Shown here piece by piece: positions 1 to 53,647 of a stretch of 53,647 nucleotides of DNA (the stretch's first letter is position 1; each line of letters begins with the position of its first letter). Made by a program: the position numbers and the translations under genes. This DNA is from Bryobacterales bacterium (GTDB lineage: Bacteria > Acidobacteriota > Terriglobia > Bryobacterales > UBA6623): assembly GCA_028819235.1 (NCBI GenBank), contig JAPPMC010000197.1, positions 1 through 53,647 of the forward strand. Direction: 5' to 3'. The notes under the pieces are model-generated. The model had not been told where the DNA came from. It saw nothing but the letters and a program-made list of their open reading frames with translations, and searched no databases.

Positions 1-291
1 CTCAACACTCAATCCACCCGAAAACCGACCAAAATCAAAATCATGTCGTGCACCCGTAGGGTCGTGGGTCGCAGGCCCCTCGTCACGGACGGTCCGTTCG
101 CGGCAAGTCGCGTGCTCTGGACGAGGTCGCGCCCGTGCACGCGCCGCGCCCGGCTCTCACCGTCGGCCGGCGAGCCGTGTTGGGCGAGCCCTGCATCCAC
201 GGGACGAACCACTCGGTGCGGCGCGGAACCGACGCCCAACTGGCGGCGGACCGGGCAGGCCGCCAGAAGCGTCGACCTCTCGAACGGTTTC
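1..291. other. Non-coding tail downstream of the TonB receptor
   Basis: No convincing gene was seen here. The open frames are short, Arg/Pro-rich and are shadows of the neighbouring frame. The only clear structure is the inverted repeat at 240-266. The first 45 bases are noticeably richer in A and T than the rest and could belong to a regulatory region of something beyond the left edge. Confidence 0.5.
240..266 (-). terminator. GC-rich hairpin, likely terminator of the TonB receptor
   Basis: A perfect 8-bp inverted repeat (CTGGCGGC at 240-247, GCCGCCAG at 259-266) encloses an 11-nt loop. It lies 25 nt beyond the stop codon of the receptor on the minus strand. No U tract follows, so it is not a textbook intrinsic terminator. 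The position fits a terminator or 3'-end stabilising hairpin. Confidence 0.45.
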
Positions 292-3200
292 CTAGAACTC
301 GTACCGAAGACCGAATTGCAGGACCCGAGGAGGGATCAAGAGCTTTGAGTAGTTCCCGAAGCTCCCCGGGAACGTGAATGAGACCGTCTCCCAAGCATCG
401 GCGTTGAATCGCACCGAATTCGTCAGATTGAACGCCTCTGCGCGGAACTGCAAGCTGTGGCCCTCGACCGGAAGCACGAACCGCTTGCCAATTGCGAGGT
501 CCACAGAGAAGAGCCCGTGACCGCGCAGGTTGTTGCGCTGCCCGATCCCGCCCACCACGACCTGCCGGAAGGAATCCAAGGCTGCGCCCGGATTGCTGAA
601 GACGTTCGGGCCTGTGCCACCGCCGATCAGTTGCGCGCTCGTGGTGTTGGTCTGGGCAGGGATCGGGCCTACGGGCTCGGCGAAGTGCTGGTAGCAGTAG
701 CATGTCGGCCACGCCAGGCCGTTCAGCACGCTGAGCGGCATGCCAGACGTATAGCGAAACAGGCCGCTCAGCTGCCAGCCCCCAAGAAATGCCTCGCCCG
801 CCGGACCGACGTTGGAGAGGAACGGGCGGTTCTTGCCAAACGGGATCTCCGCTACCCAGTTCGCGTTGACTTGGTGCCGCATGTCGAAATCGGACCAGGA
901 CCGCTGCGCCTCGCGGTCCCACGAATTGATCACGCTGAACGCGGACCAGTAGGTGTCGCTCGGAATCTGGCCGAACCGCTCGCCCTCGCTTCGCCTCGCG
1001 CCGACCGAAACCAGGTCGCGAGACTCAGACAGGGTGTAGTTGAAGTCGAACTGGTACCCCTTCGAGAAGGCCTTGCGGAGGGACAGCTGCATGGAGTGGA
1101 ACGTCGCCGTCCCGAAGCTGCGCAGTGCATCGAAGGACCAGAACTGCGGATTCATGGACAGACCGGCGCCAAGGTCACTGCAGAACGGAACACAGGCGTA
1201 GTCGAGGTAATACATCGCCGTCCCGGTGTCCGGACTGCTGCCGCGAAGGACGTCGTAGACGGCCTGCGTCGCCGTGAGATCCGCCGTGGCAGCACCGGAA
1301 TACAGGTTCTCGAAGAACGCGACCGGCTGGACTGCCGCAGTTGGCCGGCCCTCGCGAATCTGCAATTCGAGCCCGCGGAGTGCGTCTAGGAGCAGCTCTC
1401 CCGAACCCGGGTCCTTAAAATTCACGTATTGCGCGGCAGCTGTGTCATTGACGAGCAGGCGGCGGCTGAAACGACCGACGTACCCCACATCCAGGACGAA
1501 ACCCGCACCCAGCTCCCGGGCGACCGACAGTGTCGGGTTGATGCTGTAGGGCGGCCGCAGGCTCGAGTCGACTCCTTGGGACCATGCCAGGCCATTTGGA
1601 TTCGGAGTGCCGGGCCCGCCCGGCGGGGGCGGCAGTAGTCCGGCGGCTGGGACGATCCCGGGGCCTTCGAACCGGGGCGAGTTCGCGACGGTGAAGGACT
1701 GGTTCGTGACCTTGCTGCTCAGGCCGAAGGCATTGCGGTCGAGCATCTGGGCCAGACCCATTCCGAAGATGCTGTAGAAGAGGCCAGCTCCCGCTCGGAT
1801 CGAAGTCTTGCCTGGTCCACCGAAGAGCCGTCCGAGGACGCCGTCGCGCGACTGCGGGGAGAACGCGATTGCCAGACGTGGGGAGAAGTTTCTCCAGTGG
1901 GTCGCCCAGAGCGGTCCGCCGTCAGGCCCGTCCGCCCTGACGAATCCCAGAGGCCCGGCTTCTCGCGTGGGTCGGCCGCTGGCGGCAAGGTCAAGGCGCC
2001 GGGCGATGTATTCGTCTATTGAGGGTGTCATGCTGACCTGCATGCCGTTGACTTCCCGCACGGGCGGCATCAGAGACCACCGCACGCCACCCGTGATGGT
2101 CAGTCCCGGCCTCACACGCCACGTGTCCTGAAAATAGAGCTCCAACTCCTCCATGCCGAAGGTCCGCCTGACCGGTTCTCCGAGCCCAAGCGGGTTGCCG
2201 TCCAGGTCATAGTTGTAGTTCGCGTCGTAGAAATTGACAAGGCCGAGAACCGTCGCCATGGTTTCGCGGAAGATCCCGGTGTTCTCCGGGGCTACCGGCA
2301 GCGGAGCCTCGAAAGTCGAGGCTCCGTCTAGCAGCGCCCATGCGGCCTGCTTGGCAAAGTGGTAGCTGCCGGCGTAGTTCGTCCGCCGGTTGCGGATCGA
2401 GCGGAACACACCGCCCAGATGCAACGTGTGAGCGCCCATCATCACAGAGACGTCCTCGGAGACCGTCTGAGTGGGCAAGTTGGTTTCCAGCGGGGTCGTC
2501 GTGCCCGACGCATTGTCGACAAGACTGTCGCCAAGCGTGATCAGGGAGTCGGCGCGAGCACCTGAGAGGCCGATCCTCTGCTCCGTGTACCCGTACCTGA
2601 AGTTGCTGACCACGCTGGTCCCGAACAGTCCGGTGTGCCCAAACGCAAAGCCACGGCTCAGATCACTGGTTTGCCTGTTCGGCACTTGGCCGGGAAACTG
2701 GGGCAAGCCAGTAATCCGGTCCCTCTGATAATTGCCCCGCACAAACATGCGGTGTGCACCGTTCCTGTCGGCGTTCCAGTCCGCCTTTCCTATGAGCGTG
2801 TTCCAGTGCAGGGGAGTCGAAGCGGTGAATCTGTAGCCCGCCGTGTTGAGTCCGTCACCGACGGTCGTGTCGTTGGGCGAAGGAAACGCCTTGAAGTACT
2901 CCAGCGCAGCCGGCCCCGGTCCTATGTTCAGGGGGTCGATCCGGGTTCGAATGAAGTCCGGATCAAGTTCTTGCACAGATCCGTCCGCTCCCCGGTAGCG
3001 GACGTATCCCTGGCGCATTGACTCGGACGGAACCGTGCGCACTGCCGAACCTTCGCTGGCATCACGGCGGCCTTCGTAGTTCACGAAATAAAAGGCACGG
3101 TCCCGTTTGATCGGACCGCCGACCGACGCGCCAAAGACATTGCGGATCAGCTTGGCGCGCTCAACGCCGGACCTGTTGTTGAAGAAGTCATTCGCGGCTG

Positions 3201-3990
3201 TGACCGTGTTGCGGTGAAACTCGTAGAGGGATCCGTGGATCTCGTTCGTGCCGCTCTTGGTCACGAGCGACACCTGCGCCCCGGACGACCTCCCTTGGTC
3301 GGCGTTTGCGGTGGTCGTCACCACCCGGAACTCCTGAATCGAATCGAGCGTGTTGCGCAGCACACTGGTGAATGGCATTCTGCCGTTCTGGTCGTTTACG
3401 TCGACGCCGTCCAAAGTCACGTTGGACTGGTCGCTCTGCGCTCCGTTCACGGATCCGTTCCGGATATCGCCGGCCTTCCGCCCGTCGAGCGGATCGGCGC
3501 TCAGGAACGTCACACCCGCCTGCAGCGACAGCAGACCAGCGGGGTTTCGCGCGTTGAGGGGGAGCTGCACAATTGGTCTCGTGCCAAATGCATTGCCCAC
3601 CGAAGCATCCGTAGTGTTGACCTGGGCGCCCGACGCCGTCACTTCGACAGTCTCGGCCACTGCCGCTACTTCCCCGAGGACGATGTCTTGGCTCACACTT
3701 GTGTTGACCCTGAGCTGCACACCCGAAATCGTCACCAGCTCAAACCCTGTCATCTCCGCGACGATGGTGTAGGGGCCGGGTGGCAGCTGGGCGAAGGCGA
3801 ATCGCCCGCCACCGTCCGACGTCGAGGATCGCTGGAGACCGTTGTCCTCGTTCAGCACGTCGATTGTCGCGCCGGGAACGACAGCACCTGTCGCGTCGCT
3901 GACGACGCCACTCAATCCCGCCGACTGGCCCACCACGGCTTGGGGCGCGACGAACGCCACAGCAACGACCCAAAGCGCCAGTCTTATCAT
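292..3990 (-). CDS. TonB-dependent receptor, Oar-like, with carboxypeptidase-regulatory N-terminus
   Basis: This is an outer-membrane TonB-dependent transporter of 1232 residues. The order is a signal peptide (about 1-22), a carboxypeptidase-regulatory-like beta-sandwich (about 25-105), a plug region with LDGVDVND near residue 200, and a long beta-barrel ending in an aromatic residue (GLRYEF). This architecture and length are typical of acidobacterial Oar-like receptors, usually thought to import glycans or peptides; the substrate cannot be read from sequence. The start at 3990 was chosen over an upstream GTG (4008) because GGAGGTG at 3996-4002 sits just upstream and a signal peptide follows at once. 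It is transcribed alone from the promoter at 4014-4042. It lies upstream of rpmH, where many bacteria carry dnaA. Confidence 0.93.
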   Translation of the reverse strand: MIRLALWVVAVAFVAPQAVVGQSAGLSGVVSDATGAVVPGATIDVLNEDNGLQRSSTSDGGGRFAFAQLPPGPYTIVAEMTGFELVTISGVQLRVNTSVSQDIVLGEVAAVAETVEVTASGAQVNTTDASVGNAFGTRPIVQLPLNARNPAGLLSLQAGVTFLSADPLDGRKAGDIRNGSVNGAQSDQSNVTLDGVDVNDQNGRMPFTSVLRNTLDSIQEFRVVTTTANADQGRSSGAQVSLVTKSGTNEIHGSLYEFHRNTVTAANDFFNNRSGVERAKLIRNVFGASVGGPIKRDRAFYFVNYEGRRDASEGSAVRTVPSESMRQGYVRYRGADGSVQELDPDFIRTRIDPLNIGPGPAALEYFKAFPSPNDTTVGDGLNTAGYRFTASTPLHWNTLIGKADWNADRNGAHRMFVRGNYQRDRITGLPQFPGQVPNRQTSDLSRGFAFGHTGLFGTSVVSNFRYGYTEQRIGLSGARADSLITLGDSLVDNASGTTTPLETNLPTQTVSEDVSVMMGAHTLHLGGVFRSIRNRRTNYAGSYHFAKQAAWALLDGASTFEAPLPVAPENTGIFRETMATVLGLVNFYDANYNYDLDGNPLGLGEPVRRTFGMEELELYFQDTWRVRPGLTITGGVRWSLMPPVREVNGMQVSMTPSIDEYIARRLDLAASGRPTREAGPLGFVRADGPDGGPLWATHWRNFSPRLAIAFSPQSRDGVLGRLFGGPGKTSIRAGAGLFYSIFGMGLAQMLDRNAFGLSSKVTNQSFTVANSPRFEGPGIVPAAGLLPPPPGGPGTPNPNGLAWSQGVDSSLRPPYSINPTLSVARELGAGFVLDVGYVGRFSRRLLVNDTAAAQYVNFKDPGSGELLLDALRGLELQIREGRPTAAVQPVAFFENLYSGAATADLTATQAVYDVLRGSSPDTGTAMYYLDYACVPFCSDLGAGLSMNPQFWSFDALRSFGTATFHSMQLSLRKAFSKGYQFDFNYTLSESRDLVSVGARRSEGERFGQIPSDTYWSAFSVINSWDREAQRSWSDFDMRHQVNANWVAEIPFGKNRPFLSNVGPAGEAFLGGWQLSGLFRYTSGMPLSVLNGLAWPTCYCYQHFAEPVGPIPAQTNTTSAQLIGGGTGPNVFSNPGAALDSFRQVVVGGIGQRNNLRGHGLFSVDLAIGKRFVLPVEGHSLQFRAEAFNLTNSVRFNADAWETVSFTFPGSFGNYSKLLIPPRVLQFGLRYEF

Positions 3991-4013
3991 TCGGACACCT
4001 CCTGACACACGAT

Positions 4014-4042
4014 ATTCTACCTGCCTTTCTCACATATCTCAA
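4014..4042 (-). promoter_or_regulatory. Sigma70-type promoter of the TonB receptor
   Basis: On the minus strand TTGAGA (4042-4037) and TAGAAT (4019-4014) are separated by 17 nt, each one mismatch from consensus. The predicted start of transcription is near 4007, giving a leader of about 17 nt that contains the GGAGGTG ribosome-binding site at 4002-3996. Confidence 0.75.
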
Positions 4043-4623
4043 ACGCATTCCTCACAATCTGCGCTCTTCGGCTGCCTTCCTCGATCATCAAAACGGAGTG
4101 AACGAGCCAGACAGGCTTGTTCTTGGAGCAATCGTTCGGTCCGAACCTGTTGGTGACGGGAGCTTTGCAGAGCACCTCGAGAATCGAAATTTGAGACGGG
4201 CGGCGGCTGATCGGGGAATGGTCGAAGGGGGAGTCACGCCGAGAACGCCAGCAGGTGGAGCCGAGCCGGGACCACCGGGCCGCCCTGTTTGCCAATCTGG
4301 CCGCTCCCGCGACTGCCACCTGCGCAGCCCCTCACGGCCGAACGCCGAGACGGTCGCCATTTCGGCTGTCGTGGGCGACCCTCCAGGGCTGGTGCTGGCC
4401 CAACCAGACCTGGCTAACACCGGCCAAGCGGGCAATGTGGGACCGTCAAAGGGCACCCGCAGGACGCCGACATCGGCGAGCGGAAGCCGGAGAGGCCCGG
4501 CTGGCAGCCGCTCCAATGGCCGGCCATCATGCTGCGCACAGGAGGGCTGTGCTAGTCTGGATCTCGGACATCCTAGCCGGCCGGATGGGTGTGGTTTCCA
4601 CGCTGGCGGGAAGGGCACTCACG
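4043..4623. other. Intergenic region upstream of rpmH
   Basis: This 580-bp stretch separates the divergent TonB receptor and rpmH. Long open frames cross it but are Arg/Pro/Gly-rich, lack a good start and resemble no family I know. No DnaA-box cluster or A+T-rich unwinding element was seen, so nothing supports an origin here. A weak extended -10 (TG-n-TAGTCT, 4550-4558) could serve rpmH. Confidence 0.45.
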
Positions 4624-4767
4624 ATGAAGAGGACGTACCAACCGAACCGTCGCAGACGCGCCAAGAAGCACGGCTTCCGCGTCCGCATGCGGACTCCTGG
4701 AGGGAGACGTGTCCTCGCTGCGCGGCGGGCCAAGGGCCGCAAGCGCCTCACTGTCAGCGACGAGTAG
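4624..4767 (+). CDS. rpmH: 50S ribosomal protein L34
   Basis: The 47-residue basic protein begins [19 protein letters not shown], the L34 signature, and continues with the [11 protein letters not shown] stretch. L34 is a small protein of the large ribosomal subunit. It heads the widely conserved cluster rpmH-rnpA-yidD-yidC-jag-mnmE found here in full. The length is normal for the family. Its last 59 nt overlap, in another frame, the only standard start codon available to rnpA. Confidence 0.97.
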
Positions 4768-5152
4768 CAGCCTAGGCGGCCCCGGCAAGCCCCGTCCGAA
4801 TGCATTCCCGAAGGCTCGTCGGCTGCGAACGCGCGCCCAGTTCCGGGCCGTCTATGATGGAGGAGTCCGGGCTGGCAGCGGCTTGCTGACTGTGTTCGCC
4901 CTGAAGGCCGGTGCGGTCAGGCCTGCCCGAGTCGGCCTGACCGTGACCCGCAGGGTCGGGAACGCAGTCGTCAGGAACCGAGCCAAGCGGGCATTGCGGG
5001 AGGCCATGCGCAGGCACTGGCGGGCCCTGCCCAATAGCCTTGACGTGGTCCTGCATGCAAAGCCACGAATTCGACGCGCCACATCCGGCGAGGTTGAACA
5101 AGACGTCTTGCGCGCGCTGCGCAGGGCCGTCCACCGTGCGGGGCGGCGCTGA
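4709..5152 (+). CDS. rnpA: Ribonuclease P protein component
   Basis: This is the protein subunit of RNase P, which assists the RNA subunit in trimming tRNA 5' ends. The core runs from [13 protein letters not shown] (about residue 33) through the RNR motif ([14 protein letters not shown], about 90-103) that contacts RNA. At 147 residues it is about 30 longer than usual. The extra N-terminus (Ser/Gly/Ala/Pro-rich) arises because GTG at 4709 is the only ATG/GTG/TTG in frame before the core, which puts the start inside rpmH with a 59-nt out-of-frame overlap. Alternatively translation may start at a non-standard codon such as CTG 4751. Function is certain; the start is not. Confidence 0.93.
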
Positions 5153-5162
5153 GGCCGTTCCC

Positions 5163-5384
5163 GTGGCTGGGCTGGGGCAGCGCGCCGCCGCGTCTGTCCT
5201 GCGCCTTTATAAGTCGGCGATCTCTCCAATGCTACCGAGCGCGTGCAGGTTCTTCCCGACCTGCTCGGAATACGCCAACGAAGCCATCGCCCGGCACGGT
5301 GTGGCCCGGGGCGGAGTGATGGCGGCCAAGAGGCTGCTGCGCTGCCAGCCATTCTCGGCCGGAGGCTACGATCCCGTCCCCTGA
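5163..5384 (+). CDS. yidD: Membrane protein insertion efficiency factor YidD
   Basis: This small protein (73 residues from GTG 5163) carries the YidD core [24 protein letters not shown], followed by conserved [14 protein letters not shown] at the C-terminus. YidD is an inner-membrane-associated factor that helps YidC insert proteins. It lies 10 nt after rnpA and 24 nt before yidC, its standard position. GTG 5163 gives the usual family length. A GTG at 5136 would overlap rnpA and add nine residues. Confidence 0.9.
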
Positions 5385-5408
5385 GGCCCCAGCCCCACCC
5401 ACAGCACA

Positions 5409-7133
5409 GTGAACGACGAGCAATTCATTCAGCGCCGAATGCTGCTGGCGGCGGTCCTGTCCGCCGTAGTGATGGGAGCGTACATCTATTTCGCGCCGAG
5501 GCCCCAGCCTGGCACGGATCCGGCCCCTGCGGCGCAGCCGGCCCCAGTTCGGGCTCCGGCCGAGCCAGACCAGTCTGCCGCAGCGCCGGCGGTCGAGGCC
5601 GCGGACGCGGACTTCGCCGCCGCAGCTGCCGAGACGGAATTCGAGGCTGCAGAAGAGCGCCGGATCGTGGTGGAGTCCGAGACTTACCGGGTCGAATTCA
5701 CAAATAGGGGCGCCGCCGTCACCAGCTGGCAGCTCAGGCGCTTCAGCGACGCAGCGGGAGACCCTCTCGACTTGGTGCACGAGCGTGGGGCGGCCCGCTT
5801 CGGAGGGCCGTTCCGACTGCTGCGGACGGGCGGCGACCCCATTGAGGGAGCCGACGATGCGCTCTTCGCCATCAGTCCGGGTCCGTCGGTCCGGAACGCA
5901 CCAGAGACTCTCACCTTCCGTTACTCCAAAGACGGCTTGGCCATACTCAAGCGCTTCTCGTTCGAGGCCGGCGGCCACATCGTAGAGCTCGAGACCCGGG
6001 TGACTGAAGATGGGCGGCCGCTGCGGCACCTGATCTCGTGGGGCGGCGGCTTCGGGGACACCGCCCAAGCCGGGAATCAGGCCTTCAGCCAGACGTTCTA
6101 CTTCGCCGACGGGGACATTGAGTACGTTACTGCGTCTGACGCCGACGATGAGCGGGTCACACACGTCGGGGCCTTCCCCTTCGTCGGGATCTCGGACCTG
6201 TTCTTCGCGCTGGCGGCAATTCCGCCGCCAGGCGAGGACATCCGGCTGGAGACGAGCGCCGTCGAGATCATTCCGCGCGGGGCCGACGCTGACTCCACCC
6301 AAGCCTACGTGGCCGGCGCGTTCGGCGGGGGAGGCCAGAACCGGCTGGACCTATTCGTCGGCCCCAAGAGCCGTGACGCGCTGGTCGAGGTGCAGGGCCT
6401 CGGCCGCACATTCCTTGGGCTCGTCGACTACGGCTTCTTCTCGTTCCTCGCCGAGCCGCTGTTCGCCGCGCTGCGCTGGGTGCACGCCAACATGGTGCAG
6501 AACTGGGGCTGGAGCATTGTCATCGTGACCGTGCTGATCAACACGATCCTGTTCCCCCTCAAGTACAAGAGCACCAAGTCGATGCGCAGGATGCAGCAGC
6601 TGCAGCCGCTGGTCAAGGAAATCAACAACCGCTACAAGGGCGTCAGCATGCGCGACCCGCGCAAGGCGAAGCAGAACCAAGAATTGCAGGAGCTCTACAA
6701 GAAGTACAACGCGAACCCCATGGGCGGCTGCCTGCCCATCCTGCTGCAGATGCCGTTCTTCTTCGCGTTCTACAAGCTGCTGACCGTGGCCATCGAAATG
6801 CGGCAGGCCGAGTGGCTGTGGGTAAGCGACCTCTCCAACCCCGAAACGCTCGCGATTCGGGTCCTGCCGCTGGCCATGGTCGCCACGCAGTTCTGGTCGC
6901 AAGCCCTGACTCCGACGCCAACGGCGGACCCGACGCAGGCCCGCATCATGAAGCTGATGCCGCTGGTGTTCGGCTTCATCTTCTACCAGTTTCAGGCAGG
7001 CTTGGTGCTATACTGGCTCACCAGCAATGTGGTGGGAATCGTCCAGCAGTTGGCGCTGAATCGCCTGCCCCAGGAGAAGCTGAAGATAGAGCGGGCGCCG
7101 CGGCGCCGGAAGCGCAAGCGGCGCGGACGGTAG
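5409..7133 (+). CDS. yidC: Membrane protein insertase YidC (Oxa1 family)
   Basis: YidC inserts and folds inner-membrane proteins, alone or with SecYEG. The 574-residue protein has an N-terminal transmembrane segment (about 10-28), an Ala/Pro-rich linker, a large periplasmic beta domain (about 75-345) and the five-helix Oxa1 core (about 350-550), with NPMGGCLPILLQMPFFFAFY and a basic tail. The start is GTG 5409. In the first core helix, Asn378 stands where E. coli has the groove Arg366 (LINTILFPL against IVRGIMYPL, by eye). It is co-directional with yidD and jag. Confidence 0.97.
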   Translation: MNDEQFIQRRMLLAAVLSAVVMGAYIYFAPRPQPGTDPAPAAQPAPVRAPAEPDQSAAAPAVEAADADFAAAAAETEFEAAEERRIVVESETYRVEFTNRGAAVTSWQLRRFSDAAGDPLDLVHERGAARFGGPFRLLRTGGDPIEGADDALFAISPGPSVRNAPETLTFRYSKDGLAILKRFSFEAGGHIVELETRVTEDGRPLRHLISWGGGFGDTAQAGNQAFSQTFYFADGDIEYVTASDADDERVTHVGAFPFVGISDLFFALAAIPPPGEDIRLETSAVEIIPRGADADSTQAYVAGAFGGGGQNRLDLFVGPKSRDALVEVQGLGRTFLGLVDYGFFSFLAEPLFAALRWVHANMVQNWGWSIVIVTVLINTILFPLKYKSTKSMRRMQQLQPLVKEINNRYKGVSMRDPRKAKQNQELQELYKKYNANPMGGCLPILLQMPFFFAFYKLLTVAIEMRQAEWLWVSDLSNPETLAIRVLPLAMVATQFWSQALTPTPTADPTQARIMKLMPLVFGFIFYQFQAGLVLYWLTSNVVGIVQQLALNRLPQEKLKIERAPRRRKRKRRGR

Positions 7134-7164
7134 CCTGTCAGGGCACGCACCGCGCCACCGGGCC

Positions 7165-7671
7165 ATGTCAGACATTGAGTGGACAGTTGAGTCTCTCGGC
7201 CCGAAGATCGACGAGTTCCTGAACCCGGTCCTTGACGCCGCGGATCTTGACGTCGACTACGACATCTTCGAGGTGCACGACGGCCTCGAGATCATCGGCC
7301 CGGAGCTGACGGTCGACTTCGAAGGGCGCGACGCCAGGCTGCTGCTGCGGCGTCGCGCGGAATTACTGCTAGCACTGGAGCAGCTGACGCTGGAAGCCCT
7401 GCGGGTCCCGCACCGGGACCGTTACCGGCTGATATTCGATGTCGACGACTACCGCATGCTGCGGATCGAGGAGCTATGCGAAAAGGCCAAGAAGGCCGCC
7501 GAGCAGGTCAAGAAGACCGGTCGTCCCTATGAGATGCGCCCGATGACCTCTCGCGAGCGACGCATCGTGCACGTGACGCTTAACGAAGACGACGAGGTCA
7601 CCACCGCTTCGGTGGGCACTCCGCCCTACCGCTACACGATCGTCGGCCTGCGCCAGCCGACGGCGGGCTAG
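7165..7671 (+). CDS. jag: Jag/KhpB-like RNA-binding protein (KH and R3H domains)
   Basis: This 168-residue protein sits 31 nt after yidC, where jag/khpB belongs. The first half (about 10-95) fits the KH-like domain. The second (about 100-165) carries the R3H signature: SRERRIVHVTL with the Arg-x3-His pair, then a Gly-x-Pro-x-Arg-like segment (GTPPYRYTIV). The N-terminal Jag_N domain of Firmicutes is absent, as is common elsewhere. Members bind single-stranded RNA and act in post-transcriptional control; the specific role here is unknown. Confidence 0.85.
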   Translation: MSDIEWTVESLGPKIDEFLNPVLDAADLDVDYDIFEVHDGLEIIGPELTVDFEGRDARLLLRRRAELLLALEQLTLEALRVPHRDRYRLIFDVDDYRMLRIEELCEKAKKAAEQVKKTGRPYEMRPMTSRERRIVHVTLNEDDEVTTASVGTPPYRYTIVGLRQPTAG

Positions 7672-7732
7672 AACCCTCGGAGGCCATGATCGGGGCGACG
7701 GCCAGCCGCGCCCGCTCGCCACAGGCAGCGCC

Positions 7733-9103
7733 TTGCCACCGCTTGACCCGAATCCCGCCGCAGCCACGCTGGATACCATCGTTGCCCTCTCCACCCCGGT
7801 CGGGAGGTCTGCGATCGGCGTGGTTCGCCTTTCCGGCCCCGCAGCTCTAAAGATCGCCGGCAGGCTCCTGCGGCGCGGTGCGCTTCGATCCCGCCGTGCG
7901 AGGCTGGACGTGCTGCTCGGAACCGACGGCGAGCCAATCGATGAAGTCGTCTGCACATCCTTTCCGCGGCCCCGCAGCTACACAGGCGAGGATGTCGTAG
8001 AGATCTCCTGTCACGGCTCCCCTCCGGTACTTAGATTCGCCGTGGAGCGCTCGTGCGAACTGGGTGCGCGGATTGCCGAGCCCGGAGAGTTCACGCGGCG
8101 GGCGTGGCGGAACGGACGCATGGACCTCGTGCAGGCAGAGGCCGTCCGGGACTTGATCGACGCAACCACGCTCTACCAGGCCCAAGTCGCCTCTCGCCAG
8201 CGTTCGGGAGCGCTCTCCGGCAAGCTGCGGGCCTGCAAACGCGGAGTCCTTGAGCTGATTGCGCGGCTCGAGGCCGGCATCGACTTCGCGGAAGATGACG
8301 TCGAAGTCGAGGACGGCACTGCGATCTCGGCCGCGATCGACCCGCTGCTGGCAGCCGTGGAACGGCTCGTCGACGGCTTCGCCCTCGGCAAGGTCGTCCG
8401 CTCCGGACTGAGGCTGGCCATCGTCGGCCGGCCGAACGTGGGCAAGTCCAGCCTGTTCAACCGCATGCTCGAGCGTGACAGGGCAATAGTGAGCCAGATT
8501 GCCGGCACGACACGAGACGTGATCAGCGACACGGCCTCATTCGACGGCATTCCGGTGGAACTGGTTGACACGGCCGGGATCCGCGCGAGCGGCGACGAGA
8601 TTGAGACGGCAGGCATCGAGCGGACTTGGCAGTCGCTGCAGGACGCTGACTTCGCTCTTGTGGTCGTGGACCTCTCGACCGAGGAATGCCCCGACGATCT
8701 CGACCTGTGGAGAAACGTCAGATCCGCCTGCCCGGCCCTTCTGGTCGGCAACAAGCGCGACTTGCCCCGCCGCTGCGAGTCCAAGGAAGCCATGGTCGAA
8801 GTGTCGGCCCTCACGGGAGAGGGCATTGATGGCCTCCGCACCCGTGTACGCGAGCGGGCCCTGCCCGGCCTTGAGGCGATGCGGGACAGTTCCCTCGTGA
8901 CGAACATCCGGCAGGAGGCGCTGCTGCGACGGTCCAAGGGAGCGCTGCAGCGGGCCGCCGAGGCGGCCTCCGCCGGAATTCCCCACGAGATGCTCCTGCT
9001 GGACCTCTACGAAGCGCTGGAGCCTCTCGACGCCATTACTGGCGCAACCACCATCGAGCAGGTCCTAGACGAGATCTTCTCGACGTTCTGCATCGGCAAG
9101 TGA
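7733..9103 (+). CDS. mnmE: tRNA modification GTPase MnmE
   Basis: With MnmG, MnmE makes the 5-aminomethyl-type modification of wobble uridine in certain tRNAs. The 456-residue protein has the N-terminal tetrahydrofolate-binding domain (DTIVALSTPVGRSAIGVVR), a helical domain and an inserted G domain: GRPNVGKSS (G1, about 230-238), DTAG (G3) and NKRD (G4). It ends in the diagnostic CIGK, whose Cys is catalytic. The start is TTG 7733. Length is normal. mnmG is not in the window. Confidence 0.96.
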   Translation: MPPLDPNPAAATLDTIVALSTPVGRSAIGVVRLSGPAALKIAGRLLRRGALRSRRARLDVLLGTDGEPIDEVVCTSFPRPRSYTGEDVVEISCHGSPPVLRFAVERSCELGARIAEPGEFTRRAWRNGRMDLVQAEAVRDLIDATTLYQAQVASRQRSGALSGKLRACKRGVLELIARLEAGIDFAEDDVEVEDGTAISAAIDPLLAAVERLVDGFALGKVVRSGLRLAIVGRPNVGKSSLFNRMLERDRAIVSQIAGTTRDVISDTASFDGIPVELVDTAGIRASGDEIETAGIERTWQSLQDADFALVVVDLSTEECPDDLDLWRNVRSACPALLVGNKRDLPRRCESKEAMVEVSALTGEGIDGLRTRVRERALPGLEAMRDSSLVTNIRQEALLRRSKGALQRAAEAASAGIPHEMLLLDLYEALEPLDAITGATTIEQVLDEIFSTFCIGK

Positions 9104-9833
9104 TTCAGCTTGGGGCAGCGCGAGAGCGTGGCCGCCCGAGCGTGCCCGTCCGATTGCATTCGCAACTGTGTGGGCCTACCGGCCTACTTCCGATCTGATT
9201 GGCAGCGGGGCTGCGGCGCCAGTCTCCGGCGCTGGGCCCTAATCTCGCACCTGGTTACTTTCGCAGCCGCCCTTGGGCGGGAGGCTGCCCAGCCGGATCG
9301 TGCCACCGACCACGATCTGTAGCGAGCGCTTGACGGCCGAGGACGGCGACCGTGTCAACGCCCGGCAGGATTCGCCGCCTAGGATTGCGGGTCCCCGGTC
9401 ATCCTCGACACGCCCGCGTACACCGTGCTCGGGGGCTCTGGCACGACCCGCATGAAGGGCAGCGCAACACCGACCTACCCCAGTGGGTCATCACCCATCA
9501 GCCCCCAAGCAGGCGCATCGGCCTAGCGCAGATCGGTAGAACAGCGAGATGCCCCGCAAGTCCCACCAGAAACGAATTCCAGCAAGGGATCCGCCGCCGT
9601 CCGGATCGTTTGGATTTTCGGGGCGCCGGCAACCAACAGGGCCGGCATGCCCCTGACCCGCCCTCCAAGAGGAACGGTAGATTGCATTGAATAGCGCCCA
9701 CGGACCGTTCGACACCGTGGATGCCATTTAGAACGCACCTGCGTTCGGCCCGGCGACACTAGCCGCCGTACGGAATGCCAGCTTCCCCGTCGCCACGGCC
9801 AAGGGGAGCCCTGGGCCCTGCCCGTCACCCCGC
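9104..9833. other. Gene-free stretch between mnmE and purS
   Basis: About 730 bp with no supported gene. The open frames (70-112 codons) have no recognisable motif, no good ribosome-binding site and shifting frames. Short protein-like runs in one frame near 9400-9520 end at a stop and may be the remains of a decayed gene, but I cannot identify it. A possible hairpin lies at 9263-9288. Confidence 0.45.
9263..9288 (+). terminator. Hairpin downstream of mnmE, possible terminator
   Basis: GCAGCC (9263-9268) pairs with GGCTGC (9283-9288), and an inner GCC/GGC pairing is possible. It lies 160 nt past the mnmE stop and has no U tract. Being imperfect and distant, it is only a candidate. Confidence 0.25.
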
Positions 9834-9861
9834 TTGTGCGGTACGGCGGCGGAATTATAAT
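9834..9861 (+). promoter_or_regulatory. Promoter of purS, apparently leaderless
   Basis: A perfect -10 hexamer TATAAT (9856-9861) lies six bases before the TTG start codon of purS. A weak -35 (TTGTGC, 9834-9839) is 16 nt upstream. The expected transcription start coincides with the first codon, so the mRNA would have essentially no leader. Confidence 0.6.
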
Positions 9862-9867
9862 TGGACC

Positions 9868-10119
9868 TTGAAGGCAGTTATCCACGTTGCCCCCAAGCAG
9901 ACTGTCCTTGATCCTCAAGGCCGTGCAATCACGCGGGCACTGCAGTCTCACGGGCACAGTGGGATAGTTGATGTCCGCCAAGGCAAATACTTCGAGGTCG
10001 AGCTGCGGCCCGGGCCGGGTAACGAGGATGTCTTGCGGGAACTGGAGCAGATCGCCAGAGATGTCCTCTCTAACCCGGTTATCGAGGATTACGAGGTAAC
10101 GCTGCTGAACGATCAGTAG
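9868..10119 (+). CDS. purS: Phosphoribosylformylglycinamidine synthase subunit PurS
   Basis: This 83-residue protein matches PurS: N-terminal KAVIHVAPKQTVLDPQGRAI, then VRQGKYFEVEL and the C-terminal VIEDYEV. PurS dimers bridge PurL and PurQ in the FGAM synthase complex, passing ammonia from glutamine to FGAR in purine synthesis. The start is TTG 9868, fixed by family alignment and the promoter just upstream. purQ, purL and purC are not nearby. Instead the next gene, 16 nt after the stop, is a degenerate GlmS-like protein. Confidence 0.92.
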   Translation: MKAVIHVAPKQTVLDPQGRAITRALQSHGHSGIVDVRQGKYFEVELRPGPGNEDVLRELEQIARDVLSNPVIEDYEVTLLNDQ

Positions 10120-10135
10120 CGAGGTGAGCCGTGAG

Positions 10136-11992
10136 ATGCCTGGCATCGTCGGATACGCAGGGCGCAAGCAGGCTGCCCTGGTCGTGCTGGAGGGCCTGCG
10201 ACGGCTCGAGTACGGAGGCTACGACCACGCCGCCTTGGCGGTCGGCTCCTCTCGGCGCATCCACTTCCGGCAAGCAAGCGGAACGCTTCGAAATCTGGAG
10301 ACCTCAGTCCGACTGAATCCCGTCCGGGGGACCACAGGGATCGGCCAGATCCGCTGGTCGCGCCGAGCGCAGCTCTGGGCATCCCCCGAACGGCACGGCA
10401 ATGCGGAACACCTGAGTGTCAGGGTCGCTGTCGACGGCAGCCCAGGAACACTCGACACTCTCTGGGAGCAGATACCCAATGGCGCCTCGCAGCGGGAGGC
10501 GACACCCGCATCCGACGCACTCGCCCTGCTCGTCCAGACCATCCGCAGGCCTGGCGAGTCGCTAGAAGAGGCCGTGCGCCGGGCTGCCAGGCACGTCGAC
10601 GGCATCTGCACGTTCGCGGCGATCGCCGCAGACGATCCTGGCAAGATCGTCGCTGTCCGACTGGGAAGGCCTGCCGTCGTGGGGCTGGGCATGCAAGAGA
10701 ACTTCGTGGCCTCGGACAAGCCGCCAATCCTGCGCCACACTCGCGAGATGATCCAGCTCGAGAACGGGGATCTCGCAGTGGTGACCGTCCGAGGTGTGGT
10801 CGTGATGGACGGCAGGGGCAGAAGGGTCTCGCGCACAGTGCACCACGTTCTGTGGGACCCGATGATGGCTGAGAAGAGCGGCTACCAGCACTTTGTGCTG
10901 AAGGAGATCTATGAGCAGCCTCGCGCCATCCGCGACACGGCGCTGGGCCGGATCGACGAGGGGACCGGAAGAGTCGTGCTTGACGAACTCGGGGTGACCC
11001 TGCCCGAACTGCGGCAGATCCGGCATCTGAACGTAATCGGCTCGGGAAGCTCGTGGCACGCGGCGCTGCTCGCAAAGAGCGCCGTGGAACGGCTGGCGAG
11101 AGTGCACGTGAACGTTGCGGTGAGCAGCGAGTTCCGGTACAGCGACCCGGTGATCGACGAACAGGTTCTGACGCTGGTCGTCAGCAAGTCCGGGGAGACC
11201 GCGGACACGCTCGCTGCCCAGCAGCTGGCTCACGAGCTCGGCTCCGGGAGCATCGCGATCTGCAACGCCGCGGATTCCACTATGGCCCATAACGCGCGCG
11301 GCGCGATTCACACGAATGCCGGGCCGGAACTCGCAGCGGTGTCCACGAAGGGCTTCACCGCGCAGCTTGCCGCGTTCTACCTGTTCGCCATGTACCTTGG
11401 CCAGGCCCGCGGGACGCTCGACGCCAAGCAGTCCAAGCTACGGGCGAGAGACATCCTCGACCTGCCACGGCTGGTCGAGCGGGCGCTCGAACTGGCTGGG
11501 CAGTGCGAGCGCTTGGCAAACCAGCTGGCGCACGCCGGGAAGGCGCTCTACCTAGGCCGGGGTGTGCACTTTCCGATCGCCCTCCAGGCCGCGCGAATGC
11601 TCTCGGAGTTGGCGCACGTCCCCGCGGAGGCATGTCCGGCGGGCGAGCTTCCGCAGACGCCCGCGGCCTTGATCGATCCCGGAATGCCCGTCGTCGTGCT
11701 TGCGACGGTGGACCGCCAACTCCCCTCGAGCCGACTTCGCTATGAGAGGACGCTCGCGCAAGTGCGCGACCTGACCTCGCAGCGAGGCTGGGTGATCTGC
11801 ATCGCCGGCGAGGACGACGACATAGTGGGTGACTATGCCCACGAGGTGGTCCGCGTGCCCACCATGTGCGAACCCCTTCAGGCGGCAGTCTCCCACATTC
11901 CCCTGCAGCTGCTGGCCTATTACACGGGCGTCCAGCGCGGCTGCGACGTGGACCACCCCCGCGATGTCGGCCGCAGCGTGACCACCACCTGA
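10136..11992 (+). CDS. GlmS-like protein with degenerate glutaminase and isomerase sites (probable pseudoenzyme)
   Basis: The 618-residue protein has full GlmS architecture: an N-terminal class II glutamine amidotransferase-like domain (1-235) and two SIS phosphosugar domains (about 290-440 and 460-610). GAGGTG at 10121-10126 fixes the start at ATG 10136, so it begins MPGIVGY where glucosamine-6-phosphate synthase begins MCGIVGY: Pro2 replaces the nucleophilic Cys. RWSRR (73-77) replaces RWATH, and Asp100 replaces the oxyanion Asn. Sugar-phosphate binding looks kept (GSGSSWH 302-308, SKSGETADT 350-358, STKGFT 403-408). By eye the isomerase residues are mostly lost: E. coli Lys485, His504 and Lys603 correspond to Met488, Gln507 and Arg613, while Glu491 is kept. 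It cannot be a normal glmS; a phosphosugar sensor or altered enzyme is inference. It is probably cotranscribed with purS. Confidence 0.85.
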   Translation: MPGIVGYAGRKQAALVVLEGLRRLEYGGYDHAALAVGSSRRIHFRQASGTLRNLETSVRLNPVRGTTGIGQIRWSRRAQLWASPERHGNAEHLSVRVAVDGSPGTLDTLWEQIPNGASQREATPASDALALLVQTIRRPGESLEEAVRRAARHVDGICTFAAIAADDPGKIVAVRLGRPAVVGLGMQENFVASDKPPILRHTREMIQLENGDLAVVTVRGVVVMDGRGRRVSRTVHHVLWDPMMAEKSGYQHFVLKEIYEQPRAIRDTALGRIDEGTGRVVLDELGVTLPELRQIRHLNVIGSGSSWHAALLAKSAVERLARVHVNVAVSSEFRYSDPVIDEQVLTLVVSKSGETADTLAAQQLAHELGSGSIAICNAADSTMAHNARGAIHTNAGPELAAVSTKGFTAQLAAFYLFAMYLGQARGTLDAKQSKLRARDILDLPRLVERALELAGQCERLANQLAHAGKALYLGRGVHFPIALQAARMLSELAHVPAEACPAGELPQTPAALIDPGMPVVVLATVDRQLPSSRLRYERTLAQVRDLTSQRGWVICIAGEDDDIVGDYAHEVVRVPTMCEPLQAAVSHIPLQLLAYYTGVQRGCDVDHPRDVGRSVTTT

Positions 11993-11999
11993 GACTGCG

Positions 12000-13025
12000 C
12001 TAGCGGCGCTTCAGAGTCGGGCGCTCGTCCTCGGCTTCCTCGTCGGTCGGCTCGACGTCAATGTCGTCGGTCGGAATCGTGCCGCCCGTGCTGGTGCGGC
12101 GCAGGCGCGGCTTGTTCGGATCCTCCGTGGTCTCCTTGCGCCGCAGGACCATCTGCTCCAAGCGCGCCTTCACCTCTAGGAACTCCGAAGTGTTCACTAC
12201 GTATTCGGTCTTGGTCGGTAGCAGTTGATCGATCGTCTTCTGTGTCTTCTTGATCCTCGAGCCGTGCGGCGGGTGGCTGCGGAACAGCTTGGACATCGTT
12301 CCCGGCCGTCGCTTCTCGTCCGCGAGCATCTTCTCGAAGAAATCGATGAAGGAAGTCGGGTCGTATCCCGCCTTGTACAGGTACTGGACTCCCAAGAAAT
12401 CCGCCTCGCCCTCCATAGTCCTGGAGAACTTCAAGAACGTCATTGGGATCAGGAAGCTGCTCGCCTGGTAGATCCCGTATCCCGTCCAGCCCCCGATGAA
12501 CAGCAGGGGAATCGTCGCGAACTGCACTAGCTGGCCCTTCGTCGCTTGGCGTGTGCCGTGGCGGGCCGCCACGTGCGCGATTTCGTGGGCCATCACTCCG
12601 GCCAGCTCGGACTCGCTCTCGGCTCGCAGCATCAGGCCCGAATTGACGAAGAAGAACCCTCCGGGCAACGCAAAGGCGTTGACGTCGCTGCTGTCGATGA
12701 GCTTTATGGTGAACGGAACCTTCGCGTCGGAGTTGCGGACCAGATTCTGCCCGACGCGGTTGACGTATTCGGCGATGATCGGATCGTCAACGATCTTCGA
12801 GTGCCGTTCGACATCCTGAGCCATGCTCTTGCCTAGGCGGATTTCTTTCTCAATGGAGTAGAAGTTCACGCCCTTGCCGACGTTGCGCTCACCGATCGCC
12901 TCGACATCCTGCCTGGCGGACTTGGGCTTCTTCTTCGTCTTGCTGCCTTCATCGTCCTTTGCCAGCACGGAGCCAGCCAGCGTCAGGGCCAAGACGAACG
13001 GAAGCCATTTGCTCGCACGCATCAT
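12000..13025 (-). CDS. Secreted M48-family zinc metalloprotease
   Basis: This 341-residue protein has a signal peptide (about 1-22, ending AGSVLA) and the M48 core: HEIAH at 147-151 and the ExxxD motif at 206-210 (EGEAD). These are the catalytic Glu and zinc ligands of BepA/YfgC-type periplasmic proteases that look after outer-membrane protein quality. The TPR tail of BepA is missing; a low-complexity Lys/Glu/Pro-rich tail ends the protein. It converges with the GlmS-like gene 7 nt away. The leader contains a 16-bp perfect palindrome (13049-13064). Confidence 0.9.
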   Translation of the reverse strand: MMRASKWLPFVLALTLAGSVLAKDDEGSKTKKKPKSARQDVEAIGERNVGKGVNFYSIEKEIRLGKSMAQDVERHSKIVDDPIIAEYVNRVGQNLVRNSDAKVPFTIKLIDSSDVNAFALPGGFFFVNSGLMLRAESESELAGVMAHEIAHVAARHGTRQATKGQLVQFATIPLLFIGGWTGYGIYQASSFLIPMTFLKFSRTMEGEADFLGVQYLYKAGYDPTSFIDFFEKMLADEKRRPGTMSKLFRSHPPHGSRIKKTQKTIDQLLPTKTEYVVNTSEFLEVKARLEQMVLRRKETTEDPNKPRLRRTSTGGTIPTDDIDVEPTDEEAEDERPTLKRR

Positions 13026-13048
13026 GGGACACCCCCTCTCGTCACCCG

Positions 13049-13064
13049 CCAGCCAGCTGGCTGG
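13049..13064 (-). promoter_or_regulatory. 16-bp perfect palindrome in the leader of the M48 protease
   Basis: CCAGCCAG/CTGGCTGG is a perfect palindrome without a loop. It lies 24 nt upstream of the M48 start codon and 12 nt downstream of the -10-like TATACT (13082-13077, minus strand), so it would occupy roughly +6 to +21 of the transcript. The symmetry suits a dimeric repressor operator better than a terminator. Confidence 0.4.
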
Positions 13065-13076
13065 GCAGGCACGCTC

Positions 13077-13082
13077 AGTATA
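13077..13082 (-). promoter_or_regulatory. -10 element of the M48 protease
   Basis: TATACT on the minus strand is one mismatch from consensus and predicts transcription from near 13070. No good -35 is found at 17 nt; TTGACG (13101-13096) lies only 13 nt upstream, too close for a standard promoter. Confidence 0.4.
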
Positions 13083-13305
13083 ACCCCTTGGAGCCCGTCA
13101 AGGTGGTCGGGCTGGAGAAAACGAAGCTCTATGGGCGCATTCCTAGGGCCTTCGAGCCCTGCAGGACTTCGGACGCTTTTTGAAATGGACGCAAAGAGCG
13201 GCGGCCTGTCCTGGGGGGCCTCCAGACGGGCCCGGGCGGACTCCGCCGGGAGCTTACACTGGCAAGGCTGGGCGGCTGGTGCTCGGAGGATTCTGAAGGC
13301 GGCGC

Positions 13306-14424
13306 ATGGAAAGGTCGAAGATCCGCGCCGAGTTCCCGATCACGGGCCGCTACGCCTACTTCAACAACGCAGCGATCGCCCCGCTGCCCCGGGCCGCCGC
13401 GAAGGCCATGTCGGAGCAGGCGGATTCAGCGGCCACGGAGGGCGTGCATGGCTACGCCCGCTGGGCCAACGAAATCGACGGACTGCGCGTCGAGACGGCA
13501 GCCATGCTCGGCTGTGACGAAACCGAGGTTGCGATCACCAAGAACACGTCCGAGGGCCTCTGTGCAGTGGCGGGCGGGCTCGACTGGCGACCCGGAGACG
13601 TAGTGGTCGGCCTTGAGACAGACTTCCCTGCCAACGTCGTGCCTTGGCGGGAGCTGCAGGGTCGGCGGGGCGTGCGGTTCCGGAGCCTGGAGCTGAGGAA
13701 CGGTCGAATGGAGCTCGAGGATCTGGACCGCGCATGCCGTGGGGCGCGGCTCGCCGCCCTCAGCTACGTCCACTTCCTGACCGGCTTTCGGTGGGACCTT
13801 GCGGCTGTGGGGGAGGTTTGCCGGCGGAGGGGCTGCCTGCTGGTGGTCGACGCTGTCCAAGGGATGGGGCCGTTCCCGATCGATGTCAAGAGCTGCGGAA
13901 TCCACGCACTCTCCGCGTCAGGCCACAAGTGGCTCGTCGGGCCCGAGGGCACGGGCCTGCTCTATATCGATCGCGACCTTATGCCGCAGATTCCGCCTAT
14001 CGAACGGGGCTGGGGCAGCATGGCGGGCTCCGAATCCTTCCGGCACGACCTTGGACTGCACCCCAGTGCCCGACGCTACGAGTGCGGCACGCTCAACGCG
14101 GCAGGCTGCGCCGCTCTGGGCGCCTCAATGCGACTCCTGAACAGCATCGGTAGCGCTTGGGCTAGCCGTGAGGTCAACGGCTTGGCCTCACGGCTGGCAG
14201 AGGGGGCCGCCGAGCGCGGGTACCGGCTGGCGGCGGAACGAGACAAATCGACCGGGTCTGGGATCGTCTCGCTGCGGAAGCCGGGCGTGGATGCCACTGC
14301 CGTCGTGGGGGAGCTGCTAGGGCGCCGCGTGTCGGTGGCCGAGCGCATGGGGTGGATCCGCGTGGCTCCGCACATCTACAACACAGCCGAGGAAATCGAC
14401 AGGCTACTGGCCCTGCTTCCGTAA
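13306..14424 (+). CDS. PLP-dependent class V aminotransferase family protein
   Basis: This 372-residue fold-type I enzyme is of the cysteine desulfurase/kynureninase/isopenicillin-epimerase group. FNNAAIAPLPRAA (19-31) is the typical N-terminal substrate loop, and TSEGL (81-85) would bind the PLP phosphate. Asp182 (VDAVQGMG) should pair with the pyridine nitrogen, and Lys208 in SGHKW forms the Schiff base. The SufS/IscS active-site Cys loop is not evident, so a desulfurase role is not supported. The substrate is unknown. GAAGG at 13295-13299 precedes ATG 13306. The gene is 23 nt upstream of a GH32 glycosidase and co-directional. Confidence 0.88.
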   Translation: MERSKIRAEFPITGRYAYFNNAAIAPLPRAAAKAMSEQADSAATEGVHGYARWANEIDGLRVETAAMLGCDETEVAITKNTSEGLCAVAGGLDWRPGDVVVGLETDFPANVVPWRELQGRRGVRFRSLELRNGRMELEDLDRACRGARLAALSYVHFLTGFRWDLAAVGEVCRRRGCLLVVDAVQGMGPFPIDVKSCGIHALSASGHKWLVGPEGTGLLYIDRDLMPQIPPIERGWGSMAGSESFRHDLGLHPSARRYECGTLNAAGCAALGASMRLLNSIGSAWASREVNGLASRLAEGAAERGYRLAAERDKSTGSGIVSLRKPGVDATAVVGELLGRRVSVAERMGWIRVAPHIYNTAEEIDRLLALLP

Positions 14425-14447
14425 CGGCGGACCAGAGATTCAGGGCT

Positions 14448-15986
14448 ATGATGCGGAGCAACGTGCGCGTCTCAAGGATTGCACTCCCGATCGCCGCTGC
14501 CGCCGTCTTGGCGTTCTCCCAAACCGTGACCTATAGGGAACCGTTCAGGCCGCGTTTCCACTTCACGCCGACTGTCAACTGGACGAACGACCCGAACGGC
14601 CTCGTTTACCACCGGGGGGAGTGGCACCTGTTCTACCAGTTCAACCCGTTCGGCGACGTGTGGGGCCACATGAGCTGGGGCCACGCTGTCAGCGCGGACC
14701 TGTACCGCTGGAAGCACTTGCCGGTGGCTCTGCCCGAGGAGGGCGAAGTGATGGCGTTCTCGGGCAGTGCGGTGGTCGACCGCCGCAATACGTCGGACTT
14801 CGGGCGCGACGGCGAGCCGGCGATGGTGGCGATCTACACCAGCCGCACGCCGACCGACCAGACGCAGTCGCTGGCCTATAGCACTGACATGGGGCGCTCA
14901 TGGTCACGCTATTCCGGGAACCCTGTGCTGGACCACGAGGATCCGGCATTCCGCGACCCGAAGGTGTTCTGGCACGAGGCGACGGGGAAATGGGTCATGA
15001 TCGTCGCGCTGGCCGAGCAGCGCAAGGCCGCGCTGTATTCGTCGCCGGACCTGAAGTCGTGGACCCACCTCAGCGATTTCGGGCCTGAGGGCGCGCACCC
15101 CGTCCGTAACTGGGAGTGCCCCGACCTCTTCGAGCTGCCCGTCGAGGGCGAACCTGGGCAGAGCAGGTGGGTCCTTCAGGTGGACTCAGGCAGGGGGCAT
15201 CCCTGGCTTGGTTCCGGATGCCAGTACTTCATCGGAGAGTTTGACGGCCGGCGCTTCCGTAACGACAACCCTCCGGAGACGGCGCTGTGGCTGGACTGGG
15301 GCAGGGACTTCTACGCAGCGCAGTCGTTCTCGAACGTACCAGCCGAGGACGGCAGGAGATTGGTGATTGGCTGGATCAGCAACTGGATGTACGCCCGAGA
15401 GATGCCCACATCGCCGTGGCGGGGCGGCCAGTCGGTCGCCCGGGAACTGGCACTGCGGCGATTCCCGGAGGGCCTGCGGGTCGTTCAGCGGCCAGCAAGG
15501 GAAATCGAGACGCTTCGCGAAGCCTCCATCAGCCTGCGCGATCTGTCCGTCAGAGAGGCCAACGACCGGATCCGCCGCGAGGGCTTCCGCGGAGACTCAC
15601 TCGAACTTGTGGCTGTCCTAGACGTCGGCTCGGCGGACGACCTCGGCCTGCGAGTCCTCCAAAGCGACGCTCAGGAGACCGTCGTGGGCTTCACGGCGTC
15701 CCCTGCGGAGGTGTACGTTGACCGTTCCAAGTCCGGCAACGTGGACTTCCACGACACATTCGCCGGGCGACATTCAGCGCGATTGGACGCTCCGGACGGC
15801 CGGCTCCAGCTGCACGTGCTGGTGGACCGCTCGGTCGTTGAGGTGTTTGCGGGGAAGGGCAGGGTTGCGATAACCGACCGCGTATTCCCCGATCCCTCAA
15901 GCACAGGCCTTTCGGTGTTCGCCAAGGGAGGGGAGGCACGTGTAGTCTCCCTCGATGCCTGGCAAATGCGGTCGGCTTGGGAGTGA
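14448..15986 (+). CDS. Secreted glycoside hydrolase family 32 (fructan hydrolase)
   Basis: GH32 enzymes release fructose from levan, inulin or sucrose with retention. Here the three acidic motifs are intact: WTNDPNG with nucleophile Asp48, FRDPKVF with Asp170 (transition-state stabiliser), and ECPDLFEL with acid/base Glu223. A signal peptide (about 1-25, from ATG 14448) and a C-terminal beta-sandwich with LHVLVDRSVVEVFAG complete the 512-residue protein, a normal length. Levanase or exo-inulinase is most likely, but motifs alone do not separate these. A longer in-frame start at 14352 would overlap the aminotransferase and spoil the signal peptide. It converges with the HNH nuclease gene. Confidence 0.93.
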   Translation: MMRSNVRVSRIALPIAAAAVLAFSQTVTYREPFRPRFHFTPTVNWTNDPNGLVYHRGEWHLFYQFNPFGDVWGHMSWGHAVSADLYRWKHLPVALPEEGEVMAFSGSAVVDRRNTSDFGRDGEPAMVAIYTSRTPTDQTQSLAYSTDMGRSWSRYSGNPVLDHEDPAFRDPKVFWHEATGKWVMIVALAEQRKAALYSSPDLKSWTHLSDFGPEGAHPVRNWECPDLFELPVEGEPGQSRWVLQVDSGRGHPWLGSGCQYFIGEFDGRRFRNDNPPETALWLDWGRDFYAAQSFSNVPAEDGRRLVIGWISNWMYAREMPTSPWRGGQSVARELALRRFPEGLRVVQRPAREIETLREASISLRDLSVREANDRIRREGFRGDSLELVAVLDVGSADDLGLRVLQSDAQETVVGFTASPAEVYVDRSKSGNVDFHDTFAGRHSARLDAPDGRLQLHVLVDRSVVEVFAGKGRVAITDRVFPDPSSTGLSVFAKGGEARVVSLDAWQMRSAWE

Positions 15987-16010
15987 CGCGCCTCGCATCC
16001 TCCCGATGCC

Positions 16011-16721
16011 CTATTCGCAGACCACTCCGTCCCCGTCGCCGTCTGTCATGTACGGGTACGCCGGATGCCCGCGGTCGACGGGGGCGATCCCGTGCTCCCG
16101 CGCCTCGGCGCAGCTGATCCTGCCATTTCGGTTGTCGTCGTACAGGCGAAGGGGTTCTTCGTGCGGACCCTCAAAGACCATCTCGAAGTGGTCGCAACCG
16201 TTCAGGACGGCCTCTAGGGCACTGGCCTCTGACCGATCAATCGTCAGCCCGTACTTGCGGCGGACCTCCACGACCCGCGACGCGAACCAGCAGCGGTTCA
16301 GCGCCGGCATCCAGCCGGCAGCGTCCTTAGCGCCCTTCAGGTCTCGGTTGACCTGGGGCGACGCCAGCGTGAGGTTGAGCAGGTCGCGAGCGAACTGGCT
16401 CTTCACGCGCGGACTTGCTGCGCAGAGCCCGCTGTCGTGAGCCTCTGAGATTGCCACGATGTGCTCGATGTCGGTTTGCCGGACGGATCTGAAGTCGCGG
16501 CCCTCGTAGGGACCGTAGATCCTTCCGCCCATCCGCTCCACTATGCGATCTTCGAGGGCCTGCCTCCCTTCGTAGGAGTCGGCGTACTGGTAGTCGCCAC
16601 GCTCGTAATTGGAGCACCGCGACTCTTCGGCAACCACCAGCCCACGCCACTCGGCGGCTTGGGCCAGCACGACGGTCGACGCGAGGCCGGCGAGCAGGGG
16701 GAGCAACAGTTTCGTGCCCAC
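16011..16721 (-). CDS. Secreted HNH endonuclease (DUF1524/GmrSD-C type) with C-terminal Excalibur domain
   Basis: The 236-residue protein starts at GTG 16721 with a signal peptide (about 1-22). The nuclease core has the His of IEHIVAISEAHDSG (His87), then LNLT (Asn117) and VNRDLKGAKDAAGW (Asn125), the pattern of DUF1524-type HNH nucleases. The C-terminus (about 193-236) is an Excalibur calcium-binding domain: DDNRNGRISCAEA and DGDGDGVVCE, with paired Cys204 and Cys235. Such proteins act outside the cytoplasm, perhaps in nucleic-acid scavenging. It stands alone, with no partner immunity or secretion gene. Confidence 0.85.
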   Translation of the reverse strand: MGTKLLLPLLAGLASTVVLAQAAEWRGLVVAEESRCSNYERGDYQYADSYEGRQALEDRIVERMGGRIYGPYEGRDFRSVRQTDIEHIVAISEAHDSGLCAASPRVKSQFARDLLNLTLASPQVNRDLKGAKDAAGWMPALNRCWFASRVVEVRRKYGLTIDRSEASALEAVLNGCDHFEMVFEGPHEEPLRLYDDNRNGRISCAEAREHGIAPVDRGHPAYPYMTDGDGDGVVCE

Positions 16722-16776
16722 TGGAACCTTGACCCGGACTCATGCTAGCACCGTCCCGTGGGATACTCTGACAGCT

Positions 16777-19278
16777 GTGAACGCCCGGGATGCTGGCGGT
16801 GGCAGGGGGCCCCGAGGGCGATCGGTGTCCTCGCGCACGCAGACCGCTGCCCCCTGCGCCGGGGAAGCGAACTACCGTAGCTCCCGAGTCGCCTGTCTCC
16901 CCCGTGAGAGCCGTCCGGCCCGCTTTCCCCTCGGGCTGTCCGCCACAGCAGTCCGGGCGAGGGTCGCCGCTGCGGCGGTTGGGGCCCTGTGGCTAGCCTC
17001 GCAAGGGACTCCCTGCCGCGGGGAGACCCCGCCGGGGCTTGCCGCGAGCGCTCACGCAGTCCTGCAGTCGAAGTGCACCGGCTGCCATGGGCAGGCGCGC
17101 ATCTCGGACTTGGACCTGAGAAGCCGGGAAGGCCTGCTGGCTGGAGGCCGCCGCGGCCCCGCCGCCCTGCCCGGGGATCCCGAATCGAGCCTGCTGGTCC
17201 GGGCCGTGCGCCGGGATGCGGAACTACAGATGCCGCCTGGCGATGCTTCCCTGTCCGGCAAGGAAATCGACCTCTTGGCCAGATGGATTGAGGCCGGAGC
17301 GCCGTGGCCGGAACGTCCTCCCGCCGCCGGTGAGGAACTGTGGTGGTCCTTCGACCCGCCGTCCCGGCCGGAAGTCCCGAAAGCGGGCGGGGAGGGTTGG
17401 GTGCGGGGCCCAATCGATGCGTTCGTGCTCGCCCGGATGGGTGAGCACGGGCTGGCGCCGGGCCCGGCCGCAGACCGCCCGACTCTCGCGCGCAGAGCCT
17501 ACTTCGACCTCCACGGACTTCCCCCAACGCCAGACCAAGTGCGCAGCTTCGTCGAGGATCGCGCACCGGACGCGTTCGAGAAACTGGTCGACCGTCTGCT
17601 CGCTTCCCCTCGATACGGGGAGCGGTGGGGCCGTTACTGGCTCGATCTGGCGCGGTACGCCGATACTTCGGGCTTCGAGACGGACCACTACTACACGACG
17701 GCGTGGCGCTACCGGGACTACGTTGTCGACTCGTTCAACAGCGACAAGCCGTTCAACACGTTCGTCCAAGAGCAGATCGCGGCCGACGAGCTTTGGCCGA
17801 CGGACATGGATCTGGAGGGCACCCTCGAGCTGCCGGAAGAGAAGCGCCGGAACGTTTCCCGCCGAGTGGGAACGAGCCTGTTCACGCTTGGCGCATTCCC
17901 GATTGAGTACACCTTCTATGGCGACCTCTACCGGGCCGAATGGCAAGCCGAGGCCGTCGACACAATCGGCGCCGCATTCCTGGGGCTCTCGCTGGAGTGC
18001 GCGCGCTGCCACGACCACAAGTCCGATCCTGTCTCCCAACGCGACTACTACCGGCTGGCGGCGTTCTTCGCGGGCAGCGTCGAGGTGCCCGTTCCCCTGG
18101 TTAGCATCTACGACATCCAGACCAGCACGCGCTCATTCCCGCTGCTGGAGAGGGCGCGCGCCCTGAAGCGCATTGCTAAGCGATCGGCCCGCGGTCTCGA
18201 CGCAGACGGCAGGAACCAGTTGCTGCGGCGCCTGGGAGAGGCGTACCTGCGGGCTCCCGAGCCCTATCCGACCGCCAATGTCCTGGGGCACACCGAGACG
18301 GTCCCGGAAACCCACGTGCTGGCCCACGGCGACTTTCGCCGCGCGGGCGAGGTCGTCCGCCCCGGCTTTCCAGACGCGCTGCCGCCTGGCCCAGCGCTAG
18401 ACGAGCCTGAGGGCGTGCGGTTCGTGCCGCGACGGCGCGCGGCCCTCGCTCGATGGCTCACCTCTGCGGAGAACCCTCTCCTAGGCAGGGTGATGGTGAA
18501 CCGCATCTGGCAGCACCACTTCGGGGAAGGACTGGTGCGGTCCCCCAACGACTTCGGGCGCAATGGCGACCGGCCGACCCATCCCCGCCTGCTGGACTGG
18601 CTTGCGGTGGAATTCCGGGAGAACGGCTGGAGTGTGAAGGACGTCCACCGGATGATCATGCGTTCCGGCGCATACCTTGCCTCAAGCGTCGCGAGCCCGG
18701 CGCCTCTGCAGGCCGACCCCGACAACAGGTGGCTGTCCAGAATGAACCGCAGGAGGCTCGACGCGGACGCCATCCGCGACTCGCTGCTGGCAGTCTCCGG
18801 GAGCCTGAATCTGAAGATGGGGGGTGTCGGGGTGATCCCGCCGCTGTCCGACGAGGAGCTTCTTGCCGCCCGCATGCCCCACCTTTGGCCTGCGCACCCC
18901 GACGCCTCCGAGCATGTCCGGCGCAGTGTGTACCTGCAGGTGAAGCGCTCGATGGCACTGCCGATGCTTGAGGTGTTCGACGCACCGGACACGGCCCGCA
19001 GCTGCGCCCGCCGCGAGAATTCGACGGTCGCCCCCCAAGCGCTGGCGATGATGAACAGCCGCTTCGTGGTGGAGCAGGCCGGCCATTTTGCGGAGCGCGT
19101 GCGTCGCGAAGAGGGTGATTCCGGGGCGGACGCCGCCGTCCGGGCCTGGCAACTGGCGTTGGGGCGACCGCCGACGGAGTGGGAGCTCGAGACCGCAAAG
19201 GGCGTACTGGCGCGCACGTCGCTCCGGCAGCTCTGTCTGATGCTGTTTAATACGAACGAGTTCCTTTATGTGGACTGA
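16777..19278 (+). CDS. PSD1-type protein with planctomycete cytochrome c, DUF1549 and DUF1553 domains (copy 1)
   Basis: After a secretion-signal-like segment, a CxxCH haem-binding motif (CTGCH) lies in a PSC1-type domain with LDLRSREGLLAGG and LLARWIEAGAPWPE. DUF1549 follows (FDLHGLPPTPDQV, YGERWGRYWLDLARYADTSG) with a second CxxCH (CARCHDHK), then DUF1553 (NPLLGRVMVNRIWQHHFGEGLV). The family is abundant in Planctomycetes and Bryobacter-type Acidobacteriota; its biochemical function is not established. The start is uncertain. GTG 16777 follows a -10-like GATACT (16762-16767), GTG 16825 is also possible, and the frame stays open further upstream. Its last 11 nt overlap the partner DUF1501 gene. 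Confidence 0.88.
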   Translation: MNARDAGGGRGPRGRSVSSRTQTAAPCAGEANYRSSRVACLPRESRPARFPLGLSATAVRARVAAAAVGALWLASQGTPCRGETPPGLAASAHAVLQSKCTGCHGQARISDLDLRSREGLLAGGRRGPAALPGDPESSLLVRAVRRDAELQMPPGDASLSGKEIDLLARWIEAGAPWPERPPAAGEELWWSFDPPSRPEVPKAGGEGWVRGPIDAFVLARMGEHGLAPGPAADRPTLARRAYFDLHGLPPTPDQVRSFVEDRAPDAFEKLVDRLLASPRYGERWGRYWLDLARYADTSGFETDHYYTTAWRYRDYVVDSFNSDKPFNTFVQEQIAADELWPTDMDLEGTLELPEEKRRNVSRRVGTSLFTLGAFPIEYTFYGDLYRAEWQAEAVDTIGAAFLGLSLECARCHDHKSDPVSQRDYYRLAAFFAGSVEVPVPLVSIYDIQTSTRSFPLLERARALKRIAKRSARGLDADGRNQLLRRLGEAYLRAPEPYPTANVLGHTETVPETHVLAHGDFRRAGEVVRPGFPDALPPGPALDEPEGVRFVPRRRAALARWLTSAENPLLGRVMVNRIWQHHFGEGLVRSPNDFGRNGDRPTHPRLLDWLAVEFRENGWSVKDVHRMIMRSGAYLASSVASPAPLQADPDNRWLSRMNRRRLDADAIRDSLLAVSGSLNLKMGGVGVIPPLSDEELLAARMPHLWPAHPDASEHVRRSVYLQVKRSMALPMLEVFDAPDTARSCARRENSTVAPQALAMMNSRFVVEQAGHFAERVRREEGDSGADAAVRAWQLALGRPPTEWELETAKGVLARTSLRQLCLMLFNTNEFLYVD

Positions 19279-20695
19279 TCCTTCGCGGCGGGATTTCCTC
19301 AAGCATTGCGGCCTCGGCCTAGGATGGCTCGCGGCGACCGAACTGCTGGCAGCTGACAGTCCCGGCGGCGGGCCGCTGGCACCAAGGTCGCCGCACCGGC
19401 CTGCAAGGGCGCACAGCGTGATCCACCTGTTCATGCAGGGCGGGCCCAGCCACATCGACACGTTCGACCCCAAGCCCCTCCTGAACCGACTTGACGGCCA
19501 GCGGCCGCCGGCGAGCTTCGGGGACGAAGACTTCCAGAACGGAAAGTTCGCCCAGCAGGAGCTGCTCGGCTCGCGACGGTCGTTCGCGCGACACGGCGAG
19601 TCCGGCATTGAGATCTCGGACCTGTTTCCGCAAGTGGCCAAACACGCCGACGACATCGCCGTCATCCGCTCGAATTATCACGAGGGCTTCACCCACTCGC
19701 AGGCGCAGTTCCTGATCCACAACGGGTGGCCCCGCATCGGACGACCCAGTCTCGGTAGCTGGGTGCTGTACGGGCTGGGCACCGAGAACCAGAACCTCCC
19801 CGGATTTGTGGTCCTGCTCCAAGGGGGCGTGCGTTCAGGGCCAGAGGTGTACGGTCAGGGATTCCTGCCGGCCGCCTACCAAGGGACCTCTTTCCGGCCC
19901 GGACCGGAGCCGATCCTGTACCTCAATCCGCCGGACGACGCACCGGCCCGCTGGCAGCGCGAGATGCTCGACGGCCTTCGCGCTTTGAACACGCGCCATC
20001 TCGAGCAGCGTAACTTCGACTCCGAGCTGGCCGCACGGCTCGAATCCTACGAGTTGGCCTTCCGGATGCAGGTGGCCGCACCAGAGGCGACGGACATCTC
20101 AGGGGAGAGCGAGGCCACGAGGAGGCTCTACGGCATGGACGATCCCGTTAGCGCGGACTTCGGGGGCCGCTGCCTGCTGGCGCGGCGGCTTGTCGAGCGC
20201 GGCGTACGCTTCGTTCAGATCTGGTCTGGAAACGGGCAGAACGCGATCGACTGGGACGGGCACACCGGCTGCGACCAGAACCACATTGACCGGGCTGCCG
20301 AGACCGACCGGGCCGTTGCGGGCCTGCTGGCTGACCTGAAGGCCCGCGGCCTGCTGGACTCGACTCTCGTGATCTGGGGCGGCGAGTTCGGCCGCACGCC
20401 CACCTCGGACGGCGGCAAGGGCCGGACGGAGGGCCGGGACCACAACCCGTACGGCTTCACGCTGTGGATGGCCGGCGGGGGCGTGGCAGGCGGCCAGACG
20501 ATCGGAGGGACGGACGAGCTGGGTCTGCGCGCTGTGCAGGACCGCGTGCACCTGAACGATCTCCACGCGTCGATCCTCGCCCTGTTAGGCCTTGACCACG
20601 AGAGGCTGACCTACCGGCACTCCGGTCGCGACTTCCGCCTTACGGACGTCGGTGGAGACACGAGCTTGGCGGAACGCCTGACCCGCGCCGGGTGA
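19268..20695 (+). CDS. DUF1501 family protein with Tat signal (copy 1)
   Basis: This 475-residue protein of the alkaline-phosphatase/sulfatase-like superfamily begins with a twin-arginine signal (SRRDFLKHCGLGLGWLAATE), so it is exported folded. Family landmarks are HLFMQGGPSHIDTFDPKP near the N-terminus, WDGHTGCDQNH (about 337), IWGGEFGRTP (about 370) and the C-terminal LTYRHSGRDFRLTDV. ATG 19268 overlaps the PSD1 stop by 11 nt, which indicates translational coupling and joint work in the periplasm. The substrate is unknown. Confidence 0.92.
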   Translation: MWTDPSRRDFLKHCGLGLGWLAATELLAADSPGGGPLAPRSPHRPARAHSVIHLFMQGGPSHIDTFDPKPLLNRLDGQRPPASFGDEDFQNGKFAQQELLGSRRSFARHGESGIEISDLFPQVAKHADDIAVIRSNYHEGFTHSQAQFLIHNGWPRIGRPSLGSWVLYGLGTENQNLPGFVVLLQGGVRSGPEVYGQGFLPAAYQGTSFRPGPEPILYLNPPDDAPARWQREMLDGLRALNTRHLEQRNFDSELAARLESYELAFRMQVAAPEATDISGESEATRRLYGMDDPVSADFGGRCLLARRLVERGVRFVQIWSGNGQNAIDWDGHTGCDQNHIDRAAETDRAVAGLLADLKARGLLDSTLVIWGGEFGRTPTSDGGKGRTEGRDHNPYGFTLWMAGGGVAGGQTIGGTDELGLRAVQDRVHLNDLHASILALLGLDHERLTYRHSGRDFRLTDVGGDTSLAERLTRAG

Positions 20696-20783
20696 GCCGA
20701 AGCGGCGGCTGGGCTGTGGTACGCTGCAAATCTGTGCCGGACAGCTCCCGTCCGCCGGCCCAGACCGCGCTAGGGCCGACGGA

Positions 20784-20823
20784 TTGCCGCGTGGTCCACG
20801 CTTGAGGGACCGCCGAACGGCAA
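20784..20823 (+). promoter_or_regulatory. Two-stem hairpin in the leader of the orphan ABC permease
   Basis: TTGCCG (20784-20789) pairs with CGGCAA (20818-20823), and inside it GGTCC (20793-20797) pairs with GGACC (20807-20811) around a 9-nt loop. Pairing in both stems is perfect. An extended -10-like TG-n-TACGCT lies at about 20716-20724, giving a leader of some 200 nt before the permease. I do not recognise a known riboswitch class. Confidence 0.35.
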
Positions 20824-20932
20824 GCCACGGAGCTGCCGAGCCGCGGCAAGGAGCGTTGCTGGCAGAGTCATCGGGACACCTTTCGCGACCGTGCCCGTCG
20901 GTCGGCGAGCCATTGAATCAAGGTCTCCGCGC

Positions 20933-21874
20933 ATGCTGGTGAAGTCGGCTGTCGTACAGAAGTTCCTGCCCTTCCTCACCCTTGCCGGGCTGTTCCTGAT
21001 CCTGTCCGTCGCCTCGCCCTACTTCCTGACGGGCACGAACATTTCCAGCGTCATCCGGCAGACTGCCGTGATCAACATCATGGCGCTGGGCATGACGCTG
21101 GTGATCGTATCGGGAGGCATCGACCTCTCGGTCGGATCGATGATGGCCTTCTCCGGAGTGGTGGGGACGATGACCATGGTTGCCACCGGCTCGGTGGAAC
21201 TGGGAATCCTCACCGGCATGGTCGCCGGCACTGCGTGGGGAGCGGCCAATGGCTTGATGATCTACAGGCTGCGGATCCCGCCGTTCATCGTGACACTCGG
21301 GACACTCGGCATCATCAGGGGCCTGACGCTCGTGATTTCGGGCGGCCTTCCGGTCGTGGGCCTTCCAAAGGAGCACGGTTTTCTGGGCGAGGGCACGATC
21401 GGGCCGGCCCCCTTTGTGCTGCTCGTGCTGGCGGTGTGCGTCGTGATCGCGCACTTCGTGCTGCACTCGACCCGGTTGGGCCGATACACATATGCGATTG
21501 GCAGCAACGAGGCAGCCGCGGTCTACGCCGGAATCCCAGTCGGACGCTACAAGGTGGCGATCTATGCCATCTGCGGCCTAATGACCGGTCTGGCCGGAAT
21601 GATCGAGACTTCGCGCCTGATGACCGGCCAACCCACGGCGGGCGTGACTTACGAGCTCCAGGTGATAGCAGCGGTGGTGATCGGCGGCGGCAGCTTGGCG
21701 GGTGGCGAAGGAACGGTGATCGGCACGCTTATCGGAGCCTTCATCATGGGCCTGCTGTCGAATGGAAGCGACCTTCTTGGGATCACCCCGTACTGGCAGC
21801 AGGTAATCATCGGAGCGATCATCATCCTCGCCGTTGCCCTTGACGAAGCACGAAAGCGGCGCTTCAGCACCTGA
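20933..21874 (+). CDS. Ribose/sugar-type ABC transporter permease (BPD_transp_2), orphan
   Basis: The 313-residue integral membrane protein matches RbsC-like permeases: NISSVIRQTAVINIMALGMT, LVIVSGGIDLSVGSMMAF, and the C-terminal VIGGGSLAGGEGTVIGTLIG with about eight to ten hydrophobic helices. These form the channel of sugar or autoinducer-2 importers and need an ATPase (RbsA-like) and a binding protein (RbsB-like). Neither is in the window, so the rest must be elsewhere or lost. ATG 20933 gives a normal N-terminus; an in-frame GTG at 20891 would add 14 residues. Confidence 0.9.
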   Translation: MLVKSAVVQKFLPFLTLAGLFLILSVASPYFLTGTNISSVIRQTAVINIMALGMTLVIVSGGIDLSVGSMMAFSGVVGTMTMVATGSVELGILTGMVAGTAWGAANGLMIYRLRIPPFIVTLGTLGIIRGLTLVISGGLPVVGLPKEHGFLGEGTIGPAPFVLLVLAVCVVIAHFVLHSTRLGRYTYAIGSNEAAAVYAGIPVGRYKVAIYAICGLMTGLAGMIETSRLMTGQPTAGVTYELQVIAAVVIGGGSLAGGEGTVIGTLIGAFIMGLLSNGSDLLGITPYWQQVIIGAIIILAVALDEARKRRFST

Positions 21875-21968
21875 GCGGAACGGCCGCCCGGCCCTGAGGC
21901 CACGTCCGAGACGCCAGCGCTGCAAGGCCGTCCAGATCTCCATGAAATGAACAGGCCACAACTGGGCG

Positions 21969-22001
21969 GGCCGGGCTGCGCACGCACTGCGAGGCCCGGC
22001 C
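21969..22001 (+). terminator. Long GC-rich hairpin between the ABC permease and the secreted-protein genes
   Basis: GGCCGGGC (21969-21976) pairs with GCCCGGCC (21994-22001). A 2x2 mismatch separates this from an inner CGCA/TGCG stem (21979-21982, 21988-21991), giving 12 bp in all. It lies 94 nt past the permease stop and just before the promoter at 22032. No U tract follows. It is likely a transcript boundary. Confidence 0.45.
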
Positions 22002-22031
22002 TGGCGCCCGTGCGCAAGAGCCGAGTCGGAT

Positions 22032-22037
22032 TAGAAT
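22032..22037 (+). promoter_or_regulatory. -10 element close to the start of the secreted-protein operon
   Basis: TAGAAT lies 10 nt upstream of ATG 22048, so the predicted transcript has a leader of only about three bases. No clear -35 was seen, nor any Shine-Dalgarno before the ATG, in keeping with leaderless initiation. Confidence 0.45.
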
Positions 22038-22047
22038 CTAGTGCGAA

Positions 22048-22884
22048 ATGGCGTCCCCCGCTTCAAGATCTCGACTTTCATGGCCGCGCAGGGCACGGCC
22101 AGCAATCGCCTGGGCGGCGGCCACCCTCGCATTGGCCGCGCCGCTGCCGTCCCACGAGCCGGGTATCCCACGGTTCTTCGACGGCCACCCGGACCTCAAC
22201 GGGATTTGGCAGGCAATCGGCACAGCGCACTGGAATCTTGAGGACCACCCTGCGGCAGCCGGCCATCCCGACCTTGGCGCGATTGGGGCCGTGCCGCCTG
22301 GACAGGGCGTGGTGGTGGGAGGCGAGATCCCGTATGCGGCGGCCGCCCGGGAGCGACAAGAGGCGAACTTCAAAGACCGGATGACCGCGGACCCCGAAGC
22401 AAAATGCTTCCTGCCCGGGGTCCCCCGCGCCACATACCTGCCGTATCCCTTCCAGATCATCCAAGGGGACTCGAAGATCATGATCGTCTACGGCTTCGCA
22501 GAAGCGAACAGGACCATCCACATGGACAAGGAGAACCCAGAACCCCCACCCATCGACAGCTGGATGGGCCGCTCGCACGGCCGCTGGGATGGAGACACGC
22601 TGGTAGTCCTCGCGGAGGGCTTCAACGGGCAGGCCTGGCTCGACCGTGCCGGCAACTATGCCAGTGCGGCCCTGCGCGTGGAAGAGCGGTATACACCGCT
22701 GGGCCGAAACGCGCTACAGTACGAGGCGACCCTGACAGATCCGACAGTCTTCGAGCGCCCGTGGACGATTCGGATGCCGCTGTACCGGCGCCTTGAGCCG
22801 AATGTGCGCGTGCTCGAGTTCAAGTGCGTCGAGTTCGCCGAGGACCTGATGTATGGCCACCTGCGCAGAAGACCGACGCGATGA
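22048..22884 (+). CDS. Secreted protein of the D-L-x-G-[IV]-W paralog family (member 1)
   Basis: No function is known to me. The 278-residue protein has a basic N-terminus with a hydrophobic stretch ending near residue 33 (AAATLALAAPLPS), suggesting export. It then has HPDLNGIWQA, a central CFLPGVPRATYLPYPFQII segment, GRWDGDTLVV and the C-terminal DPTVFERPWTIRMPL. These blocks recur in the genes at 22910 and 25125, which shows three tandem paralogs. Similar unnamed proteins are, to my knowledge, common in Acidobacteriota. It is the first gene of a tightly spaced operon ending near 26111. Confidence 0.8.
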   Translation: MASPASRSRLSWPRRARPAIAWAAATLALAAPLPSHEPGIPRFFDGHPDLNGIWQAIGTAHWNLEDHPAAAGHPDLGAIGAVPPGQGVVVGGEIPYAAAARERQEANFKDRMTADPEAKCFLPGVPRATYLPYPFQIIQGDSKIMIVYGFAEANRTIHMDKENPEPPPIDSWMGRSHGRWDGDTLVVLAEGFNGQAWLDRAGNYASAALRVEERYTPLGRNALQYEATLTDPTVFERPWTIRMPLYRRLEPNVRVLEFKCVEFAEDLMYGHLRRRPTR

Positions 22885-22909
22885 CCCCAGGACTCCGGGA
22901 GCGCTCGGC

Positions 22910-24661
22910 ATGTGCACGATCCGCTGGCCCGGCCTAATCCTGCTGGCCGCATTGGCCTCGGTGGGAACGAGTGCAGGAGCGGACCTCCACCACGTCCAGA
23001 TCACCGCCGCCAGCCCGACCGAGGCCGTGCGATGGTACGAGCGGCACCTGGACTGCGAGCCGGTCACGGGCCAGAAGGACACCGCCGTCTGCAATGGGAT
23101 CAGGCTAATCTTTGTCTCCCAGCCCACAATGGGCAGCACGCAGGGCACAGGAGTCAATCACATCGCGTTCTCCTACCCGGACGTGACGGCAAAGATGGCC
23201 GAACTGGAGGCGGTGGGCGTACGGGGTTCGGGCGTTCGCCTGCAGCGCTTCGACGACGGATCCACACACCGTCCAATGCCGGGTCTGAACCGCCACGGAT
23301 TCCTGTTCGACCCCTGGGGCACGCGCATCGAACTGGTCGAGGACATCGAGCTGTTGGGCTTCCATCACCTCCACCTCAGCGCCAGCGATCCGCAGTCCAC
23401 GCTGCGCTGGTACCAAGCGGCGTTCGGCGGCCAATCAGAAGATTTCCCGGGCGGCGTGTCCGGCGTGCAGTTCGGCAGCGGATGGCTGCTGGCCTCGTCG
23501 CACTCCGGTTCGCAACCCGCCCCCACCAGCTCCCGTGCGATCGCACACATCGCGTTCGAAATGCCGAGCCTGGATCGGTCAGCCGAGGGGCTCCGGGAGG
23601 TCGGAGTGGACATGCTGGGTGCCCCCGCAGTGCCGGCGAATGCGCGCAGCGCCGCCAAGCGTGTCTTTGCGAACGGCCCGGACAATGTCACGGTGGCAGT
23701 TGTCGAGCCCGGCTTCGCCGGAGTTGATGCCGCCGAGGCCACAGGGGATGGTGCGTTCGACGGCAACGCTGTGGCCGAAGCCTACACCACGCCCCGCACG
23801 CCCTGGGGCGAGCCGGACTTGCAGGGAATATGGACAGGGAACGCGGCGCACGGCATCCCGCTAGAGAGACCTGCGGCCTTGGTCGGCGTTGAGGCCCTCA
23901 CAGCCGAGCAGGCGGCCGCGCGGCGGGAGCGGGGCACGCTTGGGAGCATCTGGGGGTACGAGCGCGAGTGGCGCGACACCACGCTGGGCTACGACAAGAT
24001 GACACCGTCGACCCAAGTGGCGATGATCTTCGACCCGCCCGACGGTCGGCTGCCGCCACTGACCGAGGCAGGGGAACGCAGGGCCCGCGAGGCGCGCCTC
24101 GAACGCGAGCGACGCACGAGCCAGCCACCCGCCGGGCCTGAAGATCTGACACCGTACGTGCGCTGCATCACCAAGGGCGTCCCGGGAATGATGATTCCCG
24201 GCATCTACAACAACGGCCTCCAGATCGTCCAAGGCCCCGAATTCGTGGCCATACACAAGGAAATGGTCCACGAGGCAAGGGTCATTCCGACCACTCCCCG
24301 GGAGAGGGTGGGTCCGAACCTTCGAACGTGGCTCGGCGATCCACAGGGTCGATGGGACGGCGAATCGCTTGTCGTGGAGTCTAATCGCTTCAACGGCCGC
24401 AGCCCATTTCGGGGGTCGTCGGCGGAGATGACTCTCACGGAGCGCTTCACGCGGGTGGGCCCGAGCAGGCTGCTCTACGAATTCACCGTTGATGACCCGA
24501 CCGTGTGGGTCCGGCCGTGGTCGGCCCGATTCGCCTTCGATCTGGACGAGGATCAGTACGAGCTGGTCGAGTATGCCTGCCACGAGGGCAACTACGGAAT
24601 GTTCAACATTCTGAGCGGTGCCCGGGCTCGGGACCGCGAGGCAGCGGAGGCGGGCCGATGA
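22910..24661 (+). CDS. Secreted fusion: two VOC domains plus a D-L-x-G-[IV]-W domain (member 2)
   Basis: This 583-residue protein joins three modules after a signal peptide (1-23). VOC domain 1 (about 25-145) has candidate metal ligands in HHVQI (27-31), NHIAFS (His84) and IELVE (Glu141). VOC domain 2 (about 150-268) has HHLHLS (152-157), AHIAFE (His213) and VVEPG (Glu266). The third module (about 295-583) is homologous to its neighbours: EPDLQGIWTG (301-310), GRWDGESLVV, DPTVWVRPWS and ACHEGNYG near 557. VOC proteins include glyoxalases, ring-cleaving dioxygenases and isomerases; which activity applies is unknown. ATG 22910 gives the signal peptide. The stop overlaps the next start as ATGA. 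Confidence 0.85.
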   Translation: MCTIRWPGLILLAALASVGTSAGADLHHVQITAASPTEAVRWYERHLDCEPVTGQKDTAVCNGIRLIFVSQPTMGSTQGTGVNHIAFSYPDVTAKMAELEAVGVRGSGVRLQRFDDGSTHRPMPGLNRHGFLFDPWGTRIELVEDIELLGFHHLHLSASDPQSTLRWYQAAFGGQSEDFPGGVSGVQFGSGWLLASSHSGSQPAPTSSRAIAHIAFEMPSLDRSAEGLREVGVDMLGAPAVPANARSAAKRVFANGPDNVTVAVVEPGFAGVDAAEATGDGAFDGNAVAEAYTTPRTPWGEPDLQGIWTGNAAHGIPLERPAALVGVEALTAEQAAARRERGTLGSIWGYEREWRDTTLGYDKMTPSTQVAMIFDPPDGRLPPLTEAGERRAREARLERERRTSQPPAGPEDLTPYVRCITKGVPGMMIPGIYNNGLQIVQGPEFVAIHKEMVHEARVIPTTPRERVGPNLRTWLGDPQGRWDGESLVVESNRFNGRSPFRGSSAEMTLTERFTRVGPSRLLYEFTVDDPTVWVRPWSARFAFDLDEDQYELVEYACHEGNYGMFNILSGARARDREAAEAGR

Positions 24662-25095
24662 CACGCGTATTCGCGAAGCAACCGATCGCGGCGGCCCTCG
24701 CGGCCTCCCTGCTTGTGGCTGTGCTGCTTCTGGTGCCGGACCTGTACGGCCACCACGCCTTCTCGTCGGAGTTCGATGCCGAGAAACCCGTCCGCCTTCG
24801 GGGAAAGATCACAAAGATGGAGTGGATCAACCCGCACGCTTGGATGCACATCGAGGTGACCACGGACGACGGTCGGACGGAGAGCTGGATGGTCGAGGCT
24901 GGACCGCCGGGCGCGCTGGTGCGGCGCGGCTGGCGCAAGGATTCTGTCAAGCCGGGCGTCGAAGTGCTGGTAGAGGGATACCGGGCCATAGACGGGAGCA
25001 ACAAGGCCAATGGGCGGGACGTCACACTGCCGGACGGGACGCGGCTGTTCGCAGGATCGTCGGGCACGGGCGCGCCATACGACGAGAGGCGCTAG
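24658..25095 (+). CDS. DUF6152 family secreted protein
   Basis: The 145-residue protein has an N-terminal hydrophobic signal (about 8-25, AALAASLLVAVLLLV) followed by the DUF6152 hallmarks: GHHAFSSEFDAEKPV, KITKMEWINPHAWMHIEV, a Trp-Met-Val-Glu strand, RRGWRKDSVKPG and VTLPDGTRLFAGSS. No activity is known. The family often neighbours D-L-x-G-[IV]-W proteins, as it does here between members 2 and 3. ATG 24658 overlaps the previous stop (ATGA); the frame is open further upstream inside the fusion gene, but that would destroy the signal peptide. Confidence 0.88.
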   Translation: MTRVFAKQPIAAALAASLLVAVLLLVPDLYGHHAFSSEFDAEKPVRLRGKITKMEWINPHAWMHIEVTTDDGRTESWMVEAGPPGALVRRGWRKDSVKPGVEVLVEGYRAIDGSNKANGRDVTLPDGTRLFAGSSGTGAPYDERR

Positions 25096-25124
25096 GCGCA
25101 GGGAAATTCTAGGGGGAGGTCTTC

Positions 25125-26111
25125 ATGAAGGCAGGTATATACCGCGGTGTCCTTGGCTGGAGTCTGGTCCTGCTCGCGCCTGCCATCCTGTCTGCCGATG
25201 ACTGGACTGCGCCCCGGACAGCTTGGGGCCATCTCGACCTTCAGGGGGTATGGACGAACGAGACGGTGACGCCGTTCGAGCGTCCAGCGGGACAGCACAA
25301 GACGACCATTACCGAGCAGGAGGCACAGCAGATCGCGGCCAATCTTGCCCGCCGGCGAGCCGAGACGGACGGGACGTCCCCTCCCGGGTCGGTCGGAGGA
25401 TACAACAATGTCTGGCTCGACTCGGGGACTGGATACCTCCCCAGCCGCCAGACCTCTCTAGTAGTGGACCCGCCGGACGGCCGCGTCCCGACGCGCCCCT
25501 CGGCGGAGGCCCGCCGCGACCTCTACAAGGCCCGGTCGACAGAGTCCTACGAATTCATGAGCGTGTGGGACCGCTGCATCACGCGGGGCGTTCCGGGCTC
25601 GATCTTTCCGGCCGGCTACAACAACGCCTACCGCATCCTCCAAACGCCGGACCATGTCGCAATCGTGTACGAAATGATCCATGACGCAAGGATCATCCCG
25701 CTCTCGGACACGCCGCACTTGAGCGGGAGCATCCAGCTTTGGATGGGAGACTCCCGGGGTCGGTGGGAGGGCGACACGCTGGTGGTTGAGACGCGCAACT
25801 ACAACGACCGGGGCTGGATCGCTTCAAACTCCGCGTCTCGGAGGATTAAGGGGATCCCAGTCTCCACGGAACTCCATGTCGTGGAGCGGTTTACCCGAGT
25901 GAGCGAGGATACCATCCAGTACGAGGTCACCGTGAATGATCCGAAGATATACACGCGCCCTTGGACGATCGAGATGCCGCTCACGGCTGACCCTGAGTAC
26001 GTGCTCTACGAATACGCCTGCCACGAGGGGAACATGGCGGTGGAACTCATACTGGGTGGGGCCAGAGCGGAGGCATCGGCGGCCAGGTTGGACGGCGAAT
26101 CAGGCCGCTGA
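25125..26111 (+). CDS. Secreted protein of the D-L-x-G-[IV]-W paralog family (member 3)
   Basis: The 328-residue protein has a signal peptide (about 1-24, ending ILSAD), then TAPRTAWGHLDLQGVWTN, CITRGVPGSIFPAGYNNAYRI, GRWEGDTLVVETRNYN, DPKIYTRPWTIEMPL and YEYACHEGNMA. It aligns by eye along its whole length with the third module of the VOC fusion, and the C-terminal Cys-His-Glu-Gly-Asn block is the strongest candidate for a functional site. A strong Shine-Dalgarno (AGGGGGAGG, 25111-25119) precedes ATG 25125. Function unknown. Confidence 0.85.
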   Translation: MKAGIYRGVLGWSLVLLAPAILSADDWTAPRTAWGHLDLQGVWTNETVTPFERPAGQHKTTITEQEAQQIAANLARRRAETDGTSPPGSVGGYNNVWLDSGTGYLPSRQTSLVVDPPDGRVPTRPSAEARRDLYKARSTESYEFMSVWDRCITRGVPGSIFPAGYNNAYRILQTPDHVAIVYEMIHDARIIPLSDTPHLSGSIQLWMGDSRGRWEGDTLVVETRNYNDRGWIASNSASRRIKGIPVSTELHVVERFTRVSEDTIQYEVTVNDPKIYTRPWTIEMPLTADPEYVLYEYACHEGNMAVELILGGARAEASAARLDGESGR

Positions 26112-26156
26112 GGACGCGCTCGGCGGTCGGGCGGCCTGCGGACTGACCCGGGCGCG

Positions 26157-26165
26157 TGGTAGATT
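26157..26165 (+). promoter_or_regulatory. Extended -10 upstream of the second PSD1/DUF1501 pair
   Basis: TG (26157-26158), one base and TAGATT (26160-26165) form an extended -10. Transcription would start near 26172, about 68 nt before GTG 26240. A purine-rich TTAGGAGGG (26215-26223) lies in this leader, rather far (17 nt) from the GTG. Confidence 0.4.
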
Positions 26166-26239
26166 GGCGGCTGACGGCAAGCCGGCGGCGGGCGCCCAGC
26201 CCCACCGATACGGCTTAGGAGGGCGCGACGGCAGCAAAC

Positions 26240-28762
26240 GTGCGCATCTGGCTACGGACTTGGCCCCTGATCGCAGGGCTTGGTGCGGCGTATGCCGCGC
26301 CCGGCCCGCCCTTGTCCCCTGAGTCGATCCGTTTCTTCGAGACCCACATTCGTCCGACCCTGCACTCGCAGTGCTCCCAGTGCCACAACGACCGCCTCCG
26401 GACCAGCGGGCTCTCGGTGGCTTCCCGGGACTCCCTGCTCGAAGGCGGCACTCGCGGGCCGGCAATCTCGCTAGACCGACCCGGCGAGAGCCTGCTGCTC
26501 GCCGCGCTTCGCCACACCGGGTCTCTGAAGATGCCGGCTGGCGGAAAGCTCTCCGCTCCTGCGATCGGCGCGTTTGAGCGCTGGATCGAACTGGGCGCCC
26601 CATGGCCCGAAGATGCGGAGTCCGGCGGTCGCGGCGAAGACGCGGTGCACTGGGCATTCCAGCCTGTGGCCAGGCCTACGCCGCCACAGCCGTCCGGGGC
26701 GGAATGGGCCCGCAACCCCGTTGACCGCTTCGTGCTCGCCCGCTTGCGCGACTCGGGACTGGGTCCGTCGCCGCCAGCCCCGAGGGAGACCTTGGCACGG
26801 CGGTTGCACCTGGACCTGACCGGTCTCTTGCCGTCCGCGGAGGAGGTCCGGGCCTTCGTGGCGGACCAGCGCCCAGGAGCATACGAGCGCATGGTCGACC
26901 GGCTGCTGGCGTCACCGCACTATGGCGAACGATGGGGACGGCACTGGCTCGACCTAGCGCGCTATGCCGACTCGAACGGCTATAACGCCGACGCAGAGCG
27001 CGAGATCTGGATGTATCGCGACTGGGTGATCGATGCCTTGAACCGAGACCAGCCGTTCGACCGTTTCGTGATCGAACAGCTGGCGGGCGACCTGCTGCCC
27101 GGCGCGACCCCGCAGCAGATCGTCGCGACCGGCTTTCACCGCAACACCCTGCTCAATCTCGAGGGAGGCGTGGACTTCGAGCAGTATCGGGTCGAGTCCG
27201 TGACCGACCGGGTCGATGTCACCGGAATCGTGTTTCTGGGCCTCTCCCTAGGCTGCGCGCGGTGCCATGACCACAAGTTCGACCCGATCGCCCAGCGAGA
27301 GTTCTACCGGTTCTTCGCGTTCTTCAACAGCATCGATGAACTGAGCGGAGAATTCTCCAACGCCCAAGGACGGGCGCGAGCCTTCGAGCCGATCCTGGAA
27401 TTCGGCACCCCGGAGCAGTACGTTCGGAAGAACGCACTCAATGCCCAGATCGAGGCCATGGAGGCCGAACAGCGCGCGTACCAGAAGGAGTTGCTCGGAC
27501 GACAAGACGAGTGGGAGGCAGGCCTGACACAGGAGGAAGTCTCAGGCCTGCCCCCTGGCCTGCAGGTCATTCTGAGGACCCCCTCCGGAGAGCGCTTGGA
27601 GCGCAGGAAGGAGATTCTCCGGAACGCATTCTTGGCCCAAGATCCCGGCGTTCAGGAGCGCCGCAAGGCAATTGCCGCAGTGAGGAAGCTTCTGCCGGCG
27701 ATACCCAGCACGCTGGTCATGCGGGAATTGGCCGAGCCGCGCCCGACGCACATCCTAGTCCAAGGGGACTTCCTTCGGAAGGCCGAGCGTGTGCTGCCGG
27801 GAACCCCTGCGGCGCTTCCCCCAATCGAGGGGAGCGAGCCAACTCGGCTGCACCTTGCCCGCTGGCTTGTCGACGGCCGCAACCCGCTCACGCCGAGGGT
27901 CACCGTGAACCGCATTTGGCAGCGCTACTTCGGCGCCGGCATCGTTCCGACTTCCAACGACTTCGGCACGCAGGGCGAGCGGCCCAGCCACCCGGCACTG
28001 CTCGACTGGCTCGCTACGGCGTTCGTAGAGGCGGGCTGGAGCCTCAAGGACCTGCACCGATTGATCGTCACCTCCGCATCCTACCGGCAGGCTTCCGGCC
28101 ACAGGGAAGACCTAGCGGCCACAGACCCGGCCAACAGGCTGTTGGGGAGGCAGGCGCGCTTGCGGGTGGAATCTGAGATCGTGCGTGACCTGGCGCTGTC
28201 GGCAAGCGGCCTGCTCGCGCCCACGATCGGCGGACCGAGCGTTTTCCCGGCCCAGCCGCCTGGGGTGATGATTCGGAAACCGTGGCCCGAGAGCAAGGGA
28301 TCCGACAGATACCGCCGCGGCCTGTACACCCATTTCTGGCGGACGAGCCCGCACCCCGGGCTGATGCTCTTCGACAGCCCGGACGCGCTGACGGTCTCCA
28401 CCCGCCGCAACCGCTCGACCACCCCGCTGCAGGCGCTCACACTGCTCAACGACAGCGGGTATCACGAGTTCGCCCAGGGATTCGCCGCCCGCCTGCTGCG
28501 CGAGACGAACGGCGCCGAGCTCTCCGAACGGTTGTCGAGAGCCTTCTGGATCTGCCTGGGACGGGCACCCACGGACGCCGAATTGAGCACTCTGCGAAGC
28601 CTTGCCACGGGACAGCTTGACGAATTCGAGACGCACCCGGAGCGTGCCGCGCAAGTGCTCACCCTCGGAGTTCCGCCGGGGGCGTCCAGCCATGAGGTCG
28701 CCGCGTGGACGGCAGTGGGCAGCGTCCTCATCAACCTCGACGAGTTCATCACTCGGGAGTGA
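26240..28762 (+). CDS. PSD1-type protein with planctomycete cytochrome c, DUF1549 and DUF1553 domains (copy 2)
   Basis: The 840-residue exported protein has a short signal (WPLIAGLGAAYAAPG), a PSC1-type haem motif in CSQCHNDRLRTSGLSV, and DUF1549 with LDLTGLLPSAEEV, YGERWGRHWLDLARYADSNG and CARCHDHKFDPI. An inserted coiled-coil-prone stretch (about 395-480, Glu/Arg/Gln-rich) precedes DUF1553 (NPLTPRVTVNRIWQRYFGAG). It is a distant paralog of the protein at 16777, with the same partner gene downstream. The GTG start lacks a well-placed Shine-Dalgarno. Confidence 0.92.
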   Translation: MRIWLRTWPLIAGLGAAYAAPGPPLSPESIRFFETHIRPTLHSQCSQCHNDRLRTSGLSVASRDSLLEGGTRGPAISLDRPGESLLLAALRHTGSLKMPAGGKLSAPAIGAFERWIELGAPWPEDAESGGRGEDAVHWAFQPVARPTPPQPSGAEWARNPVDRFVLARLRDSGLGPSPPAPRETLARRLHLDLTGLLPSAEEVRAFVADQRPGAYERMVDRLLASPHYGERWGRHWLDLARYADSNGYNADAEREIWMYRDWVIDALNRDQPFDRFVIEQLAGDLLPGATPQQIVATGFHRNTLLNLEGGVDFEQYRVESVTDRVDVTGIVFLGLSLGCARCHDHKFDPIAQREFYRFFAFFNSIDELSGEFSNAQGRARAFEPILEFGTPEQYVRKNALNAQIEAMEAEQRAYQKELLGRQDEWEAGLTQEEVSGLPPGLQVILRTPSGERLERRKEILRNAFLAQDPGVQERRKAIAAVRKLLPAIPSTLVMRELAEPRPTHILVQGDFLRKAERVLPGTPAALPPIEGSEPTRLHLARWLVDGRNPLTPRVTVNRIWQRYFGAGIVPTSNDFGTQGERPSHPALLDWLATAFVEAGWSLKDLHRLIVTSASYRQASGHREDLAATDPANRLLGRQARLRVESEIVRDLALSASGLLAPTIGGPSVFPAQPPGVMIRKPWPESKGSDRYRRGLYTHFWRTSPHPGLMLFDSPDALTVSTRRNRSTTPLQALTLLNDSGYHEFAQGFAARLLRETNGAELSERLSRAFWICLGRAPTDAELSTLRSLATGQLDEFETHPERAAQVLTLGVPPGASSHEVAAWTAVGSVLINLDEFITRE

Positions 28763-28766
28763 ATCC

Positions 28767-30221
28767 ATGGACCCTTTGCAGCATGTTCGCTTGAACGCCA
28801 CGAGGCGCCACTTCCTGGGCGAGTGCTTCGTCGGCTTGGGAGGAATCGCCCTTGGCGGGCTGTTGGGCGGGCAACCGATGTACGCGCAGCCCGCAAACGC
28901 CACGGCTGATCCGCTCGCCCCCAAGGCCCCCCACTTCCCGGCGAAGGCCAAGCGCGTGGTGTACCTGTTCATGTCCGGTGCGCCCAGCCAGTTCGAGACT
29001 TGGCTCTGGCGCCCGAAACTCCGGGAGATGGACGGCCAGCCGACCCCGGACTCGTTTCTGGACGGGAAGCGCTTCGCGTTCATGGAACGATTCACCGAGC
29101 AGCGACCGACGCTGCTCGGTCCGCAGCGCGACTTCCAGCGGCACGGGAAGTCCGGAACTTGGGTCTCGGAGGTCTTCCCCCACATGGCTCGGGTGGTGGA
29201 CGATCTGGCTGTCGTGCACTCACTGCGCGCCGAGAACTTTAATCACGCGCCCGCCAAGCTCTTCTTCAACACCGGTTCCACGCGTTACGGGCGCCCGTCA
29301 ATGGGCTCTTGGATCACCTACGGCCTTGGCAGTGAGGCGTCGGACCTGCCTGCCTTCGTCGTGCTTAGGTCGGGGGAGCAAAACCTAATGGGCGGGGCCA
29401 ACATCTGGGGCAGCGGCTTCCTTCCGACGGCGTACCAGGGTGTAGAATTCCTGCGGACCTCCGATCCGATCCCGAACCTTTCGACGCCGCCGGGTTTCTC
29501 GCGTAGCCAGCAGCGCGCACGGGTGGACGCTGTGAGGGATCTGAACCGGGCTAGGCTGGCCGCGGTCGGAGACCCCGAGATCGCCACGCGCATCGCCGCC
29601 TACGAGCTCGCCTACCGCATGCAGGCGAGCGCCCCGGATCTGATGGATCTGGCCGCCGAGAGCCAGACCACGCTCGACCTCTACGGAGCTGTGCCGGGAA
29701 AGGCCAGCTTCGCCAACAACTGCCTGGTCGCCCGGCGGCTCCTCGAGCGCGGCACGCGCTTCGTGCAGCTCTACCACACCGGATGGGACCACCACGGGAA
29801 CCGCGTCAACAATCTCGCCGGCAAGCTGGACGAGGTCGCGCTCGCAGTGGACCGCGCTTGCGCCGCGCTAGTCACGGATCTCAGGCAGCGGGGGCTGCTG
29901 GACGACACGCTCGTGATCTGGGGCGGGGAGTTCGGCCGCACGCCGATGGGAGAGATCCAAGAGCTCCCGGGCCGCAACCATCACATAGAGAACTTTCCCA
30001 TGTGGTTCGCGGGCGCCGGGATCAATGGCGGACAGACGATCGGAGAAGTCGACGACCTAGGCTTCTTCGTCACAAAGGATCCGGTGGACGTGCACGACGT
30101 GCAGGCGACGATCTTGCACTTGTTGGGCCTTGATCACACCAAGCTCACGTACAGGCACCAAGGCCGGGACTTTCGACTGACCGATGTCGGCGGACGAGTC
30201 GTGAAGCGGCTCTTGGCCTGA
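28767..30221 (+). CDS. DUF1501 family protein with Tat signal (copy 2)
   Basis: The 484-residue partner of the upstream PSD1 protein starts 4 nt after its stop. It has a Tat-like signal (TRRHFLGECFVGLGGIALGG, residues 12-31), VVYLFMSGAPSQFETW, GWDHHGNRVNN (about 337), IWGGEFGRTPMGEI (about 384) and the C-terminal KLTYRHQGRDFRLTDVGG. It is a paralog of the protein at 19268. ATG 28767 was chosen for the Tat signal. Two such pairs within 14 kb suggest parallel substrate specificities. Confidence 0.93.
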   Translation: MDPLQHVRLNATRRHFLGECFVGLGGIALGGLLGGQPMYAQPANATADPLAPKAPHFPAKAKRVVYLFMSGAPSQFETWLWRPKLREMDGQPTPDSFLDGKRFAFMERFTEQRPTLLGPQRDFQRHGKSGTWVSEVFPHMARVVDDLAVVHSLRAENFNHAPAKLFFNTGSTRYGRPSMGSWITYGLGSEASDLPAFVVLRSGEQNLMGGANIWGSGFLPTAYQGVEFLRTSDPIPNLSTPPGFSRSQQRARVDAVRDLNRARLAAVGDPEIATRIAAYELAYRMQASAPDLMDLAAESQTTLDLYGAVPGKASFANNCLVARRLLERGTRFVQLYHTGWDHHGNRVNNLAGKLDEVALAVDRACAALVTDLRQRGLLDDTLVIWGGEFGRTPMGEIQELPGRNHHIENFPMWFAGAGINGGQTIGEVDDLGFFVTKDPVDVHDVQATILHLLGLDHTKLTYRHQGRDFRLTDVGGRVVKRLLA

Positions 30222-30308
30222 CTGACACCTGACACCGGATCGCGTCGTCCGCCAGACCGGGACTGCCGTACTTCCGGACCAGCGCCATTCCAGCGGGCCG
30301 CCCTCGAA

Positions 30309-33134
30309 TCAGCTGCAGCCCGAAGTTGCGCCGCAGTTGGGACAGCGGTGGCAGGATCCGTTCACCGACATGACAGACCCGCACTCGACACACAGCGGCC
30401 CGTCGTGCAGGCCGTAGGCAGCTGGCGCGCTCTGGGACGCTTGCCCCACCTGCGGCGGGGGCCCAACCCCGTTCCCGGCTAGCTGCGCCAAGACCTCGTC
30501 GCTCACCGTGTAGTCGCTTGAGATGAACTTCGTCCCCAACCAGCGGAAGATGTAGTCCGTCACTGACTTCGCGTAGCGGATGTCTTCGTTCTGGGTCCAG
30601 CCGCTGGGCTCGAATCGGACGTGCTGGAACTTGTCGACCAGCGTCTTTAGCGGAACGCCGTACTGCAGCGCCAATGAGATTGCAGTCGCGAAGTTGTCCA
30701 TCAGCCCGCTGATCGTCGAGCCCTCCTTGGACATGCGGATGAAGATCTCGCCAGGCGTCTTGTTGTCCTCGTAGAGGCCAACCGTGAGGTAGCCCTCGTG
30801 GTCCCCGACAGAGAACTTGTGCGTCAGCGAGGCACGCTCGTCGGGCATGCGCCGCCGCAGGGGCCGCACCACGCCCGGAATTGCGGCGTCAGCAGGGCCA
30901 TCGGACGCTTCACCGGTGTTGAGAGGTTGTGCCATCTTTGACCCGTCCCTGTAGAGCGCGACAGCCTTCAGGCCCTTTCTCCAAGCCTCGAGGTACGCGT
31001 CAACAACGTCTTCCACCGACGAGTCGGCCGGCATGTTGATGGTCTTCGATATCGCGCCCGAAATGAACGGCTGAACGGCCGCCATCATGCGAAGGTGTCC
31101 GTTCCAATGGATCGAACGCTTGCCGTTCTGCGCCTTGAAGCTGCAATCGAAGACCGGCAAATGCTCGTCCCTGATCCCGGGGGCGCCCTCGATGGTCTGC
31201 TCTTCGTCAATGAAGTCAACGATCGCGTTTACTTGGCTCTCGTCGTAGCCGAGGCGGTCCAAGGCCTGCCCGACGGTGTTGTTGACGATCTTGATCACAC
31301 CACCGCCAACCAGCTTCTTGTACTTCACCAAGGCGAGTTCAGGCTCGATTCCGGTAGTGTCGCAGTCCATCATGAAGCCGATCGTCCCAGTGGGAGCCAG
31401 CACTGTCACCTGCGCATTGCGGTAGCCATGCTTGCGGCCCAAGCGATAGGCCGCCTCCCAGACGTCCTCGGCCGCCTCGCGAAGGTCGCTCTGCACGCCG
31501 ACGCGGGCGATCTGCTCGCTGGCCCGGCGGTGCATGCGGATGACATCCAAGAACGGATCCCGGTTCTTGGCGTAGCCCTCAAAGGGCCCGCGAGCTTGGG
31601 CGATCTCCGCGCTGGTGAGATACGCCTGCCCACACATCGTGGACGTGATGGCGGCGCCGATGGAGCGTCCCCGGCGCGAGTCGTAGGGCACGCCCAGCGA
31701 CATCAGCAGTGCGCCCAGGTTCGCGTAGCCCAGTCCCAACGGGCGGTAGGAGTGGGAATTGAACGCTATCCGCTCCGTGGGGTAGGCCGCGTTGTCAACG
31801 AGGATCTCCTGCGCAAGTATGAGGGTCCGGACGGCACGCCGGAACGCGTCCACGTCGAAGCGGCCCTGCCTTGTCTGGAACTTCATCAGGTTGAGGGACG
31901 CCAAGTTGCAGGCGGAGTCGTTCAGGAACATGTACTCCGAGCAGGGGTTAGAGGCGTAGATGCGGTCCGTGTTCTTGACCGGATTCCATTTGTTGATGGT
32001 TGAATCGAACTGCATCCCGGGATCCCCGCACTGGTGGGTCGCCTCGGCGATTTCCCGGAGCAGGCCCCTAGCGTCGTGACGCCCGGCCCGGTCACGTGTC
32101 TGGACGGACCTTGTCCACCACTCGCGCCCCTCGGAGGCGGCGCGCATGAACTCGTCGGTGACGCGCACGGAGTTGTTCGCGTTCTGGAACGAGATCGTCG
32201 AGTAGGCGTCGCCGTCGATGGCCGAATCGTAGCCGTTGGCGATCAGCACGTGCGCCTTCTTCTCCTCCCTCGCCTTGCACCAGATGAACTCCTTGATGTC
32301 GGGGTGGTCGACGTTCAGGATGACCATCTTCGCCGCCCGTCGGGTCTTTCCGCCGGACTTGATGACTCCCGCGAAGGCGTCGTAGCCCTTCATGAACGAG
32401 ACAGGTCCGGAGGCGCGGCCTCCGCCGGCCAGCCCTGCGTCCTCCTCGCGGATCGCGGACAGGTTGGTGCCAGTGCCGGAGCCCCACTTGAAGAGCATGC
32501 CCTCCGTCTTGGCGAGGTCCAGGATGGATTCCAGCGAATCCTCGACCGAATTGATGAAGCATGCCGAGCACTGCGGGCGGTGCTCGTCCGGGTCCAACGC
32601 CGTGACCCGCTCGCTGCGCCTGTTCCACGCCCAGCCATACCCCCGCGACTCCTTGCGCACGCCTACGTTGAACCAGACCGGAGAGTTGAAGGCGGCCTTC
32701 TGGTGCAGCATCAGGTGCGCCAGATCGTCGCGGAACGCCTCGACCGACCCGGCGTCCGCCAGATAGCCCCCATCGGCTCCCCAGTCGGCAATCGTGTCGA
32801 CGACCCGTCCCACCAGCTCGCGCAGGCTGGTCTCACGGTCTTCCTCGCCGACAGTGCCGTGAAAGTACTTGCTCGCCACGATGTTCGTGGCCGTCTGGGA
32901 CCACTGCAAGGGCACTTCAACATCCTGCTGCTCGAACACCACCTCACCCGAACTGTCCGTGATCAAGGCCGGCCGGCGCTCCCAAGAGAAGCCATGGTAC
33001 GGCCGCTGCCCTTTGCCCAAGTCCCGGGTGAAGTACCGACCATAGGTCAGCCCAGCCTCCGCAGGCTCGCGGCGGACCGCAACGCGCACTTGCCGCCGAC
33101 TCTCGATCGACTCTTTGACCGCTGGCACACTCAT
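30309..33134 (-). CDS. nrdJ: Vitamin B12-dependent (class II) ribonucleoside-diphosphate reductase
   Basis: Class II reductases make deoxyribonucleotides using adenosylcobalamin, with or without oxygen. The 941-residue protein has CSACFINSVEDS near the N-terminus, SNPCSEYMFLNDSACNLAS, the barrel segment VLAPTGTIGFMMDCDTTGIEPE, a TSCPD-like domain (STISGLMDNFATAISLALQYG), and a C-terminal zinc-ribbon-like tail (CVECG, CHRCPNCG). ATG 33134 is preceded by an excellent Shine-Dalgarno (GGAGGAAGG, 33149-33141); an in-frame start at 33152 is less likely. Two NrdR-like boxes lie upstream. No cobalamin riboswitch was recognised. Confidence 0.95.
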   Translation of the reverse strand: MSVPAVKESIESRRQVRVAVRREPAEAGLTYGRYFTRDLGKGQRPYHGFSWERRPALITDSSGEVVFEQQDVEVPLQWSQTATNIVASKYFHGTVGEEDRETSLRELVGRVVDTIADWGADGGYLADAGSVEAFRDDLAHLMLHQKAAFNSPVWFNVGVRKESRGYGWAWNRRSERVTALDPDEHRPQCSACFINSVEDSLESILDLAKTEGMLFKWGSGTGTNLSAIREEDAGLAGGGRASGPVSFMKGYDAFAGVIKSGGKTRRAAKMVILNVDHPDIKEFIWCKAREEKKAHVLIANGYDSAIDGDAYSTISFQNANNSVRVTDEFMRAASEGREWWTRSVQTRDRAGRHDARGLLREIAEATHQCGDPGMQFDSTINKWNPVKNTDRIYASNPCSEYMFLNDSACNLASLNLMKFQTRQGRFDVDAFRRAVRTLILAQEILVDNAAYPTERIAFNSHSYRPLGLGYANLGALLMSLGVPYDSRRGRSIGAAITSTMCGQAYLTSAEIAQARGPFEGYAKNRDPFLDVIRMHRRASEQIARVGVQSDLREAAEDVWEAAYRLGRKHGYRNAQVTVLAPTGTIGFMMDCDTTGIEPELALVKYKKLVGGGVIKIVNNTVGQALDRLGYDESQVNAIVDFIDEEQTIEGAPGIRDEHLPVFDCSFKAQNGKRSIHWNGHLRMMAAVQPFISGAISKTINMPADSSVEDVVDAYLEAWRKGLKAVALYRDGSKMAQPLNTGEASDGPADAAIPGVVRPLRRRMPDERASLTHKFSVGDHEGYLTVGLYEDNKTPGEIFIRMSKEGSTISGLMDNFATAISLALQYGVPLKTLVDKFQHVRFEPSGWTQNEDIRYAKSVTDYIFRWLGTKFISSDYTVSDEVLAQLAGNGVGPPPQVGQASQSAPAAYGLHDGPLCVECGSVMSVNGSCHRCPNCGATSGCS

Positions 33135-33234
33135 GCTCACCTTCCTCCCCATGGTTTCGGTCAGTGCCTTCCCACAAGGCAGCGCAACTAACCCGGCACC
33201 GGCCCTCCTTCCGGGCCTTCAGTGTCCGAGCGTC

Positions 33235-33280
33235 ATACTACAAGTTGCGCATGACCGAGACAGGATACCACATCTGGTAG
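33235..33280 (-). promoter_or_regulatory. Tandem NrdR-like boxes upstream of nrdJ
   Basis: Two imperfect palindromes of NrdR-box form (core C-w-A-t-A-T-a-T-w-G) lie at 33265-33280 and 33235-33250, about 30 bp apart centre to centre, close to three helical turns as is typical for tandem NrdR sites. The first has TACCA-CATC-TGGTA symmetry and keeps the core C, A, A, T, T and G. The second keeps all but one. A -10-like TAGTAT (33240-33235, minus strand) overlaps the second, so binding would block transcription. Confidence 0.45.
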
Positions 33281-33433
33281 CGTGTTTCCTAGTCGCGCAC
33301 AATTCTGCCGGGTTGGTAATACGATGTCAAGGGGGTCCGGCCCCTCCGGACGGCTATTCTACGCCGTGCAGGCCCGCGGGTGGCCGCGTACCTGCCTGAG
33401 ACCGCTCTCGCGCGGCCCCGGACGCGGGGTTTC

Positions 33434-34642
33434 TCACTCCCAGATCGACTGGACCCGATCGGGGCTGAGCTTGGCTTCTCCGCTCTGCACGATGGCGAAT
33501 TTCGTGGAGATCGGGCCGACCACCTCATACAACACAACCGCCGACAACACGACGGTGGAGACTAGCGGGTAGTACTCCGGAAGCCGGCGGCCGATCGTTA
33601 TGACCAGCCCTACCGCAAGTCCGGCCTGCGTCAGGAGCCCGAGACCGAGGAAGCGCTGCACCTTCAGGCCCATTCCAAGACGTCGGCTGCCGATCCAAGA
33701 GCCGCCCAGCTTCCCGGCGCCGCGGGCAAGCACGTAAAGCAGCCCCACAGTTCCAATCTCGAGCAGGCGCTCGAGGTTCAGGTCGGCACCCGCGAGCACG
33801 AAGAAGATCGCGTAGAAGGGCGGATCAGTGCCCTCCAAGGTCTTGAAGAGGCGGCGGCTGCGACGGGAAAGGTTGACCATCGTGGCGCCGACCGAGAGGC
33901 TGGCGATGAGCGGGGAGAGGTCAAGCAGGCGGGCAACCCCGACGCTGAGCAGGATAGATCCCGCCAGCAGGATGAGCATCTCCCCGGTCTCGGTGACCTG
34001 GCGCGCCCAGCCCGCCAGCATCAGGCCAGCCAGAAACCCGAGCGCGACCGAGCCGACCAGCTGCCAGACTAGGGGGAAGCCGGCCAGCAGCACAGAACGG
34101 ACCGGCCCGTGCTGGCCCCAATCTGCCACCAACATCAGGACCGCCTCGGACAGCAGGTAGGCGATCAGGCAGACAATGTTGTTGATCGCTATGATGCCGC
34201 GCAGGGTGTCCGTGAGAGGGCCGCGCGCGTTGCACTCGCGCATCACCATGAGCGTCGAGGCCGGAGCCGTGGCAATTGACACCGAGGCCAGCAGGAGTGC
34301 GACCGGCCACGGCTGGCCGACCACCAGCATGCTGACCAGGACCAGCCCGGCGGCCAGCATCGACTCCGCCATTGTGAGACGCACGATCTTCCAGCCGATG
34401 CGCCGGATCAGGTTGTACTCAAAGACGGCGCCGATCGAGAACAGGATCAGTCCGAGCGCCACCTCGCTGAGGGCCTCAAGGGCCTGGATGTTGTCGTGGC
34501 TGACCCATCCCAGCATCGACGGCCCCAAGACCATCCCGGCCAGCAGGTATCCCGTGACCTCGGGGATGCGCAAGACGCGGACGAGGTGCCCGGCAGCCAG
34601 CGCGAGCAGCAGGATAACGCCCAGCGACGAGAGCTCATTCAT
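33434..34642 (-). CDS. CPA2-type monovalent cation:proton antiporter domain protein (no KTN domain)
   Basis: The 402-residue membrane protein has about 12 hydrophobic helices: LIPEVTGYL-like text (RIPEVTGYLLAGMVLGPS), the discontinuous helix SIATAPASTLMVM, and FFVLAGADLNLERLLEIG. It lacks the cytosolic RCK/KTN domain of Kef systems. Where related antiporters have a conserved acidic residue (ALDD or VIDD type), this protein reads IAINNIVCL, so the usual ion-binding Asp appears replaced by Asn; this is an alignment by eye. ATG 34642 overlaps the upstream PDZ-protein gene by 8 nt, pointing to coupled synthesis. Confidence 0.85.
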   Translation of the reverse strand: MNELSSLGVILLLALAAGHLVRVLRIPEVTGYLLAGMVLGPSMLGWVSHDNIQALEALSEVALGLILFSIGAVFEYNLIRRIGWKIVRLTMAESMLAAGLVLVSMLVVGQPWPVALLLASVSIATAPASTLMVMRECNARGPLTDTLRGIIAINNIVCLIAYLLSEAVLMLVADWGQHGPVRSVLLAGFPLVWQLVGSVALGFLAGLMLAGWARQVTETGEMLILLAGSILLSVGVARLLDLSPLIASLSVGATMVNLSRRSRRLFKTLEGTDPPFYAIFFVLAGADLNLERLLEIGTVGLLYVLARGAGKLGGSWIGSRRLGMGLKVQRFLGLGLLTQAGLAVGLVITIGRRLPEYYPLVSTVVLSAVVLYEVVGPISTKFAIVQSGEAKLSPDRVQSIWE

Positions 34643-35894
34643 CGACCCGAACCATAGCGCCCCAATAGCGGCCCCCTCGAGCGAGCACCAGATGGGCCAT
34701 TCCGCCGCCCGCGTCCGCACATGCCCGCTCGAACTCTGCCATTGAAGCCACGGGACGCCGGTTGACCGTTAGCACGCGGTCCCCAGGCCGCACCCCGGCA
34801 CGGCCTGCCGGGCTTCCCCCTAAGACCGAGCCGAGTTCCAGGCCGCCCTCGTCCCCGACGAATCCGAGGCCGGCATGGGTCTCGGCGCTCGCGGGGCGAG
34901 CGGGAATTTGGACGTCCACTTGGCTCCCGTCACGCCACACGCCAAGGTCGAAGTGCTCGCGGGACACCGGAAGCAGGAGGTTCTCAAGGTCGGCCAAGTC
35001 CGTGACAGGCGAGCCCTCGATTGAAACGATGAGGTCCCCCGGCACCAGCCCGGCGCGGTGTGCCCCGTAGCCCCACCACGTCTCACGGACCACCAGGGCA
35101 TCCGGACCCGGTCCGCCCAGAGCGGCAGTCTCTTCCGGGACCGCCCGGCCAAGCCGCATGCCGTAACGCTCCGGGAACATTTCCTCTCTGGCCGGCTCGC
35201 GGCGGGCCTGCAGTTCCAGAGCGTTTGCCTCTGCCGCGACCATCTCGCCAGCACAGTCCAGCACGACCGCAATCAGTCCCCCATCCAAAGAAAAGATTCC
35301 CCCACCTGCCTGACGGGGAGCCAGATCGAAGTTGGTCAGCACCTCGGTCAGGCGATACGTGCCGCAATCGCGCTCCAAGAAGCCGAAGAGGTTGCCGGGC
35401 TGGTGCAGGAGGTCGCCGTCCGCCGTCCTCCAAACCGCCAAGAGCCACGACCCGCGCGGGTACAGGCGCGCAGGTGGCCGGCTGCTCACCACGGCTTCCC
35501 GGGGAGCTTGCAACAGCACGTATGGCCGCGGTGGCCCGGTTGCGGTGACAGTCAGGTCGACGGCGCGGCCGGCTAGGGCCGTGCGGTCGGTCGACGGGAA
35601 GGGCCCCCGGCGAGCAGAGGTGACCACCTCCCCTACCTGCCAAACGACTCCGCTCTGGCCGCTGACGGCCAGCAGCACGACTGTATCCTCGACCAGCGTG
35701 GCAGCGTAGGAAAAGTAGTCGGCGATGCCCTCCAGCATGCGGCGGTCCGCGAACCGCCCCAGTTGCGGGAGTTCCGGGGCTGCGGCAGCGATATCCTCCG
35801 GCGCAGACTCGGGACGCAGGAACGCCCCGGCCAGAAGCAACGCGGCACAGACTGCGGCCAGCAGTGCGATGTAAGCGGGGCTCGGCCTGCTCAT
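34635..35894 (-). CDS. HtrA-like pseudoprotease with two PDZ domains, membrane-anchored
   Basis: The 419-residue protein has an N-terminal transmembrane or signal segment (about 8-25), a degenerate trypsin-like region (about 55-220) and two PDZ domains (about 245-335 and 340-415, with AGLVPGDLIVSIEG and AGVRPGDRVLTVNRR). HtrA/DegP landmarks are recognisable but catalytic residues are gone. GVVWQVGEVVTSARR stands where the catalytic His loop (TNAHVV) is expected, and RQAGGGIFSLDG replaces GNSGGAL, so the Ser is Gly. It may therefore bind peptides rather than cut them. It starts at ATG 35894 and overlaps the antiporter gene. Confidence 0.75.
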   Translation of the reverse strand: MSRPSPAYIALLAAVCAALLLAGAFLRPESAPEDIAAAAPELPQLGRFADRRMLEGIADYFSYAATLVEDTVVLLAVSGQSGVVWQVGEVVTSARRGPFPSTDRTALAGRAVDLTVTATGPPRPYVLLQAPREAVVSSRPPARLYPRGSWLLAVWRTADGDLLHQPGNLFGFLERDCGTYRLTEVLTNFDLAPRQAGGGIFSLDGGLIAVVLDCAGEMVAAEANALELQARREPAREEMFPERYGMRLGRAVPEETAALGGPGPDALVVRETWWGYGAHRAGLVPGDLIVSIEGSPVTDLADLENLLLPVSREHFDLGVWRDGSQVDVQIPARPASAETHAGLGFVGDEGGLELGSVLGGSPAGRAGVRPGDRVLTVNRRPVASMAEFERACADAGGGMAHLVLARGGRYWGAMVRVDE

Positions 35895-35971
35895 TGCCCT
35901 CAAACGGGCGAGCGCGACGAACGGCGGCGCCAACGCGCGGCCGGAAGCGCGATTCCAAACCCTCTCATCGA

Positions 35972-36017
35972 ATTGCTTGCCCGAGCCGCCGCCCCCGCGG
36001 CAGAAGACCCAAGCAAT
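35972..36017 (-). promoter_or_regulatory. Nested stem-loop in the leader of the pseudoprotease-antiporter operon
   Basis: Perfect 8-nt arms ATTGCTTG (35972-35979) and CAAGCAAT (36010-36017) enclose a second hairpin, GCCGC/GCGGC (35985-35989, 35997-36001). It sits 78 nt upstream of the pseudoprotease start. A third hairpin, GCGCGG-GCCG-CCGCGC (36076-36091), lies nearer the predicted transcript start. No known riboswitch is recognised. Confidence 0.4.
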
Positions 36018-36103
36018 CGGTGATCAGTGGGGTCCGTAGTTGGTGTCAGTGACGCCGAAGCTGCCGCCAATCCGTGCGCGGGCCGCCGCGCGACGCAAGC
36101 AGC

Positions 36104-36112
36104 ATTGTATCA
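36104..36112 (-). promoter_or_regulatory. Extended -10 promoter of the pseudoprotease-antiporter operon
   Basis: On the minus strand TG-A-TACAAT (36112-36104) is an extended -10 with one mismatch in the hexamer. Transcription should begin near 36097, leaving a leader of about 200 nt. TTGGTC (36130-36125) is the best -35, but the spacer is only 15 nt. Confidence 0.5.
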
Positions 36113-36141
36113 GCGCGGACCTCGGACCAAGGCTGCAACTG

Positions 36142-36915
36142 TCACGCAACCGCGCGAAGCTTGCCCGCTACGCGGCTGACGGCTCCCCACAGCAAGGCCG
36201 CGTCGCTGGCGCAACCGACCAAGCGCATTCCGCGGCCGATCCAGAAGGTGGCGAGATCCACGTCGCGCACCTGGATGGCGGGCCACAGGCCCGCCGCTTG
36301 GCAGGCCGCAATCACCCGATCGATCGCCGCCACCAGCTTTGGGTGGTCCCATTGGCCACCGACTCCCAAGGAGATGGAGAGGTCGGCCGGGCCGACAAGC
36401 AGCGCGTCAAGGCCCTCAACGGCAGCCAGCTCCGGTAGACGGTCGAGGGCCCTTTCGGACTCCACTTGCGCGATCATCAGCGACTCGCTGTTGCAGTGGG
36501 CCACGATCTCGTCGAAGCCCGCCTGCTGGTATCCGATCTGCGAGGGGCCGAGCCCGAATCCACGGCGCCCTTGCGGCGGGAATTTCGCTCCGCGGACGGC
36601 GCGCCGCAGCAGCGCGGGATCCTCACATCGCGGGAAGATGATGCCCTCCGCGCCGGAGTCCAGCGCCCGCGCCACAAGATCGTACTGGAAGTCGCAGACC
36701 CGCACGACCGCCGTCACGTCAGTCATGCGGTACGCGCGCAACAGCCGATGCAGCGTGTCGGTCGAGAACGGGCTGTGCTCGGAGTCCAAGAACACCCAGT
36801 CCATGCGCGCCGCGCTGAACATCCGCGCCACCTCCGCCGTCGGAATCTGGGCGTGGGCAATCCCGACGGCCACGCCGCCGTTCTCAAGGATCCGACGAGT
36901 CCGGTTCGGGCGCAT
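36142..36915 (-). CDS. HpcH/HpaI-family aldolase (2-dehydro-3-deoxyglucarate aldolase-like)
   Basis: The 257-residue TIM-barrel class II aldolase has the family motifs in order: FLDSEHSPF with catalytic His47, Arg72 in VVRV, GIIFPRCED, metal ligand Glu152 in IAQVESE and Asp178 in VGPADLSISLG. Relatives cleave or form 2-keto-3-deoxy acids with pyruvate as one product; the aldehyde partner cannot be told. It starts 45 nt downstream of the porin gene on the same strand, so it is probably the last gene of that operon. Confidence 0.92.
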   Translation of the reverse strand: MRPNRTRRILENGGVAVGIAHAQIPTAEVARMFSAARMDWVFLDSEHSPFSTDTLHRLLRAYRMTDVTAVVRVCDFQYDLVARALDSGAEGIIFPRCEDPALLRRAVRGAKFPPQGRRGFGLGPSQIGYQQAGFDEIVAHCNSESLMIAQVESERALDRLPELAAVEGLDALLVGPADLSISLGVGGQWDHPKLVAAIDRVIAACQAAGLWPAIQVRDVDLATFWIGRGMRLVGCASDAALLWGAVSRVAGKLRAVA

Positions 36916-36960
36916 CGCACCAACTCTATCGCAGCGCGCGCCCGGCGCCGGGCGGAAGGG

Positions 36961-38274
36961 TCACAAATCAATCTGCAGGGCAGTCGTCAGGAACGTCTGC
37001 GACTCGCCCGGGTTGTCTGGACTCCGCGTGACGAACGGCCCGGCGAAGTAGTGCGAGGCACCGAACCGCAGCTCGATGTTGGGCCTGGGGTAGTACCGCA
37101 GAACAAGATCGAGCTCCTGCCCTATCGAGGAGCTTGCGGCGCCTCCGGCGGGAGGCCGCACTACCGCCCGCATGCTAAGACCGTAGAGCGCGTCGCGCGT
37201 GCTGGCGACGCGCAGATCCATGGCGTCGAACGTCAGCCTCCAGCGCTTTCCAGGGCGCAGGTCCACGCCCGCCTTCACAAACTTCAGGTTGCGGAGGGAA
37301 ACGATGTCCATCTCCCCGTAGATCCGGTGCGGGGACGGGTGCAGGGTGTCGAACGTGCCGGTCCGCCCATCGCCGGGATCGTCGTCCCCGCTGGCCTGGC
37401 TCCACTCGAAACCAAGCCGCGGCCGAGCGGGCACCGCATCGAATGTCTTGCCCAGTCCGCACACGCCCATCCAGGCCCGCTGCGGTCGATGCGCCAGTCC
37501 GCCTCCTTGCCCGGCAAAGATCATCTGATAGTCCCATGTCTCCCCGAAGCGCCCAAACAAGCGGGCGCCGGCGGTCCGCAGAAGACCCCCCGTGTTCGAC
37601 GCGGCGATTTCCTCGCGGCGGTTGGCGAGCACGAACGGCTCCAAGCGGTGTTCACTGTTCGCAAGCTGGATCGAGCCGATCGCGCCGTACAGGAAGCGGC
37701 TGCGCAACGGCCGGTTGAACCCGTCCCGAATGCCAACGTTTGAGAATCCCAGCAAGTGAACGCGGTGCTCGCCGCGGCGGATCGTCAGCTGGGCTCCATC
37801 GAACATCGGCGAAGTGTTGCTCCAGCGGCGTCCCCCGATCAGCCTCTGGTCCACGAAATCCATTTGCTGGCGGCCAACGCGCAGTTCTAGGGCCCCTTCC
37901 TCCGGTCCCAGCGCGACGTATGCCTCGCGAACGTCAAGAGGATCCTCAAGCGCCCGCCGCCGCTGCGGGGCATCCAGCCCTATGACGCGGGCATCGTTGA
38001 GCTGCACGGCGAACCGAACACCCTTCGAGGCGCGCAGCGTCGCGTTGAGCCACACGCGGGTGATCCCCAGTCCATCCTCTTTGGCGGCGCTTTCCCCCGC
38101 GCCGAAGCGGTTCTCGGAGCGGGCGCGCAGCTGGGCCCAGACCTCGTAGCGCGGCTTGGCGTCGGCAGGCCGGCCCTGCGCGGCCGACGGCGGCGGCCAC
38201 GCCAGAACGCACAGGGCGAGCACGGCCCCGCGGCAGAACGAGACTCGCCGCAGGCCCTGGGAGGCCGGCACCAT
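36961..38274 (-). CDS. Alginate-export/OprD-like outer-membrane porin
   Basis: The 437-residue beta-barrel has a signal peptide (about 1-33, ending PPPSAAQ) and the Alginate_exp hallmark region LRVGRQQMDFVDQRLIGGRRWSNTSP-type text with FDGAQLTI after it, then alternating strands to the C-terminal Leu. Family members export alginate in Pseudomonas, but most homologs are porins of unknown substrate. ATG 38274, 10 nt after the lepA stop, leaves a clean signal peptide; an upstream ATG would overlap lepA. Pairing with an aldolase for keto-deoxy acids hints at uptake of an acidic sugar, which is inference. Confidence 0.8.
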   Translation of the reverse strand: MVPASQGLRRVSFCRGAVLALCVLAWPPPSAAQGRPADAKPRYEVWAQLRARSENRFGAGESAAKEDGLGITRVWLNATLRASKGVRFAVQLNDARVIGLDAPQRRRALEDPLDVREAYVALGPEEGALELRVGRQQMDFVDQRLIGGRRWSNTSPMFDGAQLTIRRGEHRVHLLGFSNVGIRDGFNRPLRSRFLYGAIGSIQLANSEHRLEPFVLANRREEIAASNTGGLLRTAGARLFGRFGETWDYQMIFAGQGGGLAHRPQRAWMGVCGLGKTFDAVPARPRLGFEWSQASGDDDPGDGRTGTFDTLHPSPHRIYGEMDIVSLRNLKFVKAGVDLRPGKRWRLTFDAMDLRVASTRDALYGLSMRAVVRPPAGGAASSSIGQELDLVLRYYPRPNIELRFGASHYFAGPFVTRSPDNPGESQTFLTTALQIDL

Positions 38275-38284
38275 GTGTGTCGCC

Positions 38285-40090
38285 CTACCGCCCATCGCCC
38301 ACACTCAGCACTGCCAAGAAAGCCTCCTGAGGAATGTCCACACGACCGACCCGCTTCATGCGGCGCTTTCCCTCACGCTGCCTCTCGAGCAGCTTTCGCT
38401 TGCGTGTGATGTCGCCACCATAGCACTTGGCTGTCACGTTCTTCCGAAGCGGCGCAATGTTGTCGCGAGCGACGATCCTGTTGCCGATCGCCGCCTGAAG
38501 GGCCACCTCGAACTGCTGGCGCGGGATCAGCTTCCGGAAGCGCTGTATCAGCGCCTTTCCGCGGGCGTGCGCCTGATCCTTGTGGACGATGATCGACAGG
38601 GCGTCGATCGCGTCACCAGCGACGAGTATGTCGAGCTTGACCATTGGCGAGACCCTGTAGCCCGAAAAGTGGTAGTCGATCGACGCGTAGCCCCGGGAGA
38701 CCGTCTTGAGACGATCGTAGAAGTCGAGCACGATCTCGTTCAGCGGCACTTCGTACGTCAGCACGACCCGCCGTCCTGCCGTGTACTCGAAGCTCTTCTG
38801 GACTCCGCGTTTCTCCTCGAACAGCCGCAGGATCCCGCCGAGGTAGGCGTCGGAGGTTATCACCGTGACCGTAAAGATCGGCTCCTCGACCTGGCGTATC
38901 GAACGCTGCGAAGGCCACAGGCTGGCATTGATCACATCGACCACCGACCCGTTCGTTTTGGTGACCCTGTAGCGCACACCCGGGGCCGTCGTAATCAGGC
39001 GCAGGCCAAACTCCCGCTCAAGGCGCTCCTGCACGACCTCCAGGTGCAGCAGCCCCAGAAACCCTCCCCGGAACCCGAAACCGAGCGCCGCGGAACTCTC
39101 CGGCTCGAAGCGGATGGAGCGGTCGTTCAGCTGCAGCTTTTCCAGCGCGTCGCGCAACATATCGTGCTGGTGGGACTCCACCGGGTAGAGCCCCGCAAAA
39201 ACCATGGGCTTGGACTCTTGGAAGCCGGGCAATGGCCCGTGTGGAGGGTTGCGGTCTTCGCAGACGGTGTCCCCGATCCCGGTCTCGGTCACGTTCTTGA
39301 TGTTCGCGACCACCCAGCCCACCTCGCCCGCCTTGAGCGCCTCGCAGGTGACGTGCGCCGGCGTACGGTAGCCCAGCGCTTCGACCTCGTAGGTCCGACC
39401 GGTCGACCACATGCGGATGCGCATGCCCACGGCCAGTCGACCGTCCACCATTCGCACCAGCAAGATCACACCGCGGTACGGGTCGTACCAGGAATCGAAG
39501 AGCAGCGCCCTGAGGGGAGCGCCCTCGCGCGGCCGCGGCGGGGGTATCCGCCGCACGACCGCCTCGAGCACTTCCGGCACGCCTGCGCCCGTCTTGGCGC
39601 TGATGCGCAGGGCGTCGGACGCCTCCAGCCCGATGGTCCCCTCGATCTCGGCCTGGACCCGGTCCGGGTCCGCCGCGGGCAGGTCGATCTTGTTGAGCAC
39701 TGGCACGATCTCGAGGTCGTGCTCAAGGGCAAGGTACGTGTTGGCCATCGTCTGCGCCTCCACGCCCTGCGCAGCGTCGACCACGAGCAGCGCCCCCTCG
39801 CACGCCGCCAGGCTGCGGGAAACCTCGTAGGAGAAGTCCACGTGGCCGGGGGTGTCGATCAGGTTCAGCTGGTACCTCCGACCGTCGGCGGCTTGGTAAG
39901 AGATGCGCACTGCCTGGGCCTTGATCGTGATCCCGCGCTCCCTCTCCAGATCCATCGAGTCCAAGACCTGGTCCTGCATTTGGCGGCTCGTGAGAGCCCC
40001 CGTCGCCTCGAGCAGCCGGTCCGCAAGGGTCGACTTGCCGTGGTCAATATGGGCGATGATCGAAAAATTCCGGATCAGGGAAGGGTCCAT
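38285..40090 (-). CDS. lepA: Elongation factor 4 (LepA)
   Basis: EF4 is a ribosome-dependent GTPase that affects translation initiation and elongation under stress. The 601-residue protein starts [20 protein letters not shown] (G1), with DTPGHVDFS (G3), NKIDLP (G4) and the LepA-specific C-terminus ([19 protein letters not shown], then VPQEAF-like IPQEAF). ATG 40090 gives exactly the usual length; the frame is open upstream but unsupported. It lies 95 nt downstream of mfd on the same strand. Confidence 0.97.
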
Positions 40091-40185
40091 CGAAAGTGGT
40101 CGGGCAGCCCGGCGGAGTGCTGGCCCGGTCGACCGCTCTCCCCAAGCCTGATTGTAGCGGCCCCCTAGGCTGCGGGGCATCGCCC

Positions 40186-43100
40186 TCAAGCGGCGATCGT
40201 CTCCAGCATCTGCTCGATGCGATGCAGGGGATTCGGCCCGACCGCGTCGAAGCCCTTCCACTCGAGCGTGCCGTCTGGGGAGAAGCTCGCTCCCGCCGTG
40301 GTTGCCAGCAGTTGCCCCAGGCTGTTCGGGTCGACCCTGGAGGTCGGCCGCAGGCGCACCAGCAAGCGGTCGTTCCGCCGCTCCAGGAGTGGGATGCGCA
40401 TGGCCTGGGCCTTGTGCTGCACGACGGCCTGTCCCAGCAGGTTGCGGACCGGCTCCGGCGGTGCGCCGTAGCGGTCCCGAAGGTCCCCCAGAGCCTGTTC
40501 TCGCTCGTCCGCGTCCCTCACGGCGGCGAGCCGCTTGTAGAGCAGTAGTCGCTGGGTTGGATCTCCCACGTAGTCGTGGGGGATGTGCACGTCCATGCGC
40601 AGCCTCACCTTGGCACTCACGATGTCCTCGGCCCGCTCACCCCTCAGCTCCCTCACCGCCTCCTCAAGGAGCCGGCCGAAAGTCTCGAAGCCAACCGCCG
40701 CGACCTGCCCGCTCTGCTGTCCACCCAGCAGGTTCCCGGAACCCCGCAGCTCGAGGTCCAAGGCTGCCAGCTTGAAGCCGGCCCCCAGCTCGCTGAACTC
40801 GCGGAGAGCGGCAAGACGCTTGCGGGCCTGCTCGCTCAGGTCGCGGTTGTCCGGCACCAAAAGGTAGGCGTACGCGCGCCGGTTCGACCGCCCCACCCGC
40901 CCCCGCAGCTGGTAAAGTTCGGCCAGTCCGTACCGGTCGGCCCGGTCCACGACGAGCGTGTTGGCGAGCGGTATGTCTAGGCCGTTCTCGATGATCGTCG
41001 TTGCTACAAGGACGTCGAACTCGTGGCGCATGAACGCCAGCATGACCCTCTCTATCTGCCGCTCCACCATCTGGCCGTGGCCCACCCGGAAGCGGACGGT
41101 GGGCAGCGCCGAGGCAAGCCGGTCGGCAACCCCCTGGATCGACTCCACGCGATTGTGCAGGAAGTAGGCCTGCCCGCCGCGCTGGACTTCCCGAGCGATG
41201 GCACCCGTCACCATTCGCTCGTCATACTCCGCAACAACGGTCTGGATGGCCAGCCGGTCCTGCGGCGGAGTCTTGATGACGGAGACGTCGCGCAGACCGG
41301 TCAGGGCCATGTAGAGCGTGCGGGGGATCGGGGTGGCCGTCAGCGTCAGGACGTCGACTGCGCTGCGCATCTGCTTGATGCGCTCCTTGTGCCTCACGCC
41401 GAAGCGCTGCTCCTCGTCGACGATCAGCAGCCCCAGATCGCGGAACTGGACATCCTTAGAGAGCAATCGGTGCGTGCCGATGACGATGTCGCAGGTGCCG
41501 CTCCGCATGCCGGCCAGCGTCTCCCGGTTCTTCCTCGGGCTTCGAAGCCTTGACAGCATCCGGACCTCGATCGGGAACGGCTCGAAGCGGGCCCGGAAGG
41601 TCTCCAGATGCTGAAACGCGAGCACCGTTGTCGGCACCAGCACAGCGACCTGCTTGTCGTCCCCCAGCGCCTTGAAGGCCGCACGCATGGCAACCTCCGT
41701 CTTGCCGAAGCCCACGTCGCCGCAGACCAAGCGGTCCATGATGCGCGGCGACTCCATGTCCCGCTTGATGTCAGCCACGGCGGCCTGCTGGTCCTCGGTC
41801 GGCTCGTGGGGGAAGGCCTCCTCGAACTCCCGCTGCCAGCTGCTGTCGGCCGAGTAGCAGAAACCCCGTCCCAGCTCGCGCTTGGCATAGAGCTTGAGCA
41901 GGTCGTCCGCCATGTCCAGCAGGCGCGCCTTAACCCTGCGCTTGGTCTTCTCCCAAGTCTGCCCTCCCAGCTTGTCGAGGGGCGGCTGCGGGCCTCCCGC
42001 ACCGTGGTACTTGTGCACGAGGTCCAGCCGGGTCAGCGGAAGGTACAGGCGCGCCCTGTCGGCGTACTCGAGGAGCATGAAGTCCTCTGCCCGGCCGTCC
42101 GCGACCATCTGGCGAGTGCCCACATAGCGGCCCACGCCATGCTGGGAATGGACGACTCGGTCCCCCTCGCGGAGGTCCTCCAGGTCCGTCAGGAAGGCCG
42201 CGCTGGCGGCCCGCCTCGGCTTCGGAACTGCGGCCGCGCGAGGGGCCGGGAAGAGGTCCTGCGTGCCGTACACGGCGAGACCAGCGTCCGGCAGGACGCA
42301 GCCGCGCTCGATCTCGGCCCGCACGAGGATGACCGAAGCCAATCGGTCGGACAGGCGGGACTTCTCTCGGAGCTGTCGGCTCAGGCCGCCTGTGCGGTCG
42401 CCCACCACCAGCCGATAGCGCACGACGTGCTCGTGAAAGAGGTCGGCAAGGTGTTCCAAGCCTCGGGCCGTCGACGACGCCACAAGCACGTGCGTGCCTG
42501 CCTCGACTTGCGCCTTGATCTCCTGAACGCACAGCGCGACATTCCCCTCAAAGCGCGAGACCGGACGCGAAGGGATGCGCGCAGTGCTGGCCGGAGTTCC
42601 GAACGCGGAAGGAACCATGCCGAGCTCGGCGAGCGCGACCCGCGGCCGACCCGCGAGTTGCGCGAGCAGCTCCTTCCAAGTCTGAAAGTACTCTTCCGGG
42701 GCCGAAGCCTTGTCGACCTGCCCCTCCAGCAGGCTGTCCCAGAATTCTCCTGCCGAACGCTCGATCGCTTCCGGAGCGTCGAGCACGACCCACGCTCCTG
42801 GAAGAAGGTCCAACAGGGATCCGCTCCGCCACTGGCTGCCAGTGGCGGTGAACTCCCAGCCCGGAGGCAGCAGCCCAGCGCCGGAACCGCCCGCAGCGAA
42901 CTCCTGCATGGGCAGCACCTCGATGGACTCGAGCCTGCGAATGGAGCGTTGCGTGCGCGGGTCGAACGCTCGGATCGAGTCCACATCGTCGCCTAAGAGC
43001 TCGAAGCGGTAGGGATGCCGCGCGCCGGGCGCGAAGATGTCGGCGATGCCCCCGCGGACCGCAAACTGTCCCACCATCTCGACCGGCTCGCTCGGGCTGT

Positions 43101-43623
43101 AGCCCAATGCCACCAAGCGCCGCTCCAGCTCAGGCAGCACAACGGCACCACCGACTCGAACACGCAGCGCGAGATTCCTGTAGCGGCTTGCCTGTGCCAC
43201 TCTCTGCATCGCGGCGGCCACCGGCGCCACAACGATCGCCACTTGCCCCCTGGCCATGTGCCAGAGGGCCGTGGCGCGCCGCTGAGCGATGTCCGGGTGC
43301 GGCGAGAGCCCGTCTCCGGGCGCCACGTCCATGGCGGGGAACAGCACGGGCGGCGCATCGCCCGGCTCACCGACCAGCCCGAACCAAGCCGAGAGCGCCT
43401 CGTGCAGACTCTCGGCGTCGCTCTGCGATGCAGCCAACGCCAGCAGCGGCCGGCGGCCGGCGGCCCTCCGCAATTGCAGCGTGTGCCCAGCGGCGGCAAA
43501 GGGCGTGAGGCCGGCCAGGCAGCGCAGGGCGGGCGGGTCCGTGTCAAGGCCCTCGACCAAGGCGCGGAAACCCGTCTCGTGGCGCAGCCTCGATAGGCTC
43601 TGGTCCAAGCCCAGCGGTGTCAA
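40186..43623 (-). CDS. mfd: Transcription-repair coupling factor Mfd
   Basis: Mfd removes RNA polymerase stalled at DNA lesions and recruits UvrA. The 1145-residue protein has a UvrB-homology N-terminus, a CarD-like RNA-polymerase interaction domain ([20 protein letters not shown], about 490-550), a RecG-like motor with GFGKTE (about 637) and DEEQ (about 735), and the TRCF C-terminal domain. Length is normal. The start is TTG 43623, whose TTGA overlaps the stop of rfaE2, so the two are probably coupled. Confidence 0.96.
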
Positions 43624-44096
43624 CGGCGGCGCATCCGCAGAATGCTCGCGACGAGGTTCGTCGTCGAATAGCCGCGCTCGAACGGGATGGCGAACACCTG
43701 TCCGCCCGCGGCCTCCACTATCTCCCGGCCTGCGATCCAGTGCGCCCAGTCGGCACCCTTGACCAGCACGTCCGGCAGCAGCACTTCCAGCAGGGCATGG
43801 GGCGTGTCCTCGTCAAAGACCGTGACCGCGTCGACGCAGGCGAGCGAAGCGAGGATGGCGGCCCTGTCACCTTCGGGGAGGACGGGCCGGCCCGGCCCCT
43901 TCAGGCCTTGCACACTGCGGTCGGAATTGACCGCTACGACCAGACGCTCGCCGTGCTCGCTGGCCTGCTCCAGCAGGCGCACGTGCCCCGGATGAAGCAG
44001 GTCAAAGCAGCCGTTGGTGAACACCACGCGCTCACCGGCCCGGCCCCACGCCGCTCGACGCTCGACGAGATCCGCACGGCTCGCCACCACTCCCAT
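43620..44096 (-). CDS. rfaE2: D-glycero-beta-D-manno-heptose 1-phosphate adenylyltransferase
   Basis: The 158-residue nucleotidyltransferase corresponds to the C-terminal half of HldE. It has FTNGCFDLLHPGHV with the HxGH motif at 35-38, VNSDRSVQGLKG, GRPVLPEGDRAAIL, KGADW and the C-terminal GYSTTNLVASI. It makes ADP-heptose for the lipopolysaccharide inner core, which supports a diderm envelope. The kinase half (HldA-like) is not fused and not nearby. ATG 44096 gives the family length and lies 23 nt after thpR. Confidence 0.9.
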   Translation of the reverse strand: MGVVASRADLVERRAAWGRAGERVVFTNGCFDLLHPGHVRLLEQASEHGERLVVAVNSDRSVQGLKGPGRPVLPEGDRAAILASLACVDAVTVFDEDTPHALLEVLLPDVLVKGADWAHWIAGREIVEAAGGQVFAIPFERGYSTTNLVASILRMRRR

Positions 44097-44119
44097 CGGG
44101 AGGCCTCGCGGAGCGCGGT

Positions 44120-44713
44120 CTAAACGTGCATCGCAAGCCGGGCCGGACGTACCGCTGCGGTCGGAGCATGGTACTGGAACTCCTCGATCTTGCGATACAC
44201 AGGGCCGCTGCGGGTCAGCATGCTGCCGTAGAGCGTAAAGGCCTCGACCGGGAAGCCCCCGAAGTCCCTGCTCGGAAGCTCTTCGATCGCCTCGTGCATC
44301 TCTGTCAGGTTGCACTCGGCGCGCAGACGGCCAAGAGTCAGGTGCGGCACGTACGGCCGCACTTCCGGGGCAATGCCCAGCGCGGCAAGGCGGGTGTCGA
44401 CGCTGCTGGCGAGCTGGCGCAGGGCGGTCGAATTCTCGGCGATCACCCAAAACACCCGCGGGCTGAGTCCGTGGGGGAAGAACCCGAGGCCCGCCAGCCT
44501 GACGGTCACCTTCATGGGCACGCGGACACGGTCCAAGGCCTCGATAACCTCGTCCAGTCTGCGCTCGTCCCACTCGCCTATGTACTTCAGGGAGACGTGC
44601 ATGTTGCTCGGATGCACCCAGCGCATGGGTGCCATCGGCGCCAAGCGGCGTACTAGCTCGGTCAGGGCGGTAACAGTCCGGGAATCCGGCTCAAGGGCGA
44701 CGAACAGGCGCAT
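44120..44713 (-). CDS. thpR: RNA 2',3'-cyclic phosphodiesterase (LigT/ThpR family)
   Basis: This 2H-phosphoesterase of 197 residues has both signature motifs: HVSL (His39, Ser41, in place of HxT) and HLTL (His124, Thr126). The family opens 2',3'-cyclic phosphates on RNA ends and also ligates tRNA halves in vitro. ATG 44713 follows an AAGAGGAG Shine-Dalgarno (44730-44723). It is probably cotranscribed with rfaE2 and mfd downstream. A 7-bp hairpin separates it from the gene upstream. Confidence 0.92.
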   Translation of the reverse strand: MRLFVALEPDSRTVTALTELVRRLAPMAPMRWVHPSNMHVSLKYIGEWDERRLDEVIEALDRVRVPMKVTVRLAGLGFFPHGLSPRVFWVIAENSTALRQLASSVDTRLAALGIAPEVRPYVPHLTLGRLRAECNLTEMHEAIEELPSRDFGGFPVEAFTLYGSMLTRSGPVYRKIEEFQYHAPTAAVRPARLAMHV

Positions 44714-44736
44714 TGTGGAAGACTCCTCTTAATTGG

Positions 44737-44753
44737 CCGCCGCGGAGCGGCGG
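44737..44753 (-). terminator. Intercistronic hairpin upstream of thpR
   Basis: CCGCCGC (44737-44743) and GCGGCGG (44747-44753) form a perfect 7-bp stem with a 3-nt loop, 23 nt after the stop of the small secreted protein. On the minus strand a short A/T-rich CCAATTAAG follows rather than a U tract. It may be a partial terminator or an RNA-processing hairpin dividing the operon. Confidence 0.35.
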
Positions 44754-44776
44754 GTCTGTGATTGGGGTGATTGCTA

Positions 44777-45202
44777 CTACTTGCGGTGAACCGAGAACTG
44801 GTCGGACGGAGGCTTCAATACGATCGTTTCCGTCTGCTCGGCCTCAGTGAGCGTCACCTCGGAACCGTGCGTGCGGAAGCCCTTGCTGATGACTTGGATC
44901 AGCACGGGCCCTCGCGGCAGGGGCGGAACGGGCGTGCTGCCCTCGTTGCTCGTCTTGAGCTCGAGGGCAGGACCCTTCCGCTTGAACTTTTTCTGCTTCC
45001 CCTTTAGCGGGCGTATGATGACGCTGGCCCGCGGGACCGGGCGGCCGGATTCGTCGCGCACGATGATGCGCAACGCGGTCCACTCGCGCGCCGCCATCAG
45101 CCATCTGGCGGAGGGCACTGCAGCCAGCAGCGTGGCCAGCGCTCGGCGGCGGTCCAGGAACGGCTGGAGGAAGGAGGCGGACAACACGGGATCAGAACAC
45201 AT
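44777..45202 (-). CDS. Small exported protein with carboxypeptidase-regulatory-like domain
   Basis: The 141-residue protein has a hydrophobic N-terminal segment after basic residues (RRRALATLLAAVP, about 19-31), then a beta-sandwich: LRIIVRDESGRPVPRASVIIRPLK, a Lys-rich loop (KGKQKKFKRKGP) and LPRGPVLIQVISKGFRTHG. This is the CarboxypepD_reg/SpaA-like fold without any barrel. ATG 45202 overlaps the upstream barrel gene by 11 nt; GTG 45187 is an alternative. It may be an accessory to the barrel protein. Function unknown. Confidence 0.72.
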   Translation of the reverse strand: MCSDPVLSASFLQPFLDRRRALATLLAAVPSARWLMAAREWTALRIIVRDESGRPVPRASVIIRPLKGKQKKFKRKGPALELKTSNEGSTPVPPLPRGPVLIQVISKGFRTHGSEVTLTEAEQTETIVLKPPSDQFSVHRK

Positions 45203-47000
45203 AGCTGAGGGCACCGGAATAGCTGCGGATGGCCTGCAGCAGATGCAGGATCCGCCCGCCCGGCGCGTCCAGCGGAAGGTAGCCCGCCTTGAGAAGGTTG
45301 CGGAACTCCGCGCGGGCCTCGAACTTGCCCGGCATGCCCGCCACGCTGGGCAGTGGCTGGCGCAGGCTGACGTTCAGGCCCGGATCGGACCGGGAAGCGA
45401 AATCATTGAATGGGTCCGGCGGCAGCACGGACTGCCGGCTTGCCCACTGGTACGAACCCGTGAGGTGCGTCCGCGAGCCCGGAACGGACACCTCGACCAA
45501 CGCTAGGAGCATGTGCGCCTGCCGCGTCTCCAGGACCTTCCGCAGCTCCGCAGCAGAGGCCTCCCGCAAGTGTGTGCGGGTCGGTGACAGGACGCCTCCA
45601 TAGCCATACCCCAGCGACGCCCGCAGGCGATCGGCGATCTTGCGCGAGTATGACACGCGGGCCCCGGAAGCCTGATAGCTGCCGGCGTTGACGGTGGAAG
45701 CGGTCGAGTACAGGTCTGGGACGACTTCTCCAGCTCCCAGAGTGCCGTCCGGCACGGTGGCGGAGATAGCCGCGTCGCGGGTCCTTTCGCTGTAGACGGC
45801 AGCTTCGACCAGCCCGTTGCCGAAGCGCTGCCTGTAGGCGGCCTCGGCGTGTTCGGAGCGCTGGACAGTTGGCCGGCCGTCCACGACGGTGACTCGGGGG
45901 AAGCTCCCGAGGTGCTGCACGCTGCTTCGCAGGGCCGCGTCCACCCCGGCGCGCGTGGCTGACGGGGGCGGCACGCCGGACGCGTAGCTCACGGCCAGCT
46001 CTCGTCCCCCGCCGAACTCGTACGCGACCTTCGCGTAGGGGCTGGCGACATTCAGGCGATCGAGGAAGCGCACGGATTCGAACAGCAGTCCGTACTCCAC
46101 CCGCAGCCTCTCGGCAAGCCGCACCGAGTCCCCAAGCTCCAGCGAGAATGTCTCGAGCTTCGGAAGGCCCTGGCGGTCCTGTCCGGGGGCGACCATGCGG
46201 CGCGCAGCCGCTGAGGAGGCCTGCACCTGCCTGACAGTCAACGCGACCTCGGGCTTGGCGAATCCGACCTCCTTGGAGTAGCTCGTGCGGAACGCTGTCG
46301 TGCTCCCCGGAATGTCCGGGCGGCCGGCACCGCTGTTCCCGCTGAGGGTGACGTCATGGCTGCCGAACAGGGACGTGGCGACAGCGAATGCAGTTCCCAG
46401 GTCGCGCCGCGTGCTGAGGCCGTCGGAACGGTTCCCCTGCCCTGCCGTGAGCTGGGCATAGGCGTGGGTGTCCTCGAAGGTGCCGTCGAGCTTGCGCAGG
46501 AATTTCTCCCGCTCGTCATGCTCGGCAGGCGCGAAGCGCAGGACGTTGCGCCGCGAGTGCTTGGCGCGCAGGACCCACTTCCAGCGGTCCGTCATGTCGC
46601 GCACTTGGCTCCCGTAGCCCAGCTGCAGGCTGGCGAATACCCCGTTGAGGGTGACCTCGAGGAACGTCCGCTTTCCGGGCGCAACGGACAGCTCGCCCTT
46701 GCGGGCCAGCGCGAAGCTTGGCTGCCGCACCTCGACCGAGTACGTTCCGGGAAACAGCCCCGCGAACTGGAACCAGCCACGGTAGTCGCTCTTGGCGCTG
46801 CGCAGCACTGACCCGTCGGCCCGCAGCAGCCTTACGTCCGCGTCCATTTGCGGGATGCCGGCCAAATCGCGGACCAAGCCGCCGATGCTGCCTCCCGAGT
46901 CGGCGAAGACCGGGACGGCAAGAATGGTGACGGCCAGCCAAACCGTGCATAGACGCCGCGTTCGCCCGGAAGGCTTTCGCTCGGCGCCCGACACGATCAC
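45192..47000 (-). CDS. Outer-membrane barrel protein with carboxypeptidase-regulatory N-terminus
   Basis: The 602-residue protein has a signal peptide (about 15-33, ending VPVFA), a CarboxypepD_reg-type domain (about 37-115, GGLVRDLAGIPQMDADV and FPGTYSVEV) and a long beta-rich part ending GALSYVF, an outer-membrane barrel C-terminus. It resembles a TonB receptor without an obvious plug, and it is half the usual length. GTG 47000 overlaps the GWxTD stop (GTGA). The tight coupling suggests that the GWxTD protein, barrel and small protein form one envelope system. Confidence 0.78.
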   Translation of the reverse strand: MIVSGAERKPSGRTRRLCTVWLAVTILAVPVFADSGGSIGGLVRDLAGIPQMDADVRLLRADGSVLRSAKSDYRGWFQFAGLFPGTYSVEVRQPSFALARKGELSVAPGKRTFLEVTLNGVFASLQLGYGSQVRDMTDRWKWVLRAKHSRRNVLRFAPAEHDEREKFLRKLDGTFEDTHAYAQLTAGQGNRSDGLSTRRDLGTAFAVATSLFGSHDVTLSGNSGAGRPDIPGSTTAFRTSYSKEVGFAKPEVALTVRQVQASSAAARRMVAPGQDRQGLPKLETFSLELGDSVRLAERLRVEYGLLFESVRFLDRLNVASPYAKVAYEFGGGRELAVSYASGVPPPSATRAGVDAALRSSVQHLGSFPRVTVVDGRPTVQRSEHAEAAYRQRFGNGLVEAAVYSERTRDAAISATVPDGTLGAGEVVPDLYSTASTVNAGSYQASGARVSYSRKIADRLRASLGYGYGGVLSPTRTHLREASAAELRKVLETRQAHMLLALVEVSVPGSRTHLTGSYQWASRQSVLPPDPFNDFASRSDPGLNVSLRQPLPSVAGMPGKFEARAEFRNLLKAGYLPLDAPGGRILHLLQAIRSYSGALSYVF

Positions 47001-48646
47001 TGCACCCGGAATGTGGCGCTGGGCGCCAGGCTCTCGTTCTTGATGCGGTCCTGCACGAGCAGGTTCAGCTTGTACTGGCCAGGCTCAAGGGTCTGCAAGG
47101 GGAGCAGCTTCTCGATGACAACCTGGCGGGAAGACGCGCCGCGGATGGCGTTGACATCCTCCGTGAAGTTGAGCAGCAGCTCGTCGGGAGCCTCCAAGCG
47201 CGCGATCTGGTAGGTGACGTCACCTCGTGGCCGGCTGGTCTCGTCATCCTGCCCGAGGTTGTAGATCTGCATGTAGATGCCCATCTTCTCTTCGCGCTTG
47301 AAGGACTCGTCGATGCGCGGCCGCACCTTGGAGCTGCCGATCACGAACTGGCCGGTGCCCAGAGAGCGGATGGGCACACGCTCGATCTTGTCGGCCAAGA
47401 TCAGAGATGAGGTCGCAAGCGCCTCATCGTCGAACTCGGGCACGCGCATAGCGGTGCGGTAGGTCCCCATGGTCTCGCCGACCAAGTCCTTGACCACGAG
47501 CTCGAGGCGGTACATGCCCGGCGCCAGCGGAAGGGTCTTGTTGTAGATCGAGGACCGGCCCACCTCCTGGTGCATACGCTCCGGGGTAGTGGTGATGCTC
47601 ACCGTGTCTTCGAATGTCGACTGCACACGGCGGGTCATCGTGGTGATGCGCCCGAAGATGTTGGCCACGGCCTTGTGCAGGCCGCCCTCCTCCTTGAAGA
47701 CCAGGTTCTCGTTGCGCAGCAGCACCGTGATCCCGGTCAGCACGGAATTGTTGGTGACGCGCACAAAGTGGATGTCGGCTTCGTAGGGGAGCGTGTCGTA
47801 GTCGATCGTCGAGTTGACGATCGCCTCCAAGTCCTTGAACTTAACGGCCGGCGGCTTGAAGATGTTCGCGTACAGCTGCAGGCGCTCGAATTGGTTGTAG
47901 CGTATCGACTGGGCCCCGCCGATCGGCATCCCCATGCGCGTCCCGTCCGTCCGGCGGAAGCGGTCGGCCTTCGTGGTCAGCCCCATCTGCTCGGAAAGCG
48001 TCAGGCCCGCCCCCGGCACGTGCAACAGCGCGTCCTTCTCTGAAGGGTCCATTGTCAGCCGGTACTCTCCGGTCATGGTCGGGTCCACGAACTCGAGCAG
48101 GATGTCGCTGCCGATGCCCTCGATCCAGCGATAGCGCCAGATCTCGAAGGGGTAGGTCGACGTGAACCCGCCGCCCTCTTCGTATGGCCTCTGGTACTGG
48201 CCTCCTGAGGGATGGGACTCCACTTCGTCAGCCGGACCGTAGGCGATGTAGATCCGGCCCCGGTCCGTCCTCCAGCCCGGAATTCCCGATGCGAAGCGGT
48301 CGTTGGCATAAGCGATCCGCCGGTAGTGCTCTTCCTTGTACTCGTTCTCGATCGTGTCCGGCGTCGGATCCCGACGCATCCAGAAAGACTCGATGAAGTT
48401 CTCGCGCTCCTCGTCGGTCGCCATCTGCACGAACGCCCTGCGCTCTTGGGGCGTGATGATGTAGCGCACGTCCTCGTCCAGCCACCGCTTGAAGGGACCG
48501 CGCAATTCCTTACGAAGGCGCTCCAGCCGTCGCTTCTCCTCCTTCGCGCTCAGCTTCGCCGGCTCGCCGGGGCCTTGGGCCACCGCCGAGCCCACAAGCG
48601 CAGAGGCAAGCAACGCGACCATCACGTGCATTCCCCGTATTCGCAT
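46997..48646 (-). CDS. GWxTD domain-containing secreted protein
   Basis: The 549-residue exported protein has a signal peptide (about 1-23, ending GSAVAQ), a charged helical stretch, then the GWxTD domain: FWMRRDPTPDTIENEYKEEHYRRI-type text split by FASGIPGWRTDRGRIYIAYG with the name-giving GWRTD at about 123-127. The C-terminal half is beta-rich. GWxTD proteins occur in Acidobacteriota and Bacteroidota and lack a known function. ATG 48646 has GGGAGGA upstream. It heads the minus-strand gene run, behind a strong promoter. Confidence 0.9.
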   Translation of the reverse strand: MRIRGMHVMVALLASALVGSAVAQGPGEPAKLSAKEEKRRLERLRKELRGPFKRWLDEDVRYIITPQERRAFVQMATDEERENFIESFWMRRDPTPDTIENEYKEEHYRRIAYANDRFASGIPGWRTDRGRIYIAYGPADEVESHPSGGQYQRPYEEGGGFTSTYPFEIWRYRWIEGIGSDILLEFVDPTMTGEYRLTMDPSEKDALLHVPGAGLTLSEQMGLTTKADRFRRTDGTRMGMPIGGAQSIRYNQFERLQLYANIFKPPAVKFKDLEAIVNSTIDYDTLPYEADIHFVRVTNNSVLTGITVLLRNENLVFKEEGGLHKAVANIFGRITTMTRRVQSTFEDTVSITTTPERMHQEVGRSSIYNKTLPLAPGMYRLELVVKDLVGETMGTYRTAMRVPEFDDEALATSSLILADKIERVPIRSLGTGQFVIGSSKVRPRIDESFKREEKMGIYMQIYNLGQDDETSRPRGDVTYQIARLEAPDELLLNFTEDVNAIRGASSRQVVIEKLLPLQTLEPGQYKLNLLVQDRIKNESLAPSATFRVQ

Positions 48647-48717
48647 TGGTCCTCCCGCTAGCCCTGCCTAGAGGCGCCCAGCCGCCTGCCGGGGCACCTT
48701 GACGTGACTCCATGAAG

Positions 48718-48746
48718 ATTTTACTTCGTATGGTCGCATCCGTCAA
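48718..48746 (-). promoter_or_regulatory. Strong sigma70-type promoter of the GWxTD operon
   Basis: On the minus strand TTGACG (48746-48741) and TAAAAT (48723-48718) are exactly 17 nt apart, each one mismatch from consensus. Transcription should start near 48711, with a 65-nt leader before GWxTD. The -35 overlaps the last codons of the upstream phosphatase gene. Confidence 0.8.
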
Positions 48747-50518
48747 GCACTTTCGCCCCGCGAGTCCGGAGACCTGTCGGCTGCGTCGGCGGCCGCCCCT
48801 TGGGCATCGATCTCTTTCCCGCCGGCGCGGAGACCTGTCGGCTCAGCCATCGAGGTCGCCGTCGACCCGCGAAACTCCACCACCATCAGTGTGAGATCGT
48901 CCTGACGACCGCTCCCCGCACCGAAGGCTTCAACGCTCTCCAGCAGCGCGTCGAAGAACGCGTCGATGCCGAGCGAGGCGCGCTTGGACGCGACCCGCCG
49001 GAGTCGATCAAGGCCGTACGGTTCCGATGCGGCGTTGCGCAGTTCGGTGACGCCATCGCTGTAGACGACCAGCTTGTCCCGGGGCCGCAGCCTGCACTCG
49101 TCCTCGCGGAATTCCGCGTTTTCGAAGATTCCGACGGGCCGGCTGTTTGGCGCCAAGAGCTCGCACTGCCCGAACCGCCGCACGATGATCGCCGGGCAGT
49201 GGCCGGCATTGCTCCAGCGGACGTGCCCATCCTTAAGCAGGCTAGCCGCGAAGACCGTCGCGAAGTGGGCGTTCCGCGAACGCTCGCACAGGTACCGGTT
49301 AATGCGGGCGAGCGTGCCGGCCAGGGAGACCTCCGGCCCTGCCCCTAGGAAGAAAGCTCCCTGCAACAGCGAGGCGAGGATGGAAGCGGCCGGCCCTTTG
49401 CCGGACACGTCAGCGAGGACGGCCGCCCAGTTGCCGGCCGCCAATCGCATCAGGTCATAGTAGTCACCGCCCAGCCGGGAGCTGGGCTCGCTGTGCCCGC
49501 GGGCGAGCAACCACCCGTCCCGCGGCAGGGCCGTGGGCAGCAATGCACGCTGGATCTCGCGCGCCATCGACAGCTCCTGCTCAAGGCGTCGCTTTTGGCG
49601 GGCCTGCTCCAAGAGTCTGGCGTTCTCCACGCTGGTCGAGACCTCGATCGCGAGCGCGTGCAGCAGGGCCTGGTTGGCCTCCGCAGGCAACATCCCCCAA
49701 TGCCGAGAATCCATGTACAGGGCCCCCAGTGTGTCGCGCTTGGCCGAAATGACCGTAGTCTCGTGGTCGTGGCCCAGGCGCATTCGAAGAATGGGCACGC
49801 AGAGCGCGGCCCGGGGGCTGCCCTCAGCCAGCGTCGAGACGTCCAGATCCATGCTGAAGAGCTGCGCGCGCCGATCGAGGGCGCGGGAGATCTCCTCGAG
49901 CGGGACGGTCAGGCCGCGCGCAATGGATGCGCGGCCCTCCGTGCTGCGGGCGGCCCTTACCACCAGCTTGGCTTCGGAATCCCGCAGTAGGAGGAAGGCC
50001 CGCTCGGCATTTGCGATTGCCAAGGCCGCTTCCAGGACGGCGGCGAAGACGTCGTCCACTCCGCTGGCGGACTCCATCGTCCGGGCGACGTCGAGCATGG
50101 CCGATAGGCGCCCGAGCGTGCCGGTCCGTTGCCGCTCCTCTCCCAGCCCAGCCACCTTTTGCAGTAGGGGCAGGCGCGAGATGTGGCCCTCGCGGATCGT
50201 GATCTGGTACGAGTCTCCGACCCCAAACCCGAGCCGGTCACCCTCCACGATCGCTGCCCTCTTGGAGACCCGCTTCCCGTTCAGGAAGACGCCGTTGCGG
50301 CTGCCCAGGTCTTCGAGCACGTAGCCGCGTCCCCGATTGGCGATGCGAGCGTGCCGCCTCGAGATCCGGTTGTCAGCCAGTACGAGGTCGCACCTCGTGT
50401 GCCTGCCGATCACGAACGGGTTGCGGTCGACAGGCACATGCTGGCACTGGCCCGAGGCTGGCTCGACGAGCAGGGAGAGCTTCCGCGGGGGCGAGCCAGT
50501 GCTGTCGTGCGCGCCCAT
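48743..50518 (-). CDS. FHA-GAF-PP2C (SpoIIE/RsbU-type) serine/threonine phosphatase
   Basis: The 591-residue cytosolic signalling protein has an FHA domain (about 28-105) with the phosphothreonine-binding Arg39 (IGRHTRCDL), Ser53 and His56 (ISRRHARI), then a GAF domain (about 150-315), a coiled-coil linker (ARQKRRLEQELSMAREIQRAL) and a SpoIIE-like PP2C domain (about 345-555). Metal-site acids are in RLGGDYYDL and LADVSGKG. It would dephosphorylate an anti-sigma-factor antagonist or similar target in answer to a GAF ligand and phosphoprotein binding. No partner-switching gene lies nearby. It starts 27 nt after fur. Confidence 0.92.
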   Translation of the reverse strand: MGAHDSTGSPPRKLSLLVEPASGQCQHVPVDRNPFVIGRHTRCDLVLADNRISRRHARIANRGRGYVLEDLGSRNGVFLNGKRVSKRAAIVEGDRLGFGVGDSYQITIREGHISRLPLLQKVAGLGEERQRTGTLGRLSAMLDVARTMESASGVDDVFAAVLEAALAIANAERAFLLLRDSEAKLVVRAARSTEGRASIARGLTVPLEEISRALDRRAQLFSMDLDVSTLAEGSPRAALCVPILRMRLGHDHETTVISAKRDTLGALYMDSRHWGMLPAEANQALLHALAIEVSTSVENARLLEQARQKRRLEQELSMAREIQRALLPTALPRDGWLLARGHSEPSSRLGGDYYDLMRLAAGNWAAVLADVSGKGPAASILASLLQGAFFLGAGPEVSLAGTLARINRYLCERSRNAHFATVFAASLLKDGHVRWSNAGHCPAIIVRRFGQCELLAPNSRPVGIFENAEFREDECRLRPRDKLVVYSDGVTELRNAASEPYGLDRLRRVASKRASLGIDAFFDALLESVEAFGAGSGRQDDLTLMVVEFRGSTATSMAEPTGLRAGGKEIDAQGAAADAADRSPDSRGESA

Positions 50519-50545
50519 GCGTTTCGGGCCGTCGCAGGGGACGCT

Positions 50546-51037
50546 CTAGCCGCCGCCGGGCCGTGCCTCGCCCACCGGCTGGTCGGCCCTCGCGGGGGGG
50601 CCCTGGCAGTCCGCGCAATAGCCGCCGAATTCGGTTCGCGCCACCTTGACACGAAAGCCGAACTGCGTCTCCACTTGCTCTTTCATCTCTCGGAGCGGGT
50701 CGCCGAAATACTCGAAGACTGCGCCACAGCGCATGCACACGAGGTGGGCGTGCTCGCGCTTGAGGCGGGTCTCATAGTAATGCTTCTCCCCCTCGTGGTG
50801 CATCAAGTCCAGCTCGTCGACTAGGCCAAACTCCTTAAGAACCTTGAGGGTCCGGTACACCGTGACCTCGTTGATTGCCGGATCCTCGAGCTGGGCCAGC
50901 TCGTATATCTGGTGGGCGTCGAGATGGTCCTTCGAGGCATGGATCAGCCGAAACACCAGTTCCCGCTTCTTGGTGACCCGCAAGCCCTTCTCTCGGAGGA
51001 CCTTGAGCGCATCTCGAGGTACGCCGGCCGGGTTCAC
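50546..51037 (-). CDS. fur: Fur-family metal-responsive transcriptional regulator
   Basis: The 163-residue repressor has a winged helix (about 8-80, RVTKKRELVFRLI, INEVTVYRTLKVLKEFGLV) and a dimerisation domain with HHEGEKHYYE, REHAHLVC and two zinc-binding pairs, CMRC and CADC. Whether it senses iron, zinc, manganese or peroxide cannot be told. GTG 51037 was chosen because a longer frame would run through the tRNA-Pro gene, and because an extended -10 lies just upstream. It appears to be cotranscribed with the FHA-GAF-phosphatase. Confidence 0.92.
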   Translation of the reverse strand: MNPAGVPRDALKVLREKGLRVTKKRELVFRLIHASKDHLDAHQIYELAQLEDPAINEVTVYRTLKVLKEFGLVDELDLMHHEGEKHYYETRLKREHAHLVCMRCGAVFEYFGDPLREMKEQVETQFGFRVKVARTEFGGYCADCQGPPARADQPVGEARPGGG

Positions 51038-51044
51038 AGCGAAC

Positions 51045-51053
51045 AATCTATCA
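51045..51053 (-). promoter_or_regulatory. Extended -10 promoter of fur, apparently leaderless
   Basis: On the minus strand TG-A-TAGATT (51053-51045) ends seven bases before the GTG start of fur, so transcription should begin at or next to the start codon. No -35 match was seen. No Shine-Dalgarno fits in the remaining bases. Confidence 0.5.
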
Positions 51054-51076
51054 CACGGGCCGCTAGGGCTCCCGGG

Positions 51077-51082
51077 TAGAAT
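51077..51082 (+). promoter_or_regulatory. -10 element of tRNA-Pro
   Basis: TAGAAT is one mismatch from consensus and lies 25 nt upstream of the mature tRNA 5' end, a normal distance. It is divergent from the fur promoter 24 bp away. No convincing -35 was found. Confidence 0.45.
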
Positions 51083-51107
51083 GGGGTTAACACACCGCGA
51101 CAGTCGT

Positions 51108-51184
51108 CGGGCCGTGGCGCAGCCTGGTAGCGCGCTTCCTTGGGGTGGAAGAGGTCCCGAGTTCAAATCTCGGCGGCCCGACCA
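51108..51184 (+). tRNA. tRNA-Pro (anticodon GGG), CCA encoded
   Basis: A full cloverleaf: acceptor stem CGGGCCG/CGGCCCG, D arm with AGCCTGGTAGCGC, anticodon stem CTTCC/GGAAG with loop TTGGGGT (anticodon GGG), T arm CCGAG-TTCAAAT-CTCGG, discriminator A and encoded CCA at 51182-51184. It reads CCC and CCU proline codons. The size is 77 nt. Confidence 0.96.
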
Positions 51185-51200
51185 GCGGGGCGGATCCCTC

Positions 51201-51220
51201 GCGCTCCGCGCACGGAGCGC
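51201..51220. terminator. Hairpin between tRNA-Pro and the convergent FG-GAP gene
   Basis: GCGCTCCG (51201-51208) and CGGAGCGC (51213-51220) form a perfect 8-bp stem with loop CGCA. It lies 16 nt past the tRNA CCA and 52 nt past the stop of the convergent gene, so it can end transcription from both sides. No U tract. Confidence 0.5.
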
Positions 51221-51272
51221 CGTTAGGATAGCGCGGCAGGCCGGGGCCCAGCTGCGCCGCGGTCGGTGGCGC

Positions 51273-52901
51273 TTAGCGCTCTTCCCTAACCTCCAAGACC
51301 CGGTTCGCTTCCACGCTGCCCAAGCCCTGTACCCGTCCGCTGGGCCATCGCACTCTTACTTCCGCGCGTTCCGCCAAGCCCAGGCCGAAGTGGACGCCGT
51401 CGTGGCTTGAGGAGGCATAGCCGACCGCGCTCGTCATCGGATTGGCCTGACCCGCCGCCTCGATGATCGCCCCCAAGCCGTCCCGGTTGGAGCGCGTGCC
51501 CGTGAGGCGCACATTGAGCCATGAGTTCCTTCCGGGGCTGGAGTTCCGCCAGAGTTCGGCCCTGTCTCCTAGGGATGCGACCACCACATCCACCCTGCCG
51601 TCGCGGTCGAAGTCCGCGAACGCGCAGCCCCGGTGGGCCCTACGGCTGCCGGTGAGCCCACCGTCTGCCGGTTCGAACGAGCCGTCGCCCCGGTTGGCGA
51701 AAGCGGTGTTCGGCTCGCGGTATGGAGTGGTCGGCTCGAACTCCCGGATGACGTCGTTGACGTGCGAGTTCGCCGTGAAGAGGTCCTTGAACCCGTCATT
51801 GTCCAGGTCGAACAGGCCGATACCCCATCCGCTGTGCCGGTTCGAGAGAAGGGCCATCCCGGACGGGGCGGTGGCATCCTCGAAGAAGCCCTCGCCGACA
51901 TTCCGGAACACCGGAAAAGTCTCCGCGATCAGCGCCGTGACGGCCAGGTCCGGGAGGCCGTCGTTGTCGTAGTCGCGGAAGTCGACGCCCATGCTGGCGA
52001 CCGGTTCTCCGTGCTGCAGCAAGGCCACCCCGCCGAACAGTCCTCCCTCCTCGAAGGCCTCGCCCTCCCGGTTCAGGAACAGGAAATTGGGCAGGTTGTC
52101 GTTCGTGACAAAGGCGTCGATCCAGCCGTCTCCGTCCGCGTCGCCGAAGGCCACGCTCATTCCCCGCCCCAAGTGCGCCCCGATGCCGGCCGGCCCGCTG
52201 ACCTCTTCGAACATTCCCTGGCCGGCATTGCGGTATAGCCGGTTCGCCGTAGGAGTCAGCCGCGAGGGATCGCAATAGGCCCGCAGGCCCCGATCCGGAT
52301 CTCCGCAGAACGTGTCGAAATCCAGGCTCCAGCGGGCGTAGTTGACCACGAACAGGTCCAACTGGCCGTCGCTGTCGTAGTCGAACCAGCCGGCGGCTAC
52401 TGCCCAGTCGGGCTGCAGAAGGCCAGCCGAGCGGGTGGCGTCGGCAAACGTGCCATCACCGCGGTTCCTGAAGAGGGTCAGGCGGAACACGCCGGCCACG
52501 AGCAGGTCGACGTCTCCGTCGTTGTCGTAGTCGGCTGCGGCGGCGCCCATGTCGTAGCCGCTGCCGGCGACTCCGGCACCTGCCGTGACATCCGTGAAGC
52601 GCATGCCCCCTTCGTTGCGGTAGAGGCGGTTCCAGTACTTGGGAGACGTCTTGCGCAAGGACGGGATCTCGGCACCGTTCGTGAAGTAGATGTCCGGCAG
52701 GCCGTCGCCGTCGTAGTCGAACACGGCAACTCCGCCCGCCATCGTCTCGATCATGTGCTTCTCGGCTGTCGGATGGTTCTCCAAACGAAAGTCGACGCCG
52801 GCCTCGGCGGCAACGTCACGGAACTGGATCGGGCCGGCTGGCGCGGTCGTGACCGCGGTCCCCAGCAGTGCCGCGAAGAGCGCTACTCGCTCTTGATCCA
52901 T
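51273..52901 (-). CDS. CRTAC1-type FG-GAP/VCBS repeat protein with ASPIC/UnbV C-terminus
   Basis: The 542-residue exported protein has a short signal (ALFAALLGTAVTTAPA) and repeated Ca-binding FG-GAP blades of the form FDYDGDGLPDIYF, ADYDNDGDVDLLV, FDYDSDGQLDLFV, GDADGDGWIDAFV and FDLDNDGFKDLFT. These make a beta-propeller, followed by an ASPIC/UnbV domain (WLNVRLTGTRSNRDGLGAII and LGLAERAEVRVRWPSG). Such proteins are numerous in Bryobacter-type Acidobacteriota and lack a known function. ATG 52901 overlaps the upstream TPR gene by 19 nt. Confidence 0.9.
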   Translation of the reverse strand: MDQERVALFAALLGTAVTTAPAGPIQFRDVAAEAGVDFRLENHPTAEKHMIETMAGGVAVFDYDGDGLPDIYFTNGAEIPSLRKTSPKYWNRLYRNEGGMRFTDVTAGAGVAGSGYDMGAAAADYDNDGDVDLLVAGVFRLTLFRNRGDGTFADATRSAGLLQPDWAVAAGWFDYDSDGQLDLFVVNYARWSLDFDTFCGDPDRGLRAYCDPSRLTPTANRLYRNAGQGMFEEVSGPAGIGAHLGRGMSVAFGDADGDGWIDAFVTNDNLPNFLFLNREGEAFEEGGLFGGVALLQHGEPVASMGVDFRDYDNDGLPDLAVTALIAETFPVFRNVGEGFFEDATAPSGMALLSNRHSGWGIGLFDLDNDGFKDLFTANSHVNDVIREFEPTTPYREPNTAFANRGDGSFEPADGGLTGSRRAHRGCAFADFDRDGRVDVVVASLGDRAELWRNSSPGRNSWLNVRLTGTRSNRDGLGAIIEAAGQANPMTSAVGYASSSHDGVHFGLGLAERAEVRVRWPSGRVQGLGSVEANRVLEVREER

Positions 52902-53647
52902 CGATCCAGCCGGTCGCGGTCGCGCGAGAAGGTGCGCTTGCGCATCTCCGCCGAGCGTTCCACTGCCGCCCTTGCGAGCTCTGCGTTCCCAAGGCGAACG
53001 TGCGCTTGGAACAGGGAGTAGTGGATATCCCCGTAGTAGTCCAGCACGAGGGCCCGCTCCAGCTGCTCGGCGGCCTCCCTAAACCGCCCGACCCTCAGAT
53101 AGGCCCGGCCCAGGCTGGGTCTGGCCTCCACCAGGTTCGGGTCGATGCGTAGCGCCGCCTCCAGATAGGGCACTGCCTCGGCATGCTGCTGCCGCGCGAC
53201 AAACAGCCGGCCGGCAAAATAGAGTGTGCGAGCGTCCGAATCATCCAGCTCGAGCGCCCTGCGGAGCGATCTCTCTGCCTCGTCAAGGTCGTTGTCGAGC
53301 AGGTAAATCAACCCGAGGCTGCGGTGCAGCTCGGGCTCGTCCGGCTTGAGATCGATCGCCTTGCGGTATTCCGCGATGGCCTCCGCATCGGCCTGCCGCT
53401 GACGGTGGGCCTCGGCGCGCAGCTGGTGGGCACGCCAAGAGTCAGGAGCGAGGGCATCGACCTCCCTGAAGCAGGAATCTGCCAAGGACTGGAGGGTCCG
53501 GACCGTCCAGTACAGCGCCTCCGGCAGGTCTTCGTCCGTACCGTGCATAGCGTGGGTGAAGGCGACGATGGCTCTGTCGGGCGCTCCAAGGGCTAGGTAG
53601 TGCTCGCGCCAAAACCCCTGCCACGACGGGCCCGGCGGCCCACTGGT
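52883..53647 (-). CDS. TPR-repeat protein, 5' end cut by the window edge
   Basis: The frame is open without a stop from 52883 to the right edge, so the start lies outside; an internal Met at 53548 is not the true start. At least 254 residues are present. Tetratricopeptide repeats are clear: DAEAIAEYRKAIDLKPDEPE, LHRSLGLIYLLDNDLDEAERSLRRALEL-type text, and AVPYLEAALRIDPNLVEARP. The upstream part (WQGFWREHYLALGAPDRAIV) continues the helical pattern. It is probably an envelope scaffold working with the coupled CRTAC1 protein, but partner and role are unknown. Confidence 0.85.
   Translation of the reverse strand, partial: TSGPPGPSWQGFWREHYLALGAPDRAIVAFTHAMHGTDEDLPEALYWTVRTLQSLADSCFREVDALAPDSWRAHQLRAEAHRQRQADAEAIAEYRKAIDLKPDEPELHRSLGLIYLLDNDLDEAERSLRRALELDDSDARTLYFAGRLFVARQQHAEAVPYLEAALRIDPNLVEARPSLGRAYLRVGRFREAAEQLERALVLDYYGDIHYSLFQAHVRLGNAELARAAVERSAEMRKRTFSRDRDRLDRWIKSE

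Follow-up and report, generated by a model that had tools for sequence, protein, structure and literature searches.

What becomes of a glucosamine-6-phosphate (GlcN6P) synthase, GlmS, once it has lost the cysteine with which it should attack glutamine, and how does a bacterium live with no other copy? GlmS is a drug target. According to PMC5902328, which cites Milewski 2002, bacteria that form peptidoglycan cannot do without it; Cys1 is the nucleophile of its glutaminase, while Glu488, His504 and Lys603 are residues of its isomerase (PMC9272926). The question is raised by a gene of a Bryobacterales bacterium, in a stretch of 53,647 nucleotides (the window; contig C51) that belongs to a genome of 7.19 Mb in 318 contigs, 98.5% complete, which we label G000. 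A preliminary description, made from the letters of this DNA, had taken the gene product for a GlmS-like pseudoenzyme. The features relevant to the argument are the following, with residues numbered as in the E. coli enzyme where this is stated.

7733–9103, forward strand: mnmE, locus marker and divergence control
9775–10119, forward strand: purS, directly upstream of the glmS-like gene, marker of the ancestral locus
10121–10126, forward strand: GAGGTG, Shine-Dalgarno-like (direct reading)
10136–11992, forward strand: glmS-like gene, 618 residues, the sole full-length GlmS-family protein of G000 (profile and protein searches)
10136–10855, forward strand: degenerate glutaminase (class II amidotransferase) half, residues 1–240, nucleophile cysteine absent (alignment)
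10139–10141, forward strand: Pro2, codon CCT, at the position of the nucleophile cysteine, E. coli Cys1 (direct reading and alignment)
10856–11989, forward strand: SIS (isomerase) half, Pfam SIS in two stretches
11597–11599, forward strand: Met488, at the position of E. coli Lys485 (alignment)
11606–11608, forward strand: Glu491, the conserved E. coli Glu488 (alignment)
11654–11656, forward strand: Gln507, at the position of E. coli His504 (alignment)
11972–11974, forward strand: Arg613, at the position of E. coli Lys603, the Schiff-base lysine (alignment)
12000–13025, reverse strand: M48 metalloprotease (BepA-like), convergent downstream marker

Is the cysteine truly missing? The translation, read directly, begins with MPGIVGY behind the GAGGTG motif, as had been described. 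An alternative start that would supply the cysteine is ruled out by the upstream DNA, no reading of which contains a Met-Cys start; initiation at a GTG that lies in frame at 10124 would do no more than prepend MSRE. Nor can sequencing error be held responsible: a second genome, G002, with 97% identity, carries the same residues, and eight further genomes carry the same lineage. 'Bryobacterales bacterium isolate jk18x25bins.29' is the closest relative with a name, at a protein identity of 97%.

By its overall features the protein is a GlmS. It resembles the E. coli enzyme (PDB 4amv, 1jxa, 2j6h) in length and in two-domain architecture; the alignment with that enzyme spans all 618 residues (E=4.5e-101), and the GlmS profiles are matched above their cut-offs (TIGR01135, 484.9 bits against 418.05; NF001484, 499.3 bits against 381). 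The NagB-II and GlmD deaminases, which consist of a SIS part alone, akin to the GlmS isomerase half, differ from it by having no glutaminase half; their profiles give 76.8 against 430 and 71.4 against 580 bits, and a protein of 618 residues is too long for them. Among the Pfam models, SIS domains alone are found, with no match to those of amidotransferases. It is in the residues that the likeness to GlmS ends. Against 22 canonical GlmS sequences, the glutaminase half displays C1P, R26G, T76R, H77R, N98D and D123A, so that of the glutamine site Arg73 is kept while His77, Asn98 and Asp123 are replaced; the isomerase half displays K485M, H504Q and K603R, leaving Glu488 as the only survivor of the set formed by Glu488, His504, Lys603 and Lys485. 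The alignment bears out what the preliminary description had noticed by eye, namely the change of RWATH to RWSRR, the replacement of the oxyanion asparagine by aspartate, and the correspondence of Met488, Gln507 and Arg613 with Lys485, His504 and Lys603. With Cys1, His77 and Asn98 gone, its view of a pseudo-amidotransferase was right: it is near certain from these residues that glutamine hydrolysis is lost, and very likely that the Schiff-base chemistry of the G000 protein is lost as well. Standard GlmS profiles of the TIGR01135 type would therefore very probably misname it, assigning an activity that it lacks.

Other residues persist. Glu488, Trp74, Gly99, Ser303, Ser347, Ser349, Thr352, Ser401 and Lys403 are kept, as are most contacts of the sugar-phosphate site; the phosphosugar-binding motifs, which had been described as intact, are nearly so, with Q348K, T302S and V399A as exceptions. 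This retention must not be overrated: canonically invariant sites as a whole are kept equally well, and enrichment tests, one kind for catalytic loss and one for retention of the phosphate site, were mostly not significant when set against other invariant positions. An AlphaFold2 model of the G000 protein, built from five sequences, had low confidence (pLDDT 57).

The same lineage occurs throughout the genus. All ten genomes with an assembled locus harbour the form without cysteine, with proline in G000 and G002 and alanine or serine in the other members; loss of the cysteine is thus conserved among the orthologues. The eight genomes beyond G002 encode proteins 56–69% identical to that of G000. 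Seven of them have an intact start devoid of cysteine; in G010 a contig end divides the gene between two contigs, the second of which holds the start, likewise without cysteine. His77, Asn98, Ala75 and His86 are lost in every member that has the gene, while W74, E488, S303, S347, S349, T352 and S401 are kept throughout the clade, where A299G, T302S, R333S, G398A, V399A, L484R, Y497C and N600D have become fixed. The isomerase residues behave differently from one species to the next: G004 keeps all four, G007 is without Lys485, G008 without Lys603, the G001 group without Lys485 and Lys603, and G000 and G002 without Lys485, Lys603 and His504. No orthologue keeps the complete catalytic set, since none has Cys1. 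On the alignment, the glutaminase site is destroyed in all members of the genus and the isomerase residues were lost stepwise; the claim that most of the latter are gone fits G000 and G002, as a late state, and does not hold for the genus. In a tree of four proteins (YidC, Jag, MnmE and M48) G004 groups with G007 and the remaining members stay together, so that a single loss of Lys603 is possible; branches within the genus are weakly supported, and the tree of GlmS itself disagrees.

Could the genus have discarded the glutaminase alone, and have kept a GlcN6P synthase fed by ammonia? The glmS-like protein is the only GlmS orthologue present, GlmM is retained, and the four residues of G004, or the three of G007, would befit such an enzyme, which is possible for these two species. 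As an account of the whole genus it is unlikely: three of the four isomerase residues, including ones that the literature names as such, have gone in G000 and G002 and two in the G001 group, and the sister genus does without glmS altogether.

A search of genomic DNA extended the survey, using a pattern for a GlmS start without cysteine in which the first base of codon 2 is not T. Among 257 genomes of the order it found nine of the genus and G197, and among 396 genomes of the phylum only the genome of the window itself; the pattern is blind to serine codons beginning with T, so that G008 (MSGIVGY) went unlisted and serine variants elsewhere could be missed. G197 (L065:1501-3026) has serine in place of Cys1, with the other glutaminase residues canonical in the 508 residues covered. 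It was rejected as an independent loss, and is probably an error or an isolated change.

Where does the gene come from? In the genus, purS and glmS are adjacent, with mnmE before purS, as in G013 and G016, family members that possess a canonical GlmS, and the GlmS clade of the genus is monophyletic and groups with the GlmS of the family on a long stem of 0.64 substitutions per site. To judge from locus and tree, the glmS-like gene has descended vertically from glmS, in place at the ancestral mnmE-purS-glmS locus, and is no extra paralogue. Its surroundings are housekeeping genes, and the neighbours give no hint of function. The proteins of the genus, that of G000 included, are 44–48% identical to canonical GlmS of the family, for 54–57% between the MnmE of the same pairs of genomes and about 68–77% among the canonical GlmS themselves; the pattern in this lineage is, on these comparisons, one of a burst of change with later constraint.

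That constraint can be measured. Pairwise maximum likelihood estimates of dN/dS, restricted to close relatives with the losses already in common and leaving out pairs with saturated dS, gave 0.050 for G000 and G002 and 0.036–0.047 within the group of G001, G005, G006 and G009, and a value of 1 was rejected (2dlnL about 180–293). Constraint acts on both halves, and more strongly on the SIS half (0.023–0.032) than on the glutaminase half (0.058–0.088). For G000 and G002 the neighbouring genes yield 0.078 (yidC), 0.082 (jag), 0.084 (mnmE), 0.131 (purS), 0.208 (rnpA) and 0.023 (M48), so that, M48 excepted, the glmS-like gene evolves under tighter constraint than these housekeeping genes. That the gene might be decaying and on its way out could be argued from the stepwise loss of residues within the genus and from its deletion in the sister genus. 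This is scarcely credible, however, when a dN/dS of 0.05 persists after the losses, when the constraint exceeds that of most neighbours and when, of nine relatives, all but G010, whose gene is broken by the end of a contig, have an intact full-length frame. We rejected decay, in agreement with the preliminary description, which had argued from the full-length frame. With catalytic residues gone and purifying selection kept, the protein has the sequence traits of a pseudoenzyme.

The preliminary description had envisaged a second, canonical glmS elsewhere in the genome, and this expectation failed. Searches of G000 with the protein itself and with TIGR01135 found no second full-length GlmS, and protein searches of ten genomes of the genus found no canonical glmS. 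Most of these assemblies are fragmented, and G003 lacks both mnmE and glmS, which marks an assembly gap and disqualifies it as a genome that lost glmS. A canonical gene that drafts have failed to capture is nevertheless very unlikely, as it would have to be absent from ten genomes of 87–98% completeness, among which G008 is a single contig.

Loss of glmS goes further elsewhere in the family. In G014, which the four-protein tree places as sister to the genus, the gene has been cleanly deleted (L074:9123-9154, contig G014:C1): about 30 bp separate purS from M48, and the order yidC-jag-mnmE-purS-M48-aminotransferase is preserved, without glmS, on a contig of 4.4 Mb. In G015 (L075) and G017 (L076) purS is followed by a suf-like cluster, again with no glmS, whereas their congener G016 keeps a canonical one.

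GlcN6P presumably remains necessary to these bacteria, because each of the 13 family genomes tested, whether it has GlmS or not, gave a GlmM match above the cut-off. A whole genus with only a glutaminase-dead GlmS, next to a sister genus that has deleted it, and with GlmM kept in both situations, implies another route to GlcN6P. The best candidate is a SIS-only protein, similar to the GlmS isomerase and related to NagB-II, which occurs in all those genomes of the family that have no catalytic GlmS. It retains the equivalents of Lys485, Glu488, His504 and Lys603; its gene in G000, separate from the glmS-like one, is at L056:9519-10802 (contig G000:C106). Like its close relatives, it matches NF046059 (NagB-II) below the cut-off. 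Its co-occurrence with GlmS loss is suggestive only, because few genomes of the family keep a canonical GlmS. NagA-like proteins, encoded by all family genomes tested, would offer salvage of GlcNAc as an alternative source. Giardia has an anabolic GlcN6P deaminase, of a different family (NagB) and in a eukaryote, that makes GlcN6P from Fru6P and ammonia without GlmS (PMC4281351). Akkermansia muciniphila, which has a GlcN6P deaminase, also lives without a catalytic GlmS and needs GlcNAc (PMC5902328); there glmS is absent, while here a disabled orthologue is conserved. The supply route is uncertain, because the NagB of Akkermansia formed no GlcN6P under physiological conditions (PMC5902328).

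No bifunctional GlmU was found above cut-off in the 13 family genomes, carriers of canonical GlmS included. A separate, archaeal-GlmU-like nucleotidyltransferase gene adjoins a phosphomutase-like gene (G000:C155:51277-51915, G000:C305:44982-45695; L060:7073-10062), and in G004 such a nucleotidyltransferase lies two genes from the glmS-like gene.

What, then, is the old GlmS for? On the evidence of sequences, most of them from draft genomes, the genus probably obtains its amino sugars in another way and uses the protein for something else. We put at about one half the probability that its own glmS has turned into a pseudo-amidotransferase, kept as a sensor or partner that binds a sugar phosphate, with GlcN6P coming from elsewhere. 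We prefer this reading because the sugar contacts and Glu488 persist while the residues of the chemistry go. GlmS catalysis would have become dispensable, after which one genus deleted the gene and the other kept a protein that is no longer a glutaminase; the latter would still fold, oligomerise and bind Fru6P or GlcN6P, and would regulate, without catalysis, the supply of amino sugars. GlcN6P itself would most likely be made by the SIS-only protein with free ammonia, or else come from salvage of GlcNAc by way of NagA. The narrower proposal that the former GlmS is the conserved sugar-phosphate sensor or regulatory partner of this very protein is doubtful.

A repurposed enzyme is a serious rival, if a tentative one, because the phosphate site is retained no better than other invariant sites are. 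The SIS half would in that case use Glu488 as a base in another reaction on a sugar phosphate, one that needs neither Schiff base nor glutamine, for example an aldose-ketose isomerisation of the enediol type. Strong selection on the SIS half, an invariant Glu488 and the eight changes fixed in the clade, from A299G to N600D, would all suit this, and the isomerase of human GFAT2 is documented to be active without glutamine (PMC7948480). Against it, Lys485, His504 and Lys603 are all changed in G000; the isomerase residues differ from species to species, which would be strange if a single new reaction had been conserved; and a PGI-family protein, found in 13 of 13 genomes tested, leaves no obvious gap to fill, and for this reason the glmS-like protein was also discarded as a stand-in for a missing PGI.

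If the narrower proposal, in which the SIS-only protein makes GlcN6P from ammonia and the former GlmS is its sensor or partner, is true, bacterial amino-sugar synthesis would here be uncoupled from glutamine. We found nothing relevant on GlmS pseudoenzymes in the open-access literature. Beta-lactam synthetase, a relative of class II amidotransferases without the cysteine, has kept a degenerate glutaminase domain after loss of the nucleophile, and is related to asparagine synthetase, not to GlmS. The series from G004 to G000 forms a graded, natural loss of isomerase residues that can be matched with activity. Near the glmS-like locus we also observed a GH32-like glycosidase gene, at 14352–15986 of the window and at L058:13304-17402 in G008, where it is followed, by eye, by genes resembling those of a sugar ABC transporter.
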